A stretch of DNA of 44,672 nucleotides from Moorena sp. SS36440bin_2. Its GTDB lineage: Bacteria > Cyanobacteriota > Cyanobacteriia > Cyanobacteriales > Coleofasciculaceae. The stretch is taken from contig WTKN01000060.1 in the NCBI GenBank assembly GCA_011524395.1, forward strand, positions 1 through 44,672. The letters run 5' to 3'. The translations under genes were made by a program, and so were the position numbers. The notes beneath the pieces were generated by a model that saw nothing but the letters and a program-made list of their open reading frames with translations, had not been told where the DNA came from and made no database searches. Of this stretch, positions 1 to 44,672 are shown one piece after another (the stretch's first letter is position 1; every line of letters begins with the position of its first letter).

Positions 1-2000
1 TGATTTTCCTTGAACTTGTCCTAGAAAACTTTGGTCCCTATCTCGGGCGTCAGGTGATCAATCTCTGTCCAAAAAGGGATGATAACTCTCGACCTATTAT
101 TCTAGTCGGTGGTATGAATGGTGGCGGCAAAACCACTATGATGGATGCGATTCGTCTGGCTTTATATGGACACCGCGCTCAATGTTCCACCCGTGGGAAT
201 TTGAGTTATAGCGACTTTCTAACTCAGTCAGTCAATCGCAATGCTTTACCCATTGACAACACCCGAGTGGAATTAGTTTTTGAACATATCGAGAACGACC
301 AGCCCATGGAGTATCGGATTGTACGCACTTGGACAAAAAAACCGAAAGATGGTAAGGATAACTTAGGTATTTTAGACGGAGACTGGCTGGATTCTGCCCT
401 AACCAATACTTGGGACGAGTACATTGAAAATCTGTTGCCCTTAGGAATATCAAACCTATTTCTTTTTGATGGGGAACAGGTTAAAGAACTAGCAGAAGTG
501 GAAGCACCACCCCCAGTTGTTGTAGAAGCGATTCGATCCTTACTTGGTCTAGAACTTGCTGACCGCTTAGCCATTGACCTTGATATTTTAGTGACGCGCA
601 AACGCAAATCTATGGCCAATCAACAGCAACTGGCTAATTTAGAAGATATCGAAAAAAAGCTCTCCTCTCAACAATCAGACTATGAGCTAGCTAAACAAGA
701 GTTATGTAGTATTCAAGAACAGCTAGAAAAAACTAGGAAAAAACAGCAACAAGCTTTTGATAAATTTGTCTGTGATGGTGGCCAAATTGCAGCCCAACGG
801 AATCAACTAGAGAGTCAACTCCATCACTACAATACTAAAGCTGAACAAATTCGTGAACAAATGAGGGAATTAGCAGCTGGTATTTTGCCTCTCTCGTTAA
901 TTGAACCCCTACTAACCCAAGCTCAAGCTCAAGCAGAAAAAGAATTGCGGGCATCACAGGCCAAACTAGCTAGAGATATTTTACAACACCGTGATCAACG
1001 TCTGGTAGATTTATTGACTGCCCTAAAGTTGCCTGCTAAAAAATTTGATAAAATTAAAGCGTTCTTGCAAAAAGAAAATCAACAAATGGAGCAAGAGGCT
1101 GGGGAGGGTAAAGACGCTTGGTTAGGAGCTGAAGAAGAAATGTTTCATTCCCTAACTAATCTCTTGACTTACTACCAACCAACTCAAAAGCAATTAGCTG
1201 AGGAGCAATTAGTTAAGCGCAAAAATATCGAAGCAGATATTAATGCTACTAAACGACAACTAGCAACAGCGGCTCCTCCGGAATCCTATCAAGAACTCGA
1301 AGATGCACTAAAACAGGCACAAACGGAATTGGCTCAAGCTCAAGCAGCTTACGAAATCGCTAAACGCCGCTGTGATAAATTAGGATATGCGATCGCACAA
1401 ACTAAAAAAGACTTAGGCCGGTATGGTGAAGAAACCATTGACCGCAAAAATGATCAGCATATGCTTACCGCATCTGCTAAAGTCCAACAAAGCCTTAAGG
1501 TTTTCCGGGAACAGTTAACTCTCAGAAAACTGAATAAATTAGAGCATGAGGTAACCGAATGCTTCCTCTATCTCCTCCATAAATCTGACCTAGTCCATCG
1601 AGTTGCCATCAACACCAACAACTTCAGCCTATCCCTGTACGACCTACAAGGAAAACTTGTACCGAAACATCGTCTATCCGCTGGGGAAAAGCAATTATTA
1701 GCGATCGCATTATTGTGGGGACTCGCCCGTGTTTCTGGACGTAATCTACCCGTAGCGATTGATACCCCCCTCGGACGATTGGACTCATCCCATCGCAACA
1801 ACCTAGTGGAACGCTACTTCCCCGCCGCCTCCCATCAGGTGATTCTGCTGTCTACAGATACGGAAATTGGTAAGGTCGAAGCTAAACAATTACGAGACGC
1901 TGATGCGATCGCACAACAGTATCTCCTAAATTATGACCCAGCAAAACATCGGACAACCGTGGAATCGGGTTACTTTTACTCACAACAGGTCACTGTATGA
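1..2000 (+). CDS. dndD: DNA phosphorothioation protein DndD (start lies 1 base before the window)
   Basis: DndD is an SMC/RecN-like ATPase of the DNA phosphorothioation complex, which replaces a non-bridging backbone oxygen with sulfur. The frame is open from the first bases of the window and reads MIFLELVLENFGPYLGRQ, the typical DndD opening. This puts the start codon one base outside the window (positions 1-2 are 'tg') and gives 666 aa, the usual family length. Walker A is GGMNGGGKTT (about residues 37-46). A long, charged, coiled-coil middle follows (about 190-500). The C-terminal ATPase half has the ABC signature LSAGEKQ and Walker B LPVAIDTPLGRLD. dndC would be expected upstream, outside the window. 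A shorter GTG start at 54 would cut off the conserved N-terminus. The last 11 bases overlap the convergent lipoprotein gene. Assignment is by remembered family pattern and is strengthened by dndE nearby. Confidence 0.93.
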   Translation, partial: IFLELVLENFGPYLGRQVINLCPKRDDNSRPIILVGGMNGGGKTTMMDAIRLALYGHRAQCSTRGNLSYSDFLTQSVNRNALPIDNTRVELVFEHIENDQPMEYRIVRTWTKKPKDGKDNLGILDGDWLDSALTNTWDEYIENLLPLGISNLFLFDGEQVKELAEVEAPPPVVVEAIRSLLGLELADRLAIDLDILVTRKRKSMANQQQLANLEDIEKKLSSQQSDYELAKQELCSIQEQLEKTRKKQQQAFDKFVCDGGQIAAQRNQLESQLHHYNTKAEQIREQMRELAAGILPLSLIEPLLTQAQAQAEKELRASQAKLARDILQHRDQRLVDLLTALKLPAKKFDKIKAFLQKENQQMEQEAGEGKDAWLGAEEEMFHSLTNLLTYYQPTQKQLAEEQLVKRKNIEADINATKRQLATAAPPESYQELEDALKQAQTELAQAQAAYEIAKRRCDKLGYAIAQTKKDLGRYGEETIDRKNDQHMLTASAKVQQSLKVFREQLTLRKLNKLEHEVTECFLYLLHKSDLVHRVAINTNNFSLSLYDLQGKLVPKHRLSAGEKQLLAIALLWGLARVSGRNLPVAIDTPLGRLDSSHRNNLVERYFPAASHQVILLSTDTEIGKVEAKQLRDADAIAQQYLLNYDPAKHRTTVESGYFYSQQVTV

Positions 2001-2508
2001 CCATAAATGTTGTTGACTGTCCATGCAATTTGTCTTGGAGTGCTTCTGAGACAGGGTCTAACGTAATCCTGTATTCTCCTTCTTGCTCCAAGGTGATGCT
2101 AGGGCCTGGTTGATAGGGCTGACTAGGATCCGCCGTAGGATCCAAACCCACCCTCGGATAGTTACAAGAATCGTCTTCCCCTGGTATAGGATCACAAGGG
2201 TAATAGACAACTGGACTTTGCAAATCGACCATAAACTGTTGTTGGCTACCATCTGGTAGGTATAGATTCATTGTCAACGGAATCGGCTCTAAGAGATTGA
2301 CAGGGTCACCAACAGTTTTAAAAGCGAATTGGACAGTTTCTCCAGCAGTAATTGGTTTGTCTGTATTTGGGACTAGCTGGATGGTAAGAGGTTTTGACAG
2401 TAACTCTGGTTCTTCTACTAACTCTTTTGTATTCTTATAGCCGCAAGCAGTAATCAATAACGGGCTAATCAATAGGGCAATGGCGAAGACAGTTTTACGA
2501 ATGTACAT
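1990..2508 (-). CDS. Putative lipoprotein of unknown function
   Basis: A 172-aa protein with a lipoprotein signal peptide: a positive N-terminus (MYIRK), a hydrophobic stretch, then lipobox LITAC with the acylated Cys at about residue 22. The mature part is rich in Pro, Asp and Thr. It has a segment that looks beta-sandwich-like (about 40-95) and a Cys pair around the acidic loop PCDPIPGEDDSCNYP that could form a disulfide. I do not recognise a named family. The gene is convergent with dndD, overlapping its last 11 bases, and lies between dndD and dndE on the opposite strand, so it is probably unrelated to phosphorothioation. Confidence 0.7.
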   Translation of the reverse strand: MYIRKTVFAIALLISPLLITACGYKNTKELVEEPELLSKPLTIQLVPNTDKPITAGETVQFAFKTVGDPVNLLEPIPLTMNLYLPDGSQQQFMVDLQSPVVYYPCDPIPGEDDSCNYPRVGLDPTADPSQPYQPGPSITLEQEGEYRITLDPVSEALQDKLHGQSTTFMVIQ

Positions 2509-2711
2509 GCTTTTTAATTTTATCGCTATTTGCTATCAAAGACGCCAATTTTACCTAACAAGTTCTACTGACGGCTGAGTACTTATAGCTAAATCATGAT
2601 CTGAATATTTCTATCTTTTTACATGAATTAAAATTGCCAAACTATCACCACTTTGGGCAAATACTAAGGTGATTTTTAAGAAACAGTAAACCTGATTTCA
2701 TTAATATATAC

Positions 2712-3107
2712 ATGCAACCCCCAATAAACCAGATCACACTTTCCCAAACTGCCAAAGACCAACTAATTAAACTCAAACGTCAAACCAAAATCCCTCAGTG
2801 GAATGTCCTTTGCCGCTGGGCAATTTGTCGTTCCCTCGCCGAACCTACAATGCCCTCCCCGGTTCCCATACCTGCTGATAGTAACCTTGAACTCACTTGG
2901 AGCGTTATAGCAGGAGATATGGCTGATCTGATCCTGATTGCTCTCAAACAACGGTGCCATAACGATGGCTTAAGTTTGGAGCCAGAAACTCTAGGGAATC
3001 AGTTTCGCCTGCACCTTCATCGAGGTATTGGTTACTTAGCAGGGGATACCACTATTAAAAAAATTGAGGATTTAATTGCCCTGGCTGTTATCAAGGATGA
3101 AGAATGA
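2712..3107 (+). CDS. dndE: DNA phosphorothioation protein DndE
   Basis: A 131-aa protein matching DndE, the small subunit that works with DndC and DndD in phosphorothioation; structural work in the family describes binding to nicked DNA. Diagnostic parts are the N-terminal segment LSQTAKDQLIKLKRQTKI, the central GDMADLILIALKQRC (family pattern G-E/D-x-A-D-L) and the hallmark FRLHLHRGIGYLAG near residues 95-108. Length is normal. In most genomes dndE follows dndD directly; here about 700 bp containing an antisense lipoprotein gene separate them. It probably has its own promoter in the AT-rich stretch 2509-2711, but I could not fix one. Confidence 0.9.
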   Translation: MQPPINQITLSQTAKDQLIKLKRQTKIPQWNVLCRWAICRSLAEPTMPSPVPIPADSNLELTWSVIAGDMADLILIALKQRCHNDGLSLEPETLGNQFRLHLHRGIGYLAGDTTIKKIEDLIALAVIKDEE

Positions 3108-3129
3108 AGTATCAAGTTTTACTCAGGAC

Positions 3130-3741
3130 TCAGGAGTTAGCACTATAGTGGTCAATGCAATGCGTTCCAGTAGCAGCTTTTTCAGAACATCGCTTTTTCT
3201 GATGCTGCAAGGAACGAGAAGTGCGCAATCGATAGATCAGCTTTACACTCAACCAATAACTAACCACAGCACAGACCAATCCAACGGCAAAACAACCAAC
3301 AAATAAGGTTAGGACAATTTCTGAGCCCAATTCTGTAAATCCCTGCCAAGATTGGAAACTCACATTAGCCAATTGATCCTGGTTCAGTAGCCATTCACCG
3401 ACGTGAAAGTTGAATGCAAAAATCGGTACATAAGTCAAGGGATTACTAATCCAAGTTCCAGCAGTAGCAGCTATTTTGTTACCTCGCAAGAGTACCGCCA
3501 GCAAAATCCCTATAATTAACTGGAGACCAAACAGCGGAAAGAACCCAGCAAACACACCACATGCTAAACCTCGTGCGATCGCTTCTGGTTTTCCTTGCAT
3601 ACGGACCAAGCGCCAATATATGTATTTTAGGCGTCGTCTAAACGTTCCCCTAAGTCTGATCGACTTTCGTTTACGTAGGTCAAGGGGTTTCGTGGCTGAG
3701 GGTAAAGGCTGTGGGTAACTTGACAGGGATTTTCTAGACAT
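3130..3741 (-). CDS. DUF2062 membrane protein
   Basis: A 203-aa membrane protein. After a basic N-terminal tail (about 1-50) comes the DUF2062 core: the segment KPEAIARGLACGVFAGFFP, a hydrophobic stretch LFGLQLIIGILLAVLL, and the conserved TWISNPLTYVPIFAFNF (about 95-112). A further membrane helix lies near 145-170. The family is widespread in cyanobacteria and has no firm function. The gene is convergent with dndE, 22 bp away. The C-terminal tail after residue 175 is basic and poorly conserved in character. Confidence 0.8.
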   Translation of the reverse strand: MSRKSLSSYPQPLPSATKPLDLRKRKSIRLRGTFRRRLKYIYWRLVRMQGKPEAIARGLACGVFAGFFPLFGLQLIIGILLAVLLRGNKIAATAGTWISNPLTYVPIFAFNFHVGEWLLNQDQLANVSFQSWQGFTELGSEIVLTLFVGCFAVGLVCAVVSYWLSVKLIYRLRTSRSLQHQKKRCSEKAATGTHCIDHYSANS

Positions 3742-3929
3742 TTTCGCAAATCAATCAGCAAGCCTCTACCAACTGGGGCAGATTATTTTGGGGTAGATTA
3801 TTACTCAGCAGGTAATCTTTACTGTAGCGGAAAATCAGCTTAAAGGGCAAAAGCTAAAGGGCAAAGGGGGAGATAAAGCTGCAAAAATCTCAATAAATTC
3901 TATGCAAGCTTCTTTATACCTTGTGTTTT

Positions 3930-4538
3930 TTACCTTGTGCCTTTTACCTGACTGCCATGGCTACGAGGATCATCTTGACTAGTTATTGTAATTGACAGGG
4001 AATCGTCAATATCCGAAACTGTACCACTAGCTTGGCTATAAGGTAATGGCACATGGGTTACTATGGCATCTAAGTTAGCTTCGAGTACTTGACGGGGTTG
4101 TTCTCCAATAGTTTGGGCAATCACTGTGCTGGCTTCATCAAAATATACAAAATGAGGAATACCATCTACTCGATACTTGACCAGTTCTGGTAACCACTTG
4201 GTGTTATCGACATTCAGCATGACAAAATTGACTTTGGTTTTATACTGCTGTTTCAGTTCACCCAAATCCTTTGCCATGACTTGACAGCTGGTACACCAGT
4301 TGGCATAAAACTCCATCAAGGTTGGCTTGTCATTGCTCAGTGCCACCTCTAGAGGGGTAGATGCTTCCGCTTGGGCTTCCAAGGAACCGAGACTAGTCTC
4401 AGTTTTTAATCCCAAGAATAGGGCAATACCCAGTGCGATCGCTACTAGGGCAATTAAAAAGTTTCTGATCTGGCTGCCACTAGTTGGTACTGAAGGGGAG
4501 GATGATGGTGTAGTTGAGTCTGATGAATTAATAGCCAT
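3930..4538 (-). CDS. txlA: Membrane-anchored thioredoxin-like protein, TxlA/HCF164 type
   Basis: A 202-aa protein with a Ser/Thr/Pro-rich N-terminus, one membrane helix (about 24-44) and a thioredoxin fold carrying the active site WCTSC (81-85), followed by the cis-Pro region VDGIPHFVYFD. TxlA/HCF164 proteins are thylakoid-anchored, face the lumen and hand reductant to cytochrome b6f and other lumenal targets; this role is inferred from family. The C-terminal tail of about 45 residues is acidic/Ser-rich and lacks a recognised domain. A second, shorter paralogue lies at 27867-28355 within the multiheme cluster. The TxlA family usually has a CEVC/CTSC-type motif, so the active site is intact. 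Confidence 0.82.
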   Translation of the reverse strand: MAINSSDSTTPSSSPSVPTSGSQIRNFLIALVAIALGIALFLGLKTETSLGSLEAQAEASTPLEVALSNDKPTLMEFYANWCTSCQVMAKDLGELKQQYKTKVNFVMLNVDNTKWLPELVKYRVDGIPHFVYFDEASTVIAQTIGEQPRQVLEANLDAIVTHVPLPYSQASGTVSDIDDSLSITITSQDDPRSHGSQVKGTR

Positions 4539-4806
4539 ATTACTACAACTTTCTTGCTACAACTTTATAATTGTTTACATTTTACAACAACAAGACTTAG
4601 GCACCAACAGCGTTAAAACCCGGTTTCTCGTTATAAATCCAGCAATAGCAGGGTTTGGGGCGTAAGTCCTAAGTAACGCACGAAGTAGATTAGATTAAAA
4701 CGTTTGTTGTTGACGGTTGACCCCTGACGGTTAACTGTTAACTGTCAACAAGTGCAAATGTTACTTTTATTTTTACTGGTCTACTGATAAAGTTTGACAA
4801 ATCACA

Positions 4807-5211
4807 ATGAAAAAACGGGTAACCCTGACCTTTCCCCGACGGGCGATTCAGATGCCGGTGGCTTACCGACTGGCAAAGGATTTCAATGTGGCTGCTAATA
4901 TCATCCGGGCTCAAGTCGCTCCCAATCAAATCGGCAAACTTGTGCTAGAGTTATCTGGCGACATTGATGAGTTAGATGCTGCGATTGAGTGGATGCGATC
5001 GCAAAATATTGATGTTTCCCTCCTCAGTCGCGAGATTTTAATTGATGAAGATAGTTGTGTCGATTGTGGCTTATGTACTGGGGTTTGTCCCACTCAAGCC
5101 CTTAGTCTTGAGCCAGAGACATTCAGACTGAAGTTTAAGCGATCGCGTTGCATTGTCTGTGAGCAGTGTATCCCGACTTGCCCGGTTCAGGCCATTTCTA
5201 CAAATTTTTAA
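4807..5211 (+). CDS. NIL domain / 2x[4Fe-4S] ferredoxin protein
   Basis: A 134-aa protein with an N-terminal NIL domain (about 1-75; the ferredoxin-like fold also found at the end of MetN-type ABC proteins) and a C-terminal bacterial-type ferredoxin domain. Two complete cluster-binding motifs are visible: C84-x2-C87-x2-C90-x3-C94 (CVDCGLCTGVCP) and C115-x2-C118-x2-C121-x3-C125 (CIVCEQCIPTCP). The architecture is common in cyanobacteria and methanogens and has been linked to sulfur/homocysteine metabolism in archaea; the role here is unknown. The gene stands alone. Start is ATG at 4807; no stronger upstream start is present. Confidence 0.88.
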   Translation: MKKRVTLTFPRRAIQMPVAYRLAKDFNVAANIIRAQVAPNQIGKLVLELSGDIDELDAAIEWMRSQNIDVSLLSREILIDEDSCVDCGLCTGVCPTQALSLEPETFRLKFKRSRCIVCEQCIPTCPVQAISTNF

Positions 5212-5305
5212 GATTTCAGACGCCTTAAGGTATTGCCCAACAACCCTGTCTTCAGGCACACTTTCATATAAAATCAACTAAATATCAACCCGAAGAGGAG
5301 CCCTC

Positions 5306-6541
5306 ATGATTCCAATTATTGTAGCTATACTTGCAGCAGCCGTTGTTGGGGCAATCGTATTTTTTGTACTGCAAAATAAACTGGATTTTCTCTCGGAACA
5401 AACCGACAGAAAATTAGAAGTTTTTCAAAATAAGTATGAGGGTAGAATACAACAAAGTTCTCAAGCTCTCCAAGAAAGTTATCGAGAGCAATTAAATCAT
5501 AAAATTGAGGAAGTCAAACAGCAGGTAGAGTCTAGGGCTGCTGATCCTGCCGAATCTGCCCAAGCTTTACAGGAAAACTATCAGGCTCAGTTAACCCAAA
5601 CCACTAATGAGCTGAAGCAACAACTTGATGCTAGTCTTCTGGAAAGTGTCCAATCCTCTGAAGCAAGATATCAAGAACAATTGACACAAGCTACCCATGA
5701 GTTAAAGGAAGAACTTGAATCTAATTTTCGCAACGAGCTGCAATCTTTGGAAGCGAAATATCAGGCTGATTTAGAGTTAGCCCATCAAAAAATTGCTGAA
5801 TTAGAACAAGCTCATAAATCCCCAATACCAGACGAGGTGCATAACCTAGAGAAAACTGAGGAAAGTTCAGCGGAAACTGGTAATGAATTAGTCGAATTAT
5901 TAGAAGAGGCAGAAACAAATCAAGACGAGCCTCAACAAGTGGTCGAGGAAGAAATATTGCCTGAGCCGAGTCAGCCAGAGCAACCAATGGTGACAGAAAC
6001 CCCAAGTATTACTGATCAGCCCAGCCAAAGTGATCAAGACTTGGAGGAAGAAATATTGCCTGAGCCGAGTCAGCCAGAGCAACCAATGGTGACAGAAACC
6101 CCAAGTATTACTGATCAGCCCAGCCAAAGTGATCAAGACCTGGATGAAACCATAACTGCTTTGGGAAATTATGCTCAAGCCAGCGATATTCCCCAGTTAA
6201 GAAAGTACATCAATCATCCTGAAAGCCTTATTCGTGGATCAATTGCATCAGCCTTGGGAAAAATTGCTGCTGCTCAAGGACTCAGAGCCGAAATTAAACA
6301 GGCCATACCGCTGATCGGCAAATTGATTCAAGACCCCCAACCATCCGTGCGACAGTCTGCTGTTGAAGCCCTGAGTAATATTAAATCTGAAAAAGTTATA
6401 CCCTTGCTTGAAAGGGCATTAAGGGATCCAGATAGTGATGTGGTTAAATCTGCCAGTGCTGGGATTAGTCAGTTTAAGAGTTATCGGCGAACTCAATCGC
6501 CCAAACCTGCTAAGAAGACTGTAAAGCCCTCTAAGCCTTAA
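5306..6541 (+). CDS. Membrane-anchored coiled-coil protein with C-terminal HEAT repeats
   Basis: A 411-aa protein. Residues 3-23 form an N-terminal membrane helix, followed by a long charged Gln/Glu-rich coiled coil (about 30-175), an acidic Pro-rich linker (about 175-280) and a HEAT/PBS-lyase-like repeat domain (about 283-390: SDIPQLRKYINHPESLIRG, then LIQDPQPSVRQSAVEAL). The C-terminus is basic (KPAKKTVKPSKP). A good Shine-Dalgarno GAGGAG precedes ATG 5306 by five bases. The linker contains two consecutive 33-residue copies encoded by a near-perfect 99-bp tandem duplication. No enzyme motif is present, so a scaffold role is likely but unproven. Confidence 0.75.
   Translation: MIPIIVAILAAAVVGAIVFFVLQNKLDFLSEQTDRKLEVFQNKYEGRIQQSSQALQESYREQLNHKIEEVKQQVESRAADPAESAQALQENYQAQLTQTTNELKQQLDASLLESVQSSEARYQEQLTQATHELKEELESNFRNELQSLEAKYQADLELAHQKIAELEQAHKSPIPDEVHNLEKTEESSAETGNELVELLEEAETNQDEPQQVVEEEILPEPSQPEQPMVTETPSITDQPSQSDQDLEEEILPEPSQPEQPMVTETPSITDQPSQSDQDLDETITALGNYAQASDIPQLRKYINHPESLIRGSIASALGKIAAAQGLRAEIKQAIPLIGKLIQDPQPSVRQSAVEALSNIKSEKVIPLLERALRDPDSDVVKSASAGISQFKSYRRTQSPKPAKKTVKPSKP
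5945..6142 (+). repeat. In-frame 99-bp tandem duplication
   Basis: Copy 1 spans 5945-6043 and copy 2 spans 6044-6142. Both encode the same 33 residues, from EEEILPEPSQ to QSDQDL. I see one base difference (ttg versus ctg for the final Leu), so the duplication is recent. It lengthens the acidic linker between the coiled coil and the HEAT domain without shifting the frame. Confidence 0.95.
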
Positions 6542-6697
6542 CGAGTGCTCTAATCGAAACGCATCGTCGAAAACCATTGCGATGTGGGGATTGATGACCC
6601 TTTCTGGGAAGTCAACCCCCATGCATGATTTAGTCCCACTCTCACCCATACTCCCTTGAAAAAAGGGGGCTGGTATCTTGCAGGACTTTTAGTTAGT

Positions 6698-6817
6698 TTA
6701 GTCAGCGTCGCTTTCAATGTGGATAAACAAAAGTCCTAAAACTACAGTAGGCATAACTAAGCCTACGAAGGGGACTAGCATCGCTGGTAAGAAAGAAGCT
6801 GCGTATGCGCCTGTCAT
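6698..6817 (-). CDS. psaI: Photosystem I subunit VIII (PsaI)
   Basis: A 39-aa membrane peptide read on the minus strand: it opens [19 protein letters not shown] and ends with [18 protein letters not shown]. This matches PsaI: the N-terminal 'YAASFLP', one membrane helix with Pro, the 'MPTVV' segment and the 'F-I-x-IESDA' end. PsaI sits beside PsaL and PsaM in the trimerisation region of photosystem I. The stop TAA is at 6698-6700 and ATG at 6815-6817. It is divergent from psaL, with 913 bp between the two starts; in several cyanobacteria the two genes are adjacent in one direction, so the arrangement is worth noting. Confidence 0.9.
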
Positions 6818-7730
6818 ATCTTATTTTCCTATTTGCCAATTAATTACAGTAACAAATTGAACCTTTAACCACACCAGACCAATTAGGTATGGTATTGGCT
6901 GCCGGTTTTATCTCAAGCAAGACGCTACTTACCGAAGTAAGTGTGGGTCTTACACTGCCCAGCCAGGGCTTTGCTCTACATTTAAAGAGCCAGCACTGCT
7001 ATCGATGATAACTCGAACAAGGCAGCTCCCCGCTTATTAGAGGGGTAGATTACTATCGATTTTTTCGACAAGTTAATCCTATCATGGTTCACGACTATGA
7101 AATACCAAGATCTACCTCGGAATTTCCAAGACAACCTGTGGCAAAAACCTGATAGTTGCTTCTGCCCTTGCTGAGTCTTTGATAAAGTCAATTCTAATCA
7201 GTCTGACATCCCTCTATTGATATCAACACCTCTGCTTGACCTAGACAAAAGCACACAACTCCAGTCAATTTAGGTTAACTTCCCGTTTCACCTCGGAGCA
7301 TGGCAGGGGTTATTCCAACCCGCCCTTATACCAACGACCCAGTTTCTTCAATGGCTCAGATTACTGGAAAGTTTATGCCAGTCAGAAATTATTAAGATTT
7401 TTAACAAAATTTCCCCAAAACTATTTACAAAAATTAATTACTTTTTGTAACAAAAACCGAATAGGCTGAAAGGGTGTTAGTCATCAAAACCTTTGGTTTT
7501 AGGTGATTACAATGGTTTGGCAAAGGTTATTTTACCGTAAACAACTAAAGCTAAAATTTTTGCCATAGACTAAGAAGGTTATAAAAAAGAACAATATCTC
7601 GTATAATTCGTTACGAGAGGATGCACTTCTCAGCGAAGATTACTCGTGCTGATTATTTCAGTTCCTTTTCTCCCCCCTAAAGTATGATTACTCAAGGGGT
7701 TTATCCGATTTTATAGGAGATAAATTTACA
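6818..7730. other. Long psaI-psaL divergent intergenic region
   Basis: This 913-bp stretch lies between the divergent starts of psaI and psaL and should hold both promoters. No convincing gene was found: the 69-codon minus frame at 6982-7191 has no recognisable family. The last part before psaL is AT-rich. psaL has a good ribosome site AGGAGA at about 7714-7719. Exact promoter elements cannot be fixed by eye. Confidence 0.5.
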
Positions 7731-8222
7731 ATGACGATGGATGTAATTGACCATGGTGGAGATCCCCAAGTGGGTAATCTAGCCACCCCAATTAATTCCT
7801 CTGGTTTCACAAAAGCTTTCATCAACAACTTGCCAGCCTACCGTAAAGGGCTATCAGCCAATCGCCGAGGTCTAGAAGTTGGTATGGCTCATGGCTACTT
7901 TCTGTATGGACCGTTTGCCTTACTAGGTCCGTTACGTGGGACAGACTATGCCAGCACAGCTGGTTTACTGGCAACAGTTGGCTTAGTGGCTCTTCTGACA
8001 GTTGCTTTATCTATTTATGGAGCGGCTGGCTCCGGCAAACCTAAGGCAACATTGACCACACCCAATCCACCAGAAAACTTAGGAACTAAAGAAGGCTGGA
8101 GTGAATTTGCCAGTGGTTTCTTGCTTGGTGCTTGTGGCGGGGCGTTTTTCGCCTATTTCCTATGTCAGACACCTCATCTAGCCCCACTGCAAAAGATTGC
8201 TAGTGGAGTATGGTCTTCTTAA
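7731..8222 (+). CDS. psaL: Photosystem I reaction centre subunit XI (PsaL)
   Basis: A 163-aa PsaL, the subunit at the centre of the photosystem I trimer. Recognisable parts are the N-terminal GDPQVGNLATPINSS, the conserved FINNLPAYRKGLSANRRGLE, the chlorophyll-binding EVGMAHGYFLYGPFALLGPLR region, and two later membrane segments (about 82-104 and 125-145). Length and order are normal. The gene is preceded by the ribosome site AGGAGA. An IS607-type element begins within about 100 bp of its stop codon, but the coding sequence is intact. Confidence 0.97.
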   Translation: MTMDVIDHGGDPQVGNLATPINSSGFTKAFINNLPAYRKGLSANRRGLEVGMAHGYFLYGPFALLGPLRGTDYASTAGLLATVGLVALLTVALSIYGAAGSGKPKATLTTPNPPENLGTKEGWSEFASGFLLGACGGAFFAYFLCQTPHLAPLQKIASGVWSS

Positions 8223-8291
8223 CTCTAATTGGAGACAAGAGTTTCTGAAGCTAAGCAAGAGAGTTGACAATTAGTCCTTGAATCATCCACA

Positions 8292-8325
8292 ATCTTCGAC
8301 AAACCTACACAGGATTGTCGAAGAT
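8292..8325. promoter_or_regulatory. 11-bp inverted repeat at the start of tnpA
   Basis: A perfect inverted repeat: ATCTTCGACAA at 8292-8302 and TTGTCGAAGAT at 8315-8325, with a 12-nt loop. It lies between psaL and tnpA, and its right arm runs into the ATG of tnpA (8324). It could be a binding site for the MerR-like recombinase, a translation-controlling hairpin, or a weak psaL terminator. No T-run follows, so the terminator reading is least likely. Confidence 0.5.
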
Positions 8326-8971
8326 GCATTATCGTCCTCATGAATTCGCCAAAATCGCTGGTGTCACCGTTAGAACTCTCCAGCGTTGGGATATTTCGGG
8401 AAAATTGGTAGCCGATCGCAGCCTTGGCAATCATCGTATTTACACCCAGAAGCATATCAATCAACTTAAAGGTCTATCCCGTGATCATGCAAAGCGGCTG
8501 GTAGTTGTTTATTGTCGCGTATCATCCCCCGCTCAGAAACCCGAACTTGAAAACCAGGTCAAAGCTATGGATACCTTCTGCTGTGCTTCTGGAATTATTA
8601 TTGATGAAGTGATTAAAGAAGTCGGTGGTGGTCTTAATTTCAAACGTAAGAAGTTTCTAAACCTGATATTCCGTATGCTATCGGGACAGATTTCTACAAT
8701 CGTCGTAGCTCACAAAGACCGTCTATGTAGGTTTGCCTTCGAGCTGATCGTTGAGTTAGCTGACTATTGTGATTGTAATATTCTTGTGACTAACAATGAG
8801 TCACTTAGTCCCCAACAAGAAATGGTGGAAGACCTGATGGCAATTATTCACTGTTTCTCTTGTCGGCTCTACGGTCTACGTCGATATCTCCAACCAATTC
8901 AAGAAAATATCGACAAAAACATCGACAATCCGGAAAATTGCGCTAAAGTAGAAATGGAAGTACAAGTTTAA
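8324..8971 (+). CDS. tnpA: IS607-family serine recombinase (TnpA)
   Basis: TnpA of the IS607 family, the serine recombinase that moves the element. The N-terminus is a MerR-like helix-turn-helix (about 1-50, with FAKIAGVTVRTLQRWD), followed by the resolvase catalytic domain: VVVYCRVSSPAQKPEL carries the catalytic Ser in the YCRVSS motif, and VVAHKDRLCRF is the conserved hKDRL(C/A)RF block. The frame also allows TTG at 8315, but ATG 8324 fits family starts better (MHYRPHEFAKI). The gene ends 24 bp before tnpB. All catalytic motifs appear intact, so the element could still be active. Confidence 0.9.
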   Translation: MHYRPHEFAKIAGVTVRTLQRWDISGKLVADRSLGNHRIYTQKHINQLKGLSRDHAKRLVVVYCRVSSPAQKPELENQVKAMDTFCCASGIIIDEVIKEVGGGLNFKRKKFLNLIFRMLSGQISTIVVAHKDRLCRFAFELIVELADYCDCNILVTNNESLSPQQEMVEDLMAIIHCFSCRLYGLRRYLQPIQENIDKNIDNPENCAKVEMEVQV

Positions 8972-8995
8972 GGTCGAATTCCCAGGATACACATC

Positions 8996-10129
8996 ATGTA
9001 TGCACTCAAACGAGAACTTAAAGTCAATCACAAACAATCTGGCTTCTTAGCTGGTTGCGCTGGCTTCTCTCGGTTCGTCTATAACTACGGTCTCAGCATC
9101 ATGATGTCTTCTTGGGACAATGACTGTGTTAAAGCTTCGGATGCTAAGCGATTGACTGCTATCAAAAAGATTTTCACCAACGTCACCAAAAAGAATCCTG
9201 ATTTTGCCTGGTGTAATCAATACTCTTCTCGCATCTATCAAAACTCTTTGAGAGATTTGAAAAAAGCTTTCAGTCGTTGGCGCGATCCGAAGCTTTGTTC
9301 AGGGATACCTCAATTTAAAAAGAAACGTCATAAATGTAGTTTTACTGTTGATGATGGACATGGGAAGTGCTTAGTAAAAGCTGGAAAATTTATCAGGATT
9401 CCTACATTAGGAACCTTCCGAATTAAAGAAGCTATTCCGTTTAATTGTGGGTCTCAAACTTTCACACTTTCTCGTGAAACTGGGAAGTGGTTTGTGTCGT
9501 TTCAAATCGAGGCTTGCCCCTTACCATCCATGAAACACACCCATAAAAAAGTTGGTGTTGATTTAGGTGTGAAGTGCTTTGCTACGTTATCTGACCACAC
9601 CAAGATTGAGACTCCTAGTTCGATTAAGAAAGCGAAAATCAAGCTATCGAAACTACAATGGAGAAATCGAAAAAAGGTGCTAGGCAATGGTCAGACAAAA
9701 CAAAAAGCTAGTAAGAACGCCCACAAATACTACCAGAAACTTCGTCAGCAACATCAGCATATTGCCAACAGTCGAGAAGACTTTTTACAAAAAGAGACAA
9801 CTCGATTAGCTCAGACATATCAAGAAATCAAAATCGAAGACTTGAATGTATCAGGGATGCTTGCGAACCACAAATTAGCCGAGGCGATTTCTTTGTTAGG
9901 TTTCTATCGATTTAGAGAATTACTAACGTACAAACAAGAATTTCATGGCTTTAAGTTGACGTTGGTCGATCGATGGTTCCCTTCATCTAAAACGTGCCAC
10001 AAGTGCGGTCATAAGCAAGATATGCCCCTTCAAGAGCGAATTTATGTTTGTGGTGGTTGTGGCAATATTGAAGACCGGGATATCAACGCAGCCATCAATA
10101 TAGAGGGCTGGGAACCAGGTTTTACATAA
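8996..10129 (+). CDS. tnpB: IS607-associated TnpB RNA-guided nuclease
   Basis: A 377-aa TnpB, the small RNA-guided DNA nuclease ancestral to Cas12. RuvC motif I is GVDLGVKCFATLSD with D189; motif II is IEDLNVSGM with E281. A zinc ribbon follows (C334-x2-C337 and C352-x2-C355), then motif III DRDINAAIN (360-368). The N-terminal WED/REC part is present (YALKRELKVNHKQ; FSRFVYNYGL). Length is typical, and no frameshift or loss of the catalytic triad is seen. Such proteins cut the donor joint guided by an RNA from the element's right end, which promotes retention of the element. Confidence 0.93.
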   Translation: MYALKRELKVNHKQSGFLAGCAGFSRFVYNYGLSIMMSSWDNDCVKASDAKRLTAIKKIFTNVTKKNPDFAWCNQYSSRIYQNSLRDLKKAFSRWRDPKLCSGIPQFKKKRHKCSFTVDDGHGKCLVKAGKFIRIPTLGTFRIKEAIPFNCGSQTFTLSRETGKWFVSFQIEACPLPSMKHTHKKVGVDLGVKCFATLSDHTKIETPSSIKKAKIKLSKLQWRNRKKVLGNGQTKQKASKNAHKYYQKLRQQHQHIANSREDFLQKETTRLAQTYQEIKIEDLNVSGMLANHKLAEAISLLGFYRFRELLTYKQEFHGFKLTLVDRWFPSSKTCHKCGHKQDMPLQERIYVCGGCGNIEDRDINAAINIEGWEPGFT

Positions 10130-10200
10130 CACTGTCGGTGGCTACCGATAAAACGCCTGTGGAGTAGAAGAAGCCGTCTTCCTACGTATACAAACGAAGC
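10100..10200 (+). ncRNA. Candidate right-end guide RNA (omega/reRNA) of the TnpB element
   Basis: TnpB guide RNAs arise from the 3' end of tnpB and run to the element's right end. Here two small hairpins follow the stop codon: TCGGT/ACCGA at 10135-10148 (4-nt loop) and GAAGA/TCTTC at 10167-10181. The placement fits, but I cannot define the element boundary or guide segment without a comparison of empty sites. Confidence 0.3.
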
Positions 10201-10434
10201 AGGAATTGGACTTCAGACCGATGTCTAGGTTTGTGTAAGATCCATGAAGCAGTAAGGTGACTGACACTTAGTTCACATCACCATATTCTCTTGTTAGCAC
10301 TCTACAAAAGACCTCGATTTTAGTAAAAGAGGGATGTTCCCTTTAATAATAATTGATGCTCCAAAAAGGCGTTATTTTGTTTGAAGCACAAAACAAGATA
10401 AAATACCTTAGCCTGCAAATTAATAATTAACTAA
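10201..10434. other. Gap between IS607 element and feoA
   Basis: No gene is seen. The segment contains the undefined right boundary of the IS607 element and, near the 3' side, an AT-rich stretch before feoA (about 10380-10434) that probably contains its promoter. With the candidate guide-RNA region it makes a 305-bp non-coding gap. Confidence 0.4.
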
Positions 10435-10677
10435 ATGACTTTAGCGGAATTAGAACCTGGAAAGCTTGCCATTATCGAGAAAGTTCAGATAGGTTTGCAG
10501 GTCGAAGGTCTCGTCAATCGACTAGAAGCAATTGGCATTATTCCTAATAGACAAGTCAAAGTTTTGCGCTCAGCCTGGTTTGGGGGACCTTTACACATTA
10601 GAGTTGGTTCCACCACAGAAGTAGCTATCCGACGGCAAGAAGCTAGCATGATTGTAGTTAACCCTGTCAAGGAATAG
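10435..10677 (+). CDS. feoA: FeoA family protein (ferrous iron transport)
   Basis: An 80-aa SH3-like protein of the FeoA family. Visible landmarks are the opening TLAELEPGKLAIIEKV, the GLVNRLEAIGIIPNRQVKVL block and the G-G-P-L-H-I-R-V-G-S strand ending with EVAIRRQEASMIVV. FeoA assists FeoB, the GTP-dependent Fe(II) membrane transporter. No feoB follows: the next gene is trpE on the opposite strand. In this genome feoB must be elsewhere, or this copy acts separately. Confidence 0.85.
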   Translation: MTLAELEPGKLAIIEKVQIGLQVEGLVNRLEAIGIIPNRQVKVLRSAWFGGPLHIRVGSTTEVAIRRQEASMIVVNPVKE

Positions 10678-10758
10678 TTAGCGCTTAGTGGTTAGGGGCG
10701 ATGTTAGCAGTACACTATTCTCCTCCCCTTCCCTGCAGGGGCGCACCTAGCTGATAGC

Positions 10759-12291
10759 TTACTCCTCAAAGGTTAAACAGCGGATAGCCTCTAGTAACCC
10801 TCTAGCTTTATTGAGGGTTTCTTGATATTCCTTTTCTGGGTCAGAATCTGCTACTAAGCCAGCACCAGCTTGCACTGACACGGTATGTTTACCAGAACCA
10901 CATGGGCGAACTACCATAGTCCGGATTGCGATCGCACTATTGAGCTGACCTTCAAAATCGTACCAGCCATAGACACCGGAGTAAGGTCCGCGACGCTCTG
11001 GTTCAAGTTCTTGAATGATTTCCATTGCCCGAATTTTGGGGGCTCCACTCACTGTCCCCGCAGGGAAACAAGCTTTCAGTAAATCCCAAGCTGTTTTACT
11101 AGCATCCAGCTCCCCTACTACATTGCTAACAATGTGCATGACGTGGGAGTAGCGCTCAATAAGCATCAGTTGATCTACTCTGACTGTACCACTCTTGCAC
11201 ACACGGCCCAAGTCATTGCGACCCAGGTCAACCAACATAATGTGTTCGGCAATTTCCTTTGGATCTTCGAGTAACTCCTGAGCTAGAGCTTCGTCTTCAA
11301 TAGGAGTTTGACCCCGACGTCTAGTTCCAGCAATTGGTCGTAATGTTGCCTGGATTTTTTCCTCTGGGGAAGTTGTTGCCTTTACCATTACCTCTGGGCT
11401 AGATCCAATGATTTGCCAGTCCCCAAAATTAAAATAAGCCATGTAGGGAGAGGGATTAATCAGTCTTAGGGAACGGTAAAGGGCAAAAGGGTCACCCTTA
11501 TATTCTGTCGAGAGGCGCTGGGATAATACGACCTGAAAGATATCCCCAGCTCGGATATAGTCTTTCGCTGTTTCGACATTAGCGCAAAACTGGGATTTGT
11601 CTGTATTGCTTATATAAGAGAGTTCTTGAGTAGCACTATCTGGAGACGTCCATGGTAGTAATGTGTCTTTACCTAAGAGCTGCCCTTGCAGTTTATTGAC
11701 CAAAATACGAACGCGATCGCATGCTTTTTGATACGCTGCCTCTAAATCTCCTTGAGCCTGTCGTAAATCAGCATAAGCGATCACCCAAATCTTACGCTTG
11801 ACCTGATCAAAAATAATCAGGTTGTCCACTTGCATCCACAATCCATCGGGCAAGTCATTGGACTGTAGAGGATAAATTGGCACACGGGATTCACAAAAAC
11901 GAATTAACTCATAACCCCAGAAACCGAACAAACCCCCAATTCCTGGCGGCAATTGGGGTAAATTTACAGGTTGATAGGATTTCAGACAATTCGCTAAGGT
12001 TTCAAAGGGGTCTCCCTCAAATACTGTTACTGACCCATCCCGGTTGGTCTGAGTCGTGCGATTTCCCCTAGTTTCCAATACCCACAGGGGGTCACAACCA
12101 AGTAAACTGTAACGTCCCAGATTTTCACCACCTTCTACCGATTCCAACAAGAAGCTGTAGGGTTGACCAGCACAGACCTTATACCAGGCAGAAACTGGCG
12201 TTTCTAAATCCGCCACCCACTCCTGGGTTACCGGTACAAAATTACCTTGTTGAGCTACGGTTGAAAATTGGGAAAAATCTGGGAAAATCAT
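10759..12291 (-). CDS. trpE: Anthranilate synthase component I (TrpE)
   Basis: A 510-aa chorismate-using enzyme making anthranilate in tryptophan synthesis with glutamine amidotransferase TrpG. The N-terminal domain contains the tryptophan feedback motif LLES (in SFLLESVEGGENLGRYSLLG). The chorismate-binding domain shows IAGTRRRGQTPIEDEALAQ, HIMLVDLGRNDLGRV, FPAGTVSGAPKIRAMEII and the final VQAGAGLVADSDPEKEYQE. All the usual blocks are present and the length is normal. The gene lies downstream of psaD on the same strand (95 bp between them), an order I recall from other cyanobacteria. The complete LLES motif argues for TrpE rather than PabB. Confidence 0.93.
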   Translation of the reverse strand: MIFPDFSQFSTVAQQGNFVPVTQEWVADLETPVSAWYKVCAGQPYSFLLESVEGGENLGRYSLLGCDPLWVLETRGNRTTQTNRDGSVTVFEGDPFETLANCLKSYQPVNLPQLPPGIGGLFGFWGYELIRFCESRVPIYPLQSNDLPDGLWMQVDNLIIFDQVKRKIWVIAYADLRQAQGDLEAAYQKACDRVRILVNKLQGQLLGKDTLLPWTSPDSATQELSYISNTDKSQFCANVETAKDYIRAGDIFQVVLSQRLSTEYKGDPFALYRSLRLINPSPYMAYFNFGDWQIIGSSPEVMVKATTSPEEKIQATLRPIAGTRRRGQTPIEDEALAQELLEDPKEIAEHIMLVDLGRNDLGRVCKSGTVRVDQLMLIERYSHVMHIVSNVVGELDASKTAWDLLKACFPAGTVSGAPKIRAMEIIQELEPERRGPYSGVYGWYDFEGQLNSAIAIRTMVVRPCGSGKHTVSVQAGAGLVADSDPEKEYQETLNKARGLLEAIRCLTFEE

Positions 12292-12385
12292 GGTCTTTCT
12301 CAGCTCAAGGTTGAAAATTCGGCAAACAGCTGAAACTGTTGGTCACAATATTCAACTTTTTCCCCTCTACCTTATCACTGATTAA

Positions 12386-12811
12386 TTAAACCTCGTAAGT
12401 TGCCTTGCCACTGAACTTGATAGTTGCAGGTTCTGGGTTGCTGCCAATATTGCGGTCCATTTTCCCTGCATAAGGACGCCCTTCGTTGACTTTCTCTGGG
12501 AATACCCCATCTGCGGGATGCAGAAACTGGATTTCACCATTGGGATAAACCCGGTAAATTTTATAGTCAAGGATTTTGGGCTTAAATGTCCGCAGTTGGG
12601 TTCCCAATGCCAGACACTGTTCCTTACGAGCTAAGTAGAGCAAGTTTTCCCCTTCATTCATGATGGCAGCGCCACCAGTAGGCATTTCAAACACTTGCTC
12701 TTTTGAGCTTGTCCAGGTGATAGCGTATTTTTCTTCAACTTCAGCTTTGGTCAGCAATCCGCCAGTGCTACCACCAAATATGGGAGTTTGTCCCGTCAGT
12801 TCTTCTGCCAT
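12386..12811 (-). CDS. psaD: Photosystem I subunit II (PsaD)
   Basis: A 141-aa PsaD, the stromal subunit that docks ferredoxin on photosystem I. The sequence opens [20 protein letters not shown], followed by [40 protein letters not shown] and the basic docking region [17 protein letters not shown]. Length and motifs are complete. trpE lies 95 bp downstream. The upstream region from 12812 holds its promoter; the psaD transcript may continue into trpE. Confidence 0.97.
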
Positions 12812-13444
12812 AGTCTTTTTTTCTCGTGTCTATAATAAGGCATTCAAGGGAATGCTATCATCGACTTCATACCTGTCTGGCTACTTTGTCAAGAACTGTA
12901 ACAGTTCTTTAGCTATTCGTGATTTTAGTCATTAGTCCTTAGTCATTTCTGCTGCCACGAGACTTTCAGCTGATTACAAAGGAGCCATCACAAATAATAA
13001 CTAACAAAAACACACAAATAAACCCCTTCTGACCTGTCAAGCCAATGACATGACATTACCCACACCAACCTACTCTTATCGGTGTGGAAATTTTGCCAAG
13101 CTTAATTTTCTTTAACTTAAATACTCCGATACTTGCCTATCTGGTAAGTGTGGGCTTATCAGCAATCCTAGCCTCATCAATCCTAGCGATCGCTATTCAG
13201 TTAGGCCAATAATTTCCTTAGGTCTTTGGGCCTACGTTTCGGTATTAAGCCAGCTTGCCTACTGGCGGTATCTGCCTCGGCCAATTCAATCAAACAATTA
13301 AATCAGTTAATTAAATCAGAAAGGGAACCGACGACTGGCCGTGTTTCGTCTCGGTTCCCTGACTGGTTCGCTCCTCACACATCCGTAAATATACCGAACA
13401 CTTTCTGGATTTGTCAACCCCTTTGGCAAAATTTTTTTTTTCGG
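12812..13444. other. psaD upstream region with hairpin
   Basis: About 630 bp mostly without a firm gene; a possible 42-codon hydrophobic frame at 13084-13212 is listed separately. A hairpin is visible with arms AGGGAACCGA (13322-13331) and TCGGTTCCCT (13351-13360), and a run of ten T lies near 13430-13440. The two are too far apart for a standard terminator. The psaD promoter must be in the part next to 12811. Confidence 0.4.
13084..13212 (+). CDS. Possible small single-helix membrane protein
   Basis: A 42-codon frame from GTG 13084 (or TTG 13093) to TAA 13210-13212. The second half is a clear membrane-helix-like stretch: PILAYLVSVGLSAILASSIL, then AIAIQLGQ. Small photosystem and cytochrome b6f subunits look like this, but I do not recognise it as a known one. 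No good ribosome site precedes either start, so it may be chance. It is divergent from psaD. Confidence 0.25.
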   Translation: MEILPSLIFFNLNTPILAYLVSVGLSAILASSILAIAIQLGQ

Positions 13445-14416
13445 TCAAAGTTCACCTGGTGCAAGGACTCCCAGTTGGTCTTCTAGAAGCGATCGCAAAA
13501 CTACTTGAGTTACCCCCACTAATCCTAACCTTGCTTGAGCCAGCCTAGGGGTCTGGTGTTTCACCTCCCCCCAAATGCGACAGCTACGGTAGAACTGCTC
13601 AAAAGCATTGCTCACATAACTTGCCAAGTTTAGCCAATTCTTTGATTCGCTTCCACTAAAGTAGTCTGTCAAGTCCATGATTTGACCAATTAAGAGTCTT
13701 TCTGCTGGATGGACAAACTGTATAAGCGGCTGATTTGTCCCTGTTCCTAGGTCGTCTTTTAACCAGGGAATTGGATATGGGACAACTATCAGTCCCCTAG
13801 AGGTTTTTAAGTCCATACTCTGAATCTCGATTAAGCCCTGGCGATGAGCCAAGCGCAGGATTGAGCAGCAACGAGCATGGGCATACTGAACTCTAAAGAT
13901 CTTGGAAGTATCTTGTGAGAATAGTGCTGAGTGCTGAGTGCTAAGTTCTGAGTAGGGCAACAGATTCTTTTGACCTTGTTGAGGGAGAAAGCTAATCAGC
14001 GTGTCTGTTGAAGGTTGAATCCAATCTTGTAACCAAGTTGCTAACCCCTGATCTGTCAGCCAAAAATTAATCCAGCCTGGGGGAGCTACTTCAACCTCGA
14101 ATTCGATCAAGTTTTGTTTCCCACCATCTTGAGTTATGGTTGGCAAAGATACAGTTAACTGATGAGCAATGGCTAGAGGACTTTGCTGCATGGCGCGAGA
14201 AAGCTTGAGTGCGATCGCTGAGCGATATGCTACACCAGCATTATCTGAGCAGCGTTCTAAAGGAATCGTTTCCAATATCAACTGGGGAATACCAGAATCT
14301 ACCATTGCTCGGGATATCTGTTTTTGTAATCGGGTACTGAGGGCAGCAGAATTACCTGACAAATTTACGCGCCATGAGCTACTGCTCAAGGTATTTTTTG
14401 TTACTTTGGACTCCAT
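13445..14416 (-). CDS. DALR anticodon-binding domain protein (ArgS-like, no catalytic core)
   Basis: A 323-aa protein that resembles the C-terminal half of arginyl-tRNA synthetase. The segment VQYAHARCCSILR followed by a helical ending AFEQFYRSCRIWGEV ... RLGLVGVTQVVLRSLLEDQLGV is the DALR anticodon-binding domain (about 200-323). The N-terminal part (about 20-130) does not show the HIGH or KMSKS motifs needed for aminoacylation. The family is known in cyanobacteria as a stand-alone protein without assigned role; tRNA binding is an inference. It is divergent from the Crp/Fnr gene, with starts only 20-44 bp apart. Confidence 0.8.
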   Translation of the reverse strand: MESKVTKNTLSSSSWRVNLSGNSAALSTRLQKQISRAMVDSGIPQLILETIPLERCSDNAGVAYRSAIALKLSRAMQQSPLAIAHQLTVSLPTITQDGGKQNLIEFEVEVAPPGWINFWLTDQGLATWLQDWIQPSTDTLISFLPQQGQKNLLPYSELSTQHSALFSQDTSKIFRVQYAHARCCSILRLAHRQGLIEIQSMDLKTSRGLIVVPYPIPWLKDDLGTGTNQPLIQFVHPAERLLIGQIMDLTDYFSGSESKNWLNLASYVSNAFEQFYRSCRIWGEVKHQTPRLAQARLGLVGVTQVVLRSLLEDQLGVLAPGEL

Positions 14417-14435
14417 GTAAGATCTAGATAAACTT

Positions 14436-15161
14436 GTGTATCCATCAGGCTCGGAGCTTATGTATTCACCATCCGACCCATTAGAGGTATCCCGACCCTT
14501 TGTAACTTGGCAAAGGATCTTAGATTGGGGACAGGAACACTACCGTTATAGGACGTTTAGCAAAGATGAGCGGATTCCTACCCGTCCTGGGTTGTTGTAT
14601 TTGGTAGAGCGGGGGGCAATCCGTTTGGTGGGTACTTCTCAAGTCAGTGCTAGCCCCAATTTTTCTGGATCTCAATGCTCCCATCAGAATATGGAAGAAG
14701 CATTTTTAGGATTCATTGGTGCGGGTCAGCCCTTTGAAATTGTTGCCCTTTCACCATTCAGACTTCAGGCTTACTCCCACGTTGAGCAAACTGCTGTGGT
14801 ATGGATGTACTGGGATGACTTAGACAACTGGCCACACTTCCGACGGGAGATATTAGATGCATTTAGGCTTCAGCATCAACGCAAACTCCTGTGGCTGAGT
14901 ACCTTAGGACAGCGACGAACCATTGATCGACTCTTGGGATTTCTGATACTCTTGGTTGAAGAGTTCGGGGAACCGTGTGAGCAAGGTTACTGCTTACCAT
15001 TTCCCTTAACTCACGCACAAATCGGTAGTGCCATTGGCTCCACCCGCGTCACTGTCACTCGCTTAATCGGAAAGCTACGCCAACGGGGAATCATCAACAC
15101 TCATAAGGATAATTTAATTTGCTTATCAGGTGACTCAGTACCTAAGATAACTCCTAATTAG
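14436..15161 (+). CDS. Crp/Fnr family transcriptional regulator (NtcA-like)
   Basis: A 241-aa regulator of the Crp/Fnr superfamily. It has an N-terminal effector-binding beta-roll (about 40-130: TFSKDERIPTRPGLLYLVER), a dimerisation helix, and a C-terminal winged helix with recognition segment LTHAQIGSAIGSTRVTVTRL close to that of NtcA. It is not NtcA itself: the effector domain differs and the loop at about 75-95 is enlarged. GTG 14436 has no ribosome site; ATG 14460, eight codons later, is preceded by GGAG and is a good alternative. It is divergent from the DALR gene with almost no spacer, so its promoter must lie inside that gene. Confidence 0.85.
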   Translation: MYPSGSELMYSPSDPLEVSRPFVTWQRILDWGQEHYRYRTFSKDERIPTRPGLLYLVERGAIRLVGTSQVSASPNFSGSQCSHQNMEEAFLGFIGAGQPFEIVALSPFRLQAYSHVEQTAVVWMYWDDLDNWPHFRREILDAFRLQHQRKLLWLSTLGQRRTIDRLLGFLILLVEEFGEPCEQGYCLPFPLTHAQIGSAIGSTRVTVTRLIGKLRQRGIINTHKDNLICLSGDSVPKITPN

Positions 15162-15316
15162 GTACATTTCTAGATACTTGTGTTCGAGTAAGTGCAGTGG
15201 AAATCTAAATTTACTGCCAAACTGGCAACACAGTCATGCTAAATTCCTTTTTAATAAAGACATACCTAACAGATCGCACAAATCAGCCATCCTGTGCCGT
15301 AATTGATGATCAGCTT

Positions 15317-15367
15317 GGCTGTGCTGTGAGGGGTAAAACCCTTCACAACACAGCCAGTTTTTTTTAT
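15317..15367 (+). terminator. Strong rho-independent terminator
   Basis: The left arm at 15317-15333 pairs with the right arm at 15339-15355: 17 positions with one mismatch and one G-T wobble, loop TAAAA, then AG and a run of eight T. It ends plus-strand transcription about 155 bp after the Crp/Fnr gene. The opposite strand lacks a T-run. Confidence 0.85.
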
Positions 15368-15492
15368 AGAAATCTTTTTATTGCAATCTGTGTAATGGTG
15401 TTGCCAAATTTCTAAATTCAAGGGACAAAGCAATGCAGCGCTACTGACTGCTCTGTTGGCCTCTGGCTCTGCCAGTAAGCGCGACAAGCGAG

Positions 15493-16275
15493 TTAACCTA
15501 CTACTTGAATTGGACCGGTGGTACTGGCACTAAAGAATTGCTGCACTAGAGGATTATCTGTGGTATCTATCTCCCCAACGCTGCCGGACCACTGTACTTT
15601 GCCTTTGTAGAGAAAAACAACCCGGTCAGCGGTGCGGCGAATTGTACTCTCCTGATGGGTGACCATTAGGTAAGTACTACAAGCGTTTTCGTCCCGTTGT
15701 ATCTGGCGCACTAAATCTTCAATCACTGTTGAAGCGATCGGGTCAAGTCCAGCGGTTGGTTCATCGTAGAGTAACACCTCTGGGTTGTCCCTGGGATTAT
15801 CAGGATTGTACATTATAGCACGGGCAAAACTAACTCGTTTGCGCATACCTCCTGATAATTCAGCTGGGTAGCGGTCTCCAACACCAGATAACCCTACCAT
15901 CTCCAGGCTTTGATTGACCAATTTCCTAATTCGATGATGTGGTAGTTTAGAATGCTGGTAAAGCAAGAAACCCACATTCTCTTCCACCGTCAGCGAGTCA
16001 AACAACGCTGCTTGCTGAAATACCATACCAATGCCAATGGGGTCTTGAGCATCTTCTATTAAACCGGAGCGCCGTTGCCCTTTAACATAAACTTCACCAA
16101 CATCAGCAGGTAGTAAGCCAGCAATAATCCGAAGAATTGTTGATTTGCCGGTTCCAGAAGGACCAATAATAACTAGGGCATCACCCTGATAAATTTTTAG
16201 ATCCAACTGATTCAAAATGACATTACTCCCAAACGATTTACTGACTCCCTTGAGTTCAATCAGTGGTTCTGGCAT
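15493..16275 (-). CDS. ABC transporter ATP-binding protein, MlaF/TGD3 type
   Basis: An ATPase of the Mla/TGD lipid-transport class (phospholipid traffic between membranes in bacteria and chloroplasts). Walker A is GPSGTGKST, the signature LSGGMRKRV is typical of MlaF-like proteins, Walker B is VLLYDEPTAGLD, and the H-loop is MVTHQES. I place the start at ATG 16275 (MPEPLIELKGVSKSFG); the frame stays open to 16314, but the extra 13 residues do not look conserved. The start overlaps the end of the upstream gene by 16 bp, so the two are probably co-translated. The MlaE-like permease and MCE protein are not in the window. Confidence 0.88.
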   Translation of the reverse strand: MPEPLIELKGVSKSFGSNVILNQLDLKIYQGDALVIIGPSGTGKSTILRIIAGLLPADVGEVYVKGQRRSGLIEDAQDPIGIGMVFQQAALFDSLTVEENVGFLLYQHSKLPHHRIRKLVNQSLEMVGLSGVGDRYPAELSGGMRKRVSFARAIMYNPDNPRDNPEVLLYDEPTAGLDPIASTVIEDLVRQIQRDENACSTYLMVTHQESTIRRTADRVVFLYKGKVQWSGSVGEIDTTDNPLVQQFFSASTTGPIQVVG

Positions 16276-16802
16276 CGGATATTTCTGACATTTTTCATTG
16301 TCTTCTCCATACAATGTATAACCTCTTCATCAAAAAGCACTACTTTTTGGTAATCAGGAAATTCTCCTGTATGCAGGCGCACAGCCACTTGCCCTAACCC
16401 CTCACTGAAAAGGAGTTGTTTAAACAACAGGTTGTCCGTAAATGACATAATGTGAGCAGCAATGGCGCACTCGCCTTCCCAGCCAAAGTCCACATCGAGT
16501 TTAACGTGATGCCTTTCATGAATACATCGGAAAATTAAATTGACGTCCTTACCTAGTAGATCTGATTCATTATATTGCGCGCTGATTCTAACATTGCCTT
16601 GTTCAAAGTCAGCTTTGATGTCATTCAGACATAGATCTGGTCCTCTAAAGTAGGGTTGGTAGTCAACGTACTCAAAATTGACCCCAAGCAGTTCTACCTT
16701 TGCTAAGTCAATCACAAATTGACGAAACTCTCTAAGTAACGATAGAGGAGCTTCATAGGCTGGAGCTGTCATATATACCTTGGCTAATTCTTCAATTGTC
16801 AT
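16260..16802 (-). CDS. Conserved-looking protein of unknown function
   Basis: A protein of about 180 aa that I cannot assign. It is soluble and acidic, with a His/Glu-rich segment FRCIHERHHVKLDVDFGWEG in the middle. No membrane helix or signal peptide is visible. The best start is ATG 16802 (MTIEELAKVY), preceded by AGGAGG with an 8-base spacing. An in-frame ATG at 16826 also has AGGAGG, but only two bases away, which is poor. The gene overlaps the MlaF-like gene by 16 bp, suggesting coupled translation and perhaps a joint task. An iron- or other metal-binding role is conceivable from the His/Glu segment but is not shown. Confidence 0.6.
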   Translation of the reverse strand: MTIEELAKVYMTAPAYEAPLSLLREFRQFVIDLAKVELLGVNFEYVDYQPYFRGPDLCLNDIKADFEQGNVRISAQYNESDLLGKDVNLIFRCIHERHHVKLDVDFGWEGECAIAAHIMSFTDNLLFKQLLFSEGLGQVAVRLHTGEFPDYQKVVLFDEEVIHCMEKTMKNVRNIRCQNH

Positions 16803-16826
16803 TATGATATCCTCCTGTCCATACAT

Positions 16827-17594
16827 GACCTCCTAGGAATTTTTGTATAATTTTTTCATTCACAATGTATTCACACCATTAGTAGAAAATAAATTCTATA
16901 GTCCCCCTAATATTGCTATTATCTATGGGGAGGGGTTTAACCCCCATAGTGTGTTTGTATGTTGGCAACAAAAGAGTTAAAGCTTCCGCGTTAAATTCGT
17001 AACACTTGGAAGCCAATTTGGGTTTCTTCTAAATTGTGATATTTCTTGACAATAAAGACGTCGCGACAACCACTTAAACAATTTTTAAGAATCAGAAAGA
17101 GTTCAAAAAGCTTGCCGTGAATTTACTTAAATCATTTTATGTAATACTGGAATATCTTTATCTTATTTTTATTTCAGACCCACCCTAGCTGCTTATTTGA
17201 GCAATCTCACCCTGACAAAGGCTTTCTTAAGAAAATCTGAATGATTCAAACCTCTTGAAGAGGCTGTTAAATTAACTCTTACACATCCAGTAATCAGTAA
17301 TAACACGTACATAGCTCACACTCACTCAATTTCGGTTACTTCACATGGATTCGCTCTAACAATCTATGCACCGAAAATCTAGCTATTGATTCCATAATAA
17401 CTATGTGCTTACGGCTAATCACCGATAGTATTGTCATGGCTTCAGGGATATTGCTTATTATTATTTATATCCAGAAAAAAGCCAATCTATAATCAGTGAA
17501 TTTACGTAACTATCTAGTATGATAAACAGCTGTAAATGTTTATCATTTACCCTTGTTACTTACTTATTTGACCCTGATTACTTTCCTTTCTGTT
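16827..17594. other. AT-rich gap without recognised genes
   Basis: A 768-bp non-coding stretch upstream of the 16260-16802 gene. It contains a small inverted repeat CTATGGGG/CCCCATAG (16923-16930 and 16942-16949). I found no gene or RNA pattern in it. The promoter of the unknown gene and MlaF-like pair is presumably near 16827-16900. Confidence 0.4.
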
Positions 17595-17914
17595 TCACCA
17601 GCCAGATGATAACCAATCGAGAATCAGTGAATTTACTGACTCTGGGTTCTCGTCATGAGGGCAATGACCAGCCTTAGGAATCCCTACAAATTTTACCTCT
17701 TTACCTTGATGAGTCTGCTTTTGGAAGATGGTAGCACCAGAAATCGGTGTCCAAGGGTCTTCCTCTCCCCAAAGAATGAGTAGAGGACTTTGTAACTTCG
17801 GTAAAAGTTCACTAGGTGCAGGACCAGGAGGAGCAGTAAGAACTGATGCAAATACCTTTTGAGCACCGGGATCACAAGCAGGCTGGTAAATTAACTCTAC
17901 AAGTTCCTCTGTAA
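17595..17914 (-). pseudogene. Alpha/beta hydrolase, C-terminal fragment (disrupted by MITE)
   Basis: This fragment encodes the end of an alpha/beta-fold hydrolase: ELVELIYQPACDPGAQKVFASV, the LLILWGEEDPWTP segment carrying the catalytic Asp, and the KAGHCPHDENPE segment carrying the catalytic His. An open frame extends into the inserted element, to 17927 (apparent start MRCTLTEE), but those first residues are encoded by the MITE and target duplication. Deleting 146 bp (138-bp element plus one 8-bp target copy) joins it in frame with the N-terminal fragment to give a 296-aa protein, normal for the cyanobacterial chlorophyllase/pheophytinase-like hydrolases. Confidence 0.88.
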
Positions 17915-18052
17915 GGGTGCATCTCACTTTTGCTATTTGACGCGGTGCTGCATTACGGGACAGACTGTCCCAAAACTTGCTATGGCTTGCGTCTTGGCGA
18001 GCCCGTCCCTAACACACCCTACCCCACTTTTTTACAAATATGAGATGCACCC
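17915..18052. mobile_element. 138-bp MITE with 12-bp terminal inverted repeats and 8-bp target duplication
   Basis: The ends are perfect inverted repeats: GGGTGCATCTCA (17915-17926) and TGAGATGCACCC (18041-18052). The element is flanked by direct 8-bp copies of CTCTGTAA (17907-17914 and 18053-18060), the target duplication. It encodes no transposase and would need one supplied in trans. Its core resembles another repeat in this window (40841-40920). The element and duplication interrupt an alpha/beta hydrolase gene, and their removal restores the frame exactly. Confidence 0.93.
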
Positions 18053-18631
18053 CTCTGTAATGGCATCTGAATCACAGTAGACTTGACGGAGGGTGCTCCG
18101 GATGCGATTTTTCTGGCGGATACGGTTAAACAGGAACGGTCCAAAGGTTGAAGAGTTCACTAATCTGGTAAAAGCTCCCATCACCAAGCGCAAAGGTAGA
18201 TTTAGCTCTTCAGGGCGGTGATTGAGTCCACCAGCACAGTTAATTAAGACACCACCAGCAGCAATCTCAGGATAGTTTGTTACCACCATCAGACTTAACA
18301 AAGCACCAATGGAATTACCGATAAATACCGTAGGTTCGTTGATGTAAGTATCCCAAAAGTCCTTTATTTGTTGTTGCCACAACTCTACGGTGTAGGATAG
18401 GACAGGTTTATCAGAACCTCCGAATCCCAGCAGATCAATGGCAAACACTCGATAACCCCCTGCAGCTAGGGCAGGAATATTCTTGCGCCAATGTCCAATC
18501 GATGCCCCAAAACCATGAACCAACAGTAAAGGCTTACCAGTCCCGATTACGGTGTATTGAATTTGGTGACTTTGCCAGTTCCAAACATGGTTTTCCCTAC
18601 TGTGGTAGGATATTAGTTCTTGTGTAGACAC
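18032..18631 (-). pseudogene. Alpha/beta hydrolase, N-terminal fragment (disrupted by MITE)
   Basis: The first two thirds of the hydrolase. The oxyanion-hole motif LLLVHGFGASIGHW is present near residue 36, and the nucleophile elbow GNSIGAL (family G-N-S-x-G) near residue 103, so the catalytic Ser is intact. The genuine sequence ends at QVYCDSDAITE; the last residues GCISYL and the stop come from the MITE. A truncated product without catalytic Asp and His would be inactive. The natural continuation is the fragment at 17595-17914. Sequence is otherwise undamaged, which points to a recent insertion. Confidence 0.88.
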
Positions 18632-19125
18632 AGATTTTTATTAACTTTAATTAACTTACTTATCTTCATATTATTAGACATTTAGGTACTAAGTTGATTC
18701 TCGATTGTAAATTAGTTGTCTTAGAGCTAATTTATAAAATAAATCTTAAGAGCTCAAATCCGTTGACAGATATGGATTTCAGGTAACAGGAGTAAAACTA
18801 CGCCTAAATCATGAAAGCCTTGCACCGCAATGGTTATAGCTCTATTTCCCAATCAGTTCTTCAATAGTTGTCTTAAAAGAGGATTAAACATTACCTAGCA
18901 AGGATTGATCAGGTCAAGGCTTCACTCTCACCTTTCCAATCCCAGAAGGCTCCCACTTAACCTGCCCTTGGTAAGTGGTAACACTGGGCATAGTATAGTT
19001 TTTGATTATAGTGACCTGAAAGCTAGAGCTGGTCATGATTTCGGGGCGCTTATTGCCCTCAAAAGGAGCAGTTTCTGTGGAGATGGAGGGGATGAAGGGG
19101 AGATTTTACTAGTCAGTATGATGAG
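18632..19125. other. Gap with no recognised gene
   Basis: About 490 bp between the hydrolase start and the rimM stop. A 74-codon plus frame (18905-19129) exists but shows no family features and overlaps the rimM stop. I see nothing else I can support. Confidence 0.4.
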
Positions 19126-19755
19126 TTAACGTTGATTGACTTCTAGTAAACCGGCAGGAGGCGTAATCTCAATCCGACCATTTTCAAGATCCACCACTGG
19201 CGCGATCGCTTTCACAAACGGAATCAACACCGTTGCTGGCTGTGGTTCCTTTTTAGCCTTGGATTGGCGTTTTTTGCTAGTTCGAGTAGGTGGTGGAGTT
19301 TCTGGCTGGGTTGGGGGCGCTTGCACTGGAGATTGCAATTTGACTTTCAAAAGGTCATTACCGGCTGGGATCACGTCTACGACTACCCCCACAGCTTCAC
19401 CAGTGAGTTGATTAAACACTTCAAGGTCAATCAAGTCTAGGATGTGATACTCATCTTCCTCTAACTCTGGGCGATCGCTGGCTGGTACCAACAGTTGATA
19501 ACCGCGCAACGCCTCTGCCTGATCCCGGTTGTCTACCCCCTTTAGCTGCACAACATATAACCCTTTAGCAGGGACAAAACGTCCCCAAAGTAATTCTACA
19601 GGTTGGGGTGGATTATCCCGGGGTGGTTTTAACCAGCGCTGTCCTGGCTCCTCAAACCTCTCGGGAAAGTCAGAACTGGGATAGACTCGCAAATCTCCTT
19701 TTAGCCCATGGGGGGAAACAATTCTACCGATTTCTAGCCAGTCGTCATTGGTCAT
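19126..19755 (-). CDS. rimM: Ribosome maturation factor RimM
   Basis: RimM helps assemble the 30S head and process 16S rRNA, with binding to protein S19. The N-terminal RimM domain (about 5-95) opens [21 protein letters not shown] (shown here only in part as the diagnostic [15 protein letters not shown]). The PRC-barrel part (about 100-205) contains [16 protein letters not shown]-like [12 protein letters not shown] and [21 protein letters not shown] Pro/Lys/Arg-rich insertion of about 34 residues (141-174) separates two strands of the PRC barrel; many bacterial RimM proteins lack it. Standing alone here, the gene has a hairpin about 60 bp upstream of its start. Confidence 0.93.
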
Positions 19756-20402
19756 TTGAGCATTTTTAGGTAAGTTAAGTAAGCACTAAGGGCAAGGTAG
19801 TACCATCATCCCTAAAGGGGTCCGAGAGCGTGGATAGCGCGGACCTCTCATTTTATTTTATCCTGATTACCAGCATTTTGCTCAGAAAAAATAATAGAAA
19901 ACACACTAGATTTTCTATAGAAATTGTCTATAAATATCCAAAATAAAATCGATAAATATATCAGATTTTTTTTCATTAAAAATTGCTTATTAAATAACCA
20001 CTTACAACTATTAATTAGTATTGTTTTATAACAAATAATGTAACGAAATAAACTCTAAATTTGTTGTGATCTATAACCTAGATAATATGCCCATAATCAC
20101 AGGGCTTTTGGGCTTCTGAATTTTATTTAAAAACTCGTTTATAAACCTTATCGATGCTAACAGTCTAATTAGGGTTACTTCAATCAAGGCAATTGGCCAT
20201 TACCTCACCTTGGAGAGCTTAATAACTTTGTGCAAGTAATTGAGATTGTTCAGCTTCTCCTGATGCTGCTCGGCAATAGCACTGGACTGGGACAATTGTC
20301 TAGATTTGACCCAACCTCAGTCCTCAATCTTATCTTTGACTACATCATAAAGCTGATTTAAACTAAATTATTCCTTTATCATCATAAAAATTTACATACC
20401 AA
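19756..20402. other. AT-rich gap between rimM and ABC exporter
   Basis: A 647-bp gap. Near its left side is a hairpin with arms AGGGGTCCG (19816-19824) and CGGACCTCT (19840-19848), which could be in the rimM leader. The part from about 19860 to 20100 is very AT-rich. No gene is seen. Promoters for rimM (leftward) and the exporter (rightward) should be here. Confidence 0.4.
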
Positions 20403-22259
20403 ATGTTTAGCTATTTGTCAAACTTTTTATACATTCTCGGAGAAAGAAAACTCCGACTTATCCCTCTTTTGTTATTAATCTTACTAACCTCCCTGCTGGA
20501 TACTGTAGGTATTGGACTTGTCGGGCCATTTATGGGCTTAGCTACTAACCCAAGGTTGATTGAACTAAATTCTGGGTTGGATTGGGTTTATGTCAAGTTA
20601 GGTTTAACTTCTGAAGTTCAGTTTATTGCCTTACTAGGTTTCATCATTATTGTTGCCTTCTGGACTAAATCCTTATTAAGTTTCCAAGCTCAAAAATATA
20701 TCTTTCAATTTAGCTTTACTCAATACGGTGAACTATCATCAAATTTGCTCCATGCTTACTTGGTAGCACCTTACACATTTCATCTTCGGAAAAATACGGC
20801 TTTTTTAATCAACACGGTTTTGGAAGACTCTGGAGTTTTTAGTGTAAAATTCATGATTCCTTTCCTAAAAACCGTAGCTAGTTTTATTATTATAGTATTT
20901 TTAGTTGTTTTACTAATAATCACCGATCCAATCGCAACAATCACTCTAGCTTTTATTTTACTAATTCCCTTGGGTATTATCTACCAATTTAAAGACAAAA
21001 TTTCCGAATGGGGACAAAAAGTATCTCAATCTAAGGAGGAAATGATTCGCATCATTAATCATAGCCTTGGAGGACTAAAAGAAACACGAATTATTGGTTG
21101 CGAATCTTATTTTGAAATGCAAATGACTGATCAAGTCGATCAACTGGTTAATGGCATGACATCATTTCATACGTTTCAAGCTTTGCCTCGCATTATAATT
21201 GAAGCGATTTTAGTGACATTTTTAGTAGCTTTTGTATCTATAGTCTTAGTCTTTAACCTTGGCACAGAAAATATTATCCAAGTTTTAGGTATTTTTGCTT
21301 TGGCTTCCGTGCGTATGATTCCAGCATTTAGTCATTTAACATCTAATATTGCTTTGATGCGAAACTCCAGCTATTCGATTAATAAAATATACTTGGATTT
21401 AAAAGAGTTAGAAGACATTGAAGGAGAAGAAATTTGTGATCCTACATATTTATCATATTTATCTTCCCTATCCAAGGCTAATACTCGTTCAGATAAATTC
21501 AGGGAATTTGTAAAGTCTATTGACGTTAATAGAAGTCTATCACCGGAGGATAATCAGATTGAAATTGAGAGAATTACCTACCGCTATCCCAAGGTTTTAG
21601 ACCCTACTATTATGAACATATCTTTGACTATCAAAAAAGGTCAATCTATTGCTTTAGTCGGTAAATCAGGCTCAGGTAAAACAACATTAGTTGATGTTAT
21701 TTTAGGTCTATTAGCACCTGAAAGTGGTAACATTAGGTACAAAGGTAAATCGATATATAATAATCTCCGTTCCTGGCAAAATTTAATTGGCTATATCCCA
21801 CAGTCGATTTTTCTCATAGATGACACAATCGAAGGAAATATTGCTTTTGGTGTTCCAAAGCATTTGATTGATCGAGAACGACTATATCAGGCTATCCAAT
21901 CTGCTCAACTTGCGGAGTTTGTTGAGCAATTGCCTGAGGGAGTTAACTCTGTTGTTGGTGAACGGGGAGTTCGTTTATCTGGTGGTCAACGTCAGCGGAT
22001 AGGAATTGCTCGCGCACTTTACCATCAGAGGGAAATTTTAGTCCTAGATGAGGCGACTTCGGCACTAGATAATGAAACTGAATACTTGGTTAATGAAGCA
22101 ATTAAATCGTTAAATGGCACTAAAACGATGATTATTATTGCCCACCGTCTTTCCACTATTGAACATTGTGATTGTATCTATTTACTCGATCAAGGTCGTT
22201 TAGTGAAGTCAGGTAATTATGAAGACATTATTTTAAATGAACAAAGCTTTAATTTTTGA
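20403..22259 (+). CDS. ABC exporter, fused membrane and ATPase domains (PglK/HepA-like)
   Basis: A 618-aa half-transporter. The membrane domain (about 1-330) has six predicted helices, beginning LIPLLLLILLTSLLDTVGIG; the loop at 340-390 is charged. The ATPase domain (about 388-615) has Walker A GKSGSGKTT, signature LSGGQRQRIGIARAL, Walker B ILVLDEATSALD and H-loop IIAHRLSTIE. The sequence resembles exporters of lipid-linked sugars (PglK) or cyanobacterial polysaccharide (HepA); the substrate is an inference. The gene and its upstream region are more AT-rich than the neighbours, suggesting transfer. No glycosyltransferases are adjacent. No clear ribosome site precedes ATG 20403. Confidence 0.85.
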   Translation: MFSYLSNFLYILGERKLRLIPLLLLILLTSLLDTVGIGLVGPFMGLATNPRLIELNSGLDWVYVKLGLTSEVQFIALLGFIIIVAFWTKSLLSFQAQKYIFQFSFTQYGELSSNLLHAYLVAPYTFHLRKNTAFLINTVLEDSGVFSVKFMIPFLKTVASFIIIVFLVVLLIITDPIATITLAFILLIPLGIIYQFKDKISEWGQKVSQSKEEMIRIINHSLGGLKETRIIGCESYFEMQMTDQVDQLVNGMTSFHTFQALPRIIIEAILVTFLVAFVSIVLVFNLGTENIIQVLGIFALASVRMIPAFSHLTSNIALMRNSSYSINKIYLDLKELEDIEGEEICDPTYLSYLSSLSKANTRSDKFREFVKSIDVNRSLSPEDNQIEIERITYRYPKVLDPTIMNISLTIKKGQSIALVGKSGSGKTTLVDVILGLLAPESGNIRYKGKSIYNNLRSWQNLIGYIPQSIFLIDDTIEGNIAFGVPKHLIDRERLYQAIQSAQLAEFVEQLPEGVNSVVGERGVRLSGGQRQRIGIARALYHQREILVLDEATSALDNETEYLVNEAIKSLNGTKTMIIIAHRLSTIEHCDCIYLLDQGRLVKSGNYEDIILNEQSFNF

Positions 22260-22388
22260 ATTGGAAAGATGCAGGAGCAGGTTAGTTATAGCAATTCTAT
22301 CTCCCATGAGGTACAAATATATCCCCATAAATCTCCCTTAAAAAGGGTGATTTCAGCTGCAATATCAAACCTACTCCTACATGAATTA

Positions 22389-22838
22389 CTAGCTTAATTT
22401 TACCAAAACTAAATTATCTTCTTCCTTGGTTTCATAGCTTGTCAAGGGTTTGTCTGCAGGTCCTTTTGTTACTTTGCCATCTAAATCAAACTTAGAACCG
22501 TGGCAAGGACAGTTAAATATCTTGTCCTCTTGCTTCCAATCCACGCTACAACCTTGGTGAGGACACCTAGGGTTCACGGCAACAAGACTATTGTTGCTCA
22601 GATTACGCACGACTAGAATATCTGCTATCTTGTCGGTAATTTTGCCTTTTTCCTCTAACTCCTGCACTGTGCCAACGGCTTGGAATCCATCTTCTCGCAC
22701 CGATTTATCAATCTTAGGACTTGTATTTTCTGTTGCTTTTGGGGGAGTTGGATCAGTACTACAGGCAGCTAATGCTACTGGTAGATAAGTAGCCAATGCA
22801 CCAACACCAAACCAGCCCATAAATTCACGACGATCCAT
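22389..22838 (-). CDS. Rieske [2Fe-2S] lipoprotein, bc-complex type
   Basis: A 149-aa Rieske protein. The N-terminus has a twin-arginine pattern (DRREFMGWFG) and a lipobox LAAC (Cys about 26), so it is probably exported folded and lipid-anchored. The cluster ligands are C92-x-H94 (CPHQGC) and C110-x2-H113 (CPCHGS), with the extra Cys pair C97/C112 that forms the disulfide in bc1/b6f Rieske proteins. It is shorter than PetC and has a Pro/Thr/Lys linker in place of the membrane helix region. It lies at the downstream end of the cytochrome-maturation/multiheme cluster, so it may serve that chain rather than cytochrome b6f. Confidence 0.87.
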   Translation of the reverse strand: MDRREFMGWFGVGALATYLPVALAACSTDPTPPKATENTSPKIDKSVREDGFQAVGTVQELEEKGKITDKIADILVVRNLSNNSLVAVNPRCPHQGCSVDWKQEDKIFNCPCHGSKFDLDGKVTKGPADKPLTSYETKEEDNLVLVKLS

Positions 22839-22928
22839 AGTACACCTCTATGTGGCAAACGATTTATTTTAATAATAAACCATAAACGATTAATATAATG
22901 TGGGGTTGAACACTTATAAATATTAGAA

Positions 22929-22962
22929 TAGGGAACAGGTAATAGGGAACAGGGAACAGGGG
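22929..22962. repeat. 7-bp tandem repeat (GGGAACA type)
   Basis: Degenerate tandem copies of GGGAACA with interspersed GTAATA. This is the complementary form of the array at 23167-23222. Such heptamer arrays are common between genes in filamentous cyanobacteria. Confidence 0.8.
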
Positions 22963-23166
22963 ATGATTAGGGAGATTACCTACTATAATAAAGCTATATT
23001 TTTTTATAATTTATTATCTAAACTTGATCTAATCTCATCTATAAAATCAGGGATTTTTAATCGAAAGTATTATCAGCTAATTTAGCTGGATAATATCTTG
23101 GTCATTAGTTGGCATTTGGCCTTTTAATAGCAATCCTAAATCAATTAGGATAATGTTTGTTGCCTA

Positions 23167-23222
23167 CTCCCTGCTCCCTGCTCCCTGCTCCCTGTTCCCT
23201 GTTCCGCTGTTCCCTATTCCCT
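23167..23222. repeat. 7-bp tandem repeat (CTCCCTG/TTCCCTG)
   Basis: Four CTCCCTG units (23167-23194), then TTCCCTG and variant units up to the TTCCC at 23222. It lies just after the stop of the CcsA-like gene. Confidence 0.85.
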
Positions 23223-23247
23223 TTGCTCAAGTTAGTTTTAATTAATT

Positions 23248-24972
23248 TTAATTATCTTTAGCCATAACCGGTTGGTTTGGACTCAATTGTTTCACTATAT
23301 TTTCACTAGATTTAGAGAACAACCAACGGTTATGTCTGGTAGCGGCAGCTGCTACAAATAATAAGTCTAAACCAACTAGGGTACCGACAATTAATTCTGA
23401 GCCACCAGTGCTAAAACCATAACTGTGTAAACCAGTACCGAGAACAAAGTTAACGCCATACCAAGCCATCAACACAGCATTAAAACAAATTACACTAATG
23501 ACTGCCATCCCAAAGTCTGCTAACCATCCTACCAGACGACCATGTAAGGGGACTATGTAACACATTAGGGCAATCAACGCCCAGGTTTCTTTGGGGTCCC
23601 AACCCCAGAAGCGACCCCAGGAGAAGTGAGCCCAAATCCCACCGAGAATAATGCCAGTAGTGAGCAGTAAAACACCAATTTGTAGTACTCGATAGTTGAA
23701 TTTTGATAGATTGGAAATTCGTTGAAAGGATTGGGGAGCAACTAGATAATGTCCTAGAATAATATGTCCTAATCCCATTGCTAATGCAAAACTAGCATAG
23801 CTGAGGGTAATGGTGGGAACGTGGATACTTAGCCAAAAGTTGTCTCGTAGTACTGGTACAAGGGGGGCAATACTTGGATCTAGGACGGCTGGAAGACTGT
23901 CTGCTAGAAGTAGACAAAGGATTGATAAAGGAGCAGCGGCTAACAGATAGTATTTTGCTCGGTAGATTAGTTCAAATACTAGGGCGATGGCGGCTATCCC
24001 AAATCCAACCCACACTACGGATTCATACATATTGGTGACTGGGGGACGTCCGGCAATTTCCATGCGGGTGATAAAGCCGTAGCCTTGGATGAAAAGACCT
24101 GTGAGGAAAATTCCTACTGCACCTGAGTAGAGGTCTAATTGCTTGAAGGATAATCCTAATAACAGGACTAGTAATGCGATCGCATAAATTTTCCAGGCTT
24201 TACTAAAGGGGCGAAAACTAGAGAAGTTAACTTCCCGTTGCAGCACGGAATCCTTGGGGTAAATGTCAGGGCTAAGAGCCGCTAACTCCTGATGTAGTGT
24301 TTCCGCGACTTGCCCAACTTCAACAGTAGTCAGTAGGGGATCTAAACGATAGGCTTGTTTGAGTGTTTGATAACTTTGCTGTAGAGGGGTAATTTGTTCG
24401 TTGGTGTAATACTGTTGCGATTGAGGTATGCTTACCCAAGTGCCTTTACTCTCGCTGGGATGGGGAACTAGGGGTAGGGTATCAGTACCTACGGTGCGTA
24501 ACATTAATGCCAGTCTGTCTTCTATGGTCAGGGCTTCTCGTTCGTCTCTAGTCAGCTCAATGTTGTCCGCTTCTTTTTGATTGGCTTCCAGAACGATGGC
24601 ACCTAGGTTGGAACTGACTAATTCTGCGAAGGAGAAGTATTTTCGTTCTAGGTCAAGACCAATTTTTTCTTTGAGGGGGCGGTAGGTCAGCAGAATGAAA
24701 GGTTCTTGGTTCCAGTCTCGGTTATTAAACCATAGGGATAGGTAGCTTTGGAGATAGTTGAGGCTTTGATTGTTTTCTAGGCGGTAGTTAGTTGAACCGT
24801 GGATTTTGGCTACGGTTTCTCGGGCTACGGTGTCTAAGGGTTTTTTGCGCCCATCCAGTTGGACGGCTAGGGTTTGTAAGGGGTCTAGGGGTGATGGTTG
24901 GAGTTGGGTTGGAGGTATGATTAGGATTAGGATTCCGAGACAGAGTCCGATTAGGAGTTGGAGTGGTTTCAT
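23248..24972 (-). CDS. System II cytochrome c maturation protein CcsA/ResC-like, N-terminally extended
   Basis: A 574-aa membrane protein of the heme-handling family. The C-terminal half (about 280-560) contains the tryptophan-rich WWD region: WAHFSWGRFWGWDPKETWAL, followed by conserved His-bearing helices (CYIVPLHGRL) and the segment GVNFVLGTGLHSYGF. This half corresponds to an ordinary CcsA. The N-terminal extension (about 30-260) includes LAVQLDGRKKPLDTVARE, a pattern I associate with CcsA proteins found beside multiheme cytochromes in other phyla. With the ResB-like partner upstream it would export heme and attach it to apocytochromes. The housekeeping cyanobacterial CcsA is probably elsewhere. 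Confidence 0.85.
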   Translation of the reverse strand: MKPLQLLIGLCLGILILIIPPTQLQPSPLDPLQTLAVQLDGRKKPLDTVARETVAKIHGSTNYRLENNQSLNYLQSYLSLWFNNRDWNQEPFILLTYRPLKEKIGLDLERKYFSFAELVSSNLGAIVLEANQKEADNIELTRDEREALTIEDRLALMLRTVGTDTLPLVPHPSESKGTWVSIPQSQQYYTNEQITPLQQSYQTLKQAYRLDPLLTTVEVGQVAETLHQELAALSPDIYPKDSVLQREVNFSSFRPFSKAWKIYAIALLVLLLGLSFKQLDLYSGAVGIFLTGLFIQGYGFITRMEIAGRPPVTNMYESVVWVGFGIAAIALVFELIYRAKYYLLAAAPLSILCLLLADSLPAVLDPSIAPLVPVLRDNFWLSIHVPTITLSYASFALAMGLGHIILGHYLVAPQSFQRISNLSKFNYRVLQIGVLLLTTGIILGGIWAHFSWGRFWGWDPKETWALIALMCYIVPLHGRLVGWLADFGMAVISVICFNAVLMAWYGVNFVLGTGLHSYGFSTGGSELIVGTLVGLDLLFVAAAATRHNRWLFSKSSENIVKQLSPNQPVMAKDN

Positions 24973-25033
24973 CAGAGGACAGGAGTAAAAGCTAAACAGA
25001 AGTAAACGCTAATCTGAACTAGAACAAAGTATG

Positions 25034-26809
25034 CTAGGGGGAATGATAGTACAAGGGAACTCCGGACTCCTCTGGCTGGCGGCGCAGTTTTTTAGCTATC
25101 CCTCGACCATAGAACATGATGGTGATCCCACCGATTACTAGACCGGAGCCTGTCCAGGTTAAACCAGTTACCCAGGCTGGTTCTCGCTTGATTTGTAGGG
25201 TTGATTGTTTTAAGTCACCGGGATTCCAGGAAGCTTGGGCTATTTTCCAGCCTTGATACCAGGTGGGATGGTTCATCCAAACGTTGCGGTGGGAAATGAC
25301 ATGGTGATCCCGGTCTTCGAGCCGGATTTTGCTAGTCCACATAGCAACGGAATCACTGCCTTCATTGCGTTCTACGATGAAGTCTTCTAATGCGATCGCA
25401 AATGGCAGTTGCAAGAGTTTGGGACTAAAGGCAGCAAAGATTTCTCCTGTTGGTTCGTTAATCGTAGTCGGTTCGCCCCAGGGTAACCAGGTTTCGGTTC
25501 CGGTTTCGGTGCTGACTAATAAAGCTGGTACTCCCTTAACCGTTGGGTCAAATACAGGTATGACCTCACGATTAATTTTGCCATGGGGAATATACTCGTC
25601 TAGGGTAATTTGGAAGTCTGCCCAACCGGGACTTACAGCTTCTCCAACCTCTAAACTCCCAGATTTAAATCCTTTCGAGGAATGGGCAGCATAGAATAGC
25701 TGACCTGATTGAGTAACGATCACCCGGAAATAATCCTGTGATTGCTGGGGTTGAATGTTATAGCTAATCTCAATTCCTTCTAGGGGTTGTCCTGATACCA
25801 CTGAACGAATTGGGGGAAAGTTTTCCTTTCCAAACACAAACCAGCGTTCAAGCCCTTCTGGTGTGGATACCTCTAACTGTACTGCGGGATTTCTCAGTTG
25901 TTGGGAGGCCGTGGTCGGTTGGTTGTTGGCGTCTAGTCGGAAATCCGGCCAAAAATCAACGACTTTGAGTGAGGAGTCTGGGGCTTGGGATGACAGAGCT
26001 TCTTTTATATCGATAATCTCTGTATTTATATTGTCCCTTTCTTTTGACGTTACCTCGATGCTTCCCCAAGGACTCAGGTTTTGTTCTTCAGGAGGGGATA
26101 GCAGAGATTTTCCTTTTCCTGTCGCTACCGTATCTACCTGAATAATTTCTAATTCAGCTGGCCCAATCCCTACTTTGCTATAGGCTACTGGGGCTACAGC
26201 TAAATAGCGCTCTAGGGTTTGCCCCATGCGATCGCTTTTCAAGCGTAATCGCACTGCTGGATTATCTACTGCTAAATTATCTGCCGTTGCCCCTTCCGTA
26301 AAACTGACTGTTTTGATGGTGTTGTCGCTGTAGCCTACCAAAGACAATTTACCAATTTGCTTGGGCATGACTGAACCATCTGGCTTGATCAATACATCAG
26401 CCTGCTGCAACTCTGATGATGGTGTCATCACTTCCAACAATTCCCCTTCAACCCGAATCTGATTGCTCGAAGCCGTATCGGTGCGCAAAGGTAACATGCC
26501 CTCTACACCTAAGTGGATTACAGCGGCTGAACCAGCGATAATTATGATGATACCAAGATGGGTCAGAGCAAAGCCGAGTTTACGCGCACCTCGCCAGGGA
26601 TAGCGATACAGAGCTGAGACCGCTAAGTTGAGCGCTAGTAGGAACATTAAGGCTCCAAACCAGGGACTTTTGTAAATCTCCTGTTGCACGGTAGTTGACC
26701 CGACCTGAGATTCGTAAAACGTCGCCCCAATTAAGATAGCGACAATCATACTAAGTAAAGGGACAGCTAGTTTAATCGAGCCAATAAATTTCAAGGTATG
26801 CTCAAGCAT
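25034..26809 (-). CDS. ResB/CcsB-like cytochrome c maturation protein
   Basis: A protein of 591 aa from ATG 26809 (MLEHTLKFIGSIKLAVPLLS); a TTG at 26842 would add 11 weakly plausible residues. Features of ResB/Ccs1: N-terminal membrane helices (about 10-100) including LVGATFYES-like IGATFYESQVGSTTVQQ and FALTHLGIIIIIAG with the conserved His, a large periplasmic/lumenal domain (about 110-545) and a C-terminal helix near 560-580. ResB and CcsA form the system II heme lyase, which needs the apocytochrome Cys pair reduced, fitting the thioredoxin-like gene upstream. The CcsA-like gene follows 61 bp downstream, so the two are likely one operon. Confidence 0.87.
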   Translation of the reverse strand: MLEHTLKFIGSIKLAVPLLSMIVAILIGATFYESQVGSTTVQQEIYKSPWFGALMFLLALNLAVSALYRYPWRGARKLGFALTHLGIIIIIAGSAAVIHLGVEGMLPLRTDTASSNQIRVEGELLEVMTPSSELQQADVLIKPDGSVMPKQIGKLSLVGYSDNTIKTVSFTEGATADNLAVDNPAVRLRLKSDRMGQTLERYLAVAPVAYSKVGIGPAELEIIQVDTVATGKGKSLLSPPEEQNLSPWGSIEVTSKERDNINTEIIDIKEALSSQAPDSSLKVVDFWPDFRLDANNQPTTASQQLRNPAVQLEVSTPEGLERWFVFGKENFPPIRSVVSGQPLEGIEISYNIQPQQSQDYFRVIVTQSGQLFYAAHSSKGFKSGSLEVGEAVSPGWADFQITLDEYIPHGKINREVIPVFDPTVKGVPALLVSTETGTETWLPWGEPTTINEPTGEIFAAFSPKLLQLPFAIALEDFIVERNEGSDSVAMWTSKIRLEDRDHHVISHRNVWMNHPTWYQGWKIAQASWNPGDLKQSTLQIKREPAWVTGLTWTGSGLVIGGITIMFYGRGIAKKLRRQPEESGVPLYYHSP

Positions 26810-26856
26810 ATATAGCAGTTCTAAAATAGGTGAGGTACACAATAAGTTTGGTATTT

Positions 26857-26892
26857 TAGGGAATAGGGAATGGGAAAACGGTAATAGGGAAT
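26857..26892. repeat. Degenerate 7-bp repeat (GGGAATA type)
   Basis: About four imperfect GGGAATA/GGGAAT units upstream of the ResB-like gene. Same repeat family as 22929-22962. Confidence 0.6.
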
Positions 26893-27149
26893 ATCAAAAT
26901 CGGAAGTGGTAAAAAATTTTGTGTACCACATTACTATCAGAACTACTATATCAACTTTTGAATCTTAAAGGTGTACTCAATTAGTCTACTAATAGTCTAC
27001 TAAATTAAACATTGCTAAACGGTTGCGTAAACGCGATCGCTAACATCATACTTCGATACTGGTCATAAAGCGCGTCTGTCCACAATTTCCCATCTGTCAG
27101 GAATTGTGATTAACACCAGACCCAATCCAGATCACGTTTGAGGTTCTCT
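26893..27149. other. Divergent promoter region, ResB / pentapeptide protein
   Basis: With the repeat to its left this is a 340-bp gap between divergent genes. It contains an HIP1-type site (gcgatcgc near 27030) and a ribosome site GAGG (27140-27143) for the pentapeptide gene. No other gene is visible. Confidence 0.4.
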
Positions 27150-27611
27150 ATGCTGTTGTACACTAGTCCATCTAACCAACTTACCACAACCAATCCTGAG
27201 GAAGTACTGAAGCGATATGCTAGGGGAGAACGGGATTTTCGGGGCATAAATCTGAGTGAGGAATTGTTGAGTTGGGTAGATCTTGAGGGAATAAATCTCA
27301 GTGGTGCTCAGCTTTATGTATCTATCTTAGAAGGCGTTAACCTTACCGAAGCGAACCTTACTAGAGCTAACCTCAGTTGGATAGACTTAACTGCAGCTAC
27401 TTTAATCAAGGCAAATTTGACTGAAACTAACTTACACAAAGCCGATTTGCGTGGAGCGGATTTGAGTGGTGCTAACCTTCAGGGGTCAGATTTAAGTGGT
27501 GCTAACCTTCAGGGAGCGGATTTGAGTGGTGCTAATCTTAGTGGTGCGGACTTAACTAGTGCAGTTATGTCTCGTAGTTTTGATATCGGTATATTCAAAG
27601 TAGCTTTCTAG
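27150..27611 (+). CDS. Pentapeptide repeat protein
   Basis: A 153-aa protein from ATG 27150, preceded by GAGG at a spacing of six bases (a TTG at 27138 is less likely). Residues from about 35 to 145 are A(D/N)LXX pentapeptides: ANLTRANLSWIDLTAATL, then ADLRGADLSGANLQGSDLSG and similar. These form a right-handed square beta-helix. The N-terminal 30 residues include EEVLKRYARGERDFRGINL, a common start in cyanobacterial members. Function of most such proteins is unknown. It sits in the opposite orientation inside the cytochrome cluster, dividing the structural genes from the maturation genes. Confidence 0.88.
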   Translation: MLLYTSPSNQLTTTNPEEVLKRYARGERDFRGINLSEELLSWVDLEGINLSGAQLYVSILEGVNLTEANLTRANLSWIDLTAATLIKANLTETNLHKADLRGADLSGANLQGSDLSGANLQGADLSGANLSGADLTSAVMSRSFDIGIFKVAF

Positions 27612-27640
27612 ACTGATATTGTTTAATATTTTGTTGTTGT

Positions 27641-27692
27641 TAGCGTAGCGTGGCCGAACGCGCACGCGTGGCCTAAAGGCCAAAAGGCCAAA
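27641..27692. repeat. GC-rich palindromic dispersed repeat
   Basis: The stretch has TGGCC/GGCCA-type complementary blocks around GAACGCGCACGCGTGGCC and then two short AAAGGCC units. A related piece with 'gaacgcgcaagcgtgcgcgtagcg' character (given in part: GAACGCGCAAGCGTG) lies at about 29355-29370. Probably a dispersed extragenic repeat, common in large cyanobacterial genomes. Confidence 0.6.
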
Positions 27693-27740
27693 GTTTTGTT
27701 GTTGAAAGTTTCAGGTTGGTTTGTTTAAAGTTTAATAACC

Positions 27741-27850
27741 TGTAACTTTCGCGCCCCGTAACTTTCGCGCCCTGTAACTTTCGCGCCCTGTAACTTTTGC
27801 GCCCTGTAACTTTCGCGCCCTGCCACTTTCGCGCCCTGCCACTTTTCACC
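27741..27850. repeat. 16-bp tandem repeat, six full copies plus a partial
   Basis: Unit TGTAACTTTCGCGCCC at 27741, 27757 (C for first T), 27773, 27789 (T for C), 27805 and 27821 (TGCC variant), then a partial unit ending near 27850. There are no spacers, so this is not CRISPR. It lies just after the stop of the thioredoxin-like gene. Confidence 0.95.
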
Positions 27851-27866
27851 TATGGTAATCCTGTGT

Positions 27867-28355
27867 TCAGGATAATAGCTCTTGCAGCACTTTAGTGATA
27901 ATTGTTTCAGGGATTTTGCCAACTAGGATTTCTGTCTCTTGTTGATTACTGTCTAGAAATGTGAATTGAGGCACACCAGTCACTCGGTATTTTTCAATCG
28001 GTTTAGCCCACTGGGGATCATCTATATTTAGCATCACCCAATTGACGGTTTCTCCATACTGTTGGTGTACTTTGTTTAGGATGGGAGCCATGGATTGACA
28101 AGTGGTACACCAGTCAGCGTAAAATTCTACTAGAGTGGGCTTATTATTGCTCAAAGCAACCTCATAAGGGACGGCTTGCTTTGCCATTGTCTTGATTAGA
28201 GCTAACCCAGCCACCCTTGAACTACTAAGGCTAGATACATCAGAACGAGTTAGGAAAAATGTTCCAGCGGCGAATACAACAGTGATTATTCCTACAACCA
28301 TGCTGAGTTTTGCCCTGATTTTTCCTTTCTCACTATTCATTATAGTATTTCTCAA
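27867..28355 (-). CDS. Membrane-anchored thioredoxin-like protein in the cytochrome cluster
   Basis: A 162-aa protein with one N-terminal membrane helix (about 17-35) and a thioredoxin domain with active site WCTTC (82-86), the NIDDPQWAKPIEKYRV segment and cis-Pro in VTGVPQF. It is clearly related to the TxlA-like protein at 3930-4538 (shared VALSN-KPTL-EFYA-WCT-C pattern) but shorter and without the C-terminal tail. ATG 28340 (MNSEKGK) is an alternative start. System II cytochrome c maturation needs a CcdA-fed thioredoxin-like reductant (ResA/HCF164) to reduce CxxCH sites; its location between cytochromes and Ccs genes suggests this role. Confidence 0.85.
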   Translation of the reverse strand: MRNTIMNSEKGKIRAKLSMVVGIITVVFAAGTFFLTRSDVSSLSSSRVAGLALIKTMAKQAVPYEVALSNNKPTLVEFYADWCTTCQSMAPILNKVHQQYGETVNWVMLNIDDPQWAKPIEKYRVTGVPQFTFLDSNQQETEILVGKIPETIITKVLQELLS

Positions 28356-28532
28356 TTGCGTGATGTCTAAATTCCTGGGTTGTAGGGAGCAGGGAGCAGC
28401 GAATAAAATTTATATATACCTGACTATACTAGGAAACGTTATATTTATTGATTCTGGATTTCCCAATATATCATTAAACAAAATACTGAATTATCATAAC
28501 ACCAAAAAATAATCGTATCTCTTTACTACTGT

Positions 28533-28595
28533 TGCCTATTGCCTATTGCCTATTGCCTATTCCCTATTCCCTATTCCCTATTCCCTGTTCCCTGT
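28533..28595. repeat. 7-bp tandem repeat (TGCCTAT, TCCCTAT, TCCCTGT)
   Basis: Four TGCCTAT, three TCCCTAT and two TCCCTGT units in a row, ending exactly at the stop codon of the membrane b-type cytochrome gene (28596-28598). Confidence 0.95.
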
Positions 28596-29207
28596 TTACT
28601 GATAGTAATAGGCCAGAAATATGTGAAATCCTAGCATAACAAAGAATACACTGACTAGAAAGATATGGGTGGATAGCCAGATAGAACGTAGATTACGAAT
28701 TAGGGGGCCTTTAGATATACCCGGTAGCATCGTGCCAATGCCATCCTTTGCTGGCACCCAACCAAAATATTTTCTAGGAGATTCCAGTACCCCAGTTTCC
28801 GCCACCACACCTACTAGAGCCGATAGAGTTACACCGAAAAATACCCACAGAAATATAGAATTAAAATTCTTACCCGTCGCCCCAATGGTATGAATTAATG
28901 TTGTTCCTAACAGGGCGACTCCCAAAAATATATGTAAACTGCGCCACAGCAGTATGGAACCAGGAATAGTTAGCTTAATCATCCAGCCACGACTACGCTT
29001 TCTAGCCGTTAGTACCATCTCAAACAAGACAAAGGCTAGGGATAGATAGCCGGTAATTTGCTTATAAAGTTCCCCTTGTAAAAGCTGATACCATCTAAAA
29101 TAATTGTCCCGCAGCATCGGTAGATAAAGGGGACTGAGGGCAAAGGGAGTCAGAATTACCACACAGATGAAGGTGAGGATGATTAAGGTAGAAAATTTGG
29201 GCTTCAT
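28596..29207 (-). CDS. Diheme membrane b-type cytochrome
   Basis: A 203-aa membrane protein with about five helices (roughly 8-28, 48-68, 82-108, 118-137 and 177-200). Two helices each carry a His pair with 13 residues between: H92/H106 (SLHIFLG ... LIHTIG) and H181/H195 (STHIFLV ... GFHIFLA). This HX13H pairing is how cytochrome b and ferric-reductase-type proteins hold two stacked hemes across a membrane. The loop WLV-like region KYFGWVPAKDGIGTMLPGI lies between. I do not recognise a named family. Its location beside c-type cytochromes suggests transmembrane electron transfer, probably with quinone. Confidence 0.75.
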   Translation of the reverse strand: MKPKFSTLIILTFICVVILTPFALSPLYLPMLRDNYFRWYQLLQGELYKQITGYLSLAFVLFEMVLTARKRSRGWMIKLTIPGSILLWRSLHIFLGVALLGTTLIHTIGATGKNFNSIFLWVFFGVTLSALVGVVAETGVLESPRKYFGWVPAKDGIGTMLPGISKGPLIRNLRSIWLSTHIFLVSVFFVMLGFHIFLAYYYQ

Positions 29208-29240
29208 AACATAGTGGCTTTTCGGTTAAACCTATTTTTT

Positions 29241-29338
29241 CAGTCAGCACTCAGCACTCAGCACTCAGCACTCAGTATTCAGTATTCAGCACTCAGCACT
29301 CAGCACTCAGCACTCAGCACTCAGCACTCAGTAGTCAG
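29241..29338. repeat. 7-bp tandem repeat (CAGCACT, CAGTATT)
   Basis: About fourteen near-perfect heptamer units, mostly CAGCACT, with two CAGTATT in the middle, between the diheme b cytochrome gene and the DUF3365 gene. Confidence 0.95.
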
Positions 29339-29340
29339 TT

Positions 29341-29462
29341 TTTGCGGTGATAGCTGAACGCGCAAGCGTGCGCGTAGCGCTAATCGCTGATCCCTGATCG
29401 CGAATAGCTCATAGCTGATCGCTGATGGCTGATCGCTGATGGCTGATCGCTGATCGCTAACA
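29341..29462. repeat. Compound repeat with GCTGATCGCTGATG units
   Basis: A GC-rich block (GAACGCGCAAGCGTGCGCG) followed by degenerate copies of GCTGATCG and GCTGATGG. Together with the adjacent heptamer array it fills the 270-bp gap before the DUF3365 gene. Confidence 0.8.
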
Positions 29463-29477
29463 CATTTCCCCTAAAAA

Positions 29478-30122
29478 TTAGGTGCCTTTTAGAGGCAGAT
29501 TAATGATGATGCCACCCATTACTTCGCCCATCTCAAAGACTTTGTCGGGATAGCGCTCTTTGTGGACAGGATGGGTGTTGTGGCAAGAGATACAGGCTTC
29601 AGCCACAGCTTTATCAGGGTAGACGGCAGAATAATAGGTTGTACCAGCAATTTCTTGATAGTCCATGTAAGGCTCACCAGTTTCAACCACTTCTGCCATC
29701 GCTTTCTTTTCAAATTCAGATTTTGGCGCTTGGTTATCGTTGATGTTCCAAGGGGAAATTAAGCCGTAAGTAAACTGTCCGTTCTCAGAAGCAATCTCTG
29801 CTCCTAGACGGAACATCTGAGCTGGTAGGGGAATACCACCAGTTTGTTGCCAACCTTCAGTGGCTTCCGCATCAACTACTCCTTTTGGCTTGTCTTTGCC
29901 TTCTAATGTCTTCAAGCGGTTAATGACATGCTTGGTATAAGCAGTGCGGTCTGCTAAGAGCACGGTATGGATATAATCCACAACTATTTCTGGAGCAACA
30001 CCTGAAGCTTGCTGAGTGGAACCGCCACCACAAGCGACAACAGTGACGCAAATCGCTAAACCTAAGACAATTAAGCCTACAGCTTTGGTTTTGATGCGAT
30101 GTAGCAATGTCTTGATTGCCAT
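29478..30122 (-). CDS. Tll0287-like (DUF3365) monoheme c lipoprotein
   Basis: A 214-aa exported lipoprotein: signal helix about 13-30, lipobox VVAC with Cys 31. One c-type heme site CISCH is at 177-181, followed by NTHPVHKERYP. The middle part (PLPAQMFRLGAEIASENG ... YGLISPWNINDNQAP) and FEMGEVMGGIIINLPL are the DUF3365 (Tll0287-like heme-binding) fold, which resembles a PAS domain; such domains are proposed as redox sensors or small electron carriers. Here it is a free lipoprotein rather than part of a histidine kinase. It follows the hexaheme gene by about 170 bp, with a tandem array between. Confidence 0.88.
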   Translation of the reverse strand: MAIKTLLHRIKTKAVGLIVLGLAICVTVVACGGGSTQQASGVAPEIVVDYIHTVLLADRTAYTKHVINRLKTLEGKDKPKGVVDAEATEGWQQTGGIPLPAQMFRLGAEIASENGQFTYGLISPWNINDNQAPKSEFEKKAMAEVVETGEPYMDYQEIAGTTYYSAVYPDKAVAEACISCHNTHPVHKERYPDKVFEMGEVMGGIIINLPLKGT

Positions 30123-30201
30123 GATTTCGTGTCTCCTCTCGTTGTATTTAATTGGTATGACGTGGCTATAAAATGGCTATGACTAGCGCTAATTTAATGA
30201 T

Positions 30202-30295
30202 TAGCGTTAGCTAGTAGCGTTAGCTAGTAGCGTTAATTAGTAGCTTTTACTACTAGTAGCGTTAATTAGTAGCGTTAATTAGTAGCTTTTACTAC
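30202..30295. repeat. 13-bp tandem repeat array
   Basis: Units: TAGCGTTAGCTAG (30202, 30215), TAGCGTTAATTAG (30228, 30257, 30270) and TAGCTTTTACTAC (30241, 30283), with an extra TAG at 30254-30256. The last base overlaps the stop codon of the hexaheme gene. Confidence 0.95.
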
Positions 30296-31131
30296 TATTC
30301 AGCATTACTCGACCGTTTCTTCTCAAATTCACGAACTAGATCAAAGGTTTCTAGCTTCAGGGTAGGAGGTTCAGCAAAGTTTTCCTCCACTAGCTCATCG
30401 TCGAAGATGCTGTTATAGCTATACTCGACGCTGTGGCAGTTCATACAAACTTCCTTAACCATGCGATCGCGTGGTTTAAGAGTAAAGGTATTGTTGTGAT
30501 TAACGACAATTGTGTTTTCTGTGTTTTCCAGCTGCTGACGAGGTAAATGACAGGTAGCACAGGTCACCGATTCACCATTGGGTCTGGGTAAGGTACCTTG
30601 GTCAGCAAATAGTTGGGCATGCTTTGAGTTTTGATAGTTAAGGGAGTGGTTGTCATTATGACAGGTCAAGCAGGAATCTACAGAGGCTTGCCAGGTATCT
30701 ACAGAATGGACATTATGACAGGTGTTGCAGTTCATTTGCTTGTCTATCGCTGACTCTTTCATCGGCAAATGAGCCATTGCTGGTGTCAAGGGAGATAGTC
30801 CTTCTGAGATCCGAATGCCATGCTTACCATACAAAAACGTCTCAACTGCTACCTCATGGCAACTTTGACAACTTTCCTGAGTTGGTTTAACCACTAATTC
30901 TTTAGTTTCAGAGTCTTGGTGACAGCTAGAGCAGTTGACGTCTGCTAAGGCATGAGCACTGCCTTCCCACAACTGATTAATTTCAACTAATTCCCCTTGG
31001 GAAAGGGATGCACCGTCTTTGGGCACACCCCCATTAGTAGCTACATCAATAGCAGTGTTTGCGTTACCTCGGATACCCCTGACCAATACCAAACTAATTA
31101 GGACGAGTACAATGGCAATCAGTTTTTTCAT
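30295..31131 (-). CDS. Hexaheme c-type cytochrome
   Basis: A 278-aa exported cytochrome with N-terminal signal/anchor helix (about 4-19) and six CxxCH sites: CSSCH 67-71, CQSCH 88-92, CNTCH 135-139, CLTCH 154-158, CATCH 191-195 and CMNCH 229-233. Many additional His residues (for example GKHGIR, NVHSV, VVNHNN) could be distal ligands. The pattern W-E-G-S-x-H-A before the first site and CNTCHNVH recall the hydroxylamine-oxidoreductase/octaheme superfamily, but the match is partial and no CxxCK site is present. Its ATG overlaps the pentaheme gene stop by 4 bp (ATGA), so the two are translationally coupled. Confidence 0.88.
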   Translation of the reverse strand: MKKLIAIVLVLISLVLVRGIRGNANTAIDVATNGGVPKDGASLSQGELVEINQLWEGSAHALADVNCSSCHQDSETKELVVKPTQESCQSCHEVAVETFLYGKHGIRISEGLSPLTPAMAHLPMKESAIDKQMNCNTCHNVHSVDTWQASVDSCLTCHNDNHSLNYQNSKHAQLFADQGTLPRPNGESVTCATCHLPRQQLENTENTIVVNHNNTFTLKPRDRMVKEVCMNCHSVEYSYNSIFDDELVEENFAEPPTLKLETFDLVREFEKKRSSNAE

Positions 31132-31772
31132 GACTCGCTCCCCAGGAATTCTTCACCTAAATCGGGAGTAGGCGGTTCTTCTAATTCCGCAGTAACTGTC
31201 CGCTCCAACAGTACAGGTTCTGGCAACATCGGCAACTGATCAAGATTCTGACGCAGGAATCCTGTGGAGATGGAGCGGTGGTCGTGGAAATTATGACAGC
31301 CTGCGGTCCAGCAACCATCCGGAGTAAATCCTGTATGACTGGCTAAGTCACCGGTGATGATGCCTTCATGGCAAGCCATACATAGGTCTGGCTTTAGGTG
31401 AACTCCTCGCCCAAACATATGGACGTGTTCGTTATGGCAAGCCGTACAGGTCAGTACATCTATCTTGGTTAAAAGTTCAGCCCAACGGGGGTCACGGAAC
31501 TTTTTAGTTCCGTGAGTATCTGCTGCCATTTCCGCTTCGTGACAGCGCATACAGGTTTCGTTGGTGACCGGTTTAAACCCTTCATGACAGGAGTTACAGG
31601 ACACCTCAAACAAAACATGTCCCTCCGAGGTAGTGCCAGGAAGGAACACACTGCGATGATCTAAAGCGAAGGCAGCGCCTAACCACGTTAGTAGGATCAC
31701 CATCACACCGATGATGACTACCTTGGATTGGAGAATAGTGGGCTTAAAAAACTTACCGAGATTGCTTGCCAT
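31128..31772 (-). CDS. Membrane-anchored pentaheme c-type cytochrome (NapC/NrfH-like)
   Basis: A 214-aa protein with an N-terminal membrane helix (about 17-36) and heme sites CNSCH 59-63, CMRCH 74-78, CTACH 109-113 and CMACH 131-135, plus an uncommon C154-x4-C159-H160 site (CWTAGCH). One-helix multiheme proteins of the NapC/NrfH type oxidise membrane quinol and feed a soluble reductase; here the partner would be the hexaheme protein, whose start overlaps this stop by 4 bp. The C-terminal 40 residues are acidic and Pro-rich. The CX4CH site could hold a fifth heme, as in some cytochromes c3, but this is unproven. Confidence 0.86.
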   Translation of the reverse strand: MASNLGKFFKPTILQSKVVIIGVMVILLTWLGAAFALDHRSVFLPGTTSEGHVLFEVSCNSCHEGFKPVTNETCMRCHEAEMAADTHGTKKFRDPRWAELLTKIDVLTCTACHNEHVHMFGRGVHLKPDLCMACHEGIITGDLASHTGFTPDGCWTAGCHNFHDHRSISTGFLRQNLDQLPMLPEPVLLERTVTAELEEPPTPDLGEEFLGSES

Positions 31773-31797
31773 TTTTAACTATTTACATCCCCATGGC

Positions 31798-32361
31798 TTA
31801 CAACAACAGGGCCAAGAGAAGGCTGACGATTCCACCAGCTCCAAACACTCCACCGACTAAGGGCCAGTTAATGTTTGCTTCCGGCACCTCATACTGTTGG
31901 GGGCTGGGTTTTGTGGCCTCTGGTTTTGGGGCATCTAACTCTACTTCTTCAGAGGAATAATCCGCACCATCCAACATGATGGTGGTAATGGCTCCGTAGG
32001 CATCTACCCAGGCTTGCTTTACTTCTGGTGTCCAATCCGCGCCCAAGTATTGCTCAAAGGTTTTTAGGAGGCTATTGCCCACTAATGGATAATGTTCTGG
32101 CAGCGCTCCATACTTAACATGTCTCGCTCCTAGCCCTTTGAGGGCTGCACCGAGGGTATCTGGTTTGCGTAAATTTTCTACTACCAGTACTAAGGAAGCC
32201 AGCAGCTTTTTCTGTTGGGCACCCATGTCTGTGGTATCGAACAGAGGCTGGGCGGCTGGATAATCGGTGAATAGATTTTCGTAAAAGCTGGCTACAAATT
32301 CTGTAGCGCTAGGCTTAATCTGATCAAAGCTTTGTTCTAATAGTTCCACTTGTAAAGACAT
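31798..32361 (-). CDS. Single-domain globin with C-terminal membrane anchor
   Basis: A 187-aa protein. Residues 1-135 are a bacterial 3/3 globin like Vitreoscilla hemoglobin: Tyr B10 in SFYENLF (about Y27), Gln E7 near residue 49, proximal His H81 in GARHVKYG, then PEHYPLVGNSLLKTF and QAWVDAYGAI. After an acidic Pro-rich linker (about 135-160) comes one membrane helix (about 166-187) ending at the C-terminus. Tyr B10/Gln E7 fits tight O2 binding and NO dioxygenation. A tail-anchored globin is unusual. The gene is first in the run, 25 bp before the pentaheme gene, so they probably share a transcript and the anchor keeps the globin near the cytochromes. Confidence 0.88.
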   Translation of the reverse strand: MSLQVELLEQSFDQIKPSATEFVASFYENLFTDYPAAQPLFDTTDMGAQQKKLLASLVLVVENLRKPDTLGAALKGLGARHVKYGALPEHYPLVGNSLLKTFEQYLGADWTPEVKQAWVDAYGAITTIMLDGADYSSEEVELDAPKPEATKPSPQQYEVPEANINWPLVGGVFGAGGIVSLLLALLL

Positions 32362-32902
32362 TGTTCTATATCACTCCATGGGATTTATATAGGATTTACA
32401 TGGGATTTACATAGGATTTAACTTTTACCTTGGCACCGAGCCCCCGGTAATAACTTCAGCCTACTTTTGGGTTGGAGTTATTGAGGTTGAAAGCTTGACA
32501 TCCCCTAAAGGTAGATGCCCAGTGGAGATAACCTCCCACCAGGCAGGATTGTAAAGATGTCTAACTGTGTAAGGTTCCCACTGACTAACACTGACTAAGT
32601 CGATGTGATTAGATCAATAGTCCATATCGAGATATAACAATAGGTTTCACAATTGGGAGACATCGTAGCTTTTGTTACAAAGACTTTATAAAAATGAATA
32701 TTATGCATTAAAATTTTGCATTGAATACATTTTTGATTTGATAATTAGGCTTTTGTTGGAGAACGCTTAAATTAGAGTCCGATATTCGATTCGGGAAATC
32801 AGCTGTTCGTCGGATCAGTCTCCTCTCCTATCGAGAATAGTAGTCAAATGCACTTAATTTGGTGCAGTTAATTTTTTATTGCCGTGAGGCAACGATTAAA
32901 CA
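32362..32902. other. Divergent promoter region, cytochrome cluster / HEAT protein
   Basis: 541 bp between divergent genes. Near the globin start are about four direct copies of GGATTTACATA-like units (32378-32420). The remainder contains no gene. The promoter of the whole globin-cytochrome run should lie here; I did not find a perfect NtcA (GTA-N8-TAC) or FNR-type site by eye. Confidence 0.45.
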
Positions 32903-34102
32903 ATGCTGAACATTTTAGAACAAGCCAGTCTTGCTGGACAGCAGGAAAATTTTTCATTACTAACTCAACATCTTCAGCAGTTGTCCTTAGGGAAAAATAC
33001 TCAGAAACAGCGCAGGTTAAATGATGAAGAATTTAACCTAGCTTTGAGTCTGGGATTACAGGTGCTCAAGAGTGGGGATTTTCACGAAAAATGGGATTTA
33101 GTAAAGGTGCTACCAAAACTGGGTAAAGCTGTTATTGCTCCGGTAATCAGCATCCTAGAAGATGAAGCACTAGATTTGGAAGTCCGTTGGTTTGCTGGTC
33201 GAATCTTAGGTCAGTTTGATGACCCCGCAGTGGTGATGGTGCTAGTCAAATTGCTGAAGGATGCTGAAGATGAAGAGTTAGCCTATATGGCTTCTGAGGC
33301 ACTGGCAAACATTGGCACTTCAGCAGTGGCGGCTTTAAGCCGTTTCCCAGAATCCCCAGAGGCCAGATTATTGGCAGTGCAAGCCCTGGCTCATATTCAC
33401 CGTCCGGAAGTTATTGAGCCATTGCTGAGTGTGGTTAATGACCCCACCTGGGAAATACGGGCTACTGCTATTGAAACCCTCAGTAATTTTCGCTCACCCT
33501 CAATTACTCCAGTTCTCCTGAATGCCTTAAGCGATAATGTGGCAGCGGTGAGGAAAGAAGCGGTGATTGGTCTAGGGTTACTACGCAATCTGTTGCCAGA
33601 TTTAGATCTAGTCAAGCGGATTAAACCATTGCTTTATGACCTGAATTTGGAGGTTTGCCACCAAGCTGCGATCGCACTCGGGCGTTTAGCTACCCTGGAA
33701 GCCCATCAAGCGTTAGTTAAGGCACTCCAGTCACCAGCTACACCAATCAGTTTACAAATCGAGATTGTCCGTGCTTTCAGTTGGGAGTTTACTACCAATT
33801 CCCTACAACAGTTGCAAGCAGTGCTGAGGTCGGCACCCATACCAGTCTGTCGGGAAATCATTAGCGTCCTGGGGATGGTGGAGTCAGACTATTTGAAACC
33901 CAAAGCGGCTGAGATTTTGATCGACTTTTGTCAATCAGGGCAAGTGGCTACGGAAGATCAGCAAATAAAACAAACTCTAGCTATGTCCCTAGGACAATTA
34001 GCTCAATGTGAATCAATACCATTACTCAAAGATTTGGTCGCAGATTCAGATCACTCCGTGAGCTTGCATGCGATCGCAGCCCTCAAAAAATTCCCATTGT
34101 AA
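32903..34102 (+). CDS. HEAT repeat protein
   Basis: A 399-aa soluble protein made of HEAT-like helical repeats from about 70 to 395. Recurrent patterns are VRWFAGRILGQFDDPAVV, YMASEALANIGTSAV, IRATAIETLSNFRSPSI, VRKEAVIGLGLLRNLL and CHQAAIALGRLATLEAH. The repeats relate to those of phycobilin lyases of the CpcE type, but no lyase partner is adjacent and I do not assign lyase activity. The N-terminal 60 residues are helical and Gln-rich. It is divergent from the globin gene, and could be an assembly or regulatory factor. Confidence 0.8.
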   Translation: MLNILEQASLAGQQENFSLLTQHLQQLSLGKNTQKQRRLNDEEFNLALSLGLQVLKSGDFHEKWDLVKVLPKLGKAVIAPVISILEDEALDLEVRWFAGRILGQFDDPAVVMVLVKLLKDAEDEELAYMASEALANIGTSAVAALSRFPESPEARLLAVQALAHIHRPEVIEPLLSVVNDPTWEIRATAIETLSNFRSPSITPVLLNALSDNVAAVRKEAVIGLGLLRNLLPDLDLVKRIKPLLYDLNLEVCHQAAIALGRLATLEAHQALVKALQSPATPISLQIEIVRAFSWEFTTNSLQQLQAVLRSAPIPVCREIISVLGMVESDYLKPKAAEILIDFCQSGQVATEDQQIKQTLAMSLGQLAQCESIPLLKDLVADSDHSVSLHAIAALKKFPL

Positions 34103-34472
34103 ATTATCAGTAAATTCCCATTAGTCTAGGGGCGTCAAGCCTTCAGGGCCTACCGTTGCTAACGCTTGCATTTTTTTGTGCTATACTCTATACTTGTGCT
34201 TTGATTCAGAAGTGGGCTACCCCTTAACTCAAATCCCTAAGGGGGATTTTAATTGAGCAGAGCCGATCTGAGCCATCCATAGAGAAAACAGAAAAATCAA
34301 TAAAAAGCAAAGATATTGCGGAGCAAGCTTAGTTTAGTAGCCAATTTTGGGCGTTTGCTTCATGATTTTGCCACAAAAATTTGCTAGCATCAAGTACACT
34401 CGCGAACCCTAAGGAACGATTTGGCAGAAGGCCGTTGAGTAGTCCAGCCTCAATTGTTCCTAGACTTGCTCT
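34103..34472. other. Gap with dispersed-repeat remnant
   Basis: 370 bp without a gene. It includes the inverted motif AATCCCTAAGGGGGATT near 34230-34247, a common dispersed repeat in these genomes. Nothing else is recognised. Confidence 0.4.
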
Positions 34473-35099
34473 GTGGATGGAGAAATACGAGTGAATATAA
34501 ACGACGATCCCGTATTCAAAGCACTTCTGAGTTCACTGGACACAAATCCAGGCTTTGACTTTACTAAGCACGAGATTCCAGCTCAAAAGTGCGTCAAACT
34601 TGAATCACTAGATACTAAGCAATCCTATGCCAAGCCGGATTTGCTCTATGCTGCTCTAGAGGAACTCTCTACGGGTCTTGAAGAACTCAGCGAGAAGTAT
34701 GAGGCTTTGCAAGCGGCTTATGCTGTATTAGAATCACGGCAACAGCACTACCATAATTTGTTTGAATTGGCTCCTGAGGGTTACCTGGTAACCAATGGTC
34801 AAGGAATTATCCAAGAAGCAAACTATGCAGCGGCTAGTCTACTCAACGTACAGCAGTATTATCTGGTGGGTAAACCGCTGATGAGCTTTATCAGTGAAGC
34901 TGAGTCTAATCGCTTCGAGCACCAACTCCACGAGCTCCAGGAATTGCAACAGCTCAAGGACTGGCAAGTGGTGTTGTGTCCACGGCAAGGTAAACCTTTA
35001 GCCGTTGATATGTCTGTGTCTGTTTTCTGTGACTCTCAAGGCAATGTGGTTAGTATCCAGTGGCTCATACTTAATGTCACTGGGTTCTACAACGGCTAA
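34473..35099 (+). CDS. PAS domain protein
   Basis: A 208-aa protein. An acidic N-terminus is followed by a helical coiled-coil part (about 62-92: LLYAALEELSTGLEELSEKY) and a PAS domain (about 93-205) with HYHNLFELAPEGYLVTNGQG, IQEANYAAASLLN and the end VSIQWLILNVT. No kinase, cyclase or other output domain follows, so it must act through a partner. The start is uncertain: GTG 34473 has no ribosome site, while GTG 34491 is preceded by GGAG with about eight bases. Confidence 0.8.
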   Translation: MDGEIRVNINDDPVFKALLSSLDTNPGFDFTKHEIPAQKCVKLESLDTKQSYAKPDLLYAALEELSTGLEELSEKYEALQAAYAVLESRQQHYHNLFELAPEGYLVTNGQGIIQEANYAAASLLNVQQYYLVGKPLMSFISEAESNRFEHQLHELQELQQLKDWQVVLCPRQGKPLAVDMSVSVFCDSQGNVVSIQWLILNVTGFYNG

Positions 35100-35283
35100 A
35101 ACAAGTTGAAGTTAAAAGCATCAGGGCTCTACAATTCGGTTTTATCATTACCCTTTCTCTGGAATTGAGCAAACCCCTGAGTAAGATCATCAATTAAGTA
35201 GAACAGATGGCTGATTTTCTCTCTTCCCATCTTTTTCCATAATCAATTAACCTCGGCACCAACGTAGGGTTAGCTGGCTTTTG

Positions 35284-35673
35284 CTACTTCAACCAACGGA
35301 ACCCCCTTTCACCCTTCAGCTTGCCATCAAAGCTTGCTGTTTCTATACAACCAGCTTGACGAGATGTTGCCCCAATCAAATAGTCAGAAAAGTCTGCTTT
35401 ACCTTTTTTGTATCGCTGTAGAGCTTGATAGACGGTTGAGCGATTTTCAAATTTGAAGGCGGCACTATGTAGCATGGCTTCTAGGGTGTTGATGATTTCG
35501 TCTTTACGAAAACGGTAGTTTGCACCTCTGAGCACCCAAACCAGTTCGCACAAAACGATGTTTGTAACAAAGCAGGGTTGGTTCTTTTGAATCAGATCAG
35601 AGGCTTGTTGCCATTGATGCTCATCGTCGCGGGTGAGATACCGAACAAGAATATTGGTGTCAATCCCAATCAT
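35284..35673 (-). CDS. PIN domain toxin (VapC-like)
   Basis: A 129-aa PIN-domain ribonuclease from ATG 35673 (MIGIDTNILVRYL). The acidic active-site residues are present: D5, E43 (LCELVW), D94/D97 (ADFSDYLI) and D116 (SFDGKL). VapC toxins cleave tRNA or rRNA when not bound by their antitoxin. The frame stays open upstream to 35769, but that part overlaps the antitoxin in another frame and is not PIN-like. The start lies 14 bp inside the end of the antitoxin gene, the typical coupled arrangement. Confidence 0.9.
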   Translation of the reverse strand: MIGIDTNILVRYLTRDDEHQWQQASDLIQKNQPCFVTNIVLCELVWVLRGANYRFRKDEIINTLEAMLHSAAFKFENRSTVYQALQRYKKGKADFSDYLIGATSRQAGCIETASFDGKLKGERGFRWLK

Positions 35674-35905
35674 TGGCTCCCTCAGAGATGGCGCTTTCCA
35701 TGTCTTCGAGGCTGGCTGGTGGTTTACCTGGTCGATGCAGGATCCCTGATAAGGTTTCCACTGGAACATTGAGAGGAAACATTTTTACTTGACCGTCTTC
35801 GTCAATAACGAACTCGACTCTACTACCGCTGACAAGGTTAAGATGCTCCCGAATTTCTTCGGGGAGAGTGATTTGCCCGGTATCGGTGACTGTTGTGCTA
35901 AACAT
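35660..35905 (-). CDS. AbrB/SpoVT-type antitoxin
   Basis: An 81-aa protein with a swapped-hairpin AbrB DNA-binding domain at the N-terminus (TVTDTGQITLPEEIREHL, then GSRVEFVIDEDGQVKM) and an acidic C-terminal tail (SLEDMESAISEGANDWD) that should wrap the toxin. It is the upstream gene of the toxin-antitoxin pair and probably represses its own promoter just upstream of 35905. The 14-bp overlap with the PIN gene supports coupled translation. Confidence 0.9.
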   Translation of the reverse strand: MFSTTVTDTGQITLPEEIREHLNLVSGSRVEFVIDEDGQVKMFPLNVPVETLSGILHRPGKPPASLEDMESAISEGANDWD

Positions 35906-36203
35906 GGCTAGGATGCTTGTGATTAAGCTTTTACTGATAGTTTAACAAACCAATAAACTTTTTAAAAAAGGCATCTAAGTCCATTATCCTGTATTTTATA
36001 GGCTGTCGAATTTTTTGGTAAAATAAACTATAGATGAAACGATAAATATGGCATTGATTAATATCAAAATGGTTTGACGATAAAGGGATATTTTTTGATA
36101 CCATTCCTTGGAGCAGTGGAAAGCTGATCAATTCCTAGAGATTTTATGTTTTTGGAGAGGTCTAATCAAGAATTCCCCACACCAACATCCTTGTCATAGC
36201 CCC

Positions 36204-39200
36204 TTAGCGCCAGTCACCGATTATAACAAAGTGTGCCCAGTAATAGGGATGATCGTAGTTAGGGTCTTTCAAGATAGTTAACTGACCACGGCGCAGGGCT
36301 TCAGCTTTGGTAACGTTCCGTTGAGTGAATTCTTGGTAAAACTGAACCATAACCACAGCAGTGGCTTGGTCGCTAACAAATACCAGAGTGCCGATGATAC
36401 TGCGTACTCTAGACCTTAGGGCTAATCCCGCTAATCCAAAAGGTGTTTGATTATTCCCTTGAGCACCTTCACAACTACTGATAACAAGTAATTCAATCGG
36501 GTCAAATTTTTCCTGTTCTCTTGAACCCAGTAACTCATCAAATTCCTTGGCTGTAATTTTTTTGTCCCAAGCCAATATAAATGTATCTTCTGAAGAAAAC
36601 TCTCCATTGGTTGCCAAGTGAACTACAGGGAAGGAAGAGGAGTTAAGTGCGTTTTCCAGGGCTGTACTAGTGAAGCTCTGATTGAGTAAGACTGAACTCG
36701 GTATGATTGAGCTAATTTGTGCTACCTCCACCTCAACAAAGGGTAATGGTGGATAGCCTTGGCGGGATTCAGAAACTCCAGCAATCAAAGCTTTTAAAGG
36801 TTTTTGTTTCTGGGGCTGAGGCTTTAGTATCTGTAAAGCGGGGGTGACAGCAATGGCATATTTTTCTACTAAATGCTGCTCACCATCGTGGAGAGCTGCC
36901 ATGGGAATATTTCTTAGCCTACTATTGGGCACAAATACGAGAGTCTTGATGCTACTTTTAGCTAACTCAGTTTCTGCTGGTTTAATCAGCCATTCGTAAA
37001 CTTTTTGGGAGAATCTACGCCATACACGTCTATGCGGCTGATACACTAACTCGTTAAACCTGCTAAGCGTTTCCTCAACTTCTTCTTCTGCAGATAAAGG
37101 TGGTGAATAGCGGTGCAATGGTTGACCGGGCAAGTGAAGAATTACTTCCAAGCAGTCGTCCAAAAGAATAGGATAGATTACTGCTGCTTGGGAATCAATC
37201 TGGTCAATTTGGATTAGATTAGGATTCAAGGGAACTATCTCACGGAAGTTATTGAGTTGAGTCAAATGGAGCGATTCAATAACCTGACGGACTTTTCTGA
37301 GAGTTTGCTGGTTAGATCCAGTTTCCTCAGAATCTAAAAGTGACCCAATAAACTCCTGATAAATACTCTCTACAATCTCTACAAAATAAACCTTTATAGC
37401 TGGATTTATACTGGTTAAATCACTACCTAACGATTGGATAGTATCAAATGCTTTGGCGTAAGCAGACGACGCTCCTTGAGTATCTCCTTGAGCTGCGAGT
37501 AAACGAGCTTGGGCATTTAAAGCTTGAGCAAGAATAATTGAGTGATCTAGAGAGTTTCTCTTATCTGCACTTTCTAATCGTTTCAAACTCTCTGAAACTG
37601 CATTTTTTGCCGGATCAAACTGTTCAAGTTGCTGATAGGCAATGGAAATATTGCTCAGAAGCATGGCTTGTTTGAGTTCATAGTCTTTAATTTCAAAGGA
37701 GAGAGCTGCTTGTTTCCTGGCTCTTTCTGCATCAGAGTCCTTCTTTGCTCTGTCAAGTCTTACAGCTAGTCGAGATAGCTGTGAGACTTGTTGAAATTCT
37801 TGCTTTACCTGGTCACGTTCTATTTTGGCAGAATCAACTTGGCGATTCGCATTTACCACTCGAATTGCTGCTATTTTTACAGAAATTCCAGCTCCCAATA
37901 ACGCTAAAATTAACACACCTAATCCGAAACGCATCTGTCGTTTCGCTTTCCGATTCGCCTCAGTTAGTACCAGATTTCTCTTTTGGGCTGCTTCCCTATC
38001 CTTCCTCTCTCTCTCTAATTCCGCATCTCGTTCCTTTTGAGCGATTTGCTCCTCTATCTGCTTTTTCTCACTTGCTGCCAGAAACTGTTGATCCTGATAA
38101 CTTAAATTCTTACCCTTTGCCCAGGCTTGAGCATTCTTTAGAGTTTGACCCCGCAACAATAGTGACTGATCCTGACAATCCGAGGCTACCCAAGCCCTAA
38201 AGGCTTCGGAATAGGGACGTAAGTGGGCTAATTCTTGGTTAATCCAGTCCTGATTAAAGACTTCACGGTAGATCGGGTTATAGACTTTAAGCACTGGAGA
38301 GGTTCCAAGTCTGTGCTTGACCACTAACCCAGATAACTGTAACTTCCCCTCCTCAAAACTGTTATTAGCAACAATTTCCCCCTGCTGCCACACCTGCTGA
38401 TACAATTCCAACAAATAGGCAGCCCGTTGCTCATTACAAAGAATGCGATCGCGTATGGTCTTCAAGTGTTCCGGTTCATCGGTAGCTTCCCAGTTGTCGA
38501 TAAAATGCGATCGCACTAATGTCTCAATCCATTCCTTCTCCCTCTCCCCCCTTGTTAAGGGGGGCTGGGGGGGATCCCAACACCCAGAACTAACCACCAA
38601 CTGACAGAGCTTTTGAGTAAGAAACGGTTGTCCTCCTGTCCACTTGACTATCTCCTCGATCACGGCCTGGGGATTACTAACATTTCCCTCCAATCCCCTA
38701 ACTAACGGCTCAACTTCATGGAGTTGAAAGCCATGTAACTCAACTGCTCGGCCAATATTAAACGGGGTGCGGTCTTTATCTGCTATTAAATCCCCTGGTG
38801 TCGCCACCCCCAACAGCACAAAACTGATGCGATTATAGGCAGAATTTTCGGCGCGTTTGTTATAACAGGCTCGAATTAGGGCAAAAAAGTCATCTTTAAA
38901 CGCTAGTTGCAGAACGCTATCAATTTCATCAATAAAAATAACAATCCGTTCCGCAATTTGGATCAGTAATACTTCTTCGATAAACTCCCTAAAAAGCTGT
39001 ACTGGGGGAATATCTTTGTGCTCATTGAGCCAGCTGCGAAATGATAATTTCTCTTGTAGACCGAATCGGTTAATCAGAGTTTTGGTTAAGCCGCCATACC
39101 ATTTTTCTGGGGTTACCTGTTGGGTTCCTAATTCCGTAATATCAATTGATGCACAAGCCACCCCCTGGTTTTGCAGCCGTTTCATGGTTCGCACTCTCAG

Positions 39201-39350
39201 GGAAGACTTCCCCATCTGGCGGGAATTCAAGACATAGCAAAACTCTCCAGCCAGCAACTGCTGGTAAAGTTCCCCGTCAGCCGTACGCACCACATAAGTA
39301 GTAGCATCCGGTGGTAGGCATCCCCCAACCTGATAGGCTCCTGTACTCAT
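36204..39350 (-). CDS. AAA_35 ATPase with C-terminal CHAT domain (CHAT His replaced by Asn)
   Basis: A 1048-aa protein. The N-terminal AAA_35-like STAND ATPase (about 10-380) has a Walker A variant in [14 protein letters not shown], Walker [13 protein letters not shown] and [13 protein letters not shown] coiled coil (about 425-470) leads to one membrane helix (about 474-497), a TPR-like helical region (about 540-720) and a CHAT (caspase-like) domain (about 800-1048). The Cys is present in [10 protein letters not shown] (C960), but the His-Gly motif reads HLATNG, with N915 where family members have His. Residues 258-273 ([16 protein letters not shown]) come from an inserted dispersed DNA repeat. 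Its ATG overlaps the upstream gene's stop by 4 bp. Confidence 0.87.
38531..38582. repeat. Dispersed palindromic repeat inserted in a coding region
   Basis: The stretch contains CCCCCCTTGTTAAGGGGGG with GCTGGGGGGGATC beside it, a repeat found between genes in many filamentous cyanobacteria; a shorter relative is at 6650-6675. Here it lies inside the AAA_35-CHAT gene, in frame, and is translated as a Pro-rich insertion. Confidence 0.8.
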
Positions 39351-40104
39351 GACAGTTCCCCTAGGTGGTCTCTAAAATACTGTCGATATAAATTACAACT
39401 GAGCCTGACCTGATTGCCCTGCTTTTTCACTAGCCCCATGCTGTACAACTTATAGGCGGCTATCAAGTCCAGATGCACAGGAGCGTTAGCATCAATCACC
39501 TGTAACAGTGCTTTGGCCAAGTCTGGGTGTGGTTGCAGCATCCGCCACAGATGTCGCAGGTGGTTGGCGTAGATGCCAGCATCTGTGGGAGCGGCTTGCA
39601 ACAGTTGCGCCAGGGAGTCATTACCGTGGATTTGGCAGTGAGATAAGGCTTGCTGTACCAGATCAGGATGACCTCCCACCATCCCCATCAGTTGCTCCAC
39701 AAGGGATTCACTCCAATCCTGTCCATGTTGTCGGGCTAATTCCTGGACTTGTTCCGGGGTAAATTCTGGTAATTCAATGGGCACTCCCACATTAAAGGGG
39801 GATTCATTAATATTGAGGGGGATATAAACATCTGTGGAATGGACAACTACCAACCGCAACCGTTTCCAGACCTGTTCCACTTTCCCCCGTTCGTGCCACG
39901 CCCTCAGCAATCCCAAAAATTCCGAAGCTACCTCAGGGTAGGGAAAAACTCGGTCTACTTCATCGAGACATAAAATCACGGGAGCGCCAGCTTCAGGGAG
40001 AAGATAGTTCTCAAAGTATTCCGTACAATCGACTTTAGCGGTGGAAAAGTCTTCATCCCAATAGTTTCTCAACCGATTCGGTATCTTCAAGCTTTGACCA
40101 ACAC
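39347..40104 (-). pseudogene. HTH-AAA_35 ATPase, C-terminal fragment (disrupted by MITE)
   Basis: The second part of the AAA_35 protein: it continues (S)VGQSLKIPNRLRNYWDED, then Walker B APVILCLDEVDRVF, the sensor-like VVVHSTDVYIPL, and a C-terminal winged-helix part ending [13 protein letters not shown]. An open frame from TTG 40090 would start MKIPNRL, but this is inside the domain. The stop overlaps the ATG of the AAA_35-CHAT gene by 4 bp, so the intact gene would be coupled to it. Removing 109 bp (107-bp element plus one TA) joins both fragments in frame as 431 aa. Confidence 0.85.
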
Positions 40105-40106
40105 TA

Positions 40107-40213
40107 GACCTCTTGCATAAGTCTCATAAACCTTGGTGAAGACAAGGCAAAAGGCAAAAGGCAAAAGGCAAAAGGGATAGATTTTGATTTCATATTTATT
40201 TTTGCAAGAGGTC
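40107..40213. mobile_element. 107-bp MITE with TA target duplication (IS630/Tc1-like ends)
   Basis: The ends are perfect inverted repeats, GACCTCTTGCA (40107-40117) and TGCAAGAGGTC (40203-40213), each flanked by TA (40105-40106 and 40214-40215). A TA duplication is the mark of the IS630/Tc1-mariner group, whose transposase would act in trans. The inside carries a 7-bp AAAAGGC array. It splits the HTH-AAA_35 gene; excision of element plus one TA restores the frame and reads WFCISSVGQSLKIPN across the junction. Confidence 0.9.
40143..40176. repeat. 7-bp tandem repeat (AAAAGGC) inside the MITE
   Basis: About four AGGCAAA units. The reverse form (TGCCTTT) recurs at 40930-40960. Confidence 0.85.
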
Positions 40214-40843
40214 TACTGATACAAAACCACTTGAACAATCCATCGACATCGGTTAAGTCATTGCTATGGGCTAAGTGGAAATTTACATAGGCCTTTCGGT
40301 AGCCCTTCTCGGCAAACTGATCCAACATTCTCACCATCAGCAATGTCTTGCCCATCAGCCTCGGGGCTTTAATCCTGACCAAGGCACCGGGACCTAAAAG
40401 GGCTTGATAACAAGACTGTTCAATGGGAGGACGTTGGACATAAATCAATGAAGAGTCTTCTTCAGGGCAGTGTGTTATCACTACTTCTGAGTTTACTGTC
40501 CCATCAGCTGACGTATCATTACCAGTATTTTCGTCAAAGAATGCTATGGCATTCCAGTCTTGACCCAGTTTTTCACTAATTTCTTGAAAATGCAGGTTAT
40601 ATACAGCTTTCCCATTCAGATAATTACTGACAGTTGATAGAGATAGTAATAACTCGTCAGCTAGGTCTTTCTGGCGAGGATAACCGTTGCGTTGAACCGC
40701 TAGTTTGACCTGGTCAATATACTCTGGGCGAACTCTAAGTGAGCGTGGCATGGTCTAGGTGAGATGAGCTAATCAAACTATAACGCTCTTTCCTAGGGAG
40801 TTAGCCCAACTCAGGTACAACTCAGGCATAACTCAGACCCGGT

Positions 40844-40913
40844 GGTGCGTTACGGGGCGGGCTGTCCAAATCATGACTACGAAGCGGAAAATGAGAACCC
40901 CCCCTAACGCACC
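40844..40913. repeat. Small inverted-repeat element related to the core of the 17915-18052 MITE
   Basis: The ends are GGTGCGTTA (40844-40852) and TAACGCACC (40905-40913), continuing imperfectly as GGGG/CCCC. The sequence from about 40841 to 40870 and 40898 to 40920 aligns by eye with 17944-17974 and 18003-18026 inside the other MITE (shared GTTACGGG/ATTACGGG, CTGTCC, CCCTAAC, CACCCTACCC). Confidence 0.7.
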
Positions 40914-40929
40914 CTACCCAAGATTTTCT

Positions 40930-40960
40930 ATTGCCTTTTGCCTTTTGCCTTTTGCCTTTT
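40930..40960. repeat. 7-bp tandem repeat (TGCCTTT)
   Basis: About four TGCCTTT units and a T-run, ending next to the xisI stop codon (40962). Confidence 0.85.
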
Positions 40961-40961
40961 T

Positions 40962-41297
40962 TTATCCTACTGCAAATTCTGTCAACTTACGTGCGTTGGG
41001 GTCATGATAACCGATGACAATTTCTGACTTAGGTACTCCCAATTCTACGAGCTCATCGGCTACACCCACCTCAGTACCATCATGTTGAATCCAGATTTTT
41101 CCTCCTTTAATATCAATATGGATCAACGAACCACAAACTCGGCGGTCACCTGACCAGCCAACTGTTACTAGTAAATAATGATCATCCTCGTGGTCAAATA
41201 CTGTAAATTGTTCAATCTCACCATAAGAAGGTACAAACTGGTTATGTCGAGCTAAAACCTGCTGAATCCATTGCCGATACTGGTTCAATCGTTCCAC
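40962..41297 (-). CDS. xisI: XisI-like protein (fdxN element excision controlling factor family)
   Basis: A 111-aa XisI family protein from GTG 41297 (MERLNQYRQWIQQVLARH). Typical family segments are VFDHEDDHYLLVTVGWSG, RRVCGSLIHIDIKGGKIWIQ and the ending HDPNARKLTEFAVG. XisH and XisI were first described as factors for excision of the fdxN element in heterocysts, but many non-heterocystous genomes carry numerous xisH-xisI pairs, whose role is unclear. The start lies 13 bp inside the end of the decayed xisH gene, the normal coupled arrangement. The XisI frame is complete. Confidence 0.9.
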   Translation of the reverse strand: MERLNQYRQWIQQVLARHNQFVPSYGEIEQFTVFDHEDDHYLLVTVGWSGDRRVCGSLIHIDIKGGKIWIQHDGTEVGVADELVELGVPKSEIVIGYHDPNARKLTEFAVG

Positions 41298-41697
41298 TGT
41301 ACAACTACCTCCTCCTCTGGGTCAAAAACTAGTAGTTTTACCTTGTACTCTTTTACGCTTAACTGTCCTAGCTCCTCAAGAAAAAAGTTGCGATATACTT
41401 TACTCGGTACGGCTAGAAAAAGTACTCTACCTGGCTCTGTTACCTTTAAAACAACGCGATAATTCAGAAATTGTCCGAGTGCCGTGTGAAATTATGAGGT
41501 AGTAGAAGTTGCCAAAAAACTCTTGACCTCTACAGCAATTCGCATCTGATTTTTTTGAGCAGCAATTAAACGTTCTGCTCCTAAGTCTACCTCAAGACGG
41601 ATGATAGTTCTAGAACTAGAGGGTCATGAGTAATAGTCCAACCGTCCTTGTTGAGAGCTGTTTTTACTACTTCATGGTAAAAGTCCTTAGCGGCCAT
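41285..41697 (-). pseudogene. xisH: XisH-like protein, decayed (frameshift plus nonsense)
   Basis: Read from ATG 41697 the frame gives MAAKDFYHEVVKTALNKDG and WTITHDPL, the XisH N-terminus (PD-(D/E)XK nuclease-like fold). A frameshift near 41605-41625 then moves the frame; the continuation EVDLGAERLIAAQKNQ and IAVEVKSFLA is followed by TAA where a Glu codon (GAA) is expected, before FHTALGQFLNYRVVLK. The last part, FLAVPSKVYRNFFLEELGQ to VVQWND, is intact and ends at TGA 41285-41287. XisI, overlapping the end, remains open, so only the nuclease-like partner has decayed. Confidence 0.85.
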
Positions 41698-42175
41698 AAA
41701 AGTGCATGATTATAAGAGGTTAGTGATTTTATATATAGCTAATGTTGGTGGTTTTTTATCGTAACTAAAAATGAGATTTTACCATATTATGCTCAGAAAA
41801 TTTGGGGCTGATAAATGTCATTACTTAGCTCTACACTTAATCGCTCGCTCAAAAAAAGTGATACACTCTAAGTATAGTAGCAAAACTTTATTCAATTTTT
41901 GTATTGACCAAAATTTCTAGGGCGTAAGCCCCTAAATTATAGGCGTTACTGATCCAAAGAATGCTATTAGGAAAATAACAACATCGAATGACCTAGATGA
42001 GATGGTGGATGCAACTGAGGGCTGACAGGACTAATGCCTTATCAGATTTTCTCCAGCTTCAGTACGAAATCAGGCACTACCGACTGATCCCCCTTCACCG
42101 TTCTCTGTTTTCGTCTTGCTTCTTGCCTCTGTTCTGTCTACCTTTCCAGACTTCCGACACTCTTGCCCCTGTTTG

Positions 42176-42206
42176 CGATTCCCGATTCCCGATTCCCGAT
42201 TCCCAA
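42176..42206. repeat. 7-bp tandem repeat (CGATTCC)
   Basis: About four units of CGATTCC (as gattcccgattcccgattcc in part). Same class of heptamer arrays as elsewhere in the window. Confidence 0.9.
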
Positions 42207-42279
42207 ATTTTAAAATTGTTTATTGTTACTTATAATAATATTTTTTATTATAAATAATTATCATATATCAAAAATTTGG

Positions 42280-42305
42280 ATTATAGCGGTTAAAACCGCT
42301 ATAAT
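42280..42305. promoter_or_regulatory. Perfect 12-bp inverted repeat upstream of the porin gene
   Basis: ATTATAGCGGTT (42280-42291), AA, AACCGCTATAAT (42294-42305). With no T-run after it, it is not a clear terminator. It could be an operator-like site or a dispersed palindromic element; it lies about 430 bp before the porin start. Confidence 0.45.
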
Positions 42306-42734
42306 TTCGTAAAATATTGTCATAATTGCATAATTAATATGCTTTAAGCTCATCAAGCCTAAATTTTTTGTATTAAAAAATACAAACAAAACCTCCATCC
42401 AAGGTAATTCTTAAATCGGTAAAGTTAATCGTCTCTTAAACTATCCCTTGATCAACAACTGATCAAAAAGGGCTCAAATGAGACTAAGTCAGGACAAAGG
42501 ACCATGACGGGATCGGCAGATGAGCAGAAGAACTACCATAATTCTGAAGCTGGTATTTCCTGATCTGTTATCTCCGTATGCCATGTTGTAATCAATTTGT
42601 CATGAATTAGTAACACACCTGAGAAGAGACGGTAGTCCTGTTGACTTTATCCAGAGGTGCGACCCGTGGCGAATTTAATAGTTAGATGCGGAAAGCGCAC
42701 CTATCAAAACCCTGATTGTGTGTGAGGAAACCCT

Positions 42735-44624
42735 GTGAACAGATCAAAAAATTTGTGGCTCTCTGTGCTAAAATCGCCCACCTTATTTGTTGGGGCAACC
42801 CTATTGATTTCATCCTCAGCAGTAGCAGCAACTGAGGAAGCTTTGCCAGAAGAGACAATCTCTCAGGAATCCGCTGTCAACCCTACCACTACAGTAGAAA
42901 CACTGACAGTAGAAGCAGCCCCTGACCTCACCTCCATAACTCAGTCTGTTCTTCCCTCTGATCTACCATTAGTGGCTGATGCCTCTACTGGGCATACGGT
43001 TGATATCAGTAATTCTGCTAGTGATTCAGTGACCATCTTCGGTGACGAGGAAACTGCACAAGATGACTTGATGGGACCGGTGACTGGTGTTTCTCAACTA
43101 AATGGAAACACTGTAGAGGATGACTCTATGGAACAAGTCACTAATGTGTCTCAACTCAGAGACGTTTCTCCTGGAGATTGGGCTTATGAAGCATTACGCT
43201 CTTTGGTAGAACGCTACGGCTGTATTGCTGGTTATCCCAATGCTACCTTCCGGGGTAACCGAGCTTTGACTCGCTACGAATTTGCTGCTGGTTTGAATTC
43301 CTGTTTGAACCAGATTGAGCGTTTACTGGGGGGCGTTACTGGAGATTTTATCACCCGTGAGGACTTAGAAAGTCTACAACGGTTAATACAGGAGTTTGAA
43401 ACAGAACTGGCTACCCTAGGGGCACGAGTAGATAACCTAGAAGGACGAGTAGCATTCTTAGAAGACCATCAGTTTTCCACCACTACTAAACTCAAGGGTG
43501 AGGTGATCTTTGCTCTAGCTGATGCCTTTGGAGGGGATGCTGATGATGTTCAGACCGTTTTTCACAACCGGACTCGTCTCAACTTCTTAACCAGCTTTAC
43601 CGGTAAGGACATGCTCCAAACCCGTCTCCAAGCTGGGGATGCCCCAACTTTGATCACAGGGGCTGGTGGTGAACTGGCCGGAACTCAAGAAGGTCGCTTT
43701 ACCTACGATGGACCGAGTGGTAATGACGTTATTATTGATATCTTGCGCTACCGCTTCCCCCTCGGGGATAAGGTAACGGTTCAACTGTTGGCTAACCGAG
43801 CACTCCATCACTATTACGCCGATACCGTTAACCCTTTCTTTGAAGGTCGTGCTGGTGGTTCCAATGCTATTACCCGTTTTGCTGAACGTAATCCCATCTA
43901 TCGGATTGGACCATTCGGTGCTGGTGCTGCCCTTGCCATCAAGCCCATCAAAGATGTTCGGATTGATTTAGGTTACATCTCCAACACCGCTAGCAATCCT
44001 CAAGAAGGCCAGGGTCTATTCAATGGCAACTTTTCTGCGATCGCTCAGTTGGTCTATGGTAGTGATTTCAAAGTTGGATTCACCTACATTCGGGGTTACG
44101 AAGATAATGCTAATACACGACCCCGTTTAATTCTAGGGGGTACTGGCACAGCCCTGGCTAATCTCAATCCAGCAGCCTTGGGGAATGCTACCAGTTTAGA
44201 CAGTGTTGACTTTAATAGCGCAAAAGTGGAAAGTAACTCTTTCGGTGTTCAAACCTCTTTGAGACTTACCCCCAACATCGTACTCAATGGCTGGGCAGGC
44301 TACACCGATGCTGAGTTGATTGGCTTGGGTGATGCGGAAATTTGGAACTTTGCTGCTGGTATCGCTTTCCCCGATTTGGGCAAAAAAGGTAATCTGGCCG
44401 GAATTTTTGGTGGTGCGGCACCAACCCTCAGAGGACTGGATTTAGATGATGGCAACAGTAACTTTGACAATGATTTTGCTTACCAGGTTTCAGCTTTCTA
44501 TAAGTACAAAGTCAACAACAACATCTCGGTTACTCCTGGTGTAGTTTGGCTTTTGAATCCTAACCAAAGTTCTGACAACGATGATGTAGTCATCGGTACC
44601 CTCAGAACCACCTTCACCTTTTAA
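42735..44624 (+). CDS. Iron-uptake-type porin with SLH and OprB domains
   Basis: A 629-aa outer-membrane protein. It has a signal peptide (about 1-32, ending SSAVAA), an acidic Thr/Ser-rich region (about 33-135), an SLH domain that holds peptidoglycan (about 137-195: VSPGDWAYEALRSLVERYGC, RALTRYEFAAGLN), a short coiled coil (about 215-245: LGARVDNLEGRVAFLE) and an OprB-like beta-barrel (about 250-629) ending in the aromatic TLRTTFTF. Cyanobacterial proteins of this architecture include SomA/SomB and porins implicated in iron uptake. GTG 42735 is preceded by GAGGA at a spacing of six bases. An acidic spacer this long (about 100 aa) is longer than in many relatives. Confidence 0.92.
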   Translation: MNRSKNLWLSVLKSPTLFVGATLLISSSAVAATEEALPEETISQESAVNPTTTVETLTVEAAPDLTSITQSVLPSDLPLVADASTGHTVDISNSASDSVTIFGDEETAQDDLMGPVTGVSQLNGNTVEDDSMEQVTNVSQLRDVSPGDWAYEALRSLVERYGCIAGYPNATFRGNRALTRYEFAAGLNSCLNQIERLLGGVTGDFITREDLESLQRLIQEFETELATLGARVDNLEGRVAFLEDHQFSTTTKLKGEVIFALADAFGGDADDVQTVFHNRTRLNFLTSFTGKDMLQTRLQAGDAPTLITGAGGELAGTQEGRFTYDGPSGNDVIIDILRYRFPLGDKVTVQLLANRALHHYYADTVNPFFEGRAGGSNAITRFAERNPIYRIGPFGAGAALAIKPIKDVRIDLGYISNTASNPQEGQGLFNGNFSAIAQLVYGSDFKVGFTYIRGYEDNANTRPRLILGGTGTALANLNPAALGNATSLDSVDFNSAKVESNSFGVQTSLRLTPNIVLNGWAGYTDAELIGLGDAEIWNFAAGIAFPDLGKKGNLAGIFGGAAPTLRGLDLDDGNSNFDNDFAYQVSAFYKYKVNNNISVTPGVVWLLNPNQSSDNDDVVIGTLRTTFTF

Positions 44625-44640
44625 CCTTTAGGCTAGATGT

Positions 44641-44672
44641 CCGGCGCTCTACCTATGGTTGGTGAGCGTCGG
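44641..44672 (+). terminator. Probable porin terminator hairpin, cut by the window end
   Basis: CCGGCGCTC (44641-44649) and GAGCGTCGG (44664-44672) form a 9-bp stem with one G-T pair, 17 bases after the porin stop codon. The window ends at the stem, so the following T-run cannot be checked. Confidence 0.55.

Follow-up and report, generated by a model that had tools for sequence, protein, structure and literature searches.

The globin gene and its operon

On the minus strand of the window, by which we mean the whole stretch of 44,672 nucleotides from Moorena sp. SS36440bin_2 that was analysed, a globin gene is followed by a series of cytochrome and haem-lyase genes (Table 1). Moorena is a filamentous marine cyanobacterium, and the globin is 98% identical to a protein of Moorena sp. 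SIO3H5. The first-pass annotation of this DNA had placed the globin at the right coordinates and had left its strand unstated; a plus-strand reading of the same stretch was rejected because stops run throughout it, and the minus strand is open. Absent from that annotation were the cytochrome b with its four invariant histidines, the tandem arrays of up to five globin domains in related loci and the NtcA-type promoter. No RNA family was detected within the window at gathering scores, and neither the globin nor the cytochrome b has a match in PHROGs. A PIN-domain/AbrB-type toxin-antitoxin pair, judged by eye from the translations, lies at 35284-35905.

Table 1. Features of the globin-cytochrome locus, with positions in the window and the basis of each assignment.
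Feature	Position	Strand	Basis and occurrence
Tail-anchored single-domain globin, 187 aa (anchor predicted)	31798..32361	-	profile and structure matches, hydropathy
Globin core, residues ~5-131 (Y27, F41, Q49, H81, Y91)	31969..32349	-	alignments and model
Acidic, Pro-rich linker, residues 134-164	31870..31962	-	read from the sequence
C-terminal hydrophobic (predicted transmembrane) helix, residues 168-186	31804..31860	-	hydropathy
NtcA-type box GTAACAAAAGCTAC, 317 nt before the globin start	32665..32678	-	significant across loci, not alone
Putative -10 box TATTGT, 22 nt after the NtcA-type box	32637..32642	-	motif spacing
Membrane-anchored pentaheme cytochrome c (4 CxxCH + 1 CX4CH)	31128..31772	-	5 motifs in 43/43
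Hexaheme cytochrome c (6 CxxCH, 6 further invariant His)	30295..31131	-	6 motifs in 43/43
Tll0287-like (PF11845) haem-Cache protein, lipobox-like Cys31	29478..30122	-	CxxCH and Cys31 in 41/41
Membrane cytochrome b, ~5 helices, invariant His 92, 106, 181, 195	28596..29207	-	39/39
Membrane-anchored thioredoxin-like protein	27867..28355	-	profile; in 28/42 operon loci
Second Ccs1/ResB haem-lyase subunit (TTG start unsure)	25034..26842	-	in 25/42 loci
Second CcsA/ResC haem-lyase subunit	23248..24972	-	in 26/42 loci
Rieske protein, RR (twin-arginine) and lipobox-like start, loosely linked	22389..22838	-	in 17/42 loci

Six short peptide patterns of the globin, by which diverged globins can be missed, were scanned against a collection of 84,980 species genomes and yielded 76 loci. 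In 42 of the 76 cyanobacterial loci the globin gene stands directly before the gene of a pentaheme cytochrome c and on the same strand (here and in the other operon counts L001, a repeat of the window locus, is left out). The adjacency to a multiheme chain that the first-pass annotation had noticed in one genome thus holds in 42 of 42 operon loci, an order that is partly the result of selection, since the scan was seeded with the globin. A search seeded with the hexaheme gene found the globin adjacent to the hexaheme cluster in both of two other genomes. The conserved order is globin, pentaheme cytochrome, hexaheme cytochrome, Tll0287-like protein and four-histidine cytochrome b. Genes for the pentaheme, hexaheme and Tll0287-like proteins, whole or cut, are present in all 42 operon loci and the cytochrome b gene in 38, the remaining four (L014, L028, L030, L039) stopping at contig ends. 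The globin and pentaheme genes are separated by -4 to 42 nt in 34 of the 42 loci and by 159-275 nt in eight. The family motif counts in Table 1 (43, 41 and 39 sequences, the window included) cover ORFs that do not run off their contigs.

Further genes accompany this core less regularly. The thioredoxin-like protein probably serves the reduction of apocytochromes. Because the window genome has separate copies of both haem-lyase subunits elsewhere, the second copies at the locus suggest a dedicated maturation line for the operon cytochromes. The Rieske protein is a possible redox partner of the complex, and a cluster of pentapeptide-like proteins touches 26 operon loci. One locus (L021:11862-12392) carries a second, divergent and tail-less globin within the operon, between the cytochrome b and thioredoxin genes.

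The cytochrome-globin system is rare, because the hexaheme protein occurs in just three of 386 sampled cyanobacterial genomes, that of the window among them. Many of the hosts are, as we presume from their names, marine mat, reef or epiphytic forms. The operon is also found in the named strains Xenococcus PCC 7305 and Leptolyngbya PCC 7375, and the system is therefore open to experimental test.

The globin core

The globin matches PF00042 (E=2.3e-19) over residues 25-128, and a match to the truncated haemoglobin profile PF01152 was absent at E up to 0.1. Its best matches in the PDB include Hell's Gate globin I (3s1i, E=5.2e-24) and, lower, Vitreoscilla haemoglobin (1vhb, E=4.8e-17); in the profile search the two best matches, 3wfw (E=2.8e-31) and 3s1i (E=5.2e-31), are level. 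Tyr27, Phe41, Gln49 and His81, which we take to be B10, CD1, E7 and F8, align to identical residues in 3s1i; neither they nor Tyr91 vary among the 83 globin domains that the 42 operon loci encode, in an alignment of domains spanning more than 110 residues that retains every operon domain. The core is predicted with high confidence and superposes on 3s1i with an rmsd of 1.5 Å over 125 columns. By its PF00042 profile, Phe CD1, His F8 and 3/3 fold the protein belongs to the M/F flavohaemoglobin lineage, in agreement with the earlier description of a Vitreoscilla-type globin with Tyr B10, Gln E7 and a proximal His. Profile searches found neither an FAD/NAD(P)H reductase domain nor the signalling output domain of a globin-coupled sensor in the ORF; no flavoprotein domain is attached.

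One feature may set the operon globins apart from the flavohaemoglobins, in which a proximal Tyr G5 is paired with Glu H23. Of this pair, the tyrosine has its counterpart in the invariant Tyr91. The place of the glutamate, extrapolated two residues past the end of the alignment, is Ala133, an alanine in all 83 domains, though position 131, two residues closer to the N-terminus, is acidic in 73 of them. The proximal Glu may thus not have been retained.

The hydrophobic tail and its conservation

The most hydrophobic 19-residue window of the tail comprises residues 168-186 (Kyte-Doolittle 2.29; Wimley-White octanol -4.5 kcal/mol), one residue before the C-terminus at 187, and the hydropathy maximum of residues 1-140 is only 0.78. 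The succession of an acidic linker and one helix that ends the protein, which had been read from the letters, is thereby borne out by hydropathy, and with a single hydrophobic helix in the last ~30 residues and no N-terminal signal the protein has the layout of a tail-anchored protein. In the AlphaFold model the linker has a pLDDT below 50 from residue 141 onward, and a short helix at 177-186 has a pLDDT mostly below 50. Because an N-terminal signal or hydrophobic stretch is missing, the globin should sit on the cytoplasmic side.

A tail is present in 37 of the 42 operon globins (window hydropathy 2.22-2.88). These loci have 217 other ORFs that are 120 aa or longer, and not one of them reaches 2.2 in its C-terminal window, so that the tail is not a product of chance. 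Between the last globin domain and the helix, L006 has 109 residues, and the other 36 tailed globins have 25-58. Within the genus Moorena, the one-domain form over residues 1-187 is kept with its tail in four of four genomes, the window genome among them. Tailed globins and cytochrome genes go together in 37 loci; in the other five (L046, L048, L051, L053, L077) a tail-less globin retains the cytochrome genes, and tethering is accordingly not strictly needed. The two loci reached from the hexaheme gene are divided in the same manner, with a tail in L080 and none in L081.

The anchor may carry more than one globin unit. Two domains are present in 24 of 42 operon globins, one in 11, three in five, four in one and five in one. 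It is, to our knowledge, unusual in bacteria for a single anchor to have gained tandem globin units repeatedly. In a tree of 124 domains, in which the columns are few and many forks unresolved, domains of the same protein often group together (L007, L009, L018, L029 and four of the five in L027), which points to repeated duplication or homogenisation of the domains. Both globin domains of L018:7560-8549 are identical in their aligned amino acids, as would be produced by a very recent duplication, by homogenisation or by an assembly artefact.

Haem ligation and a possible path across the membrane

Beyond the haem-binding motifs, six other invariant histidines are available for the five haems of the pentaheme cytochrome and six for the six haems of the hexaheme cytochrome, so all of these haems may be bis-His ligated and none need be catalytic. 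Since the multiheme proteins have enough histidines for such ligation throughout, the globin, and perhaps the Tll0287-like protein too, are the likely open-site haems of the system. The latter is a haem-Cache protein by its PF11845 match and CxxCH motif; according to PMC12889525, signal-fused members of the Tll0287 family resemble NO sensors and stand-alone members are ascribed likely redox roles.

Two histidines 14 residues apart in each of two helices are the pattern of a two-haem cytochrome b. The four invariant histidines of the operon cytochrome b form two pairs with exactly this spacing in predicted helices (85-107 and 166-201), and by this pattern the protein appears to be a two-haem membrane cytochrome b. 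The mean net charge of its loops is +5.9 and +3.6 on the presumed cytoplasmic side and -0.9 and +0.2 on the outer side. With this orientation the His92/His181 pair would lie near the cytoplasm and the His106/His195 pair near the outside, as in a two-step haem relay across the membrane. For the fold itself no certain relative was found: with the structural model (mean pLDDT 80.6) Foldseek gives nothing at or below an E of 0.001, and the similarities to b561 (4o6y; Z 7.3, rmsd 4.0, 137 aligned) and to the cytochrome b of formate dehydrogenase (1kqf_C; Z 7.4, rmsd 5.2, 134 aligned) are too low for helical bundles and rank among those to many unrelated bundles. The window protein scores 17 bits against DUF4405 (cut-off 26.7), and among the family members weak matches occur to DUF4405 in 29 of 38 (best 7e-06) and to Ni_hydr_CYTB in 28 of 38 (best 0.0013).

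This arrangement bears on the earlier suggestion that the neighbouring cytochromes reduce the ferric globin in place of the usual flavoprotein. The conserved tail and the lack of a flavin domain agree with it, but the multiheme chain cannot reduce the globin directly, because the globin should lie in the cytoplasm and the c-type haems on the other side of the membrane; haem c is attached covalently outside the cytoplasm, as PMC12889525 also states. The cytochrome b could do so, and is the only evident electron route to a cytoplasmic globin in the operon.

A putative nitrogen-control promoter

NtcA reports nitrogen shortage, and in NtcA-activated promoters a -10 box lies about 22 nt after the NtcA site. 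The motif GTAN8TAC occurs 15 times in the window, so that a single site means little without a comparison across species. Across loci the motif is present within 600 nt upstream of the globin in 31 of 42 promoters (the window and 41 loci; L045, whose globin is open at its 5' end, is left out, and L028 is represented by 320 nt of upstream sequence only). Control motifs with spacers of 3-7 and 9-15 are found in 1-4 of 42 promoters over 600 nt and in 0-4 over 400 nt. Within the last 400 nt, 26 occurrences were observed, compared with a mean of 2.1 and a maximum of 7 in 200 dinucleotide shuffles. Upstream of other genes of the same loci, operon genes included, the motif stands before 64 of 452. 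Weighting by similarity leaves the contrast intact (19.2 of 25 clusters versus 1.0-2.2 for the control spacers), and a TAN3T box follows the NtcA-type box at 21-24 nt in 19 of the 42 promoters versus 1-8 at shifted distances. The promoters therefore appear to have the pattern of NtcA activation, a GTAN8TAC box with a -10 box some 22 nt on. Boxes of FNR, CRP and HcpR type were found upstream in 1, 0 and 0 of 41 promoters, respectively.

Outside the 42 operon loci, six further loci are truncated; the box is present in five of them (L017, L022, L031, L064, L072) and not in L036, and L022 and L064 show none of the other operon genes. The promoter of Xenococcus PCC 7305 (L007) has the box, and that of Leptolyngbya PCC 7375 (L042) is among the 11 of 42 without it. 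Between the hexaheme and Tll0287-like genes of the window, at ~30200-30295, short repeats (CTACTAATTAACG-like) contain two GTAN8TAC matches. In PMC3898017 the NtcA consensus is GTAN8TAC with its centre at -41.5, and NtcA of Anabaena binds 2,424 regions of which few are ascribed to nitrogen genes; as so many regions are unrelated to nitrogen, an NtcA-type box is no proof of a nitrogen role.

What the globin may do

In our judgement the globin very likely belongs, as a tail-anchored component, to a cytochrome module under nitrogen control, and the module probably keeps it working against NO or O2 under nitrogen shortage. As to the chemistry, we favour a globin that acts as the cytoplasmic catalytic subunit of a nitrogen-controlled membrane haem relay, with NO dioxygenation as the most likely reaction, and would put the probability of this reading at roughly 0.4. 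It is preferred because a one-electron haem route could lead through the cytochrome b and because the promoter is of a nitrogen-control type. Globins that dioxygenate NO end each turnover in the ferric state and need one electron, and haems b and c carry one electron. NO dioxygenation is described as general to haemoglobins provided that a system for re-reduction exists (PMC2323109).

According to this proposal, the tail would tether between one and five globin units flexibly to the cytoplasmic side of the membrane, in the manner of cytochrome b5, and a linker of some tens of residues would let the unit or units visit the cytochrome b. Electrons would come either from quinol or from the outer side (the periplasm or the thylakoid lumen), where the 11 haems of c type and that of the Tll0287-like protein would lie, and would cross the membrane through the two b-haems to re-reduce the ferric globin singly, so that the haem relay would replace the flavin reductase of flavohaemoglobins. 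The reaction, NO + O2 + e- to nitrate, would protect cells grown on nitrate or nitrite and return the nitrogen as nitrate. The sequences themselves show the gene order, the hydrophobic tail, the haem motifs, the histidine pattern and the promoter motif; topology, haem number of the cytochrome b, formation of a complex, direction of the electrons and the reaction are all features that we infer. The more specific picture of a flavin-free, cytochrome-driven NO dioxygenase, in which a relay of multihaem, haem-Cache and cytochrome b proteins under nitrogen control ends in a polyglobin that has one to five units and is held by a tail anchor, we put forward tentatively and with some doubt; if true, it would be a new kind of respiratory-type complex.

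Among the observations that count against this proposal are the absence of the tail in five of the 42 operon globins and in L081 and, less clearly in view of the nearby acidic residue, an alanine at the presumed place of Glu H23 in every domain. The distribution of other genes was searched in 40 operon genomes each for NO synthase, flavohaemoglobin and nifH (those of L045 and L003 left out). NO synthase has no match in the window genome and a match in one of the 40, and was rejected as the source of NO on these grounds; given its near-absence, the source would be nitrite chemistry or neighbouring organisms. A full flavohaemoglobin is over cut-off in none of the 40 operon genomes and in one of 386 cyanobacteria, a base rate so low that the lack of flavohaemoglobin was rejected as a sign of replacement.

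Alternatively, the relay-reduced globin might consume or carry O2 at the membrane, as a sink or a means of delivery for the benefit of nitrogenase, of mats at night or of a terminal oxidase. We regard this as somewhat unlikely but as a serious competitor, nearly as easy to hold as NO dioxygenation. Of the 40 operon genomes, 20 have nifH over the cut-off, compared with 58 of 386 cyanobacteria, an enrichment that fits the oxygen role as well, in a comparison sample unmatched for lineage or genome size; the other two hexaheme-positive genomes, G170 and G213, both have nifH. Control of the NtcA type would suit nitrogen-starved, N2-fixing cells, and tandem globins would increase the capacity for O2. 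Membrane-associated cyanoglobin GlbN of Nostoc was reportedly once proposed to feed a terminal oxidase or to handle O2, and by the title of a cited work it is a peripheral membrane protein. On the other hand, nifH is below cut-off in half of the operon genomes, those of Moorena (window genome, L004, L005) included, some of them MAGs and maybe incomplete; nitrogenase as a partner by rule was therefore rejected. Nor is an oxidase gene found among the clusters common to at least four loci, and the binding of O2 alone requires little re-reduction.

A third reading, in which the ferrous globin acts on the cytoplasmic side as a reductase of hydroxylamine or nitrite and thereby backs nitrite reductase during growth on nitrate, appears improbable. 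Cyanobacterial haemoglobin is said to reduce both compounds, and the NtcA-type promoter as well as a constant one-electron supply would suit a ferrous reductase. However, these reactions are anoxic, the cases in question belong to the truncated family PF01152, which the window globin does not match, and no specific feature of the sequence speaks for them.

We consider quite improbable a role of the globin in sensing or regulation, in which it would adjust a cytochrome complex with another job (e.g. extracellular or periplasmic electron transfer) and need no electrons of its own. Up to five globin copies, whose haem residues are invariant across all 83 domains, resemble a catalyst or a store more than a sensor, and the operon globins scanned (window, L027, L029) have no signalling domain. 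In favour of a sensor, the Tll0287-like subunit has a sensor fold, 3wfw (E=2.8e-31, level with 3s1i at 5.2e-31) comes from the globin part of HGbRL, a putative sensor, and some relatives of the globin that lie outside the operon are joined to other membrane modules (an MscS channel or pentapeptide proteins).

Known systems and related globins

The globin domain itself belongs to a familiar class; new to us are the tail, the tandem anchoring and the candidate reductase made of haem, and no description of these three was found in the open-access literature, which was the literature covered. What deserves attention is that a globin is genetically tied in 42 loci, and with an anchor in 37, to a candidate reductase built of haem instead of flavin. 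Hell's Gate globin I and Vitreoscilla haemoglobin share with it the 3/3 fold, Tyr B10 and His F8, and Hell's Gate globin I the Gln E7 too; both are soluble, single-domain proteins with no tail and no known cytochrome operon. Flavohaemoglobin (NF009805 / PRK13289) has a homologous globin domain and, as an NO dioxygenase with a dedicated reductase, provides the analogy proposed here, but its profile matches the window globin only at 17-135 of 399, and an FAD/NAD domain is missing. Cytochrome b5 likewise combines a cytosolic haem domain, a flexible linker and a C-terminal tail anchor with one-electron exchange with membrane partners; it differs in being a eukaryotic electron carrier of unrelated fold with a closed haem.

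Among cyanobacteria, the globin of SyNOS from Synechococcus PCC 7335 was superposed on 3S1I and has a reductase partner, and a recycling of NO to nitrate was proposed, according to PMC6104048. That globin is fused to an NO synthase, an enzyme not found in 39 of the 40 operon genomes. For cyanobacterial GlbN, PMC3820574 gives a link to the membrane in Nostoc and NO resistance in Synechococcus. In contrast to the operon globins, these GlbN proteins belong to the truncated 2/2 family, and that of Nostoc is peripheral and not tail-anchored. We know of no cytochrome operon associated with them.

Globins of this clade seem to have become attached to membranes by several routes, because fusions with an MscS channel and with helices and pentapeptide repeats exist outside the operon. 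In Nodosilinea (L066:6678-8408) an MscS channel is fused to a C-terminal globin of the same clade and is possibly gated by O2 or NO. Six further loci (L055, L056, L057, L058, L060, L073) encode one or two globin domains, two hydrophobic helices and pentapeptide repeats outside the cytochrome operon; this architecture was confirmed in Pfam for L056 and L057, and no NtcA-type box lies within 600 nt in any of these loci. Seven others outside the operon (L024, L061, L065, L067, L068, L071, L074) have a globin, a single hydrophobic helix and a short polar tail. The three-domain globin of L011:3320-4723 has neither tail nor operon and carries Asn (domain 1) and Tyr (domain 3) at the place of the proximal His, and these two domains may have lost haem. 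The window genome itself contains a cupin domain fused to a globin (L002), and a globin match of the same level is present in four of four genomes of the genus.
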